A stretch of DNA of 49,066 nt from Deinococci bacterium (lineage in GTDB: Bacteria; Deinococcota; Deinococci; Deinococcales; Trueperaceae): NCBI GenBank assembly GCA_030149325.1, contig JASBRS010000034.1, positions 1 through 49,066 on the forward strand, given 5' to 3'. This document shows positions 1-49,066 of this stretch, in pieces (the first letter of the stretch is position 1; the number at the start of each line of letters is the position of its first letter). The position numbers were made by a program, and so were the translations under genes. A model generated the notes under the pieces. It did no database searches. It was not told the DNA's origin and saw only the letters and a program-made list of their open reading frames with translations.

Positions 1-320
1 GCGGCCGGCACCTCCGCAGCCGGGACCTCGGCCGCAGGCATCGCGGCCGGCACTTCGACCTGCGCCGGCGCCTCGACCCGCGCCCCCGCCGGCAGCACCG
101 TCGCCAGCGGCGTCCCCACCGGCACCTTGGTGCCCGGCTCCACCAGCAGCTCGCCCACCACGCCGTCCTCGAAGATCTCCACCTCGATGGCGGCCTTGTC
201 GGTGTCGACGAGCGCCACGATGTCGCCGCGCTTGACGGCGTCGCCGGGCCTCACGTACCACTCGAGCAGCTTGCCGGCGTCCATGTCGGCGCCGAGCGAG
301 GGCATCTTGAACTCAGCCAC
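1..320 (-). CDS. Dihydrolipoamide acyltransferase (E2) of a 2-oxoacid dehydrogenase, N-terminal part
   Basis: Partial gene that runs off the left edge; 106 codons are visible. The start is GTG at 320, overlapping the E1beta stop by 8 nt, so the two are translationally coupled. Residues 1-80 form a lipoyl domain: it begins [16 protein letters not shown] and carries the lipoylation loop [10 protein letters not shown], whose Lys receives the lipoyl group. An Ala/Pro/Val-rich swinging linker follows ([20 protein letters not shown]). The E1-binding and catalytic domains lie outside the window. E2 takes the acyl group from E1 and passes it to CoA. The E1 pair next door suggests pyruvate or acetoin as substrate, but sequence alone cannot choose between them. 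The loop and lead-in resemble actinobacterial E2s of acs-linked clusters (from memory, inference). Confidence 0.9.
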
Positions 321-1341
321 CGCCCACCACCTTCCGAGCGGCCGCGACGATGCGCTCGACGCTCGGCAGGGCCGCTTCCTCCAGGTGCTTGGCGTAGGGC
401 AGCGGCACCTCGGCACTGCACACCCGCGCGGGCGGGACGTCGAGGTCGTAGAAGGCGCGCTCGCCGATGCGAGCGATCACCTCGGCCGCCAGGCTGCCGG
501 TCTTCCAGCCCTCGTCGATCAGCACCACCCGGTGGGTGTGCGCCACCGACGCCAGGACGGTCTCGGTGTCGAGCGGACGGAGCACACGTAGGTCGATCAC
601 CTCGGCGGAGATGCCGCTCTGTTCGAGGGCCTCGGCCGCTTCCAGCGTCTTGTGCAGCGAGCCGCCGTAGGTGATCAGGCTGACGTCGCGGCCGGGCCTG
701 CGCACCGCGGCGTGCACCAGGTCGACGGGCCTCTCCGGGTCGGGCGCCGGGCCCTCGCGGTTGTAGAGCAGGGCGTTCTCGAAGATCAGCACCGGATCGG
801 GGTCGGTCAGCGCCGGCGCCAGCATGCCGCCGGCGTCCTCGACGGTGCCGGGCGCCACCACCTTGAGGCCGGGGATGTGGGCGTACCACCCCTCCAGGCT
901 GTGCGAGTGCTGGGCGGCGAGCTGCCGCCCCCCGCCGGTGGCCATGCGGATCACCAGCGGCACGTTGAACAGCCCGCCCGACATGTGCAGCACGGTGGCC
1001 GCGGTGTTGAGGATCTGGTCGAGCGCCAGCAGGCTGAAGTTGACGGTCATGATCTCCACGATGGGGCGCATGCCCGCCATGGCGGCGCCGATGCCGGCGC
1101 CCACGAAGGCCGACTCGGAGAGCGGCGTGTCGCGGATGCGCTCCTCGCCGAACTCCTCCAGCAGTCCCATGCTCACGGCGTAGCAGCCGCCGTAGCGTCC
1201 CACGTCCTCGCCCATCAGGAACACCCGGTCGTCGGCGCGCATGGCGGCCCGGATGGCCTCGCGCACGGCCTCGCGGTAGGTGGTGGTGGCCGTCGCGCTC
1301 TCGGGCGCGACCTGCGGCCGGTCGGGGGTCGTGACGGTCAC
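313..1341 (-). CDS. pdhB: Pyruvate/acetoin dehydrogenase E1 component, beta subunit
   Basis: 342 aa, the usual length for the family. The start is GTG at 1341, which overlaps the E1alpha stop as GTGA; no longer reading is needed. It belongs to the transketolase pyrimidine-binding plus C-terminal family. Near residue 30 it has [13 protein letters not shown], followed by the conserved stretches [17 protein letters not shown] and PIVEIM. The C-terminal half carries the SLITYGG and [11 protein letters not shown] blocks. With E1alpha it forms the alpha2beta2 ThDP-dependent decarboxylase in the cytoplasm, which acylates the E2 lipoyl arm. It lies in the order acs, E1alpha, E1beta, E2 with overlapping ends throughout, so it is co-transcribed. 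Substrate (pyruvate, acetoin or branched 2-oxoacid) is not certain. Confidence 0.92.
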
Positions 1342-2335
1342 GATGCCACCTCCCTCTGTGGAGCGGGCTCGGACAGCACGAAGCGCTCCAGGTCCTCGAC
1401 CGGTTCCCAGGTGCCGGCCTCGGCGAACGCCACGGCGCGCTCCACCTCGTCGGATGCCAGCGCTTCGAGGCCGGCGTCCTCGTCGTCGGTGAGCAGCTCG
1501 GCGTCCCGCAGGCGCTGTCGGAACAGCTCGATGGGGTCGCGCTCCTTCCAGGCCGCGACCTCCTCCTTGCTGCGGTAGAGCTCGGGGTCGAACATGCTGT
1601 GTGCGCGGAAGCGGTAGGTCCTGAACTCCAGGAAGTGCGGGCCGCCGCCGCTGCGCACGGCCTCGGCTGCGCGCCGGGTGGCCTCCTCGACGGCCAGCAC
1701 GTCCATGCCGTCGACGTCCCAGGCGCTCATGCGGTAGCTCGCCGCCCTCAGCGCCAGGCGCGTCTCCGACTGTGCGCGTTCGATGCCCGTGCCCATGCCG
1801 TAGAGGTTGTTCTCGCAGCAGAAGAGCACCGGCAGGTGCCACAGCGCGGCCAGGTTCATCGACTCGTGGAACTCGCCCTCGGCGGCCGCGCCGTCGCCGA
1901 AGAAGCAGGCGCTGACGCGCTCGCGGCCCTGCATCTTGTCGGCGAGCGCCATGCCGACGGCCAGCGGGATGCCGCCGCCGACGATGGCGTTGCCGCCGTA
2001 GAAGCGCGTGGGCGCGTCGTAGAGGTGCATCGAGCCGCCTCGGCCCCGGCTGCACCCCTCCTGCTTGCCGTACATCTCGGCCATGATCTTCTCGGCGCTC
2101 ACGCCGCGGATCAGGGCGTGGCCGTGCTCGCGGTAGGTGGCGACGACGGCGTCGTCGGGCGTCAGCGCCCGCATCGCGCCCACCGCCACCGCCTCCTCGC
2201 CGATGTAGAGGTGGAGGAAGCCGCGGATCTTGGTCTTCTGGTAGAGCTCGGCGCAGCGCTCCTCCATGCGACGGATGCGCAGCATGTCGAGCAACAGCTC
2301 GTGGCCGTGCTCACGGGTGAGGCCGTCGGTCGGCG

Positions 2336-2339
<4 letters not shown>
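1338..2339 (-). CDS. pdhA: Pyruvate/acetoin dehydrogenase E1 component, alpha subunit
   Basis: 333 aa. The start ATG at 2339 overlaps the acetyl-CoA synthetase stop (ATGA). The PdhA-type N-terminal block is clear: [19 protein letters not shown], then [11 protein letters not shown]. The ThDP/Mg motif is present as [17 protein letters not shown], ending in ENNLYGMGT (GDG...N spacing). The phosphorylation-loop region reads [19 protein letters not shown], the usual place of the HSxSDP sequence of PdhA; the second Ser is absent here. It binds ThDP and decarboxylates the 2-oxoacid together with E1beta. Coupling to an acetyl-CoA synthetase gene suggests a unit that makes acetyl-CoA both from a 2-oxoacid and from free acetate. 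Confidence 0.92.
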
Positions 2340-4123
<1,784 letters not shown>

Positions 4124-4137
4124 GAGCGTCACCTCCC

Positions 4138-4153
4138 GCGGACGTACGTCCGC
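4138..4153. promoter_or_regulatory. Perfect 16-bp palindrome in the acsA leader (candidate operator)
   Basis: GCGGACGTACGTCCGC is its own reverse complement and ends 15 nt before the acsA start codon. It lies between the start and a possible -10 box (TAGGCT, 4215-4220 on the minus strand). Its symmetry and place suit a TetR-type operator, or it could act as an RNA hairpin next to the ribosome binding site. No cognate regulator is encoded in the window. Confidence 0.4.
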
Positions 4154-4214
4154 CGGGCGCGCACGGCATGCCGGCCGTAGGGCGCCGGATGAGCCTCCAA
4201 CCGGGGTCGACCGC

Positions 4215-4220
4215 AGCCTA
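4215..4220 (-). promoter_or_regulatory. Possible -10 box of the acsA operon
   Basis: TAGGCT on the minus strand, the same hexamer that precedes rlmN. It would give a leader of about 85 nt that includes the palindrome. No convincing -35 element is seen. Confidence 0.3.
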
Positions 4221-4253
4221 GCGGCCCGGCCGCTCCCCGGCATCGGGGGAAGT

Positions 4254-4304
4254 CCGACACTGCTGTCGGTGGTTCGAGGACACCTCGGCGGGGCGAACGC
4301 CCCG
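4254..4304. terminator. Two hairpins between the TauE permease gene and acsA
   Basis: CCGACA/TGTCGG (4254-4259 with 4264-4269) and CGGGGC/GCCCCG (4289-4294 with 4299-4304) are both perfect 6-bp stems with 4-nt loops. They lie 12-62 nt after the permease stop. There is no clear U tract, so they are only possible terminators. Confidence 0.35.
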
Positions 4305-4315
4305 ATGGCGGCCGC

Positions 4316-5080
4316 TCAGAAGCCCTTCCACAGCATCTGTGCGCCGATCCCCAGCATCAGCAGCACCAGCGCCCAGCGCAGCCAGCCGACCCGTAGGCGC
4401 GACTGCACCAGGGTGCCCACCGCCGCGCCCAGGAACACGCCGGCGGCGGTGGCGACGGTGATCAACGGGCGCACGTCGCCGCGGCCCAGGTAGACGAACA
4501 CGCTGGCGGCCGCCGTGATGCCGACCATGAAGTTGCTGGTGGCGGTGGCGACGCCCAGCGGCACGCCCATGACGGCGTACATGGTGGGGACCTTGATGAA
4601 GCCGCCGCCCACCCCCAGCAGGCCCGACACCATGCCCGCCAGCGAGGCGACGGCGTACCCCAGCGTCCAGCGCCGCGGCCGGTAGTCGCGCCGGAACATC
4701 GCCTCCTCGTCGTCGTGACCCTGCCCCTTGTAGAGGGTGTAGCCGGCGGTCGCGAACACCACCGCCGCGAACACGAACGACAGCACCCGCGCCGGCACGT
4801 AGGCGCCGATCACGCCGCCCAGGACGGCGCCTGCGGCGGTGGCGATCTCGAGTCGCAGCGCCAGCGGCACGTCGGCGCCCCCCTCCTCGCGTGCGAAGGC
4901 GGCGACGCCGGCCGAGGTGGCGATGACGCTGACCAGGCTGGTGCCCACCGCCACCCGCACCGGCAGGTCGAAGACCAGCGTCAGCACGGGCACCAGGAAG
5001 ATGCCGCCGCCGAGGCCCAGCAGGGCGCCCAGGGTGCCGGCCGCGCTGCCGGCCAGGAACAGTCCGAGGAGCGTCGTCAC
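4316..5080 (-). CDS. TauE/SafE-family membrane permease (sulfite exporter family)
   Basis: 254 aa, almost entirely hydrophobic, with about eight membrane segments arranged as two repeated halves. Each half has the family's glycine motif: LGALLGLGGGIFLVPVL near the N-terminus and SGLLGVGGGFIKVPTM in the middle. Members move small organic sulfonates, sulfite or similar anions across the inner membrane; the substrate here cannot be read from sequence. The start is GTG at 5080. A TAGGAT box sits 9 nt before it (5090-5095, minus strand) and there is no Shine-Dalgarno, which fits a leaderless transcript. It is divergent from the ZIP transporter gene. Confidence 0.85.
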   Translation of the reverse strand: MTTLLGLFLAGSAAGTLGALLGLGGGIFLVPVLTLVFDLPVRVAVGTSLVSVIATSAGVAAFAREEGGADVPLALRLEIATAAGAVLGGVIGAYVPARVLSFVFAAVVFATAGYTLYKGQGHDDEEAMFRRDYRPRRWTLGYAVASLAGMVSGLLGVGGGFIKVPTMYAVMGVPLGVATATSNFMVGITAAASVFVYLGRGDVRPLITVATAAGVFLGAAVGTLVQSRLRVGWLRWALVLLMLGIGAQMLWKGF

Positions 5081-5089
5081 AGCGCGTCG

Positions 5090-5095
5090 ATCCTA
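5090..5095 (-). promoter_or_regulatory. -10 box of leaderless TauE permease gene
   Basis: TAGGAT on the minus strand, 9 nt before the GTG at 5080; no ribosome binding site lies between. Confidence 0.5.
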
Positions 5096-5161
5096 CCGCC
5101 TTGTGCGCCCCTCCGGAGCCCGCGTGCCGGCGTCCCGTATCCTGGTCTACGGGGTTCCCGC

Positions 5162-5968
5162 GTGCACGCGTTCGTCGACCTCTTCACCCGCATCACGGGG
5201 CCGGACCCCATCTGGCAGGGGTTGGCCGGCGGCATCGTGATCACCTTCCTCAACCTGTTGGGCGCGTTGGTGGTGCTGCTGTGGCGCAACCCCACCCGCA
5301 AGGCCCTCGACACCGCGCTCGGCTTCGCCGCGGGCGTCATGCTGACCGCCAGCTTCACCAGCCTGATCCTGCCCGGCATCGAGCACGGCGGGCTGCTGCC
5401 CGTGCTCGCCGGCATCGTGCTGGGCGTGGTGGTGCTCGACCGTGCCGACGCCTGGGTGCCGCACGTCCACGTTCTGGTGACGGGCCGCGTGCGCGACGAT
5501 GCCGCGGCCGGCGGTCGCGGCGGTGTGGCCGGGGTGATCCTGTTCATCGTGGCCATCACGCTGCACAACATGCCCGAGGGGCTGGCCGTGGGGGTCGGCT
5601 TCGGCGGCGGGGCCTTGCGCGACGCCATCACGCTGATGCTGGCGATCGGCATCCAGAACATCCCCGAGGGGCTGGCGGTGTCGGTGGCCGCCCGCAACGC
5701 CGGCATGGGCAGTCTCTGGTACGCCGCCTTCACCGGCATCCGTGCGGGGCTGGTCGAGATCCCGCTGGCGCTGCTCGGCGCCGCCGCGGTGACGCTGGTG
5801 TCGCCGCTGCTGCCCTACGCCATGGGCTTCGCCGCCGGCGGCATGCTCTACGTCATCAGCGACGAGATCATCCCCGAGACGCACGCCCGCGGCGGTGAAC
5901 GCGCCGCCACGTTGGGAACGATGATCGGCGTGCTGGTGATGCTCACCCTCGACGTCGCCCTCGGCTAG
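5162..5968 (+). CDS. ZIP-family divalent metal transporter (ZupT-like)
   Basis: 268 aa from the GTG at 5162; longer readings run back into the antisense strand of the neighbouring permease. There are about eight membrane segments. The two signature metal-site helices are clear: HNMPEGLAVGVGFG in the fourth and QNIPEGLAVSVAAR in the fifth, giving the HNxPEG and (H/Q)NxPEG binuclear site typical of ZIP proteins. A short loop with HVHVLVTG may bind metal. It imports zinc or another divalent metal through the inner membrane. A TATCCT box lies at 5138-5143, which would give a leader of about 11 nt with ACGGGG as a weak ribosome binding site. No metal regulator is next to it. Confidence 0.9.
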   Translation: MHAFVDLFTRITGPDPIWQGLAGGIVITFLNLLGALVVLLWRNPTRKALDTALGFAAGVMLTASFTSLILPGIEHGGLLPVLAGIVLGVVVLDRADAWVPHVHVLVTGRVRDDAAAGGRGGVAGVILFIVAITLHNMPEGLAVGVGFGGGALRDAITLMLAIGIQNIPEGLAVSVAARNAGMGSLWYAAFTGIRAGLVEIPLALLGAAAVTLVSPLLPYAMGFAAGGMLYVISDEIIPETHARGGERAATLGTMIGVLVMLTLDVALG

Positions 5969-5988
5969 CCCACCGGCTGCCCGTCCGG

Positions 5989-6402
5989 CTAGCTGCGCCG
6001 GACGTGGGCCAGGGCGGGCACGCGGCGCACCCCTGCCACCACCTCGATCTCGATGCGTCGGCGGAGGCCGCGGTCCATCAGCGACGCCTCCAGACGGTCG
6101 ACCTCGGCGGGGCTCAGCCCCAGCAGCAGCGTTCCCAGCAGCGTTCGATGGGGGTCGTCGGACTCGAGCATGAACAGCACCCGGCGCCCGCCGACGTCCA
6201 GGCTGGCGCAACGCAGGCCGTAGCCGACGGCGGGTGCGAAGGCCGGCTGGCGACCGATCAACGCCGTCCAGCCCTCCGGGTCCTGGAGGTCGCCGGCCAC
6301 GAAGACGTGGCGATCGCGGTCCCAACCTTCGAAGGGGGGCGAGCCGGCAGGAAGGACGACCAGGGTGCGTGCATCGTCGTCGAAGCGGACGTCGAAGCTC
6401 AT
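5989..6402 (-). CDS. Hypothetical protein, 137 aa
   Basis: I do not recognise this protein. It is soluble, with no signal peptide or membrane segment. The first half is beta-rich (MSFDVRFDDDARTLVVLPAG, then VFVAGDLQDPEGWTALIG). The second half has a leucine-rich helical stretch (LLGTLLLGLSPAEVDRLE) and a basic end. The start ATG at 6402 has GGGAGGGG 10 nt upstream, which supports translation. It lies 70 nt downstream of a tRNA-Ala gene on the same strand, separated by an 11-bp hairpin. Stop-to-stop distance to the ZIP gene is short, so the two may share a termination region. Confidence 0.6.
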   Translation of the reverse strand: MSFDVRFDDDARTLVVLPAGSPPFEGWDRDRHVFVAGDLQDPEGWTALIGRQPAFAPAVGYGLRCASLDVGGRRVLFMLESDDPHRTLLGTLLLGLSPAEVDRLEASLMDRGLRRRIEIEVVAGVRRVPALAHVRRS

Positions 6403-6429
6403 ACGCCCGGCCCCTCCCGGTACGGAAGC

Positions 6430-6457
6430 GGGGCGCGACCCACGCCGGTCGCGCCCC
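6430..6457. terminator. Strong hairpin downstream of tRNA-Ala
   Basis: A perfect 11-bp stem GGGGCGCGACC/GGTCGCGCCCC with a 6-nt loop, 16 nt beyond the tRNA 3' end on the minus strand. The U tract is weak. It may terminate the tRNA transcript or help processing. Confidence 0.5.
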
Positions 6458-6471
6458 TATCCCGAGGGTGC

Positions 6472-6548
<77 letters not shown>

Positions 6549-6696
6549 AAGCGACCTGTAGTCTACGGGTTCGCCGAGGCGCTTGTCAACGAAGCCGAAT
6601 GCGCAAAGGTCGCGTCTGCGTCGCACTCCTGCCGCTCTGGAAGGGCGCGGCCGCAGGGGCCGGAAGCCGCTCGGGAGGGCCATCGCGGGGGCCTCG

Positions 6697-7119
6697 CTAG
6701 GTGGCCTCGGCGCCGAGGGCGTCGGCCGCCGCGTCGATCTCGTCGGGCTTGACGTAGATCACGTAGCCGAAGCGGTCGCCGCCCGCGGTGACCCCGCTGG
6801 TGGCGTACACCTCGACGTTGGCGCGCGAGAGCCGTTCGTGGAGATCGGCGAGCGCGCCCAGGCGGTCGTCGCCCTGCACCAGGATGGCGTCCTGAACGGC
6901 GATGACCGGCAGGCCGATGTCGTGAGCGACGTTCTCGAACTCCTTGGTGTCGGCCGGGAAGAGCGACCACTGAACGTGCTTGGGGCCGACCGGCGCAGCG
7001 GTGAAGGCGAGGAGGTCGACGCCGCAGGCCGCCAGTTGCGACAGCACGCCGTACGTCTGACCGGGAACCTCCTCGACCGTGGCGTAGTAGTACCGGACGC
7101 GGTGAACGGAGACGGGCAT
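6697..7119 (-). CDS. ACT-domain-like small protein
   Basis: 140 aa from the ATG at 7119, with GAGGAGGAA just upstream. Two ACT-like beta-alpha-beta units are visible. The first is RVRYYYATVEEVPGQTYGVLSQLAACGVDLLAFTAA in meaning, with the Gly-Gln turn and helix typical of ligand-binding ACT folds; the second is ILVQGDDRLGALADLHERL followed by VEVYATSGVTAGG and the strand FGYVIYVKP. Such stand-alone ACT proteins usually sense small ligands such as amino acids, but the ligand is unknown. It is divergent from the MFS transporter gene. There is no catalytic domain and no signal peptide. Confidence 0.7.
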   Translation of the reverse strand: MPVSVHRVRYYYATVEEVPGQTYGVLSQLAACGVDLLAFTAAPVGPKHVQWSLFPADTKEFENVAHDIGLPVIAVQDAILVQGDDRLGALADLHERLSRANVEVYATSGVTAGGDRFGYVIYVKPDEIDAAADALGAEAT

Positions 7120-7260
7120 GGTTCCTCCTCGGTGCTCCAAGAGCTGGAGCCAGGGCGGACGGAGCGGATTTGGGTCGAGTATCGGGAGGACCCTCGGGCC
7201 GGCGCAAGAGACAACCGTCCTGCGTGCCCTGACGCTTCGCCGGGCAGCGCCGGCCGGAGG

Positions 7261-7266
7261 TACGAT
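7261..7266 (+). promoter_or_regulatory. -10 box of the MFS gene, deciding its start
   Basis: TACGAT followed by 7 nt and then the ATG at 7274. This spacing favours 7274 over the ATG at 7265, which overlaps the box itself. Confidence 0.5.
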
Positions 7267-7273
7267 GGCGCTC

Positions 7274-8518
7274 ATGCAACGCCCCGGGCCGGACCGCAAC
7301 TTCTGGCTGGGTGTCTACAACGGCATCTTCGTCAACGGCTCCGAGGCCTTCTTCCACAGCACGCTGGTCCTCGCCCCGTTCCTGGCTGCGCTCGGCGCGT
7401 CGCCGGTGGTGGTGGGCCTGGTGCCCGCGCTGCGCGTCGGAGGGTGGTTCCTGCCGCAGCTCTTCGTGGCGCACCGGCTGGCCCACGAGCCCCTCAAGAT
7501 GCCGTGGTACCGGCGCATGTCGCTGGTACGGGTGAGCGCGTGGAGCCTGATGACGCTGGCGGTGTTCGTGCTCGGGCACCGCCCCGGGCTGGTCGCCGTC
7601 GTGGTGCTGGCGATGATCGCCGTCAATGCCATCGCCGGCGGGGTGACCGGCGTGCCCTTCGCGGACGTCACCGCCAAGGTCGTCCCCCACTACCGGCTGG
7701 GGACGTTCTGGGCCCTGCGCAACGCCGTCGGGGGCGTGCTGGCACTGATCGCGGGCTTCCTCCTGCGACACATCCTGGCCGGCGGCATCCCCTTCCCCCA
7801 GGACTTCGGGACGGTGTTCCTGCTCGGTACCTTGCTCGCCGGGGTGTCGTACCTGTCGTTCAGCCTGGTGCGCGAGCCGGCGGGCAAGCCCGCGCTGCGC
7901 CAGCCGTTCCTGCGGATGATCGGGGGCATCCCCGGGGTGCTCCGGCGCGATGCCAGCCTGCGCCGCTTCCTGCGCGTCCGGATCCTGGGCCTGCTGGCTC
8001 TGCTGGCCGACCCCTTCTACGCCGTGTACGCCATCGACCGGCTGGGCGCCCCCGCCAGCGCGCTGGGCCTCTACGTGGTGGTCGCCACCTTCGCCTCGAT
8101 CGGCGTCAACTTCCTGATGCGGGGGCTCGCCGATCGCGGACGCAACGTCACGGTGCTGCAACTCGGGGTGGTGGCGCTGCTGCTGGCGCCCGTGGCCGCC
8201 CTGCTCCTGCCCACCTGGCACGCCTTCACGCTGGTGTTCGCGCTGTCCGCCGCAGGCAACTCCAGCGTCGGGATCGCCGCCTGGAACCTGCTGTACGCGC
8301 TCTCTCCCGAGGCCGAGCGACCGCTCTACGTCGGGCTCTCCAACACCTTCCTGTCGCTGCCGAGCCTGGCGCCGGTGGTGGGCGGTGCGTTGGCCCCGTG
8401 GTTGGGCTACCCGGCGCTGTTCGTGGCGGCCGCCGCCATGGCGGTGGCCGCGCTGACCCTGGCGTTCCGCTTCCGCGAGCTGAGGGCGCTCGATCGGCGC
8501 GCTCTGCAGGCGAGGTGA
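7274..8518 (+). CDS. Major facilitator superfamily transporter
   Basis: 414 aa with about twelve membrane segments in two bundles. The start is placed at the ATG at 7274, 7 nt after a TACGAT box; an in-frame ATG at 7265 with GGAGG before it is the alternative. The first helix region reads FWLGVYNGIFVNGSEAFFHSTLVLAPFLAALGASPVVVGLVPAL, described here only as the usual MFS start with a short loop 1-2. A cytoplasmic loop RMIGGIPGVLRRDASLRRFLRVRI joins the two halves. The subgroup resembles uncharacterised multidrug- or sugar-type MFS proteins; no substrate can be assigned. It is monocistronic as far as the sequence shows. Confidence 0.82.
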   Translation: MQRPGPDRNFWLGVYNGIFVNGSEAFFHSTLVLAPFLAALGASPVVVGLVPALRVGGWFLPQLFVAHRLAHEPLKMPWYRRMSLVRVSAWSLMTLAVFVLGHRPGLVAVVVLAMIAVNAIAGGVTGVPFADVTAKVVPHYRLGTFWALRNAVGGVLALIAGFLLRHILAGGIPFPQDFGTVFLLGTLLAGVSYLSFSLVREPAGKPALRQPFLRMIGGIPGVLRRDASLRRFLRVRILGLLALLADPFYAVYAIDRLGAPASALGLYVVVATFASIGVNFLMRGLADRGRNVTVLQLGVVALLLAPVAALLLPTWHAFTLVFALSAAGNSSVGIAAWNLLYALSPEAERPLYVGLSNTFLSLPSLAPVVGGALAPWLGYPALFVAAAAMAVAALTLAFRFRELRALDRRALQAR

Positions 8519-8591
8519 GATGACGGGCCACAACAGCCTCGGGGCCGGACCCGACGAGGAGTTCCCTACGGAGGCGATCGGCGCGGCTGCG

Positions 8592-8597
8592 TAGAAT
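8592..8597 (+). promoter_or_regulatory. -10 box of leaderless Sel1 gene
   Basis: TAGAAT, then GGGGG, then ATG at 8603. The 5-nt spacing leaves no room for a leader. Confidence 0.55.
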
Positions 8598-8602
8598 GGG
8601 GG

Positions 8603-9733
8603 ATGTCCGGGGAGGATTGGACCGTGCAGGAGCGCCGCTTCGTGGTGGAGTTGAGGGAGCCGGTCCCCGAAGCTCGGGTGCCCGGCGTCGCCGCCAACCT
8701 CTCCGAGCGCTTCGGCATGGACCCGGCGCGCCTTCACAAGCTCCTGGCCGGGCGCACCGGTCCGGTGACGAAGCCCGTGCTGGAAGCGAAGGCCGACCTG
8801 ATCGCTCGCGCCTTCGTCGACGCCGGCGTGGCGGTGACGGTGTACGTGGCGGAGGACGACGACACCGACGACGAGGCGGGGGGAGCGAACGCGGTGGGGG
8901 GGATCGACGCATCCGCAGAGGATCGGGCGCTGTTCGGCAGCGACGCACGAGAGGTCACGCCCTCCGCCATGTTCCTGTCTTCGACGCGCTGGGTGCCGTC
9001 GCCGCACGAGGCGGTCGATCCGGCCGATCTGGGCGGCGAGGAGGCTGCGGACCCCGACGCCGCTCGGGAACCGGACCCGCCGACCCCCATGAGCGCGCCC
9101 CCACGGCGCTTCACGCCGGCGCGACCGCCGCAGACGGGAACGGGGCTCCGGACCTACCTGCTGGTCGGCTTCGTGGCATCGCTGGCGCTGCTGCTCGTCC
9201 TGCAGGCGATCAACGGCATGTCGGCCGGTCGGACGCGCGGCGCGACCAGCGTCGAGGCCGGCATGCGCGCGTACAGCGACGGCGACTTCGCGCGAGCGGC
9301 CAAGCTGTGGACGCCGTTGGCCCGTGCCGGCGACCCCCGGGCCCAGTACATGCTCGGCTACATGGCCGAGCACGGGCAGGGCCGCCCCTGGAGCAACCAC
9401 GACGCGGCCGCCTGGTACCGCATGGCGGCCAACCAGGGCTACCCGCAGGCGCAGGTCGGCCTCGGGGAGCTCTACGTCCGCGGCATGGGGGTCCCGCGCG
9501 ATCCCGGTACCGGCGTCCAGCTCTTCCGCCAGGCGGCCGAGGAGGGGTACGGGCAGGGCCAATACGAGTACGCGCTGGCGCTGTTCCGCGGTACCGGCGT
9601 CGGCCAGGACTTCGCGGCCGCCCTGCGCTGGTTCCGGGCCGCGGCTGCCAGCGGGGTGGCGGAAGCGCAGCCCTACGTGGGCTTCGCCGGATCCGCCGCT
9701 CGGGCCGCCTCGGGCGGCTCCGAGGGGCCTTGA
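8603..9733 (+). CDS. Sel1-repeat membrane protein with an N-terminal ribosomal L7/L12-like domain
   Basis: 376 aa; start ATG 5 nt after TAGAAT. Residues 10-75 (FVVELREPVPEARVPGVAAN onward) have the alternating helix-strand look of an L7/L12-C-terminal-like fold; this is a weak match from pattern. Residues 80-185 are an acidic, proline-rich linker. One membrane helix follows (LLVGFVASLALLLVLQAIN, near 190-210). Residues 220-355 hold about four Sel1 repeats, for example GDPRAQYMLGYMAEHGQG and GYPQAQVGLGELYVRGMG, ending GYGQGQYEYALALFRGTGVG. With no signal peptide, the repeats should face outward and the N-domain the cytoplasm. Sel1 proteins usually scaffold complexes; the partner is unknown. 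Confidence 0.75.
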   Translation: MSGEDWTVQERRFVVELREPVPEARVPGVAANLSERFGMDPARLHKLLAGRTGPVTKPVLEAKADLIARAFVDAGVAVTVYVAEDDDTDDEAGGANAVGGIDASAEDRALFGSDAREVTPSAMFLSSTRWVPSPHEAVDPADLGGEEAADPDAAREPDPPTPMSAPPRRFTPARPPQTGTGLRTYLLVGFVASLALLLVLQAINGMSAGRTRGATSVEAGMRAYSDGDFARAAKLWTPLARAGDPRAQYMLGYMAEHGQGRPWSNHDAAAWYRMAANQGYPQAQVGLGELYVRGMGVPRDPGTGVQLFRQAAEEGYGQGQYEYALALFRGTGVGQDFAAALRWFRAAAASGVAEAQPYVGFAGSAARAASGGSEGP

Positions 9734-9777
9734 CCGAACCTTCAGACAGGTCTCAAGGTGGCGTCACGTTGCCCTGT

Positions 9778-9783
9778 TATGGT
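9778..9783 (+). promoter_or_regulatory. -10 box of leaderless DUF11-type gene
   Basis: TATGGT, then 6 nt, then ATG at 9790. Confidence 0.4.
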
Positions 9784-9789
9784 GGGGCG

Positions 9790-10338
9790 ATGAGACCGCG
9801 ACGGTACGCCCCCTGGCTCGCCGCCGCGCTGCTCGCCGCCGTCGGAGTGGCGCCGGCTCTGGCGCAGGGTGGCAGCTCCCAGACGGGCAGCGAGCAGTCG
9901 GCGACCAGCAACCCGATCCAGATCCGGACCGAGATCTACGTCGTCAGCGAGGTCACCAACTCGGACGGTTCGAAGTCCGAGAAGCTCACCAAGGCCGACA
10001 CGGCCCGCCCCGGGCAGATCGTCGAGTACCGGCTTTTCGCCAAGAACGTCTCGAACACCACGCTCCCCGCGGGCGTGGTGCAGATCAGCAGTCCCGTGCC
10101 CACCGGCATGCAGTACGTCCCCAACTCGGCCACCCAGTCGACCGACACGCTCCTGACGGAGTTCTCGGCCGACGGCGGCACGACCTTCTCGAAGCCGCCG
10201 GTCCTGATCGGCACCGGTTCGGCCCGCAAGGTCGCCGAGCCCACCAGCTACACCACCGTGCGCTGGACCGTGCTGGCGCCGATGGAGCCGGGGCAGGAGC
10301 TGCCCTTCTTCTACCGCGTCAAGGTCCTCGCGCAGTAG
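9790..10338 (+). CDS. Secreted DUF11-type surface protein
   Basis: 182 aa. A Sec signal peptide (basic MRPRR, then hydrophobic LAAALLAAVGVAPALAQ) is cut near residue 26. A short Ser/Gln-rich stretch precedes a single beta-sandwich of the DUF11 type, roughly residues 45-180. It contains the typical lead PGQIVEYRLFAKNVSN followed by PVPTGMQYVPNSA, and ends FFYRVKVLAQ. DUF11 domains form extended stalks on bacterial surfaces, usually in several copies; here there is only one and no anchor, so it may be periplasmic or released. It lies 56 nt after the Sel1 gene with its own -10 box. Confidence 0.75.
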   Translation: MRPRRYAPWLAAALLAAVGVAPALAQGGSSQTGSEQSATSNPIQIRTEIYVVSEVTNSDGSKSEKLTKADTARPGQIVEYRLFAKNVSNTTLPAGVVQISSPVPTGMQYVPNSATQSTDTLLTEFSADGGTTFSKPPVLIGTGSARKVAEPTSYTTVRWTVLAPMEPGQELPFFYRVKVLAQ

Positions 10339-10410
10339 CGTCCTCGCCGGACCGCGGCCCCGGCCGCGGCCCGCAGGTGTTTCGTTCCGGAAACAAGGGA
10401 ATAGAAAATT

Positions 10411-10440
10411 GAAAGGCCGGCGAGGGCGGTCCGGCCTTTC
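10411..10440. terminator. Bidirectional terminator-like hairpin
   Basis: A perfect 10-bp stem GAAAGGCCGG/CCGGCCTTTC with a 10-nt loop, 72 nt after the DUF11-type gene. On the minus strand it is followed by AATTTTCTATT, so it fits a terminator better in that direction. Confidence 0.6.
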
Positions 10441-10459
10441 GTGGAGGGGTCACGTGTCT

Positions 10460-10500
10460 CTAGGAGGTGTTACGACGTTGCCCTGCAACGTCAACCCTAG
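10460..10500. other. Two-tier inverted repeat in a gene-free stretch
   Basis: CTAGG (10460-10464) pairs with CCTAG (10496-10500). Inside, GACGTTGC (10474-10481) pairs with GCAACGTC (10485-10492) around a 3-nt loop. The surrounding region 10339-10605 carries no convincing gene; a 21-codon reading at 10532 has no initiation signal. This could be a second terminator, an RNA element or a protein-binding site. Confidence 0.35.
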
Positions 10501-10594
10501 CTCCGACCCCTGAGCGCCCCTTGAGCCCTTCATGAGGATCGTGAGGAAGATGATGCACGACGCCCGGCCGACGACGCCCGAGGGTCCGGCGACG

Positions 10595-10600
10595 TAGCAT
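10595..10600 (+). promoter_or_regulatory. -10 box of leaderless PIG-L gene
   Basis: TAGCAT, then GCGGG, then ATG at 10606. Confidence 0.55.
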
Positions 10601-10605
10601 GCGGG

Positions 10606-11409
10606 ATGCAGCTGCTCGCGGTCTATGCCCACCCCGACGACGAGGCCTTCGGTTCCGGCGGCACGCTGGCGCGCTATGCCGCAGCCGGGGACGACGTCCG
10701 GCTCATCTGCGCCACCCGCGGCGAGTCGGGCAAGATCACCGACCCCGACATCGACCCCGACGTCGACCTGGCCGAGTTGCGTGAGGCCGAGCTGCGCGAC
10801 GCATGCCGTGCCCTGGGTATCGGCGAGCCGATCTTCCTCGGCTACCACGACTCGGGACGCAACGAGCGCACCCGTCACGACGACCCCAAGGCCCTCATGA
10901 ACGTCGACGAGTTCGAGCTCGAGGCGGCCCTCCGGCCGTGGCTGGCCGAGTTCGAGCCGCAGGTGATGATCACCTTCGACCCCCACGGCGCCTACGGCCA
11001 CATCGACCACATCCGCATCCAGCGGGCGGCCACCGCCGCCTTCTGGTCGGCGGGCAGCGTCACGCCGCGGCCGCCGCGGCGGCTCTACTACACCGCCATC
11101 GGCCTGGAGCGTATGCGGGAGATGCAGGAGGCGCGGCCGCGCAGCCCCATGGCCGGCCTCGATGCAGGCCTGTACGCGGTCAGCGAGGCGTCGTTCGCCG
11201 CCGTCCTCGACGTCGCTCCCTGGGTCGACGCCAAGGAGCGCGCGATCCGGGCGCACCGCAGCCAGGTGGGTCCCCGGTCGAGCTTCGCTCCCGCCGAGAG
11301 GGACGAGGCGGCCTGGCGCGCCTACCTGGCTCGCGAGACGTTCACCCTGGGCGGCGCCCGCGGCGGCTTCCCCGAGCCTCCCGTCGCCGACCTCTTCGAC
11401 GGCCTCTAG
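10606..11409 (+). CDS. PIG-L family zinc-dependent N-deacetylase
   Basis: 267 aa; start 5 nt after a TAGCAT box. Zinc-binding motif AHPDDEAFGSGGTLA is at residues 8-22, and the second metal site HGAYGHIDHIRIQRAA is near residue 127. The fold is the Rossmann-like LmbE/PIG-L type. Members remove an acetyl group from GlcNAc-linked compounds, including bacillithiol and mycothiol precursors (BshB, MshB). Deinococcota are known to make bacillithiol, so BshB-like activity is possible, but no other thiol-synthesis gene is present here. The stop overlaps the stop of the convergent gene by 4 nt. Confidence 0.88.
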   Translation: MQLLAVYAHPDDEAFGSGGTLARYAAAGDDVRLICATRGESGKITDPDIDPDVDLAELREAELRDACRALGIGEPIFLGYHDSGRNERTRHDDPKALMNVDEFELEAALRPWLAEFEPQVMITFDPHGAYGHIDHIRIQRAATAAFWSAGSVTPRPPRRLYYTAIGLERMREMQEARPRSPMAGLDAGLYAVSEASFAAVLDVAPWVDAKERAIRAHRSQVGPRSSFAPAERDEAAWRAYLARETFTLGGARGGFPEPPVADLFDGL

Positions 11410-11849
11410 CCGGCGCCGGCAGGCACGACCCGGTAGCGGACGTCGAAGCTGCCGCGCGTGGCTCGGCCTCTCAGGTCGACGTGGTAGGCGCCCGAGGTGG
11501 TGAGGGCCAGGTCGACGCTGCCCCGCTGCGGACCGGCCGCGGTCCGACTCCACAGCTCACGGCCGTCGGGCGACCTCACCTCGAGGGCCAGCGTGCCGCT
11601 CACGGGCTCGAGGTCGAAGGTCACCTCGAGACGGTCGTGGGTCCCGCCACGCACGGCGCGCGCGTCGACCCCGTCGAAGTAGCGGTAGCTGGCGGCGAGG
11701 TGGCCGGGAACGGACACCCCTCGCCACAGGACGCGCGAGGGGCCGTCACGGAGCACGAGACCGAGCGTCAGGCCGATGCCGGCAAGGACCACGACACTCA
11801 CCACGATGACGATGCGACGGCGGGCTCCGAAGGGACAGGCGATGCGCAC
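11406..11849 (-). CDS. Membrane-anchored hypothetical protein
   Basis: 147 aa, not recognised. A basic start (MRIACPFGARRR) and one hydrophobic helix (IVIVVSVVVLAGIGLTLGLVL) form an uncleaved anchor or signal. The remaining 110 residues look like one beta-sandwich, with strands such as HDRLEVTFDLEPVSGTLALEV and GAYHVDLRGRATRGSFDVRY. This pattern resembles bacterial pre-peptidase (PPC-like) or jelly-roll domains. It is probably periplasmic. Its stop codon overlaps that of the PIG-L gene; 132 nt separate it from the ABC exporter gene upstream, so it may be the last gene of that transcript. Confidence 0.6.
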   Translation of the reverse strand: MRIACPFGARRRIVIVVSVVVLAGIGLTLGLVLRDGPSRVLWRGVSVPGHLAASYRYFDGVDARAVRGGTHDRLEVTFDLEPVSGTLALEVRSPDGRELWSRTAAGPQRGSVDLALTTSGAYHVDLRGRATRGSFDVRYRVVPAGAG

Positions 11850-11981
11850 GCTGGGCTCCTCTCGGCGACGGCGCCGTGAACGGCGCGCCGGACCCGGGAC
11901 GGCGCAGCATCGCAGCGGCCCGGTACCGGAGGCAAGGGACGGCGGTCCCGGTTGCGAGCGACGGAGCCGACACGCCTCGCC

Positions 11982-13949
11982 TCAGGCGGTCTCGTCGCGC
12001 TCCTTGAACTGCAGCTCGTACAGCTTGCGGTAGTAGCCGTCTTCCTGCTGGAGGAGGTCGGCGTGGCTGCCCTCCTCGATGAGCTTGCCCTTGCGCATCA
12101 CCAGGATGCGGTCGACGTCCTGGATGGTCGAGAGCCGGTGGGCGATGATGATGCTGGTACGCCCCTGCATCAGCTTGTGCAGGGCGTCCTGGATGAGCTC
12201 CTCGGTCTCGGTGTCGACGTTGGCGGTGGCCTCGTCGAGCACCAGCAGGATGTCGGGGTTCTGCACCAGTGCCCGCGCGAAGGCGATGAGTTGCTTCTGA
12301 CCGGTCGAGAAGCCGGCCCCGCGCTCGCGCACCGGCGTGTCGTAGCCGGCCGGGAGACGGCTGATGAAGCCGTGCGCGTTGACGAAGCGCGCCGCCTGCT
12401 CCACCTGCTCGTGCGGGATGCTGGCGTCGCCGAGGGTGATGTTGCTGCGTACGGTGCCGCTGAACAGGAACGGATCCTGCAGAACGATGCCGATGTGGCG
12501 GCGCAGCTCGATCTGGTCGTAGTCGCGCACATCGCGCCCGTCGATGCGAACGGCACCGCGCTGGACGTCGTAGAAGCGGCTGATCAGGCTGATGATGGTG
12601 GTCTTGCCGGCACCGGTGTGCCCCACGAAGGCGACCGACTCGCCGGGCCGGATGGTGAAGCTGACGTCGCGCAGCACCCAGTCCTCGGCGTCGTAGGCGA
12701 AGTGGACGTGGTCGAACGCCACCTCCCCCCGGAAGGCGGTGTCGAAGTGCGCGGCATCGGGGCGGTTGACGATCTGCTCGGGGGTGTCGATCAGCCCGAA
12801 GATGCGCTCCGACGACGCCATCGCCGCCTGCATGATGTTGAACTTGTCCGACAGGTCCTGCAGCGGCCGGAAGAACATGTTGGAGAACTGGATGTAGGCC
12901 ACCAGAACGCCGATGGTGACCGTGCCCGACAGCCCGGGGCCGACGATCTCGAGCGCCCCGTAGTAGAGGATCATCGCCATCGACACCGAGGACAGGATGT
13001 TGACGGTGGGCCAGAACAGGCTGAACCAGCGGATCTGCTCGGCGTAGGCATCGAGGAGCTCGAGGTTGATGTGGTCGAAGCTGCGCTCGTTGCGGGCCTC
13101 GCGGTTGAAGAGCTGCACCGTGCGCATGCCCGAGAGGTTCTCGGCGAGGTAGGCGTTGGACTTCGAGGTCCGGAGCCGCACCGCCCGGTAGGCGTCGCGG
13201 ATGCGGCGCCGGAGCATGTTGAGCGCCAGGAACAGCAGCGGCATCACCGTAAGGGTGATGAGCGCCAGCCGCCAGTTGATGCTGAACATGTACACCAGGA
13301 GGCCTACCACCATGCCGACGTCGGCGATGAGCCCCACCACGCCGTCGGTCATCATCGTCTGCACCGCCTCGACGTCGCTGGTGATGCGCGTGATGAGCCG
13401 GCCCACCGGGGTGCGGTCGAAGAAGCCCATGTGCAGGCGCTGGATCTTGCCGAAGATCTCCCGGCGGATGTCGTAGATGATGTGCTGGCCGAGCCATTCG
13501 ACCAGGTAGGTGTAGCCGTAGCGCAGCGCGAACGTCGCCAGCCGCAGCCCCAGGTACAGCAGCACGATGACCGTCAGGCCGTGCAGGCGCTGGTCGAGGC
13601 TGAGGGTGTTGAAGGGGGCCCGGTCGGCCACGATGTAGCGATCGACGGCCAGCGCCAGCAGCGTGGGGAAGGCGGGCGTCAGGGCGCTGTAGATCAGCAA
13701 CATCGCTACGGCCACGCCGAGCTGCAGGCGGTAGGGGCGCAGGTAGCCCATCAACCGGCCCATGATCTGCCAGTCGAACGACTTCTCGAAGGCCTCGCCG
13801 TCCTCGTCGAGGCGGCTCTCCTCGCGCATGCGTCGGCGGCGGCTCTGCCGCAGCCTCCGGAACTCCGCCTTCGCCTCCTCGACGGAGTACTCCGGCAGGT
13901 CCATGTCGGTGAGCGCGGCGAACGGCGCGTCGCGTGGGGGCGTGGCCAT
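11982..13949 (-). CDS. ABC exporter half-transporter, subunit with the catalytic Glu
   Basis: 655 aa. The start ATG at 13949 shares one base with the stop of the partner gene (TGATG). Residues 1-70 are a charged cytoplasmic extension. Residues 75-370 form six membrane segments of the type I exporter fold. The ATPase domain has Walker A GHTGAGKTT, Q-loop VLQDPFLFSGTV, Walker B ILLVLDEATANVD with its catalytic Glu, and the H-loop IIAHRLS. The signature motif is changed from LSGGQ to FSTGQKQ. With the partner's Asp in Walker B, this gives one normal and one degenerate ATP site, as in TM287/288 and BmrCD-type heterodimers. It probably exports drugs or lipids. Confidence 0.92.
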   Translation of the reverse strand: MATPPRDAPFAALTDMDLPEYSVEEAKAEFRRLRQSRRRRMREESRLDEDGEAFEKSFDWQIMGRLMGYLRPYRLQLGVAVAMLLIYSALTPAFPTLLALAVDRYIVADRAPFNTLSLDQRLHGLTVIVLLYLGLRLATFALRYGYTYLVEWLGQHIIYDIRREIFGKIQRLHMGFFDRTPVGRLITRITSDVEAVQTMMTDGVVGLIADVGMVVGLLVYMFSINWRLALITLTVMPLLFLALNMLRRRIRDAYRAVRLRTSKSNAYLAENLSGMRTVQLFNREARNERSFDHINLELLDAYAEQIRWFSLFWPTVNILSSVSMAMILYYGALEIVGPGLSGTVTIGVLVAYIQFSNMFFRPLQDLSDKFNIMQAAMASSERIFGLIDTPEQIVNRPDAAHFDTAFRGEVAFDHVHFAYDAEDWVLRDVSFTIRPGESVAFVGHTGAGKTTIISLISRFYDVQRGAVRIDGRDVRDYDQIELRRHIGIVLQDPFLFSGTVRSNITLGDASIPHEQVEQAARFVNAHGFISRLPAGYDTPVRERGAGFSTGQKQLIAFARALVQNPDILLVLDEATANVDTETEELIQDALHKLMQGRTSIIIAHRLSTIQDVDRILVMRKGKLIEEGSHADLLQQEDGYYRKLYELQFKERDETA

Positions 13950-15712
13950 CACGCGGCCTCCAGGTCGGCTTCGAGTTGCTGACGGCGGTGCATGTCGGCG
14001 TACCAGCCGTCGGCCTCGAGGAGCTGCTCGTGCGTGCCCTCCTCGGTGATGCAGCCGTGCTCGAGCACCATCACGCGGTCGCAGTGCTGGAAGGCGCTGA
14101 TGCGGTGCGCCACGATCAACGTGGTGCGGCCGCGCTGGACCTGCTCGAGCCCCTCCAGGATGCGCGCCTCGGTCTGGGTGTCGACCGCCGACAGGGCGTC
14201 GTCGAAGATGAGCACCCGCGGGTCGCGCACGATGGCGCGGGCGATGGCGGTGCGCTGGCGCTGTCCGCCCGAGAGCGTCACGCCGCGCTCGCCCAGCCGG
14301 GTGGCGTAGCCCTGCGGGAAGTCGCGCACGTCGCCGTCGAGCTGCGACAGCTCGGCCGCGCGCACCACCCGGGGCATCAGCGTCTCGTGGTCGGCCTCGG
14401 GGATGCCGTAGGCGATGTTGTCGGCGATGGTGTCGCTGAACAGGAAGGGCTCCTGCGGCACCAGCCCGATGAAGCGCCGGACCACCGCCACCGGGTAGCG
14501 GCGGACGTCGATGCCGTCGAGCAGGATGGTGCCGGCGTCGGGATCGAGGACGCGGGCGATGAGGTTGGCGATGAGCGTCTTGCCGCTGCCGGTGCGGCCG
14601 GTGATGCCCACGCTCTCGCCGGGCCGGATGCGGAAGCTGACGTCCTCGAGGGCCGGAACGCCGTCGAAGGCGATGCTGACGTTGCGGAACTCGATCTCGC
14701 CGCGCAGCTCGCGGAGGCCCAGGTCGGTGGCGTCGTTGTCGCGGATGCGGGGCTCGCTGTCGAGGATCTCGCGGAGCCGCCGCCACGAGGTGGACCCGCG
14801 CTGCGCCAGGTTGGCGATCCAGCCCAGCGCGATCAGCGGCCACTGGATGCCGTTGAACAGGAACACGAAGGCCGAGAACTGGCCGATGGTGAGGTTGCCG
14901 CCGACGCCCAGCACGTAGCGCCCGCCGACCAGCAGGAGCAGCGCCACGGTGAGCCCGAACAGCGTCTCCATGAGCGGCCCCAGCGGGCCGTCGACGCGCG
15001 TCAGCGCCAGGTAGCGGCGGATGTACTCGTCGTTGAGGCTGCGGAAGGTGCCCTGGTGGCGGTCTTCGATGCCGAAGCCCTTCACCACGCGCATGCCATC
15101 GAAGTTCTCCTGCGCCATCGCCGAGACGTCGCTGAACTGCTCCTGCACCTTCTGGTAGCGGTGGTGGATGATGCGCATGAACACGAAGAAGGTCACCGAG
15201 ATCACCGGCATGATGATCAACGTCATCAGCGTCAGGCTCGGGCTCAACCGCGCCATACGGGTGATGGTGAAGCCGAGCAGCAGCACCGTGTTGATGGCCT
15301 GGAAGGCGCCCACCCCGACGAACATGCGCACCGCGTTGAGGTCGGCGGTGAGCCGCGCCATCAGGTCGCCGACGCGGTGGTTGTCGTAGTAGTCGGCGTC
15401 GAGCCGGGCGAAGTGGCGGAACAGGTCGCGCCGGACGTCGAACTGGATCTCCCAGCTCGCGGCCAGCAGGCTCCGGCGCACCACGATCATGGCGATCGAC
15501 CCCGCCAGGGCCGTCCCCAGCACGGCGGCGACGTAGAGCCACATGTGCGCCACCGTCATGGTGCCCTGCTTGAGCGCATCGATCGCCATGCCGGGGATCA
15601 CCGGCGTCAGCGTCGTGAAGAAGGCGTTGGCCACCATCATCACGATGCCCAGCAGGTAGGCCCGGGTGTGCCCGCGCACGTAGCGCGAGAGATCGCGTAG
15701 GGTCTGCAGCAC
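13949..15712 (-). CDS. ABC exporter half-transporter, subunit with degenerate Walker B
   Basis: 587 aa from the GTG at 15712, which has GGAGGGGACC before it; an in-frame extension upstream has no fitting ribosome binding site. Six membrane segments lie within residues 1-320. The ATPase domain has Walker A GRTGSGKTL, Q-loop VPQEPFLFSDTI, a normal signature LSGGQRQRTAIARA and H-loop IVAHRIS. Walker B is VLIFDDALSAVD, so Asp replaces the catalytic Glu. This site pairs with the altered FSTGQ signature of the downstream subunit, which marks the pair as an asymmetric heterodimer. A possible -10 box (TAGAGT, minus strand, 15934-15939) would give a long leader of about 215 nt. Confidence 0.92.
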   Translation of the reverse strand: MLQTLRDLSRYVRGHTRAYLLGIVMMVANAFFTTLTPVIPGMAIDALKQGTMTVAHMWLYVAAVLGTALAGSIAMIVVRRSLLAASWEIQFDVRRDLFRHFARLDADYYDNHRVGDLMARLTADLNAVRMFVGVGAFQAINTVLLLGFTITRMARLSPSLTLMTLIIMPVISVTFFVFMRIIHHRYQKVQEQFSDVSAMAQENFDGMRVVKGFGIEDRHQGTFRSLNDEYIRRYLALTRVDGPLGPLMETLFGLTVALLLLVGGRYVLGVGGNLTIGQFSAFVFLFNGIQWPLIALGWIANLAQRGSTSWRRLREILDSEPRIRDNDATDLGLRELRGEIEFRNVSIAFDGVPALEDVSFRIRPGESVGITGRTGSGKTLIANLIARVLDPDAGTILLDGIDVRRYPVAVVRRFIGLVPQEPFLFSDTIADNIAYGIPEADHETLMPRVVRAAELSQLDGDVRDFPQGYATRLGERGVTLSGGQRQRTAIARAIVRDPRVLIFDDALSAVDTQTEARILEGLEQVQRGRTTLIVAHRISAFQHCDRVMVLEHGCITEEGTHEQLLEADGWYADMHRRQQLEADLEAA

Positions 15713-15947
15713 GGTCCCCTCCGGAGGGACGAACGAGAGCGGCCCGAGGGCAGGAGCACGAGGACCCTCGGTCGGATGCTGTTCACGGTGCCGGGCGCGC
15801 GGCCTCGTCGGTCCGCCGCTCCTCCTCCGTGACGGGGGAGGGCTGGGCGGGAGGGCGTAGGCGGGGCGGCTCGTGGCCGGTCCCCATCCTGCGCGCCGAC
15901 GCGGAGCGCCCGCAGCACACAGAGCCAAACGCAACTCTACCGCTTCC

Positions 15948-15967
15948 CGCGGCCCCTTGGGGCCGCG
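15948..15967. terminator. Terminator-like hairpin after the PASTA gene
   Basis: CGCGGCCCC/GGGGCCGCG, a 9-bp perfect stem with a TT loop, 32 nt after the PASTA gene stop on the minus strand. The stretch between here and the ABC genes (15713-15947) shows no gene. Confidence 0.45.
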
Positions 15968-15998
15968 CGAGGCGACACTCGGCCCCGTCGATGAAGGA

Positions 15999-17648
15999 CT
16001 AGGGCACGAACTCGGGCGAGCCGTAGGGCTGGCCGTTGAGCTCCAACGTGAACGTGACGGGCCCCGGATAGGTCGTCAGCCACGTGCCCCGCAGGGTCTG
16101 GCCGCCCTGCACGGTGGTGCGGTTCACCAGCGTGCGCGGGCCGTCGAGCGGCTGCGCGTAAACGGTGGCCACCTGTTGCGGGATGCCGGGCTGGATGGTC
16201 CAGGCGTACGGCACGTGCCTCAGCTCCGGCTGCTTGACCGTTGCGACGGCGCCCGGCGGCGTCAACGTGACGGGGTGGACGTTGACGGTGAGGGCGAGGG
16301 TGTGGTCGCCGGGGTCGGCGCCGGGCTGCGGGTCCTGCATCACCACGCCGGAGGGGAGTTGCGGCGACGCCACGGTGGTCGAGGTGACGGTGTAGCCAGT
16401 GGCGACGGCCTCGGCCTGCTGCAGGTCCATGCCGATCAGCGACGGGACGGTGGCCGAGCTGGCCGCCGAGGTCGGAGCGCCGGCCTGCACCACCAATCGC
16501 AGGATGGCCTCGCTGATGGGGATGCCGATGTGCGGCGCCAGCGACTGGTTGAGGACCTCCCCCGGGTAACCGTCGGGGGCGTGGATCTTGTCGACCAGGA
16601 TCTGGTCCGGGCCGAGGCCCGCCACCGTCGCCAGGGCCTGCGCGTCCTCGACCGACAGCCCTACCAGGCGCGGCAGGAAGGTCTCCGGTTGCGCCGGGCC
16701 GAGGCTGACGAGCACGTCGACGGCCTGCCCCTCGGCCAGCTTCGAGGCGCTCGGCGCCGACTGCGCCAGCACCACCCCGGCCGGCGTGGAGGCGTGGATG
16801 TGCGCCACCACGCCCAGGTCGAGGCCCGCCTTCTGCAGGTCGGTGGTGACCTGGTCGGGGAAGGTCTCGCCCACGAGCTGGGGCACCTTGGTGCTGGCGA
16901 GCTGGCCCTGCGGCAGCGCGTAGCTGAGCTGCACCACGCGGCCCGGGCGGAGCAGCGTGCCGGCCTCGGGCTGGACCGAGAGCACCGTTCCCGGCGCTTC
17001 TGGGGACTCCAGCGGGGTCGGATTCGAGGCCAGGTCGAGGCGCGCCAGTGCCTGCTCGGCGGCGTTGACGCCCTGGCCCACCACGTTGGGAACGACCACC
17101 GTACGGCTGTTCGAACGGCGCAGGAAGCCCCCGACCAGCAGGGCGACCGAGACCGCCAGCAGCACGAAGGTCAGCGCCCAGGGGGCGAACGCAGCGGGCA
17201 ACGCACGGCGCGCCGGGGTGCGGGCGGCGGGAGGCTCGTCGTCGGCCGGGCGAGACAAGGGCACGCTGCCGTCCCACGCCAGCCCGTAGAGCCGAGCGTG
17301 GCGGCCGTTGCGGCGGATGTCGGCGGAGGCGGCGTCGAAGCCGTGCTCGACCAGGGCCGTCCGGATGTCGCCGTCGTGCGCCTGCGCGGCGCCGCTGTCG
17401 CCGTGTTCCCAGGCCACGTAGTGCGCGCCGGGGCGCGAGATGACGTCGTACACGGCCGCCTTGCCGTCGCGCTTGAGGCGCTTGAGGAGGCGGCGGAGGC
17501 GCTCGAAGGTGGCCTCCTGGGTGGGCTCGAGATCGAACCACTCGATCCGCACCAGCGTGCCGTCGGGGGCGGTGGCCTCGATGAGGGTCCGCCCGCGCTC
17601 GGCGGCGGTCTGGCTGATGATCTCGTACTTCCCGTCCAGCAACGACAC
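15999..17648 (-). CDS. PASTA-domain membrane protein with a kinase N-lobe-like head
   Basis: 549 aa; GTG start at 17648 with GGGGAGAG upstream and a TATCAT -10 box. The cytoplasmic head (1-145) begins LLDGKYEIISQTAAERG, like the glycine-loop start of PknB-type Ser/Thr kinases, and goes on with RIEWFDLEPTQEATFERLRR. It then lacks the HRD, DFG and APE blocks, so it cannot be an active kinase. One membrane helix is near 150-172 (FAPWALTFVLLAVSVALLVG). Outside are about four PASTA domains (roughly 182-455), for example VVVPNVVGQGVNAAEQALAR and VPSLIGMDLQQAEAVA, then a beta-rich tail. PASTA domains bind peptidoglycan fragments. It is probably a cell-wall sensor or scaffold. Confidence 0.8.
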   Translation of the reverse strand: MSLLDGKYEIISQTAAERGRTLIEATAPDGTLVRIEWFDLEPTQEATFERLRRLLKRLKRDGKAAVYDVISRPGAHYVAWEHGDSGAAQAHDGDIRTALVEHGFDAASADIRRNGRHARLYGLAWDGSVPLSRPADDEPPAARTPARRALPAAFAPWALTFVLLAVSVALLVGGFLRRSNSRTVVVPNVVGQGVNAAEQALARLDLASNPTPLESPEAPGTVLSVQPEAGTLLRPGRVVQLSYALPQGQLASTKVPQLVGETFPDQVTTDLQKAGLDLGVVAHIHASTPAGVVLAQSAPSASKLAEGQAVDVLVSLGPAQPETFLPRLVGLSVEDAQALATVAGLGPDQILVDKIHAPDGYPGEVLNQSLAPHIGIPISEAILRLVVQAGAPTSAASSATVPSLIGMDLQQAEAVATGYTVTSTTVASPQLPSGVVMQDPQPGADPGDHTLALTVNVHPVTLTPPGAVATVKQPELRHVPYAWTIQPGIPQQVATVYAQPLDGPRTLVNRTTVQGGQTLRGTWLTTYPGPVTFTLELNGQPYGSPEFVP

Positions 17649-17682
17649 TTCGGTTCTCTCCCCGGGGCTGGGCCCGCGGTCG

Positions 17683-17688
17683 ATGATA
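17683..17688 (-). promoter_or_regulatory. -10 box of the PASTA gene
   Basis: TATCAT on the minus strand, giving a leader of about 28 nt that carries the ribosome binding site. The ftsH terminator lies just upstream, so the gene has its own promoter. Confidence 0.45.
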
Positions 17689-17699
17689 CCCCGCGACGT

Positions 17700-17735
17700 A
17701 TGAGGAAAGCGGGCGCCCCGGTTGGGGCACCCGCT
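17700..17735 (-). terminator. Rho-independent terminator of ftsH
   Basis: On the minus strand AGCGGGTGCCCC pairs with GGGGCGCCCGCT (one G-U pair), followed by TTTCCTCAT. It starts 50 nt after the ftsH stop. Confidence 0.65.
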
Positions 17736-17784
17736 CGTCGGACGCGTCGTCGGCTCCTGCTCGGGCGCCGTGCCTGCGGCGGCC

Positions 17785-19788
<2,004 letters not shown>

Positions 19789-19955
19789 CAGATCCTCCAG
19801 CGGGCGCGTGGTCGCGCCGCATGGGTCGGGCCCCGCACGGCGTGCACGGGGCTAGTCATCAAAGGGTAGCACCCATGAAGGAAGCCCGGCTGTAAGCCAT
19901 CGGACCATGTTCGGGCGCCGGTCGGGGCGACGCCGGACCGATCGGGCGCAGGCGG

Positions 19956-21209
19956 TCAATGGAAGCTGTAGCTCTTGGGCACCGCCACCGTGCCGTTCTC
20001 GGTCACGGTGAAGCCGCGAGCGCGGTCCTCGTCGGGATCCACGCCGATCTGCGTGTCGGCCGGGATCTCCACGTTCTTGTCGATGATGGCGTTGCGGATG
20101 ACGCACCCGGGGCCGACGTCGACGGCATCGAAGAGCACGCTGTTCTCGACCACGGCGTGGGAGTGGACGCGCACGCGGCGCGCCAGGAGCGAGCGGCGGA
20201 CGGTGCTTCCCGAGAGGATCACGCCCCCGGCGATCAGCGAGTTGAGGGCGCGTCCGACGCGGCCCGCCTCCTCGTGCACGAACTTGGCGGGAGGGGAGAA
20301 CTCGGCCGAGGTCCGGAGCGGCCACTGATCGTTGTAGAGGTCGAACTCCGGCTCGACATCGACGAGGTCCATGCTGGCCTCCCAGTAGCTGTCGAGCGTG
20401 CCGACGTCGCGCCAGTAGGTGTTGGGCCCGTCCTGGCCCGGGATGGGGTTGCGGGCGAAGTCGTAGGCGAACAGCCGGTACCCCTCCTCCAACGCCATCG
20501 GCAGCACGTTCTTGCCGAAGTCGTGCTCGGAGCCGGGATCGGCGGCATCGCGGTTGAGCAGCTCGACGAGCTTCTCCACCGAGAAGATGTAGTTGCCCAT
20601 GCTGGCGAGGCAGTGGCTGGAGCGGCCGGGGATGGGGTTGGGGCTGGCGGGCTTCTCCTGGAACTCCTCGATGCGCCAGTCGTCGTCGATCTGTAGGACC
20701 CCGAAGCGCCGGCCGTCCTCGACGGGCGTGGGGTAGGCGGCGATGGTGACGTCGGCCTCGTGCTCGAGGTGGTACTCGATCATGTGGCTGATGTCCATCT
20801 TGTAGATGTGGTCGCCGCTGAAGATGGCCACCAGATCGGCGTCGTTGTTGTCGATGAGGTGGAGGTTCTGGTAGATGGCGTCGGCGGTGCCTCGGTACCA
20901 CTCGGCCCCCAGCTCCTCGTAGAGGTACATCTGCGCCGGCGCCAGGGTGATGAAGTACTCCGACAGGAAACTGCCGAAACGCCAGTTGCGCTGGATGTGC
21001 TCGGTCAGCGACTGCGCCTTGAACTGCGTCAGCACGTACATGCCGAAGATCTCGGAGTTGATCATGTTGTTGAGCGCGAAATCGATGATGCGGTACTTGC
21101 TGCCGAACGGCACCGCCGGCTTCGTGCGCTTCCAGGTCAGGGGGTGGAGGCGGCTGCCCTTGCCGCCCGCCAACACCATGCCGATGGTCTTCAGCTTGCG
21201 CGCTGCCAT
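19956..21209 (-). CDS. glgC: Glucose-1-phosphate adenylyltransferase
   Basis: 417 aa from the ATG at 21209, which has GGGGAGACG upstream; an upstream in-frame start lacks this. It makes ADP-glucose from glucose-1-phosphate and ATP, the committed step of glycogen synthesis. The N-terminal nucleotidyltransferase domain has [20 protein letters not shown] and the substrate block [10 protein letters not shown]. The glucose-1-phosphate region includes [11 protein letters not shown]. The C-terminal third is a left-handed beta-helix ([20 protein letters not shown]). No other glycogen gene is next to it. A -10 box (TATCAT, minus strand, 21264-21269) gives a leader of about 48 nt. It is divergent from rlmN. 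Confidence 0.95.
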
Positions 21210-21263
21210 GCTTCGTCTCCCCGGGGTCGTCGAGAGGGCGTCGGTGTGGGTTGTCGTTCCCCG

Positions 21264-21269
21264 ATGATA
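21264..21269 (-). promoter_or_regulatory. -10 box of glgC
   Basis: TATCAT on the minus strand, the same hexamer as before the PASTA gene. The leader of about 48 nt includes the ribosome binding site GGGGAG. Confidence 0.45.
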
Positions 21270-21331
21270 GCCCAGGGGGCGCACCCCACGAGGGCGTCGC
21301 GGGCTACGCCAGCGGGCCGCTCGGGGCGGGG

Positions 21332-21337
21332 TAGGCT
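21332..21337 (+). promoter_or_regulatory. -10 box of leaderless rlmN
   Basis: TAGGCT, then 8 nt, then ATG at 21346; no Shine-Dalgarno between. Confidence 0.5.
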
Positions 21338-21345
21338 GGCGGGCG

Positions 21346-22422
21346 ATGCCGGGACCCGCCCCCAGCCTCTACGATCACCTGCCGAGCGAGCTGCCCCTGC
21401 CCGAGGGCGAGCCCGCCTACCGGCGGCGGCAGCTCGCGCGCTGGCTGTACCAGCACGGTGCGCAGGACTTCGAGGTCATGACCGACCTGCCGCAGGGGTT
21501 GCGCGATGGCCTGGCGGCCGAGCACCGCATCTCACCGTTCACCGCCGTCGAGCGCTACCCCTCGCGGGACGGCTCGGTGCGCTACCTGTTCACGCTGGCC
21601 GACGGCAGCCGGACCGAGGCGGTCTACATGCCCTACGAGGACCGCAAGACGGTGTGCGTGTCGTCGATGGTGGGGTGCCCGGCGGGGTGCGCCTTCTGCG
21701 CCACCGGAGCGCTCGGCTACGGCCGCAACCTGACGAGCGGCGAGATCGTCGGTCAGGTGCTGGCGGTGGCCGCCCACGAAGGCGTGGAACCCCGGGCCAT
21801 CCGCAACCTGGTGCTGATGGGCATGGGCGAGGCGCTGCTCAACTACGACCACGCGCTGCGCGCCATCCGCACCATGATCGCGCCGGAGGGGCTCGACCTG
21901 TCGCCGCGTCGCATCACCCTGAGCACTGTCGGCCTGCCGGGCCGGATCCGGCGGCTGGCCGACGAGGAGCTGCCGCTGGTGCTGGCCATCAGCCTGCATG
22001 CCCCCGACGACGCCACGCGCAGGACCATCATCCCGACGGCGTACGCTCACGGTGTGGCCGACATCCTGGATGCCGTACGCGCCTACCAGCAGGCGACGAA
22101 GCGGCGCGTGACCATCGAGTACACGCTGCTGCGCGGGGTGAACGACCAGGTCGCCCAGGCCCGCGCGCTGGCGGGTCTGCTCGACGGCCTCAAGACCCAC
22201 GTCAACCTGATCCCCTTCAACCCCTGGCCCGCCTCCGGCTTCCAGGAGTCGACGTCCGCCGCCACCGAGCGCTTCCGCGCCGAGCTGGAGCGCCTGCGCG
22301 TGCCGGTGTCGGTCCGCTTCAGCCGCGGGCGCGACGCCGGCGGCGCCTGCGGCCAACTGGCGCTCAGCGAGGGAGCCGCGGCGCAGGCGGCGCCCCGCAT
22401 CGCGCCCTCCCAGCACGCCTGA
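21346..22422 (+). CDS. rlmN: 23S rRNA (adenine-2503-C2)/tRNA methyltransferase RlmN
   Basis: 358 aa. It is a radical-SAM enzyme that methylates A2503 of 23S rRNA and A37 of some tRNAs, with roles in decoding accuracy. The [4Fe-4S] cluster motif CPAGCAFC is near residues 111-118, and the C-terminal methyl-carrying Cys lies in [12 protein letters not shown]. The N-terminal accessory domain has [14 protein letters not shown]. One oddity: the conserved SAM-contact motif normally written GEP appears as MGMGEALLN, with Ala in place of Pro. The rest of the core ([26 protein letters not shown]) is normal. The start fits a leaderless transcript. Confidence 0.95.
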
Positions 22423-22448
22423 GCGCGGCGTTCCGCGCCCCGAGCGCG

Positions 22449-22479
22449 GCGGCCGCGGACGCCTTCGGCGGTCGGCCGC
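22449..22479. terminator. GC-rich hairpin after rlmN
   Basis: GCGGCCG/CGGCCGC (22449-22455 with 22473-22479) encloses CGCC-TTC-GGCG. It lies 27 nt after the rlmN stop. No U tract follows directly; TTTTT occurs only near 22556. The rest of 22480-22590 shows no gene. Confidence 0.4.
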
Positions 22480-22591
22480 GGGCGGGCGGAGTGGCCCCGT
22501 CCGGGTGCCCCGACGGGACCGGGGTGGCCGGACGGAGCGACCGCCAGGACGCCGGTTTTTGCCGCCGTGAAGGGCATATCTCGTGGGGGAT

Positions 22592-22620
22592 TTCACACGT
22601 CCGGGAGAGCCCACCATACT
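22592..22620 (+). promoter_or_regulatory. Sigma-70-type promoter of the TPR gene
   Basis: TTCACA (22592-22597), a 17-nt spacer and CATACT (22615-22620). Transcription would start near 22627 and leave a leader of about 69 nt with a good ribosome binding site. Confidence 0.55.
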
Positions 22621-22695
22621 AGAGTGGACACCGGAATTATCGTTTCGCAGGCAGTCTATGCGATCTTCCGTAGGCACAGCGATCTGGAGGCTGGC

Positions 22696-24231
22696 ATGAA
22701 GAGGTTGACGTGCAATCGGGGCTTGGGCAGGGCGCTCGGCGCATCGCTCGCCCTGTTGCTTGTGCTGTCGGCGGCGTGGGCCCAACCGTCGATCTCCGAT
22801 CTGCGCGCGAAGGCCCAGGCCAACCCCAACGACGCCACGGTCTGGGTGGACCTCGGCAACGCGCAGTACCAGGCGGGGCAGTACGCCGACGCCAAGCAGA
22901 GCTTCCTCGAGGCCATCTCCATCGACTACGGGAACGGCGACGCCCACTACGGGCTCGGCCTCTCCGAGTACGCCAACGGCAACTACCAGGCCGCGCTGTT
23001 CGAGTTCAGCGAGGTCACGCGGCTCTATCCGAAGCGCTTCGACGGCCAGTTCAACAAGGCCGTGACGCTGGCCAAGCTGCGTCGTCCCAAGGACGCCGCG
23101 GCGTCCTTCCAGGAGGCCATCAAGGTGGCCGATTCGGTGGCCACCACCAAGGACAAGATCGACGCCTACCTGGGCCTCGCCGGCCAGCTCGAGCTCACCA
23201 ACGACTACGCCAAAGCGGCCGACGCCTACGCCTCGGCCCTGCAGCTCGACCCCGGCAACGCCGACCTCATCCTGCGCCGCGGTCAGGCGCTGGAGAACGC
23301 GGGCAAGGGGCTCGACGCCCTCCCCGAGCTGACCGCGCTGGAGTCGAAGAGCAACGACTACCGCGTGAGCGCCCTGATCGCCGACATCTACGTCAAGCAG
23401 GGGCAGATCGACTACGCCATGTTCGCCCTCAACCGGGCGCTGAAGAAGGCGCAGGCGGCGGGCGACAAGTCGGCCGAGGCCAACATCCTGGTCAAGCTCG
23501 GCAGCCTGCAGAAGAGCCTGGGGCGTGACGCCGATGCTTCCAAGTCGTTCCAGCAAGCGGCCCAGGCCGACCCGCAGTCGTGGCAGGCGCTCTACAACCT
23601 CGGCGTCAGCTACCTCGAGGGGGGCCAGACCCAGACGGCCCTGAACCCGCTCGAGCAGGCGGCCAAGCTGGCGCCCGACAGCGGCGACGTCCACCTGGCG
23701 CTGGCGTCCGCCTACGACCAGCTGGCCCAGACCGACAAGGCCCTCAGCAACGCCCAGGCCGCCCTGACGGAGCTCAAGGACGACAAGCAGCTCACGCAGG
23801 CGCGCTTCATCGCCGGGCGTGCGCTCTACCGGCAGGGGAGCTACGCCGCCGCCGCCAACCTGCTCGACCAGGTGGTCCAGGCCACGCCCGACGATGCCCA
23901 GGCCCAACTGTGGGCGGGGCTGGCGGACTACCAGCAGCAGAAGTACGACAGTGCGATCCGCTACTTCGAACGGGCGACGCAGATCTCCCCCAACAGCGTC
24001 GAGGCGCGCGTGGACCTGGGCGCCGCGTACCTGGCTGCCAAGCGCTTCCAGGATGCGGAAACGGTCTACCAACTCCTCGTGAAGCAGAACCCCAAGGACA
24101 GCGAGAGCTACTACAACCTGGGCTGGGCGCTGTACTCCCAGGACCGCCGTAGCGCGGCGCAGGATGCCTGGAAGTCCTCCTGCCAGGAGGGCTATCAGAA
24201 GGCCTGCGACGCGATTACCAAGTACCTCTAA
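22696..24231 (+). CDS. Secreted tetratricopeptide-repeat protein
   Basis: 511 aa from the ATG at 22696, with CTGGAGG 5 nt before it. A signal peptide (MKRLTCNRGLGRALGASLAL, then LVLSAAWAQ) is cut near residue 29. The rest is about twelve TPR units of 34 residues, such as DATVWVDLGNAQYQAGQYAD, AKAADAYASALQLDPGNADL and SWQALYNLGVSYLEGGQTQT. It ends with a Cys pair (KSSCQEGYQKACDAI). It is a periplasmic or outer-membrane scaffold for protein complexes; partners are unknown. The following SPOR gene starts 26 nt later with its own -10 box, and both products may act at the cell envelope. Confidence 0.82.
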   Translation: MKRLTCNRGLGRALGASLALLLVLSAAWAQPSISDLRAKAQANPNDATVWVDLGNAQYQAGQYADAKQSFLEAISIDYGNGDAHYGLGLSEYANGNYQAALFEFSEVTRLYPKRFDGQFNKAVTLAKLRRPKDAAASFQEAIKVADSVATTKDKIDAYLGLAGQLELTNDYAKAADAYASALQLDPGNADLILRRGQALENAGKGLDALPELTALESKSNDYRVSALIADIYVKQGQIDYAMFALNRALKKAQAAGDKSAEANILVKLGSLQKSLGRDADASKSFQQAAQADPQSWQALYNLGVSYLEGGQTQTALNPLEQAAKLAPDSGDVHLALASAYDQLAQTDKALSNAQAALTELKDDKQLTQARFIAGRALYRQGSYAAAANLLDQVVQATPDDAQAQLWAGLADYQQQKYDSAIRYFERATQISPNSVEARVDLGAAYLAAKRFQDAETVYQLLVKQNPKDSESYYNLGWALYSQDRRSAAQDAWKSSCQEGYQKACDAITKYL

Positions 24232-24244
24232 CGGTGCACTGCAC

Positions 24245-24250
24245 TAGAAT
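24245..24250 (+). promoter_or_regulatory. -10 box of leaderless SPOR gene
   Basis: TAGAAT, then GGGATC, then ATG at 24257; identical in form to the box before the Sel1 gene. Confidence 0.55.
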
Positions 24251-24256
24251 GGGATC

Positions 24257-25354
24257 ATGGATTGGTTTCGACGTAACTGGCCCGACCTGCTGATCGGGAT
24301 CGCCCTGGTCGCGGTGATCGCCGGCATCATCGCCACGCTCATCACCGGTGGCTCGTTCTTCCCCGTGGGGCAGGGCACCCGGACGAGCACCCCGCCGGCG
24401 CAGACGCAGAGCTCGGTCCCGCCGACCACGTCGCCCACCACGTCCTCCACTACGTCGTCCACCACCTCCTCGGGCTCGAACGGAGCGACCACCGCGAGCC
24501 CCTCCGGCACCTCGTCGAGCACGGCCACGAGCCCGAGCAGCAGCGCCTCCAACGGCGCCGCTGCGAGCGGCAGCACGGCGGGCTCGAGCGCCAGCTCGTC
24601 CGGTGGCGTGTCGGTGCTGCCGCCCAACGGCAGCAGCTCCAGCGCCTCGTCGTCGGCCACGAGCAGCGGCAGTGCCGCCCCCTCGACGTCGAGCACGGCG
24701 CCTTCCACGACCGCCTCGACGGCGAGCTCCAGCACCGCCACGACCGGCTCGTCGAGCACGGCCTCGACGGCGAGCTCCGCGCCCGCGGCCGCCAACGGCC
24801 CCGGTGCCGAGGCGCCCTTCCGGGTATCGGTGGGTGCGTTCTCGCACGCCGACTACGCACAGCGCCAGGAGGAGGCCTTCAAGAAGGCCGGCTACCCGGC
24901 GTTCCTGGCCACCCAGGGCGACCTGACGATCGTGCTGGTCGGCCCCTACCGCACGCAGTCCGAGGCCGAGTCGGTGGCCGCCAAGATCAAGACCGGTGGC
25001 TTCGGCGTCGATCCCGTCGTGTACGAGTTCAAGGGCACGCAGGACAGCGCCCCGCCGCCTGCCAGCGCGCCGGCCGCGACCAGCTCCGCGTCGTCCGGCA
25101 GCACCGCCTCGAGCGGCAGCTCGTCGAGCGCGGTGACGGCCCCGGCGGGCGAGCGCTACCTGCAGGTGGGCGCCTACGGCAGCTCGGATAGCGCCAAGCC
25201 GCAGCGCGACAAGCTTGAGCAGATGGGCTTCCGCGTCACCGAGCGCACCGAGGGAGGGCTCGTCAAGCTCCTCGTCGGACCCTTCACGGCCGATCGGCTG
25301 CAGCAGGTCCAGGCGCAACTGAAGGCTGCGGGGATCGACAGCTTCCCGCGCTGA
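24257..25354 (+). CDS. Membrane protein with two SPOR domains and a Ser/Thr-rich linker
   Basis: 365 aa. One N-terminal membrane helix (LLIGIALVAVIAGIIATLIT, residues 10-30) puts the rest in the periplasm. Residues 40-180 are a low-complexity Ser/Thr/Ala linker, probably flexible and open to glycosylation. Two SPOR domains follow: about 185-258 (FRVSVGAFSHADYAQRQEEA) and 297-365 (RYLQVGAYGSSDSAKPQRD). A second Ser-rich linker separates them. SPOR domains bind denuded glycan strands and guide proteins to the division septum, so a role in division or wall remodelling is likely. Its stop overlaps the rex start (TGATG), which couples translation of the two. Confidence 0.85.
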   Translation: MDWFRRNWPDLLIGIALVAVIAGIIATLITGGSFFPVGQGTRTSTPPAQTQSSVPPTTSPTTSSTTSSTTSSGSNGATTASPSGTSSSTATSPSSSASNGAAASGSTAGSSASSSGGVSVLPPNGSSSSASSSATSSGSAAPSTSSTAPSTTASTASSSTATTGSSSTASTASSAPAAANGPGAEAPFRVSVGAFSHADYAQRQEEAFKKAGYPAFLATQGDLTIVLVGPYRTQSEAESVAAKIKTGGFGVDPVVYEFKGTQDSAPPPASAPAATSSASSGSTASSGSSSSAVTAPAGERYLQVGAYGSSDSAKPQRDKLEQMGFRVTERTEGGLVKLLVGPFTADRLQQVQAQLKAAGIDSFPR

Positions 25355-25998
25355 TGCGGAACATCCCGACGGCGACGGTCAGCCGTCTCGTCACCTACCT
25401 GCGCATCCTGACCGACCTCGACGACGCCGAGGTCAAGCGCACCTCGTCCGACGTGCTGGCCGAGGAGGCGCAGGTCTCGGCCTTCCAGGTGCGCAAGGAC
25501 CTCGCCTACTTCGGGCGCTTCGGCACCCGTGGGGCCGGCTACAGCGTGCCCACGCTGCGGCGTGAGCTGCGGCGCATCCTCGGTCTGACGCGGCCCTGGA
25601 ACGTGGCCATCATGGGCATGGGGCGCCTCGGGCAGGCCCTCGCCGACTACCCCAACTTCGATCAGTACGACTTCCTGTTGAAGGCGTCGTTCGATACCGA
25701 TCCCAGCAAGGTCGGCCAGCACGTCGGAGGCGTCGACGTCTACGCCGTGGACGAGCTCGAGGAGCGCGTGAAGGCCTCGTCGATCGACATCGCCTTCCTG
25801 ACGGTGCCGGCGCAGGTGGCGCAGCAGGCGGCCGACCGTCTGGTCGCCGCCGGCATCCGTGGCATCCTGAACTTCGCGCCCACCGTGATCAACGTGCCGG
25901 CCGGCGTCTTCATCGAGCCCGTCGACTTCCTGGCGGGTCTGAAGCGGCTCGCCTTCTACCTCCAGGGACCGGCTCCGAAGGAGCGCGTGGGCGCCTGA
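25354..25998 (+). CDS. rex: Redox-sensing transcriptional repressor Rex
   Basis: 214 aa, normal length. The N-terminal winged helix (1-80) has IPTATVSRLVTYLRIL and the recognition helix VSAFQVRKDLAYFGRFG with TRGAGY. The Rossmann domain begins VAIMGMGRLGQALADY (GxGxxG type) and carries the helix-capping region NFAPTVINVP. Rex dimers bind DNA when the NADH/NAD+ ratio is low and release it when NADH rises, controlling fermentation and respiration genes. The start ATG overlaps the SPOR gene stop. Rex is often next to membrane-quinone or respiratory genes; here a polyprenyl synthase follows, whose product could be a quinone side chain. Confidence 0.95.
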   Translation: MRNIPTATVSRLVTYLRILTDLDDAEVKRTSSDVLAEEAQVSAFQVRKDLAYFGRFGTRGAGYSVPTLRRELRRILGLTRPWNVAIMGMGRLGQALADYPNFDQYDFLLKASFDTDPSKVGQHVGGVDVYAVDELEERVKASSIDIAFLTVPAQVAQQAADRLVAAGIRGILNFAPTVINVPAGVFIEPVDFLAGLKRLAFYLQGPAPKERVGA

Positions 25999-26073
25999 GC
26001 GCGACGGCGAGCCCCCGGGCGGCCCGGGCCCTGCAGCGCTCGGGCGGCGCGACCGGAACGGCGGTAGCGCCCG

Positions 26074-26079
26074 TATACT
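26074..26079 (+). promoter_or_regulatory. -10 box of the polyprenyl synthase gene
   Basis: TATACT, then 10 nt, then GTG at 26090. No ribosome binding site is present, so the gene is leaderless or nearly so. Confidence 0.5.
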
Positions 26080-26089
26080 GGCAGGCGTT

Positions 26090-27040
26090 GTGTTCGACCT
26101 CATCCAGCCCGACCTGACGACCTTCGAACGGCGGCTGCAGGAGCAGCTCCACTCGTCGGTAGCCTTCATCGAGGCCATCGGCGACGACCTGGTCGGTGCC
26201 GGCGGCAAGCGCCTGCGCCCCAGCCTGAGCTTCCTGGCGGGGCGGCTGCTGGGCGCCGACGCCGAGGACAGCCAGCGCGTGGCGCTGGCGGTCGAGCTGT
26301 TGCACTCCGCCTCCTTGCTCCACGACGACCTCATCGACGACGCCCAGACCCGCCGCGGGGCGCAGGCGGCCTTCCGCCGCTACGGCAACGTCGTCAGCGT
26401 GATGTCCGGCGACTTCATGCTCGCGCGGGTGCTGGGGCTGCTGGCCGATACCGGCAGCACCGACTTCACGCGGCTCATGTCGCACACCGCCGCCGCCATC
26501 TGCGAGGGGGAGGTGCTGCAGTTCCAGACGGCCACCCTCGAGGACTACAGCTTCCAGGCCTACGAGGACGTCATCGAGGGCAAGACGGCGGTGCTGCTGG
26601 CGTCGGCGCTGGAGGGCGTGGCCATCCTGGCGGGGGCGCCCGAGGCCGAGCGCGCCGCGCTCCGAACGTTCGGCATGCGCTACGGCCGTGCCTTCCAGAT
26701 GCAGGACGACTACCTCGACCTGCTCGGCGATCCGGCGCGCCTGGGCAAGCCGGTCGGAGGCGACCTGCGCGAGGGCAAGGCCACCTACGCCGTACTCTTG
26801 CTGATCCTCGAGCACGACCTGGCGGAAGCGCGCGACATCGTGCGCCGCCACGCCTCGCACGACGGCGACGTCCAGCGCATGCTGGCGCTGGTACTGGAGC
26901 ACGGCGCCGACCGGCGCGCGCGCGAACGCATCCGCCAGGAGGCGGAGGCGGCGGTGGCGGCGCTCGCGCCCTTCGCCGACTCGCCGGCACGTCGGGCCCT
27001 GATCGCGCTGGCCGAGCAGGAGATCGCTCGGGCCCGCTAG
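26090..27040 (+). CDS. Trans-polyprenyl diphosphate synthase
   Basis: 316 aa; GTG start 10 nt after TATACT. It is an all-helical isoprenoid synthase that extends allylic diphosphates with isopentenyl diphosphate. The first aspartate-rich motif is [13 protein letters not shown] near residue 82, the second is [22 protein letters not shown] near residue 204 (shown here as its two adjoining blocks QDDYLD and GKPVGGD). The N-terminal GGKRLRP basic motif is present. There is no bulky aromatic cluster just before the first motif, so it should make a longer chain, as in menaquinone side-chain (hepta- to octaprenyl) synthases. Chain length cannot be set from sequence alone. It sits between rex and a nitroreductase gene. 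Confidence 0.9.
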
Positions 27041-27071
27041 ACGTCCGGGCCGGGCTCCGGAGCGACGGGTG

Positions 27072-27077
27072 CACAAT
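27072..27077 (+). promoter_or_regulatory. -10 box of leaderless nitroreductase gene
   Basis: CACAAT, then GGGCCC, then ATG at 27084. A GTG at 27069 in the same frame would overlap the box and is less likely as a start. Confidence 0.45.
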
Positions 27078-27083
27078 GGGCCC

Positions 27084-27767
27084 ATGCCCGACACCGAGCC
27101 CCTGACGGGGTACGTCCCCACCAGCGACGAGGCCATCGCGGAACGCGCCATGGCCTTCTACGACAGCTTCCGCCTGCGGCGCAGCGTGCGCGCCTTCAGC
27201 GAGCGCCCGGTGCCGCGTGCCGCGCTCGAGGCCTGCCTGCTCGCCGCCGGCTCGGCCCCGAGCGGGGCCAACCAGCAGCCCTGGCACTTCGCGGTGGTGA
27301 CCGACCCCATCGTCAAGCGCACCATCCGCGAGGCAGCCGAGCGCGAGGAGCGCGCCTTCTACGACGATCGTGCCCCGGACGCGTGGCTTCAGGCGCTGCG
27401 GCCTCTCGGCACCGACGCCGACAAGCCCTTCCTGGAGACGGCCCCGGTGCTGATCGCGATCTTCGCCCAGCCCTATCGCGTCACGTCCGCAGGGGAGAAG
27501 GTCCTGCACTACTACGCCACCGAGTCGGTGGGCATCGCTACCGGCGTGCTCATCACGGCGTTGCACCAGGCGGGGCTGGTGTGCCTGACCCACACCCCCA
27601 GCCCGATGGGGTTCCTCAACGAGATCCTGGAGCGCCCGGCCTGGGAGCGGCCCTTCCTGCTGCTGGTGGTGGGACACCCGGCGCCCGACGCGCGCGTGCC
27701 GAGCCTCGCCCGCAAGGCGCTGGGGGAGATCGCCAGCTTCCGGTACGAGGGCCCGGCCCGCCGCTAG
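27084..27767 (+). CDS. Nitroreductase-family FMN oxidoreductase
   Basis: 227 aa. Typical FMN-contact motifs are present: [14 protein letters not shown] near residue 32, and [15 protein letters not shown] near residue 60. Later come [19 protein letters not shown] and the C-terminal [13 protein letters not shown]. The proteins form homodimers that bind FMN and reduce nitro compounds, quinones or iodinated substrates with NAD(P)H. The pattern ([12 protein letters not shown]) is closest to the iodotyrosine-deiodinase-like or BluB-like branch, but the natural substrate is not known. Its stop overlaps the convergent outer-membrane gene by 4 nt. Confidence 0.88.
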
Positions 27768-28843
27768 AAGCCGGTGACGGCGGTGAGGCGCACGTTCACG
27801 GCGTAGTGGGTGCCCAGCTCGCCCGTCCGTAGGCTGGGGCCGAGCTCGAATCGGACGTCGGGATCGCCGGCGGTCCAGGTCAGGGCCGCCAGCCCCGCCA
27901 GCCGGGACGTCCCGGGCGCCAGCAGGCTGTCGACGAGGGACACTCCGGCGACCAGCTCGAGGCTGCCGTCGTCGCCGACGGGCACGCTCAGCTGCCCCAG
28001 CAGTTGTGGTACCGCCGGCGCCGTCGCCGCCCCGGCGGGCGGGGCGAAGGCGGCCTCGGCCGTCCACAGGGCGTCGCCGAGGTAGCCGCTGGCGCCCAGC
28101 GCGCCGCGGCCGCGCCACGGCTCGGCGAGCAGCCAACCCTCGCCGTAGACCACCGTCGTCCCCGCCGTGCCGCTGGCGCCGACGCCCAACGCGAGGTGGT
28201 CGAGGTAGACCAGGTGCCCCTCGAGCTGTGCGCTGGTGAGGTCGGCGCGGACGCTGAACGCGGCGCCGAGCGAGCCGGAACGTTCGAGCAGCGCTCCACG
28301 CACGCGCAGCGGACCGACATAGACGCTGGCGCGGGCGCCGGGGAGCCCCTGCCTGCCGCCGTCGGCGAGGTCGCGGTCGACCTGGAAGGGGACGCTCAGG
28401 CGGGCGGTCTCGAGGGCCAGGCGTCGGTAGCCGGCGCTGAAGTCCACCGGCCCCTCCCGCACCAGCAGATAGGCCTCGCGCAGGCCCGGCTCCCAGCTCG
28501 GCGACGTGCGCCCGGCCCGCGCCGCCTGGACGGCGGCGGCGCCGTCGAAGGCGGTCAGTGACGGCTGCAGCCGTAGCGTCGCCGTGACCGGGTCGAAGCG
28601 GAGCTCGGCGTCGATGGCGACCCCGGCGACCAGGCTGGCTTCGGCGGCGGTGGCGCTGGCGCTCGAGGCGATGCCGACGCTGGCCCCGAAGGGCACCTCC
28701 ACACGCACCCGCATCTGCGCCCAGGCGGCGCCGGCCAGGGTCAGCGCCGCGCTCAGCGCGACGCTCAGCAGCGGCACGCCGAGCGTGCGCGGGGCCGGGC
28801 GCTCCACGGCGCCCGCATGCCGCGCGGCTGCCGGCCGGGTCAT
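27764..28843 (-). CDS. Predicted outer-membrane beta-barrel protein
   Basis: 359 aa, no family recognised. The start ATG at 28843 overlaps the ATPase stop (ATGA). A basic N-terminus and hydrophobic stretch ([20 protein letters not shown]) form a signal peptide cut near residue 43. The mature part is made of alternating amphipathic strands with Gly/Tyr/Leu, such as [20 protein letters not shown] and [12 protein letters not shown]. It ends in Phe (VRLTAVTGF), the usual C-terminal signal of outer-membrane barrels. It closes an operon of two FtsX-type permeases, an ATPase and a LolA-like protein, so it may be cargo of, or the outer-membrane part of, that export system. Confidence 0.7.
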
Positions 28844-29532
28844 GCGCTGACCCGGGTCTCCTCGCCGGCCACGCGGCCGTCCTCGAGGCGCACGATGCGG
28901 TCGACGCTGTCGAGCAGCCGCGGATCGTGGGTACTGAACACGAAGGTGACGCCGTGCTCGCGGTTCAGGTGGCGCATCAGCTCGATCAGTGCGTGGCCGG
29001 TCTCGCTGTCGAGGTTGGCGGTCGGCTCGTCGGCCAGGATGATCTTCGGTTCCGCCGCGAGCGCCCGCGCCACCGCCACGCGTTGCTGCTGCCCCCCCGA
29101 GAGCTGGTTGGGCCGGCGGTCGGCGTAACCGGCCATGTCGAGGTCGTCGAGCGCCTGGCGTGCCCGGGCCTCGCGTTCGCGGCGACCCACGCCGCGCAGC
29201 TCGAGCACGAAGGCGGCGTTCTCCAGGGCGGTGAGCACGGGGATGAGGTTGTAGGCCTGGAACACGAAACCGAGGTTCTCCAGCCGCATGCGGGCGGCCG
29301 CGCGCTTGCCCAGCTTGTCGATGCGGGTGCCGTTGAGGTAGACCTCGCCGGCGCTCGGTGCGTCGAGCGCTCCCATCAGGTGCAGCAGGGTGCTCTTGCC
29401 ACTGCCGGAGGGGCCGGCCACGGCCGTGAACTCCCCCTCCTCGATGGTGAGGTCGACGCCCCGCAGCGCCAGCGTCTCCACCTCCCCGCTCCGGTAGCGC
29501 TTGGCCAGGTTCTCGATGCGGTACAGGCTCAT
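28840..29532 (-). CDS. ABC transporter ATPase, LolD/MacB type
   Basis: 230 aa, a single ATPase domain. Walker A is [15 protein letters not shown], followed by the Q-loop [17 protein letters not shown], signature [15 protein letters not shown], Walker [13 protein letters not shown] and H-loop STHD. The [10 protein letters not shown] and DEPTANLD stretches are typical of the LolD/MacB/FtsE branch that drives extraction of lipoproteins or other substrates without moving them through the membrane. ATG start with GGGAGGAAC before it. The FtsX-type permease gene ends 28 nt upstream, and the outer-membrane gene overlaps the 3' end. Confidence 0.93.
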
Positions 29533-29560
29533 GGGGCTGTTCCTCCCGGGGGCGCGGCGC

Positions 29561-30784
29561 TCAGGCGGTGAAGCGCATGGCCTCGACGGGCTCGAGCCGC
29601 GAGGCGATCGACGCGGGCCACAGCGCCGCCAGGACGCCGGTGCCGAGGGCGAAGAGGACGGCGAACAGGACCTCGCTGGGATGGATGCTGGCGTAGAACA
29701 CCGGGTCCATGTTGAAGCTGGCGTAGTACTGCTCGAGACCGGGGATGGTGAAGCCGCGCCCCATCAGGCCCACCAGCGGCAGGCCGATCGCCAGCCCGAG
29801 AGCGGCGCCGGCGCCGCACAGCAGCACGCTCTCGAGCGTGATGAGGCCCATCACACGGCGCCCGCTGGCGCCGAGGGACATCAGCACGCCGAACTCGTGG
29901 ATGCGCTCGACCATCCCGAGGTAGATGCTGTTGACGACCAGCAGCCCGGCCAGCACGAAGAAGATGACCGAGACGATGGCCATCACGGGCCGCAGCGAGT
30001 CGAGGATGCGCACCAGGGTCGGGGACAGCTCGCGCCAGGTCTCGACCGACAGCGCCGGCAGCGCGGCCCGCAGCCGAGTGGCGGTCTCGGTGCTGGCGAC
30101 GTCGTCCTGCATGCGGCGGATCTCGGGATAGTGGACCTCGATGCGCGATACCGCGTCGTCGGCGGCCACCGCCTGCGCGGCCGCCAGCGACAGCAGCGCC
30201 GTGCGGGCCGCTGCCACCGGATCCAGCACGTCCACCAGGCCGATGACGGTGAAGGAGCCGGCGCCGAACCCCTCGCTGCCCGGCGCGTAGAGCACCACCT
30301 CGTCGCCGATGCCGGCGCCGAGCGCACGCGCCAACCCGCGCCCCAGCACGATCCCGGTCGGATCGCCGGCACGCACGAAGCTCCCCTCGATCGGGTTGGT
30401 GCGCAGGTAGGCGGCCGACAGCGGGGCGGGCCAGTCGCGGCCGGATACCGCCACGGCGCGCGATCGCTCGCCGTGGATGAGCAGGCCGGGCACGTCCAGC
30501 ACCCCGACCACGCTGGCGCCGGCAGCCTGTGCGCGGACCTCCTCGGTGATCGCCGCGGCGTTGCGCAGCAGGCCGGCGGAGACGTCGCGGACCTCGCGGT
30601 AGTCGGCCACGTGGAGCTGGATCTGGCCGGCGCCCTCGGTGAGGTTGCGGTACATGCTGTTCACGGCTGCCCCGCCGATGGAGTAGTACAGCAGCGAAAG
30701 GCACACCACGAAGGCCACCGCGCCGAGGCTGGTGAGGCTGCGCCGACGTTGCCGCCACAGGTTGCGCCAGGCCAGGAAGATCAC
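29561..30784 (-). CDS. FtsX-type ABC permease (LolC/E-like), second in operon
   Basis: 407 aa. The start chosen is GTG at 30784, because it overlaps the preceding stop as GTGA; another GTG at 30796 is possible. Four membrane helices: one N-terminal (AFVVCLSLLYYSIGG) and three C-terminal (IVSVIFFVLAGLLVVNSIYL, LLCGAGAALGLAIGLPLVG, VLFALGTGVLAALWPA). A periplasmic domain of about 220 residues lies between the first two. The motif LAWRNLWRQRRRS is the coupling amphipathic start shared with the other permease of this operon. Two different permeases and one ATPase are the LolCDE layout. Confidence 0.88.
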   Translation of the reverse strand: MIFLAWRNLWRQRRRSLTSLGAVAFVVCLSLLYYSIGGAAVNSMYRNLTEGAGQIQLHVADYREVRDVSAGLLRNAAAITEEVRAQAAGASVVGVLDVPGLLIHGERSRAVAVSGRDWPAPLSAAYLRTNPIEGSFVRAGDPTGIVLGRGLARALGAGIGDEVVLYAPGSEGFGAGSFTVIGLVDVLDPVAAARTALLSLAAAQAVAADDAVSRIEVHYPEIRRMQDDVASTETATRLRAALPALSVETWRELSPTLVRILDSLRPVMAIVSVIFFVLAGLLVVNSIYLGMVERIHEFGVLMSLGASGRRVMGLITLESVLLCGAGAALGLAIGLPLVGLMGRGFTIPGLEQYYASFNMDPVFYASIHPSEVLFAVLFALGTGVLAALWPASIASRLEPVEAMRFTA

Positions 30785-31542
30785 GGCGACCGGCACCCCC
30801 GTTCCAGGGCGGCCTCGCTGAAGCAGCGATCGGGCACCGGAGTGACGGTGTCGATGTCGGTCCAGATCGCCGTCGTCCGGTAGCCCTCCTTCAGCAGGTC
30901 GACCACCTCGAAGCGCTCGGGGATGGTCCTGCCGTCGACCCGGGTGAACTCGGAGAAGGTCATGCGCCGGACCGCGGTGTCGCGCTGGTCGAAGTAGGTC
31001 AGCGTCAGCGGCGCGAAGCTCGCCGGATGGACGGTGAACACCAGCTTGCCGTAGGGGGTGGGCGCCTCGGGGTGCGGCGTGAGCTCGAGCGTGATGGCGT
31101 TGGCGTCCTGCGCCGTGACGACGGCGTCTTACTGGTCGCGGTACTCCTCGCCCGCCAGGTCGTCGTAGGACAGGTCGGAGCCCAGGAAGGCGTTGCTACG
31201 GCCCGACGGCGGGAGGCGCAAGCTACGGCCGAGGCGCGGGTTGTAGATGAGCAGGTTGGAGCCGATCGACAGGAACGCCTGGCCTGCCTCGCGCGGCGGC
31301 GCCGTGACCCGCGCCAACGAGCGCTGGTCCCCATCGGTGACGATGTCCATGCTGTACTCGGTGGTGCGGTCCGGGCGCTCGACGATGAGCTGGAGGGTCG
31401 CCCACTGGCGGACCCCACGAAGGTTCTCGACCATGGCGTCGAGCACCGACCGGGCGTCGAGCGTCGGCGTCTGGGCCACCGCGATCGAGGCGAGTGCGAG
31501 CACCAGGGCGACGCGCAGCGCACGACCGGGGAGAGGGGTCAT
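30781..31542 (-). pseudogene. LolA-like outer-membrane lipoprotein-sorting protein, split by an in-frame TAA
   Basis: Read through, this is 254 codons in one frame, interrupted only by TAA at 31131-31129 (codon 138). The 5' part (ATG at 31542, AAAGGACG upstream) has a signal peptide (VALVLALASIAVAQ) and the family blocks WATLQLIVERPDRTTEYSMD, SIGSNLLIYNPRLGRSLRLP and FLGSDLSYDDLAG. The part after the stop goes on in frame with DAVVTAQDANAITLELTPH, then LVFTVHPASFAPLTLTYFDQ and GRTIPERFEVVDL, all as expected for the family, and ends with the overlap to the next gene. So a single base change is enough to explain the break (TAC to TAA would restore Tyr). It may be a real pseudogene, a sequence error or readthrough. 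Confidence 0.8.
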
Positions 31543-31552
31543 GCTCGTCCTT

Positions 31553-32833
31553 TCACTCCGTCCGCATGGCTTCGGACGGATTCAACCTGCGCACTCGGCG
31601 GGCCGGGGCGAGGACGGCCAAGATCGCCGCCAGCGCCACCGTGGCGGAGGCGTAGAGGGCGTACTCGGGTCGCACCGCGGCGTAGACCTGGTCGGTCAGC
31701 GCCAGGCCCTCCAGGATGTCGCCGTAGGCGCCCACCAGCAGGGCGCCCAAGGCGTTGGTGGTGCTGAGGAGCCACAGCACCCCGTAGCCGACGACGAGAC
31801 CGGCGAGCCAGCCGAGCGCGGTGGCGAACACCGACTCGAACGTGACGAGCCAGCCGAGGCCGCCCTGGTCGAGCCCGAGCGCCACCATCACGCCGAACTC
31901 GCGGGTGCGCTCGAGCACGCTCACCACCACCGTGGTGGTGACGGTGACCGCCGCGAACAGCGCGAACAGCAGCCCCATCGGGATCATCTGGATGCGCTCG
32001 GCCGCCAGGCCGCGTTGCAGCGCTCCCAGGAGCGCGCCTACCGGGTAGGCGTGGACACCGCTCGGGAGGCTGGCCTGCACGGCCTGCGCCGCAGCATCCT
32101 CGTGACCGAGCGGGACGTCGAGGGCCAGGCCGGTGGCCCCCGCAACGCCGGTGAGGGCACGCGCATCGGCCAGGTCGATCAGCGCCGTGTAGTCGTCGAC
32201 GAGGGCCGTACCGGCGTCGATGATGCCCACCAGTCGCAGGCCCATCGCCGTCGGTCCGGCCAGCGCCGACACGTCGATGGCGACGCGTTCCCCCAGGCGC
32301 ACGTCGAGGCGCTGCGCCAGCCCCTTGCCGAGCACGATCTCGCCCGGTCCCCGCAGCATCCGGCCGTCCGCGATCGACGCCGGGAGGTCGGACACCGACG
32401 CCTCCAGGGCCGGGTCGACGCCTCGAGCCATGACGCCCTCGCTGGTATACGGCGAGCGCAGCAGCGCACCGAAGTCGACGCGCGGGGCAGCGCCGCGGAC
32501 GCGCGCATCGCGCACGGCCAGGCGCGCCAGCGCCTCGGGGTCGGCGAGGGCGTTGGAGGGGTCGGGGTCGTCGTGGTAGGCCTCGCGGGTGATCAGCACC
32601 GGCGCCGCGACCAAGCGCCCCTGGGCGTTCATGATCGAGTCGAGGAAGCCGTCGGTGTAGCCCCAGAAGAACACGATGGCGAGCGTCGCGTAGGCCACGA
32701 CCACCACCAGCAGCAGGGTGCGCCGGCGCTGGCGCCAGAGGTTGCGCCAGGCCAAGCGCGCCAGGCCGCGAAGACCGCCCGGGCCGATGCCGGCCTGGCG
32801 AGAAACCGCTACCCCTCCGTTGGCGACGGTCAC
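31553..32833 (-). CDS. FtsX-type ABC permease (LolC/E-like), first in operon
   Basis: 426 aa from the GTG at 32833, 9 nt after a -10 box. One membrane helix is near residue 45 (TLLLVVVVAYATLAIVFFWG). A periplasmic domain follows to about residue 270, then three C-terminal helices (LFALFAAVTVTTTVVVSVLE, FATALGWLAGLVVGYGVLWL, YASATVALAAILAVLAPARR). The motif LAWRNLWRQRRRT matches that of the second permease, so the two are paralogues and should form a heterodimer with the single ATPase. The ending RRLNPSEAMRTE is typical of MacB/LolE permeases. It leads the envelope export operon. Confidence 0.88.
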   Translation of the reverse strand: MTVANGGVAVSRQAGIGPGGLRGLARLAWRNLWRQRRRTLLLVVVVAYATLAIVFFWGYTDGFLDSIMNAQGRLVAAPVLITREAYHDDPDPSNALADPEALARLAVRDARVRGAAPRVDFGALLRSPYTSEGVMARGVDPALEASVSDLPASIADGRMLRGPGEIVLGKGLAQRLDVRLGERVAIDVSALAGPTAMGLRLVGIIDAGTALVDDYTALIDLADARALTGVAGATGLALDVPLGHEDAAAQAVQASLPSGVHAYPVGALLGALQRGLAAERIQMIPMGLLFALFAAVTVTTTVVVSVLERTREFGVMVALGLDQGGLGWLVTFESVFATALGWLAGLVVGYGVLWLLSTTNALGALLVGAYGDILEGLALTDQVYAAVRPEYALYASATVALAAILAVLAPARRVRRLNPSEAMRTE

Positions 32834-32842
32834 CTTGCGTCG

Positions 32843-32871
32843 AGGTTAGGGGGGCCGCCGAGCCCGGTCAA
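32843..32871 (-). promoter_or_regulatory. Promoter of the envelope export operon
   Basis: On the minus strand TTGACC (32871-32866), a 17-nt spacer, then TAACCT (32848-32843), then 9 nt to the GTG start. This is the best -35/-10 pair among the leaderless starts here. The rest of the divergent gap to rnr (32872-33110) shows no gene. Confidence 0.65.
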
Positions 32872-33110
32872 GGCTGAACGTCCCGCCGGCGAACGCGCCC
32901 GGCGTACGTCGGTGACGGCGCCGGACCGGCCGGGCGCTCCGCGACCAGGGTTCGCGCCGCGGCCTCGGCGCGGTCGGCGTCGGGGAGCGTCCTGTAGGCC
33001 GAGCGGTAGGGGATGGTCCTGGGCCCAGCATGCCCTGCCCGATGGGCGCCGTCGCAGGCGTGCGCCCCCGGACGATCTCACCGCGGACGCGGGGAACGCG
33101 CCTGACGGGC

Positions 33111-33116
33111 TACACT
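33111..33116 (+). promoter_or_regulatory. -10 box of leaderless rnr
   Basis: TACACT, then TGCTGCG, then ATG at 33124. Confidence 0.55.
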
Positions 33117-33123
33117 TGCTGCG

Positions 33124-35952
33124 ATGGCAGAACTCGACAAGGAGCAGGTCTTCGACTTCTTCCGCTCCAACCCGGAGCGCCCCTGGCACGTCCAGGACAT
33201 CCAGAAGCGCCTGCAAGCCGACGACCGCAACGCCCTCAGGAAGCTCCTCTCGGAGCTCGCCGACGAGGGTCGACTGATCCGTACGCGGAGGCGCACCTTC
33301 GGCCTCCCGCAGGAGATGAACCTCTTCATCGGGAAGCTGCAGGTCACCTCGGGTGGCTACGGCTTCGTGATCCCCGACAGCGGCGACAGCAAGGACCTCT
33401 TCATCCCCGCCAACAAGCTGGGCGGCGCGTGGGACGGCGACCGCGTGGTCGCCCGCCCCAACCCCATGGCCGCCGAGACCGACCGCGCCAACGGCGAGAT
33501 CGTGCGCATCCTCGAGCGCGGCTACGACCACGTGGTCGGCACCCTCGAGTACGCGCGCGGCTACGCCATCCTGCGCCCCGATTCCCCGCGCTTGCGCGAA
33601 CGCATCCTGCTGACGCCGGAGTCGGTGGGCAAGCTCGAGGGGGGCTCGCGCCTGGTCGCCCGCATGGTGTGGCCGGAGAGCTCCGGCGAGCGCGAGCCGT
33701 TCGGTGAGGTCGAGGAGTTCCTCGGCTCCGGCGACGATCCCGAGGTGGAGACCAAGGCGGTGATCGTCAAGTACGCCCTCAAGGCGGAGTTCGACGCCGA
33801 TACCGTGGCCGAGGCCAAGGCCGTCCCGCCCAGCGTGGACGGCGAGATGATGGCGGGGCGGACCGACTACCGCCACGTGCCCACCTTCACCATCGACGGC
33901 GAGGACGCCAAGGACTTCGACGACGCGCTGTCGCTGGAGCGACTCGAGGGGCGCGGCAAGGACGGCCTGCTGCGCGTCGGCGTGCACATCGCCGACGTGT
34001 CGTACTACGTCGCCGAGGGCACCAGCCTCGACGCCGAAGCCCTGGAGCGTGCTACCAGCGTGTACCTGCCGGGCCGGACCCTGCCGATGCTGCCCGAGTC
34101 GCTCTCCAACGGCATCTGCTCGCTGGTCGAAGGGGCGCCGCGGCTGGCCCTGTCGGTGTTCGTCGACGTCACCCGCGCCGGCGAGGTCAAGGCCGTGCGT
34201 TTCCGCGAGACGGTGATCGAGTCCGATGCGCGGCTGACCTACGGGCAGGTGCAGGCGTTCAGCGACGGCGGACGCCTGCCGCACGGCAAGCGCAAGCTCG
34301 AGCGCGACATCAAGGTGCTCATCAACCTGAGCCAGGAGCTGCGCAAGGAGCGGATCGGCGCTGGCGCCCTCGACTTCGACTTCACCGAGGCCAAGGTCGA
34401 CGTCGACGACTCCGGTGCGCTCCACCTCACGCCGGTCCGCAGCAACGCCGCTCGGCAGCTCATCGAGGAGATGATGCTGCTGGCCAACCGGCTGGTGGCG
34501 GAGGAGCTCGACAAGCGCGACGTGCCGGCGCTGTTCCGTGTCCACGAGGACCCCAGCACCGAGAAGGTGCAGGCGTTGCAGAAGGCGCTGGCTCGCCTGG
34601 GCTACACCCTCGACCTGGAGAAGGCGCGGCCGCAGGACCTGCAGCGCATCCTGCGCGAGGCGGCCGGCAAGCCCGAGGCGCAGATCGTCAACACGTTGCT
34701 GCTGCGCAGCCTCAAGCAGGCACGCTACAGCTCGGAGAACCTCGGTCACTTCGGGCTGGCGTTCGAGAACTACCTCCACTTCACCAGCCCCATCCGCCGC
34801 TACCCCGACCTGGTGGTCCATCGCGTGATGCGGGCGTTGCTGCAGCACCGCCTGTCGCCGACGCTCAAGGAGCGGCTCAAGACCGACTTCCCGAAGCTGG
34901 CGGAGCAGTCGAGCGACCGCGAGCGCCAGGCCGAGAGCGCCGAGCGCGACCTCACGCGCTACTACCACGCGCGCTGGGCCCGCGAGCACATCGGCGAGGC
35001 GTTCCACGGCGTGGTGAGTGGCGTCACCAACTTCGGCGTGTTCGTCAGCCTGCCGAACGCCGTCGAGGGGCTGATGCACGTCTCGCACCTCGAGGACGAC
35101 TACTACATCTACCTCGAGGACTCGCTGATGCTGATGGGCAAGCACACCCGCAAGCGCTACCGCATGGGCGACCGGGTCGAGGTCAAGGTGTTCCAGGCCA
35201 ACCCCACCCAGCGCCAGATCGATCTCATCCCGGCGAGCATGGAGATGCCCGAGGTGGAGGTCGACGAGGCGCCCCTGCGCCAGAAGCCGCCCCGCAAGCT
35301 CAAGGAGCCGGCGGTGGCGATGGCCGAGGAAGCGTCGGCGACCGGCGGCAACGGGCGCGCCGGCGGGCGCGGTCGGTCGGGCGCCAAGGCCGGCGCCAAG
35401 GCCGGCGCCAAGGCGGACGGCGCTGCGGAAGCCAAGGCCGCTGCGCCGAGCTCGAGCAAGGGCACCACGCGCCGCGGTCGCCGCTCCAAGGCCGGCGCCG
35501 CCAAGGCGGACGGCGCGGCCGATGCGGCCAAGGCGGCTACCCAGGAGGCGGCCGCCGGCAAGAAGGCGGCGGCTGCCAAGGACACGACCCAGGCTCCGGC
35601 CAAGGGCTCGGGCAGGGCGTCGCGGTCCAAGAAGCCCGCGGCCGCCAAGGGATCGGCGGCCGGCAAGCAGCCAGCGGCCGGCAAGCAGCCGGCGGCCTCG
35701 AAGGCGGCGCCCGCCACGGCCGCGGCCGAGGAAACGGCACCCGCCAAGCCCGCGGGCGAAGGCGGGACCTCGCGGCGCAGCCGTCGTCGTCGCTCCGGCA
35801 AGGGCGCGGCCCCGACCGCCGGAACGCCGTCCTCGACGGCCCCCGCCAAGGCGCCCGCCAAGGCCCCCGCCAAGGCCCCCGCGCCGGCCGAGCCGGCCCC
35901 GCGCGGGAAGCGTCGCAAGCGCCTGGTGTTCGGCGGGACCGGCAAGGGCTGA
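33124..35952 (+). CDS. rnr: Ribonuclease R with a long basic C-terminal tail
   Basis: 942 aa. Order: N-terminal helix-turn-helix (1-60, VFDFFRSNPERPWHVQDIQK), cold-shock domains (65-215), the catalytic RNB domain (about 235-590) and an S1 domain (about 625-700, GVVSGVTNFGVFVSLPNAVE). The active-site block is TIDGEDAKDFDDALSLE with its Asp cluster; HFTSPIRRYPDLVVHR is the usual C-terminal RNB motif. It degrades structured RNA 3' to 5'. Unusually, about 220 residues after S1 are rich in Lys, Ala and Pro with short repeats (AKAGAKAGAKA, GKQPAAGKQPAA, APAKAPAKAPAKAPA). It is like a histone-H1 tail and probably binds RNA or ribosomes. E. coli RNase R also has a basic tail, but a shorter one. Confidence 0.95.
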   Translation: MAELDKEQVFDFFRSNPERPWHVQDIQKRLQADDRNALRKLLSELADEGRLIRTRRRTFGLPQEMNLFIGKLQVTSGGYGFVIPDSGDSKDLFIPANKLGGAWDGDRVVARPNPMAAETDRANGEIVRILERGYDHVVGTLEYARGYAILRPDSPRLRERILLTPESVGKLEGGSRLVARMVWPESSGEREPFGEVEEFLGSGDDPEVETKAVIVKYALKAEFDADTVAEAKAVPPSVDGEMMAGRTDYRHVPTFTIDGEDAKDFDDALSLERLEGRGKDGLLRVGVHIADVSYYVAEGTSLDAEALERATSVYLPGRTLPMLPESLSNGICSLVEGAPRLALSVFVDVTRAGEVKAVRFRETVIESDARLTYGQVQAFSDGGRLPHGKRKLERDIKVLINLSQELRKERIGAGALDFDFTEAKVDVDDSGALHLTPVRSNAARQLIEEMMLLANRLVAEELDKRDVPALFRVHEDPSTEKVQALQKALARLGYTLDLEKARPQDLQRILREAAGKPEAQIVNTLLLRSLKQARYSSENLGHFGLAFENYLHFTSPIRRYPDLVVHRVMRALLQHRLSPTLKERLKTDFPKLAEQSSDRERQAESAERDLTRYYHARWAREHIGEAFHGVVSGVTNFGVFVSLPNAVEGLMHVSHLEDDYYIYLEDSLMLMGKHTRKRYRMGDRVEVKVFQANPTQRQIDLIPASMEMPEVEVDEAPLRQKPPRKLKEPAVAMAEEASATGGNGRAGGRGRSGAKAGAKAGAKADGAAEAKAAAPSSSKGTTRRGRRSKAGAAKADGAADAAKAATQEAAAGKKAAAAKDTTQAPAKGSGRASRSKKPAAAKGSAAGKQPAAGKQPAASKAAPATAAAEETAPAKPAGEGGTSRRSRRRRSGKGAAPTAGTPSSTAPAKAPAKAPAKAPAPAEPAPRGKRRKRLVFGGTGKG

Positions 35953-36018
35953 GCCAGCCCGCCCGGCGAACGGCGTCGGGGTCGACCGTCGCCGGCGCCG
36001 ACACGAGAGGAGGACGTC

Positions 36019-36219
36019 ATGGCCATGACGCCGCACGTACGCTGCAGGGCCTGCGGCGAGGTGTTCCCGAGCGAGGCCGGCATGGACGACGACGTCACCT
36101 GCCCGGCGTGCGGGCATCGGGGAAGCCCGGCGGGCGTGATGCGGCCGACCGGCTTCCCGAGCCTGGAGGTGTTCCGGCGCAACGTCGAGAAGTCGCGCGG
36201 CGACCGTCACGACGAGTGA
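36019..36219 (+). CDS. Small zinc-ribbon protein
   Basis: 66 aa; ATG at 36019 with GAGAGGAGGACG upstream, one of the stronger ribosome binding sites here. Two CxxC knuckles, CRACGEVF and CPACGHRG, separated by about 20 residues, form a zinc ribbon of the FmdB or rubredoxin-like type. A short charged tail follows (FPSLEVFRRNVEKSRGDRHDE). No signal peptide. It may be a nucleic-acid or protein-binding regulator. It lies 66 nt after rnr and could be co-transcribed with it. Confidence 0.72.
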   Translation: MAMTPHVRCRACGEVFPSEAGMDDDVTCPACGHRGSPAGVMRPTGFPSLEVFRRNVEKSRGDRHDE

Positions 36220-36231
36220 CGGAGCGTCTGT

Positions 36232-36237
36232 TACACT
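36232..36237 (+). promoter_or_regulatory. -10 box before the 31-codon ORF
   Basis: TACACT, then 7 nt, then ATG at 36245. Box and spacing are the same as at rnr (TACACT plus 7 nt). Confidence 0.5.
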
Positions 36238-36244
36238 TGCCGAA

Positions 36245-36340
36245 ATGATGACAACGCCTGCCCGGACGCGGTCCCACGGGCGAGCGAACGACGCTCGCGG
36301 GGCAGGCCAGCCTCTGCCGGTTCCGGCGCTCGACGCGTGA
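36245..36340 (+). CDS. Leaderless 31-aa ORF, possible leader peptide
   Basis: ATGATG start, 31 residues (begins MMTTPARTRSHGRANDARGA, ends PLPVPALDA), stop 11 nt before the next gene's ATG. The -10 box exactly 7 nt upstream fits a leaderless start. The peptide has no known motif. It may be translated to couple or regulate expression of the gene at 36352, or the annotation may be chance and the region simply a leader of 107 nt. Confidence 0.4.
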   Translation: MMTTPARTRSHGRANDARGAGQPLPVPALDA

Positions 36341-36351
36341 AGGGGGACGGG

Positions 36352-38058
36352 ATGGACCAGGAGTACCGCTATCCGTTGACGCGCATCTGCCTGCGCAACG
36401 GAGCGCTCACCCTGCCGCGCACCATGCTGGGGTTGTTCCCTTCCGAGGGCCGCATCACCGCCGTCGACACGCGCCGCGACGAGGAGTTCGAGCTCGTCGC
36501 CGAAGGGCCGCGCACCGTCAGCGGCCTGCAGGCGTTCTTCGACGCCCACGACCTCGAGGTCAACGACGAGCTGCTGATCCGTCCGCTGGAGGACGGCCGC
36601 TACGCCATCACCCCGATGCCGCGGGCGCGCAAGCCCGACTACGCTCGGCCCAAGGCGATCGCCGCGCTGCTCGACGAGCTGGCGGAGGCCGAGCTGACGG
36701 CCAACGAGACGGAGCTGCGGGCGCTGTACCCCGACCTGCCGGCGGACTTCGACCTCCGCGGCGTGCTCGAGGCCGACGACCGCTTCGTGTTCTTCGAGGG
36801 GCGCTGGCACGCCCGCGCCGCCATCGAGCGGCGGATCGACGAGGAGCAAGCGGCGCGCAAGGCGTCGCGGCAGGTACGGGGAGCCAGCGACGCGGCCGGA
36901 GAAGCGGCGGCCGGGGCCGCCGAAGCCGTGCCGGTGCCGGTGCCGCGGGCTCGTGCCGCCGACGCCGGAGGCGGCCCCGCCGAGCCCGGATCACCGCGCC
37001 AGGACGCCCTGTGGGCGTCGACGTGGCAGGAGAGCTGGCGCTCGGAGGCGACACCGGCGTGGACCGGCGGCGACGCCGCGGCCGGCGCGCCCCCCCACAA
37101 CGTGCCCGGCACGCCCACCGACGACGAGCGCTCGGCGGCCCCGTCGGTCCGCGAGCGGCGGGCCCCGCAGCGCGCCGTGTTCCCCGGCGATGCGGCGCTG
37201 ACGCACGACGACGAAGACGACGAGGTCGTCGACCTCCAACAGGTGAGCCGTGCCCGGGAGCTGTTGCAGGCGTTCGGCTTCCGGGTGGAGTCGATCGGCC
37301 ACGGGCAGTTGATGGCCCACGCCGAGCTCGGGCGACGCGGGTACACCGTGCTGGTGCACGCGCTCGGCTTCGGGCAGCGCCTCGACTGGGCGGCGCTGCT
37401 GGCGCGCCGCCGCGAGGAGGGCGCACGCTACCTGGCGGTGTTCGGCGATCGCCGCGACCTGCAGCGCCTGCAGGCGCCCTCGGAGCTGGCGCGCGCCACG
37501 CTGTGGTCGTGGGACGGCCTGCTGCGAGCGCGCACGCTGGCCGAGAGCGTGCCGGTGAGCCCGTTCGACCTCGAGGTGCACTTCGAGCGCGAGGGGCTGT
37601 TCGGCCATGGGCTCGAGCGCTTCGAGGCCGCGGTCGCCGGCCTGGTCGCCGAGCGCGGCGCCTTCTCGGAGGTGCTCAGTCACCTCGCCGGGTTGCGCGC
37701 CCCGACGGTGTTCCTGCTCGAGGATCTGGCCGGTGGCGGGACGCTCAGCCGCGACGCCGTGTTGAAGATCCTGGAGCGCCTGAGCGACGCGCCCTTCCAC
37801 ATGGTGGCGCGCGTCGGCCAGGGCGAGTTCTGCCTGCGACTGCCGGTCGGCGATGGCCTGAAGAACCTCGCCGACTACGCCTCGACGCTGCGCGGCCGGC
37901 TGCCGAGCCGCGGGCGCGAACGCCTGACCGGTCTGGGTGAGCCGGAGTGGATCCGCGAGGCCGCAGGCGCCGATGCCGATGCCGATGCCGGCGCCGACGC
38001 CGAGACGGGCCCCGACGATGCCACGGCCACCGATCCCGACGACGACCTCGAAGCCTGA
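36352..38058 (+). CDS. Unrecognised three-part protein: B3-like pseudobarrel, helix-turn-helix, nuclease-like core
   Basis: 568 aa from the ATG at 36352 (AAGGGGGACGGG upstream; a GTG at 36337 is possible). I do not know this protein. Residues 1-92 look like a B3/AbrB-type pseudobarrel DNA-binding domain: RNGALTLPRTMLGLFPSEG, then SGLQAFFDAHDLEVNDELLI. Residues 95-165 look like a HARE-type helix-turn-helix (LRALYPDLPADFDLRGVLEA, then FFEGRWHAR). Residues 166-290 are a low-complexity linker. Residues 295-540 resemble a restriction-endonuclease fold of Mrr type (RARELLQAFGFRVESIGHGQ, YLAVFGDRRDLQRLQ) but I see no D...(E/Q)xK catalytic set, so it may be inactive. An acidic repeat tail (ADADADAGADAE) ends it. 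Confidence 0.6.
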   Translation: MDQEYRYPLTRICLRNGALTLPRTMLGLFPSEGRITAVDTRRDEEFELVAEGPRTVSGLQAFFDAHDLEVNDELLIRPLEDGRYAITPMPRARKPDYARPKAIAALLDELAEAELTANETELRALYPDLPADFDLRGVLEADDRFVFFEGRWHARAAIERRIDEEQAARKASRQVRGASDAAGEAAAGAAEAVPVPVPRARAADAGGGPAEPGSPRQDALWASTWQESWRSEATPAWTGGDAAAGAPPHNVPGTPTDDERSAAPSVRERRAPQRAVFPGDAALTHDDEDDEVVDLQQVSRARELLQAFGFRVESIGHGQLMAHAELGRRGYTVLVHALGFGQRLDWAALLARRREEGARYLAVFGDRRDLQRLQAPSELARATLWSWDGLLRARTLAESVPVSPFDLEVHFEREGLFGHGLERFEAAVAGLVAERGAFSEVLSHLAGLRAPTVFLLEDLAGGGTLSRDAVLKILERLSDAPFHMVARVGQGEFCLRLPVGDGLKNLADYASTLRGRLPSRGRERLTGLGEPEWIREAAGADADADAGADAETGPDDATATDPDDDLEA

Positions 38059-38107
38059 GCCGGACGGCTCCGCCCAGGACCCTCTGTCGTAGCCGCCCGC
38101 AGGTCGC

Positions 38108-41188
<3,081 letters not shown>

Positions 41189-41221
41189 GGCAGTGGACGG
41201 CCCTCCGAACGCCCGGTGGGG

Positions 41222-41227
41222 AGTGTA
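41222..41227 (-). promoter_or_regulatory. -10 box of carB
   Basis: TACACT on the minus strand, 33 nt before the ATG at 41188; unlike its leaderless neighbours it leaves room for a ribosome binding site (GGAGGG). Confidence 0.4.
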
Positions 41228-41323
41228 TCACGGTGTCCGGGCCGGTCCGGGCCGTGGGCGACCCGGGCCTAGGAGGCGCCGGCCGCGATCCCAGGAGGGC
41301 GTGAAAGAAATCCCGGAGCGCCG

Positions 41324-41329
41324 CATGCT
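41324..41329 (+). promoter_or_regulatory. Possible -10 box of the Uma2-type gene
   Basis: CATGCT, then 6 nt, then ATG at 41336. It fits the leaderless spacing seen elsewhere, but the hexamer is weaker. Confidence 0.35.
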
Positions 41330-41335
41330 CGGCCC

Positions 41336-41899
41336 ATGGAGAGCGAGGTCGAGCGGTCGACGGAGGCGGGGCGGTTGAGCGTGGCGGAGTTCCTGGCGCG
41401 GCAGCGCGCCGGGGCGCTGGCGGCGGGGCCGCGGGCGGAGCTGATCGCCGGCAGGGTGGAGGTGCCGGGGCTGCCGCGTGCGGCCGACGTGGCGGCGGTG
41501 GTGGGGTTGGCCGCGCGGCTCGAGCCGCTGCTGGTGGGCCGCGCCAGGCTGGCCTTCCGGCCGGCGGTGCGGCTGGGGATCGACGATCTGCTGCGCCCCG
41601 ACCTGGCGTTGCTCGATGCCTCACCCCGCTTCGGGCGCGGCAGCTCGAACTCCGGCGGTGAGGTGCTGCTGGCCGCCGAGGTGGTGCGCGGCCCCGACGC
41701 CAAGGAGAGGCGCGCGCCGCGCTACGCGCAAGGGGGCGTGCGCGAGCTGTGGCTGCTCGATCTGCAGCGAGGCTGGATCGAGGTCTACCGTGCCCTGGCG
41801 GGCGGCCACTACCGCTCGCGCACGCTCTGGTACCCGGGGGAGAGGATCGGGGTGGTGGCCCTGGAAGGCGTGCAGGTGGAGGCGCTGGCTCCGAGCTAG
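41336..41899 (+). CDS. Uma2-family (DUF820) PD-(D/E)xK nuclease-like protein
   Basis: 187 aa. The family pattern is visible in order: RLSVAEFLARQRAG and AELIAGRVEVPGLPRAADVA in the N-terminal part, the metal-binding block LRPDLALLDASP near residue 88, then EVLLAAEVVRGPDAKERRAP with the catalytic Glu and Lys, then YAQGGVRELWLLDLQRGWIE. These proteins have a restriction-endonuclease fold and are common in cyanobacteria and Deinococcota, usually in many copies; their biological role is poorly known. It is divergent from carB. No partner methylase or antitoxin gene is adjacent. Confidence 0.8.
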   Translation: MESEVERSTEAGRLSVAEFLARQRAGALAAGPRAELIAGRVEVPGLPRAADVAAVVGLAARLEPLLVGRARLAFRPAVRLGIDDLLRPDLALLDASPRFGRGSSNSGGEVLLAAEVVRGPDAKERRAPRYAQGGVRELWLLDLQRGWIEVYRALAGGHYRSRTLWYPGERIGVVALEGVQVEALAPS

Positions 41900-41906
41900 C
41901 GCGGTG

Positions 41907-42236
41907 CTAGAGGCCGGCCTCGTCGTCGGCGAGCTCGTCGTCACCGATGTCCTGATCATCGGCCTCGTCGTTCAGCTCCACCACGAACGCCTCGTCGCCC
42001 ACTTCGACCTCGTCGCCCTCGTGGAGCAGGTGCTTGCGGCGGGTCTCGACGGCGCCGTTCACGCGCACCTCGCCCGCCTGAATGAGGCGTTTGGCCTGAC
42101 CGCCGGTGGTGGCGATGCCGGCGAGCTTGAGCACGTCGTCGAGGCGGATGGCGGGGCGGTCGTCGTGGCGCGGGTCCTTGCGTTCTCCGGCAGCGTCGCC
42201 GCTGTCGGTGCGTTCGGTGGGATGGGGGTCCGACAT
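41907..42236 (-). CDS. S4-domain RNA-binding protein (YbcJ/RqcP-like)
   Basis: 109 aa; ATG at 42236, 6 nt after a TACACT box, so leaderless. The N-terminal 28 residues are charged and unordered. The S4 domain is at about 29-95: IRLDDVLKLAGIATTGGQAK, RLIQAGEVRVNGAVETRRKH, then LHEGDEVEVGDEAFVVEL. The C-terminus is acidic. Single-domain S4 proteins of this type bind RNA, often on the ribosome (for example RqcP/YlmH-like rescue factors or YbcJ). The exact role is not known. It is convergent with the Uma2-type gene. Confidence 0.85.
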   Translation of the reverse strand: MSDPHPTERTDSGDAAGERKDPRHDDRPAIRLDDVLKLAGIATTGGQAKRLIQAGEVRVNGAVETRRKHLLHEGDEVEVGDEAFVVELNDEADDQDIGDDELADDEAGL

Positions 42237-42242
42237 GGCGTC

Positions 42243-42248
42243 AGTGTA
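42243..42248 (-). promoter_or_regulatory. -10 box of leaderless S4 gene
   Basis: TACACT on the minus strand, 6 nt before the ATG at 42236. Confidence 0.55.
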
Positions 42249-42547
42249 GGGCCGGACGGCGCTCGACCGGGCGGATTGGCCCCGATCTACGGCCCCGCCC
42301 GGCCGAGAGGCGTGGCGTCGCTCGTGTGAACTCGCGGACGGGCCGAACGTGCGTGCTGGACGGCGATCCCAGGATGCGTTTCGAGCGCAGGCGACCGCGC
42401 CGAACCTGTGAGGTTTCCAACAGTCCCGTCCAGGACGGCCGAAACCGGCGCGCGAAGGCTCGTAGATTCAGAGTTCTGTAAGTCGAGCTTGGTTACCCTC
42501 CCCTCAGAAAGAACGAAACCCCCCGCCCAAATTCCGCCCTGGTGGGG
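42249..42547. other. Gene-free stretch upstream of the riboswitch
   Basis: About 300 nt with no convincing ORF. It should hold the promoter of the fibre operon; TACCCT (42494-42499) and TAGATT (42463-42468) are possible -10 boxes, neither with a clear -35. CCGTCC-A-GGACGG (42426-42438) is a short perfect inverted repeat that could be an operator. GC is visibly lower here than in the genes to the left. Confidence 0.4.
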
Positions 42548-42627
42548 GTCCCTTCGGAAGCGATGAAACCTGATCCTGTATTCGGGCGCTTGGGACAGGT
42601 GGAGCTAGTAGCGCGACCGGCCGATCC
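42548..42627 (+). promoter_or_regulatory. c-di-GMP-II riboswitch aptamer
   Basis: The fold matches the class II cyclic-di-GMP riboswitch, compared from memory with the Clostridium acetobutylicum aptamer. P1: TCGG (42554-42557) with CCGA (42621-42624), followed by the conserved GGAA. P2: ACCTGATCC (42568-42576) with GGGACAGGT (42592-42600), eight of nine pairs. Pseudoknot: GCGCT in the P2 loop (42586-42590) with AGCGC (42610-42614). The conserved single-stranded parts CGGGCGCTTG, CTAGTAGCGC and GACCGGCCG correspond to UGGGCACUUG, UUAGUAGUGC and AACCGACCG of the reference. The helices differ in base but keep pairing. The class is known from Clostridia and Deinococcus. It controls the gene starting at 42650. 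Confidence 0.88.
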
Positions 42628-42635
42628 AGCAAGAT

Positions 42636-42644
42636 CCGGAGGGA
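42636..42644 (+). promoter_or_regulatory. Shine-Dalgarno region that can pair with riboswitch P1
   Basis: CCGGAGGGA holds the ribosome binding site (GGAGGG, 42638-42643) of the gene at 42650. It is complementary over 9 contiguous positions, one a G-U pair, to TCCCTTCGG (42549-42557). Bases 42554-42557 of that strand are also the 5' side of aptamer P1, so the two pairings exclude each other. Confidence 0.6.
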
Positions 42645-42649
42645 ACGTC

Positions 42650-43234
42650 ATGAAGAAGAGCATCCTGATCGCAGCTGCAGCACTCCTCCTGGGAACGGTC
42701 GGTATGTCGTTCGCGCAGACGACGGCCGCTCACGATGTGCACGTCAAGATCCCGAGTGTGCTTCGGATCCGGCTGACGACCGCTGCCGGCACCAGCCCGA
42801 TCACGAATGGCGACGTCATGTTTGACTACAGCACCGCTGCCGGCCAGGCCGCGTACGAGACCGCAGTTGCCGGCGGCGGGAACTGGCTCAATCCGGTCGG
42901 TGCCGCCACGACAGGTGAAGTGTCCTTCGGGGACGTCAAAGTCTTCTCGAACTCGGCCAACGCCTGGAAGGTCAACGTTTCGGCGACCGAGTCTGGTACG
43001 TTTGCCCTCGGCAGTGTGCGAGTAACGCCTACCGGTACGATTGGGACAGGCGTCAACGCTCTTCCGGCGCAGTTCACTCTGTCGAGTACTTCGGCTACGA
43101 TCGCCACGGGCGGGAAGACCAAGGGTTGGTCCAGCCTGGGATTCGGCGGAGGTGACTACCAGATCTACGTTGACGGTACCGAGGACCCGGGCACTACCGT
43201 GATCGCTGTGACGTACTCGATTGCCGCTCCCTAA
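42650..43234 (+). CDS. Secreted beta-rich subunit, putative major fibre protein
   Basis: 194 aa; ATG at 42650. A signal peptide (MKKSILIAAAALLLGTVGMS) is cut after FAQ near residue 23. The mature part is one all-beta domain with a regular strand pattern: HDVHVKIPSVLRIRLTTAAG, NGDVMFDYSTAAGQAAYETA, FGDVKVFSNSANAWKVNVSA, and the C-terminal strands DYQIYVDGTEDPG and VIAVTYSIAAP. It has no cysteine. The same pattern appears twice in the third gene of the operon. I do not recognise a named family; by size, export and context it looks like a pilin-like subunit. It is directly under the c-di-GMP-II riboswitch. Confidence 0.7.
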   Translation: MKKSILIAAAALLLGTVGMSFAQTTAAHDVHVKIPSVLRIRLTTAAGTSPITNGDVMFDYSTAAGQAAYETAVAGGGNWLNPVGAATTGEVSFGDVKVFSNSANAWKVNVSATESGTFALGSVRVTPTGTIGTGVNALPAQFTLSSTSATIATGGKTKGWSSLGFGGGDYQIYVDGTEDPGTTVIAVTYSIAAP

Positions 43235-43255
43235 GCGAGAAGGGCAAGGCCGCGT

Positions 43256-44026
43256 TTGAAGCGAACCGCCTTACTAGCCACGACTCTGCTGGCATCGCTG
43301 ATATCCGTCGCACTTGCGACGGATATCGGCGTTTCACCTCCGCGCCTGAATATCGAGGCTGTTCCAGGCCAGACTGTGACAGAGACGGTTTCGGTGTTTT
43401 CGTCGGGAGCGGACGCGGCCGCCATATCGGTATCGAAGTCGGACTTTTCGCTTGGGTTGAACGGCGACCTGAACGTGTTTACGGCGGGTACCCTGCAATA
43501 CAGCGCAGCTGACTGGATTCGCGTTGATACGGACGGCTTCACCCTACAAGCGGGGAAATCCCAAGCTGTGCGCGTTTCAGTGACAGTGCCTGAGAACGCC
43601 CATGCTGCCGGGACGTACAACGAGTTGGTCTTCTTCACCATCAACCCCGGTGAGCCACCCAAGTCGAGCGTAGGAATCGTCCCGACCACGCGAATTGGCG
43701 TTGTCGTTTACGTAACGGTGTCGGGCACTGAGCAGAATTCTTCGAGGCTTGCTGACATGTACGCTAGCGGCTCCGTTGTGCATGTCATCGTCGACAACCT
43801 TGGCAATACCCTGATGCGTGGTGTCGGAACGATAGACGTCCGCGATTCAGCGGGAAACACGGTGAAGACAGTTGCCGTCGAAGATGCTCCTATCCTTCGC
43901 AATGGTGAGAGGGACATTGCCGTACAGATGCCGGATCTCGCGAAGGGGTACTACGTCCTGCTCCTGCTTCTTCATGACTCTCGTGGTGGATTGCTGACTG
44001 GACAACTGCCCTACGAGGTGAAGTAG
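43256..44026 (+). CDS. Periplasmic Ig-like protein, putative fibre-assembly chaperone (PapD-like)
   Basis: 256 aa. The start is TTG at 43256 (AAGG upstream), 21 nt after the preceding gene. A signal peptide (RTALLATTLLASLISVALA) is cut near residue 22. Two Ig-like beta domains follow. The first (about 23-135) begins IGVSPPRLNIEAVPGQTVTE, with an Arg placed like Arg8 of PapD, and runs to LVFFTINPG. The second (about 145-256) includes VVHVIVDNLGNTLMRGVGTI and ends GLLTGQLPYEVK. PapD-type chaperones hold pilus subunits in the periplasm; here the match is by fold pattern only. Weaker alternatives are a DUF916-like surface protein. Its stop shares one base with the next start (TAGTG). Confidence 0.6.
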   Translation: MKRTALLATTLLASLISVALATDIGVSPPRLNIEAVPGQTVTETVSVFSSGADAAAISVSKSDFSLGLNGDLNVFTAGTLQYSAADWIRVDTDGFTLQAGKSQAVRVSVTVPENAHAAGTYNELVFFTINPGEPPKSSVGIVPTTRIGVVVYVTVSGTEQNSSRLADMYASGSVVHVIVDNLGNTLMRGVGTIDVRDSAGNTVKTVAVEDAPILRNGERDIAVQMPDLAKGYYVLLLLLHDSRGGLLTGQLPYEVK

Positions 44027-44982
44027 TGCGCTGCCATCGCGTTTCGTTGGTTGCCATTGCACTCGGACTCGCCAGCGTTGTCGTTGCGCAGACGATCCAC
44101 TGCGTGCCCCCCAAGGACTGCAGCAACGGCGTGCAGTTCCTTCCGACCCAAGCTGAGTACGCGGCGGCTGTTGGCGGTACGCTGAGTTCGACCAGCCCCA
44201 CCACGCCGATCGCCTTTCAGGTGCTGCAGGACAAGAGCAACGCCTACAGCTTGGAGGTCTCGCGGAGCCCATGGTCGTCTTCCATGGGGATGACCCTTGA
44301 GGCCCGCATCACGCTTTCGGGTCCGAAGACCTCTACGACAGTTCTGGACTGGGCGCCCGTCTCCACCGTACCGGCGACGCTCTTCACCCACGACGTCAAC
44401 AAGACCGACGTCGCCGTTGAGTACCGGATCGGCATCGACGGGAGGGAGTTGCCGGGCACCTACACGACGACCGTGACATTCCGCGCCTGGGACGCCAACG
44501 GACCGAAGCACCAGGGGAAGAAGGTCCGGGATACGATCTCAACCGCCATCACCGTGACCATCCCCGCCTACCTATCGCTCCTCCTCGATGGCGTGCCCGT
44601 CGGCCAGACGGCGAGTGTCGACTTCGAGTACACCCCCTCGAATCTCGTGGCCTACCTCCAGGCCGTACAGACGGGTGCACTCCTGCCGATGACCAAAGCC
44701 AGCTTCAGTCGCCTGGCGATTTCCACGAACAACCCCACCGGTTACCGGGTCAAGGTATCCATCGTCGAGGCTGCCGGGCCGGCAGCGTCGACCCTGGATG
44801 CCTCCGACATCCGCCTGTTCGGGGGAGTACAGGCCAACGGCTACGTCTTCAGCAGCTCGTCGGCGACCGACGGCTACGTCACTTTGCTGGCACCCTCTGA
44901 TTTCGGCCTCCACGTCGATGGCGGCGAAGCGGCGGGGGCCTACACCTTTACGGCCACGTACGTTGCGCAGCCCAACCCCTGA
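44026..44982 (+). CDS. Secreted two-domain protein, putative fibre tip adhesin
   Basis: 318 aa; GTG start at 44026 overlapping the previous stop (TAGTG). The signal peptide (VSLVAIALGLASVVVAQ) is cut near residue 22. The mature protein has two tandem beta domains that share the pattern of the operon's first protein. The N-terminal copy (about 23-165) has a Cys pair (HCVPPKDCSNG) and ends YRIGIDGRELPGTYTTTVTF. The C-terminal copy (about 175-318) begins ITVTIPAYLSLLLDGVPVGQ, then SVDFEYTPSNLVAYLQAVQT, and ends DFGLHVDGGEAAGAYTFTAT. One single-domain subunit plus one two-domain subunit is the usual make-up of chaperone-usher fibres, in which the two-domain member sits at the tip. Confidence 0.62.
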   Translation: MRCHRVSLVAIALGLASVVVAQTIHCVPPKDCSNGVQFLPTQAEYAAAVGGTLSSTSPTTPIAFQVLQDKSNAYSLEVSRSPWSSSMGMTLEARITLSGPKTSTTVLDWAPVSTVPATLFTHDVNKTDVAVEYRIGIDGRELPGTYTTTVTFRAWDANGPKHQGKKVRDTISTAITVTIPAYLSLLLDGVPVGQTASVDFEYTPSNLVAYLQAVQTGALLPMTKASFSRLAISTNNPTGYRVKVSIVEAAGPAASTLDASDIRLFGGVQANGYVFSSSSATDGYVTLLAPSDFGLHVDGGEAAGAYTFTATYVAQPNP

Positions 44983-45002
44983 GCCCCGACCCTTTGACAG
45001 GT

Positions 45003-45016
45003 CCCCGATCACGGGG
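45003..45016. terminator. Short hairpin between convergent genes
   Basis: CCCCG-ATCA-CGGGG, overlapping the 3' end of the usher-like gene and 20 nt after the adhesin-like gene. The preceding CCCTTTGACAG is not a U tract, so termination is uncertain. Confidence 0.35.
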
Positions 45017-47957
45017 CGATCACACGGAACCGGACCTCGCCCTTCAATGTACGGCCGTCTTCGGTCGTGACCGCATAGCCGGCCGTGAAGGTTTCCGGAG
45101 ATGCACTGCTGGGGAGCTGGAGTTCGGCGGTCCAACGGCCCGGCTCCGTCTCGCTGGCAAGAACCCGACCCCCGAACGGCGATGTGATTTCAACCTTAGA
45201 GGCCTGTAGGTATACGACCAGGCTCAGGTCCTGCATGGCACCGGGTTTGCCGATTCCAAGCGCCTTCGCTTCGACAACGGCCGCCGAGGGATCGATGACC
45301 AGCTGACCGTCGCGACTTGACGACGTTGACCTGGACGTCGCCACGATCTGGAAGCGCAGTACGCCACTCTTGGCGTCGCGGGGCACGGGGACCCTACCCA
45401 CCCAATCGCCGGCGGAGGCCGTCAGCGGGCGCTCCGTGCCATCAATGATCACGTTCACGGTGTCGGCGTGACCCTGGACCTTCACGGTCACCAGGGGAGC
45501 CGCCCCCGGTGGCGCCTTGTTGATTTCGGTTTCGACCGAGCGGATGCGGAAGCTGCTGGCTCCGAACACCGGCGCGCTGACGGCCACGGGCTGCACAAGG
45601 AAGGTGATATGCCGAACCTGACCGGCCTCGAGCTGGACCGTGCGCGTGTCGCTTCCCTCGGCCCGGAAACCCAGGGGCAGGTTCGACAACTTCAGCGTCG
45701 CGCGGCCCGGCACGAGCCCGCGCGCCACGAAGCCCCCGTTGGCGTCCAACGTGAGAGCCCGCGGGCTTACCGAGGCAGTGGTCAGAAGGATCGTCCCGCC
45801 TCCGGAGCGTGGTGGCACGTCGGGCGTCCCATTACCGTCGCTGTCCAGGAGCACGCTGCCGGTGAGGCCCGCGGACGCCACCACGGGGAATTCGACCTTG
45901 GCTGTTTGCCGCTCGGCCAGCGTGATGGCGCGGTCCGTCCCGCCCTCGACCTGGTACTGGATGGGAAGGGTCGAGAGCTCGAGACCGAGCCTGATGTCGC
46001 CCGGGGGGAGCCGGACGTGGAAGCGGCCGTGCTCGTCGGTACGGACCCGGTACGAGCCGACGCGGACGGTGACGTCGGGGATTCCTGTCTTCCCGGCATG
46101 GACGTAGCCATTGATCGTCCCTAGCTTCCGCCCGCCAGTGGCGCTGACGACGTTCTCCGGGACGTCCAGGTCGAAGGCCAAGTGTCCGGTGAGGCCGAAC
46201 CCGAAGCTGAGGGCAGCCGTGATCGTGTCGAGGCCGGCGTCACCGCTGACCTGTACGCTCCACGGTCCACCGTCCCACGAGAGGGCGCTGCCGATCCCGA
46301 GGGTCTGCTGCGTCAGGTCCCAGCCGGTGCTAACGCTCACGGCGGCCGGCCCGAAGCCGGCGGCGTAGCGCGCGGCCACGCGACCGGTGACGCTGCCGTC
46401 GCTCGGGGTGTACACCAGGTCGGCGTCGGCCCCCAGGGTGTTGCCGGGGCCCGCGACGTACGTCCAGGAGGTCGAACCGCGGATGCCCAAAGGTCCGCTA
46501 ACGGTGGTGATCCCCAGGCTGTCGGCGGTCTGCCAACCGCCGTCCAGGACGGCGGCGTAGCCGAGCGCGGCGAAGCTCTCGTCGGTCCCGCCCTGCAGCT
46601 TGAGGTACAGGCTTCCTGCGATGGGGACGGGCAGCCGGAGCACGGTGCCGGTCTTGGCGGACCCCGTGGCCTGCGAGCCGATCGGGGCGGTCACGCTGCC
46701 GTAGAGGCTGGCGAGCCGGTCGGCGTACCCGACTGCGAACTGGAGTGTGCCGGTGTCGGTCAAGAGTCGCGAGGCACCTACCGACACAGTGGCGGTCCCG
46801 TGCGTGCCGGGATCGCGCTGACGGGCGCTTGCCGACCCCGACAGCGAGCCATCCAGCAACGTCGCCGTGGCCTGCCACCCGCTCTGCTCGTGGTCCTGAC
46901 GGGCCGTCGCGGTCGCCATCGGCGCTCCCGCGTGCAGGCCGACGGCCCCCGAGTACGTGGTGTGCTCGTCCTTGCGGCCCCCGAACGCGTACCCGGAGAA
47001 GCGGTCGGCGCCGACCCAGGTCGCGCCGCCGCCCGCCGCCCACGGCCCGTCCTTGTAGCCGCCCAGGACCCCGAGCTCGCTGGGCAGCGCCAACCCCAGC
47101 GGAGGGCTTCCGAGCGCTCCGACCGATGCCAACCACCCCGGCGCGTCCAGCGACAGCGAGCTCGAGCCCAACCGGTCGCCGTACAGCAATCCCGTCGTTG
47201 TCAGATAGTCCGACAGCGACCCCTGCATCCGGACCGAGAATCCCCAGCTCCCGTTGGTGTCGATCGAGCCGCCAACGTCGGCGTGCAGCAGGATCGGAGG
47301 CGGGGCCGGCACGCCCTCCTGCACGACCCTCGTGAGCGCACGGGCGCGTGTCTGCCCGTCGACCACGAAGGCCGCTTCGTAGGTGCCTGCAACCGTCGCG
47401 GCCACCGTGATCGCCTTGCGCTCGCTCGGCCCGAGCGTGACCTTCCGGTCGAGCACGCCCTTGCCGTTCTGCGTCACCTGGAAGCTACCGGTCTCCTCGA
47501 CGTTCCCCTGGTTGACCAGCGTGAACGTGATGCCGCCGGCCGACACCGGCACCGATGACGGCGCTTGGATCGCTAGCCCGCGCTTCTCGCCGATCGTCAC
47601 GTGCACCGTGCCCTCACCGCGGGCGCCGCCCAGCGTCACCGTGAGCGTGACCTGGTCGACGGTCAACGCCGGCGCGTCGGCGGGGATCTCCACCGTGGCC
47701 GCCACCGGCGCGGCCACCCCGGCCGTCAGGTCCAGCGTTGGCGGCGGCGCCAGCAGCGGATAGCCGTGCTGCGAGGTGATCTCGACCTGGGCCTGGCCGG
47801 ACGTCGGGCTGGTGACCACGTACACGAGCGTCACGAACGCGCCCGGCAGCGCCAGCCGGTCGGCGGGCGCACGCACGGCCATCGACCCCGCCTGCGCCAG
47901 CGCTGCCCCGCTGAGGAGTGTGGCGAGCAGGCAGGCGAAGGTCGTGGCGAGTCTCAT
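45009..47957 (-). CDS. Large outer-membrane barrel protein, putative usher of the fibre system
   Basis: 982 aa from the ATG at 47957, preceded by GGAGGG; a GTG at 47978 in frame is the alternative. A signal peptide (RLATTFACLLATLLSGAALA) is cut near residue 22. Residues 23-235 form two beta-sandwich domains (LALPGAFVTLVYVVTSPTSG, then SSVPVSAGGITFTLVNQGN). Residues 240-610 are alternating Gly-rich amphipathic strands of a large barrel (SWGFSVRMQGSLSDYLTTT, TYSGAVGLHAGAPMATAT). Residues 620-989 hold further beta domains, including a carboxypeptidase-regulatory-like one (INGYVHAGKTGIPDVTVRVG). This order (periplasmic domain, barrel, C-terminal domains) is that of ushers, but I see no direct PapC similarity. 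It is convergent with the fibre operon. Confidence 0.6.
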   Translation of the reverse strand: MRLATTFACLLATLLSGAALAQAGSMAVRAPADRLALPGAFVTLVYVVTSPTSGQAQVEITSQHGYPLLAPPPTLDLTAGVAAPVAATVEIPADAPALTVDQVTLTVTLGGARGEGTVHVTIGEKRGLAIQAPSSVPVSAGGITFTLVNQGNVEETGSFQVTQNGKGVLDRKVTLGPSERKAITVAATVAGTYEAAFVVDGQTRARALTRVVQEGVPAPPPILLHADVGGSIDTNGSWGFSVRMQGSLSDYLTTTGLLYGDRLGSSSLSLDAPGWLASVGALGSPPLGLALPSELGVLGGYKDGPWAAGGGATWVGADRFSGYAFGGRKDEHTTYSGAVGLHAGAPMATATARQDHEQSGWQATATLLDGSLSGSASARQRDPGTHGTATVSVGASRLLTDTGTLQFAVGYADRLASLYGSVTAPIGSQATGSAKTGTVLRLPVPIAGSLYLKLQGGTDESFAALGYAAVLDGGWQTADSLGITTVSGPLGIRGSTSWTYVAGPGNTLGADADLVYTPSDGSVTGRVAARYAAGFGPAAVSVSTGWDLTQQTLGIGSALSWDGGPWSVQVSGDAGLDTITAALSFGFGLTGHLAFDLDVPENVVSATGGRKLGTINGYVHAGKTGIPDVTVRVGSYRVRTDEHGRFHVRLPPGDIRLGLELSTLPIQYQVEGGTDRAITLAERQTAKVEFPVVASAGLTGSVLLDSDGNGTPDVPPRSGGGTILLTTASVSPRALTLDANGGFVARGLVPGRATLKLSNLPLGFRAEGSDTRTVQLEAGQVRHITFLVQPVAVSAPVFGASSFRIRSVETEINKAPPGAAPLVTVKVQGHADTVNVIIDGTERPLTASAGDWVGRVPVPRDAKSGVLRFQIVATSRSTSSSRDGQLVIDPSAAVVEAKALGIGKPGAMQDLSLVVYLQASKVEITSPFGGRVLASETEPGRWTAELQLPSSASPETFTAGYAVTTEDGRTLKGEVRFRVIAP

Positions 47958-47990
47958 CTGCAGGGGGCCCTCCGGCACGCGGTCGATGCC

Positions 47991-47996
47991 ATCGTA
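47991..47996 (-). promoter_or_regulatory. -10 box of the usher-like gene
   Basis: TACGAT on the minus strand, giving a leader of about 27 nt with GGAGGG. No riboswitch-like structure is seen here, so this gene is not under the same RNA control as the subunit operon. Confidence 0.4.
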
Positions 47997-48060
47997 CCCA
48001 GCCTGACGGCTGCCGAAGCGCGTATTCCGCCGCTCTACGCGGCCCCCTAGGACGTTGGGT

Positions 48061-48909
48061 CTACTCGATCTCCACCACGCTCGGAGCCGCCGGGTAGCTC
48101 CCCAGGAACTTCACGAACGCCGCCTTGCGCATCAGCGCGGTGACGGCGGCAGCGACGTTGGGGTCGTCGACGTGCCCTTCGATGTCGACGTAGAAGAGGT
48201 AGCTCCACGGCTTGTCGCGGCGGGGTCGCGACTCGATCTTGGTCATGTTGATGCCGTTCTCGGGGAACTGCTGCAGGCAGGCCACCAGGTCGCCCGGCCG
48301 GTGGCGCGTGGCGAGCACCAGGCTGGTCTTGTTGACCTCGCTTTGTTTGGGGCGCTCGTCGGCCCCGAGCACGAAGAATCGGGTGTAGTTGAAGTCGAGG
48401 TCCTCGATGTTCTCGGCCAGGACCTCGAGGCCGTAGGCCTCGGCGGCGCGCTTGCTGGCGATGGCCGCCTTGCCCTGGCCGCCGTTCTCGGCCAGCAGCT
48501 TGGCGGCCCCGGCGGTGTCGAAGTCGGTGACGGCCTCGAAGTGATGCTTGCGGATGTAGCCCTGGCACTGCTGCAGCGCCTGGGTGTGGCTGTAGACGCG
48601 CTTCACATCGGCCAGCTTCACGCCGGGCTTGACCAGCAGGTTGTGGTGCACCCGCACGATCTGCTCGCCGACGACGTGCAGCACGGAGTCGGTGAGCAGG
48701 TCGTAGGTCTGGTTGATGGAGCCAGCGAGGCTGTTCTCGACCGGCAGGCAGGCGTAGTCGCAGTCGCCGCTCACCGCCGCGGCGAAGGCCTCCTGGAAGC
48801 TCGGGAAGCCCACCGCTTCGGCGTCGGGCGCGAACTTGAGGGCGGCCTCCTCGCTGAACGCCCCGGCCACGCCCTGGTAGGCGATGCGCGGGCGGCTGGA
48901 TCGAGCCAT
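48061..48909 (-). CDS. pheA: Prephenate dehydratase
   Basis: 282 aa, the single-function form. It turns prephenate into phenylpyruvate in phenylalanine synthesis. The catalytic domain (1-185) has IAYQGVAGAFSEEAA, the substrate loop LPVENSLAGSINQTYDLL and the catalytic block NYTRFFVLG. The ACT domain (about 195-275) has the phenylalanine-binding ESRP motif in NMTKIESRPRRDKPWSYLFY. No chorismate mutase domain is fused. The start ATG at 48909 follows a TAGACT box by 7 nt without ribosome binding site, so the mRNA is probably leaderless. Feedback inhibition by phenylalanine is expected from the ACT domain. Confidence 0.95.
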   Translation of the reverse strand: MARSSRPRIAYQGVAGAFSEEAALKFAPDAEAVGFPSFQEAFAAAVSGDCDYACLPVENSLAGSINQTYDLLTDSVLHVVGEQIVRVHHNLLVKPGVKLADVKRVYSHTQALQQCQGYIRKHHFEAVTDFDTAGAAKLLAENGGQGKAAIASKRAAEAYGLEVLAENIEDLDFNYTRFFVLGADERPKQSEVNKTSLVLATRHRPGDLVACLQQFPENGINMTKIESRPRRDKPWSYLFYVDIEGHVDDPNVAAAVTALMRKAAFVKFLGSYPAAPSVVEIE

Positions 48910-48916
48910 GGCGGAG

Positions 48917-48922
48917 AGTCTA
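48917..48922 (-). promoter_or_regulatory. -10 box of leaderless pheA
   Basis: TAGACT on the minus strand, then 7 nt, then ATG at 48909. Confidence 0.55.
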
Positions 48923-48986
48923 GCACCCTCGGCCTGGGCGTGCTCGCCGACCCGGCGACGTGGGAACGGGCAGCGGACGAGCCGGA

Positions 48987-49018
48987 GGGCGAGGCGCCTC
49001 GAACGAGGCGCCTCGCCC
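48987..49018. terminator. Perfect 15-bp hairpin at the right edge
   Basis: GGGCGAGGCGCCTCG/CGAGGCGCCTCGCCC with an AA loop, upstream of pheA. No U tract on either side. It may end a transcript coming from beyond the window; no gene is visible in 48924-49066. Confidence 0.5.
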
Positions 49019-49066
49019 ACCGGCCCCGCTCCCATGGTGAGGAATCGGGGGTCACGTGGAAACGTG

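Follow-up and report, generated by a model that had tools for sequence, protein, structure and literature searches.

Organization of the locus

We analysed a stretch of 49,066 nucleotides (hereafter the window) from the genome of a Deinococci bacterium of the family Trueperaceae (GCA_030149325.1, contig JASBRS010000034.1; 3.04 Mb in 102 contigs, about 97% complete). On its forward strand, a riboswitch aptamer of the c-di-GMP-II family (42547-42631) is followed by three close-set genes, all of which apparently encode signal peptides. Gene 1 (42650-43234), whose ATG lies 18 nt downstream of the aptamer, encodes a secreted subunit-like protein of 194 amino acids. Gene 2 (43256-44026) encodes a periplasmic chaperone-like protein of 256 amino acids, and its stop overlaps the start of gene 3 (44026-44982) at 44026. 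The gene 3 product, a secreted protein of 318 amino acids, gave a weak pilin-domain match below the cut-off. Convergent to the operon, a reverse-strand gene (45009-47978) encodes a secreted protein of 989 amino acids with a repetitive middle part and a sub-cutoff carboxypeptidase-regulatory-like match. This protein is a possible outer-membrane partner of the operon; it matched no usher family. An initial annotation of the sequence had placed the aptamer in front of a secreted-protein operon, which is borne out by the short distance to the start codon and by relatives that carry the same RNA family before homologous genes.

The AlphaFold2 model of the gene 2 protein (pLDDT 90) matched the WxLIP structure 9i1y in Foldseek (E 7.6e-12) as well as the chaperones CsuC, FimC and Caf1M (E about 1e-9), and a sequence profile search also ranked WxLIP first (E 0.0036). 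For gene 1, weak pilin-like fold matches were obtained (E 3e-3). Gene 2 is accordingly modelled as a chaperone of predicted PapD/WxLIP fold, and our best guess for the operon is a pilus- or WxL-like surface assembly, a label that would make the earlier one more specific.

A GAG-type pocket in a c-di-GMP-II aptamer

When the whole window was searched with 4227 Rfam families (cmscan), RF01786 (c-di-GMP-II) matched over its full model length at 42547-42631 (+) with 60.1 bits (E 5.5e-11), above its gathering score of 53.5 bits. This confirms the window element as a c-di-GMP-II family riboswitch. The initial annotation had proposed this identity for 42548-42627, boundaries that differ by a few bases, and had suggested the RF01786 covariance model as its check, which the aptamer passed.

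The predicted fold comprises P1 (42554-42557 with 42621-42624), an inner helix (42559-42561 with 42604-42606), a hairpin stem (42568-42576 with 42593-42600, one bulged A at 42573) and a pseudoknot in which GCGCU (42586-42590) pairs with AGCGC (42610-42614). The pseudoknot is the one described before, and its pairing is kept in relatives. Among the paired elements that had been listed, the two inner helices hold with standard pairs throughout, but P1 amounts to just four contiguous pairs, the next four positions being mismatched without exception, and is shorter than in most relatives. The three conserved single-stranded blocks had been described as matching, but one exchange had been overlooked: the invariant pocket base A69 is G (42615), in combination with a U37 to C change (42583).

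Pocket positions are numbered here after the crystal structure 3Q3Z (model column + 1), in which the ligand-contacting residues include U37, A69, A70 and G73 (PMC7288161). The window aptamer has C37, G69, A70 and G73 and lacks the canonical U37-A69 pair, which the RF01786 cut-off does not demand. Two further models of the clan also scored above their cut-offs, RF03169 (c-di-GMP-II-GAG) with 57.1 bits (cut-off 40) and RF03170 (c-di-GMP-II-GCG) with 50.5 bits (cut-off 47.9), so that RF01786 ranks first of the three. We take the name GAG to denote residues 69, 70 and 73 (G69-A70-G73) and, likewise, GCG to denote C70. This reading of the names and the contact geometry of U37-A69 draw in part on the RF03169 consensus, PMC7288161 and PMC9495366. 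Judged by its sequence, the window element is a GAG-type pocket inside a main-family (RF01786) body.

To our knowledge, the ligand of c-di-GMP-II-GAG RNAs has never been proven, and Weinberg et al. reportedly proposed in 2017 that these RNAs might sense a different signal. With a pocket of the GAG type, c-di-GMP as the ligand in the window must be inferred and is not given by the family name.

Copies in the genome and the family

The window genome holds seven RF01786 matches, all above the cut-off and including two tandem pairs. Within the family, 34 of the 39 genomes carry the element, with up to 21 copies per genome, and elements of the same kind occur on contigs named 'Trueperaceae bacterium' and 'Deinococcales bacterium'.

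Several of these copies are worth recording in their own right. One copy of the window genome (G000:C40:2760-2843; L003 1501-1584, reverse strand), which is the upstream one of two tandem aptamers preceding the gene for a related secreted subunit, keeps A69 and has C in place of A70 (GCACCC), an A-C-G combination that fits neither the GAG nor the GCG type. Copies with C70 also occur in G025 and G026 (L178 71-153 and L185 2542-2639). These two genomes hold 17 to 21 c-di-GMP-II copies each, many of them before lipoprotein genes; in two cases (L215, L228) the gene that follows is N-methylated pilin-like. At another locus of the window genome (G000:C85:67192-67459; L002, L004), tandem canonical aptamers precede the gene for a lipoprotein that has an FGAFTYGG motif, and similar tandem pairs stand before the same type of lipoprotein gene in many genomes of the family.

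Positions 37 and 69 covary

Among 158 classified copies we found 136 with U37-A69, 20 with C37-G69, one with U37-G69, one with G37-G69 and none with C37-A69. For the four U/C-A/G cells, Fisher's test gave p = 2e-24 with the relatedness of the copies ignored; some of the G69 copies had been fetched with a pattern that fixed G69 and set no condition on position 37. We then scanned 111 genomes of the phylum with a degenerate pattern that admitted each of the four combinations. All of the matches listed were T..A or C..G, and T..G (U37-G69) alone gave no match in these genomes within the tested pattern. Many genome-wide pattern matches are due to chance, and those kept were confirmed by covariance models. 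U37-A69 and C37-G69 replace each other with hardly any intermediates; the two bases change together, and the Watson-Crick pair is retained.

GAG-type copies are present in Trueperaceae, 'Thermaceae' MAGs, Rubrobacteraceae and Acetomicrobium hydrogeniformans. Rubrobacteraceae contigs (L039, L053, L105) carry several copies of the c-di-GMP-II family, some of the GAG type; in two of the copies, position 37 holds an unusual base. GAG-type copies of the 'Thermaceae' MAGs (L040, L052, L057, L128, L361-L366) stand before a recurrent family of proteins starting with MAIFGNL, an association that differs from that with secreted subunits.

The same genes lie behind both pocket types

Homologues of gene 1 were found in nine genomes, that of the window included. 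The eight others (G008, G009, G013, G014, G024, G025, G026 and G027) have a c-di-GMP-II aptamer in front of the homologue or of the cluster that contains it, with canonical U37-A69 wherever it was classified; the G008 aptamer was missed by the classifier, and its sequence as printed reads U37 and A69. An additional homologue in G024 (C44) is without an aptamer. Both pocket types occur within one Thermus-like family (f5/g30), where the subunit gene stands behind a canonical aptamer in five genomes (G083, G087, G088, G091, G106) and behind a GAG aptamer in three (G086, G096 and G103, the G103 gene reading frameshifted). The same gene is also preceded by a GAG aptamer in G110, from a genus neighbouring g30. 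Where they share a hairpin stem, the GAG and canonical aptamers of f5/g30 reach an identity of about 0.85-0.9.

On a tree of the subunit proteins, four changes of pocket state are needed, at least three of which are forced by well-supported branches; since this tree joins two remote families and includes one very long branch, the contrasts within families weigh more than the total number of changes. The core of the window aptamer is identical at 70 of 71 positions to a GAG leader that precedes an unrelated lipoprotein gene in G030, so that the window leader may not always have been with its operon. Transfer of a ready-made leader, or a fusion, is the likely origin suggested by this near-identity. 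We do not claim that both pocket bases changed in place at this locus.

Since genes of one kind are preceded now by one pocket, now by the other, a single ligand fits best. These gene contexts suggest that GAG and canonical aptamers are interchangeable, most simply because both would sense c-di-GMP.

A predicted Shine-Dalgarno-sequestering expression platform

In the minimum-energy fold of 42530-42680, an anti-Shine-Dalgarno strand UCCCUUCGGA (42549-42558, +), overlapping the P1 5' strand, pairs with UCCGGAGGGA (42635-42644, +) and thereby hides the Shine-Dalgarno sequence GGAGG (42638-42642); 10 pairs are possible between the two strands. This helix also formed in folds that began at 42530 and ended anywhere from 42645 to 42720. 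With the 5' end moved to 42490, the Shine-Dalgarno sequence paired differently, and the predicted folds depend on the assumed transcript start. Comparable Shine-Dalgarno pairing was found in related leaders with short spacers, several of which bury the site in their own minimum-energy fold. Compared with shuffled sequences, the duplex energies of single leaders gave modest z-scores (-1.2 for the window), because GC-rich shuffles also pair well. As MAFFT misplaced the Shine-Dalgarno sequence of pilus-type leaders in the leader alignment, we make no formal claim of covariation for this helix.

P1 and the Shine-Dalgarno helix use the same strand and are mutually exclusive; ligand binding should therefore free the ribosome site, as in a translational ON switch. 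In the unbound RNA, 42549-42558 (the P1 5' strand together with its flank) would pair with 42635-42644 and hide the Shine-Dalgarno sequence. Binding would stabilise P1 and the pseudoknot, withdraw the strand and open the site, so that rising c-di-GMP would turn on translation of the pilus- or WxL-like operon. The surface structure would then be made at high c-di-GMP, which we infer to be the role of the switch. We hold it to be probable that the element is a translational c-di-GMP-II family riboswitch with a GAG pocket, which most likely turns the operon on when c-di-GMP rises. The interpretation first given for the locus is thus supported in refined form, with a GAG-type pocket and a Shine-Dalgarno-sequestering platform.

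Alternative readings

An altered pocket might mean an altered ligand, such as c-AMP-GMP, c-di-AMP, pGpG or another dinucleotide. Positions 37 and 69 belong to the ligand contacts in 3Q3Z (PMC7288161), Rfam keeps the GAG RNAs as a separate family, and in c-di-GMP-I riboswitches one pocket change moves the specificity to c-AMP-GMP (PMC9481103). In the window, however, two bases have changed jointly with their Watson-Crick pair kept, and aptamers of both types precede homologous genes in sister genomes. The supply of signals in the window genome adds to this. Its 19 GGDEF domains all retain Asp in the GHxxGD region, where Hypr c-AMP-GMP synthases have Ser, and none of them showed the Hypr signature. 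Neither a SMODS synthase nor a PilZ receptor domain was found in this genome, which is about 97% complete, so that their absence is not proof. The search for c-AMP-GMP synthesis by way of SMODS and Hypr-type GGDEF domains gave no candidate; one DAC domain is present and keeps c-di-AMP in play as far as signal supply is concerned. Taken together, we judge a changed ligand unlikely. If true, it would mean that one genome reads two signals through near-identical aptamers and that a pilus-like operon is under the second of them. It is also very improbable that the window copy is decaying and has lost its ability to switch: P1 is short and the score is the second lowest of the genome's seven copies, but the pseudoknot, the core blocks and the helices other than P1 are all preserved, the change in the pocket is a compensated one and the spacing to the Shine-Dalgarno sequence is kept.

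The direction of switching could be the reverse, with translation lowered by ligand binding. When the aptamer fold was forced in a constrained model, the probability that the Shine-Dalgarno sequence is unpaired rose just from 0.26 to 0.36, and the site still paired mostly with downstream sequence. Against such an OFF switch, the unliganded minimum-energy fold hides the site by means of the P1 5' strand, similar pairing is predicted for several short-spacer relatives, and riboswitches of class II tend to turn expression on (PMC9495366); we hold lowered translation to be highly improbable. Control by transcription termination has a precedent in the class II switch of C. difficile, which acts on transcription in vitro (PMC9495366). 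No terminator-like hairpin was found between 42547 and 42650, from the aptamer to the ATG, and the start codon lies 18 nt after the aptamer; terminator-based control was rejected and seems to us extremely improbable.

Significance and comparison with known systems

Taken singly, the window aptamer is an ordinary piece of riboswitch biology from a lineage that has been little studied, and the comparative result is the more useful one. The recurrent, compensated exchange of U-A for C-G in the pocket before homologous genes argues for an unchanged ligand, and on these sequence comparisons GAG RNAs probably still sense c-di-GMP in this lineage. The near-matched natural pairs of aptamers offer tests of whether c-di-GMP-II-GAG RNAs do so. 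Secreted and surface proteins appear to be the targets of many c-di-GMP-II riboswitches in the lineage (seven in this genome, up to 21 in others).

With chaperone-usher pili (Csu, Caf1, type 1) and WxL/WxLIP clusters, the operon shares the predicted chaperone fold of gene 2, at about 12% identity and with TM-scores near 0.5; the pilin matches of gene 1 are weak. The aptamer exceeds the cut-off of c-di-GMP-II-GCG (RF03170), but this is its lowest-scoring model of the three, and the window has A70. It has G40-C68 where the c-di-GMP-II-GAG (RF03169) consensus has U40-A68 and scores higher with RF01786, but shares C37 and G69-A70-G73 with that consensus (CGG..GAGACCG). From c-di-GMP-II (RF01786) it differs by C37-G69 instead of U37-A69, by a very short P1 and by a predicted Shine-Dalgarno-sequestering arrangement in place of a terminator or ribozyme; it matches the model over its full length and shares the two inner helices, the pseudoknot and the core blocks.
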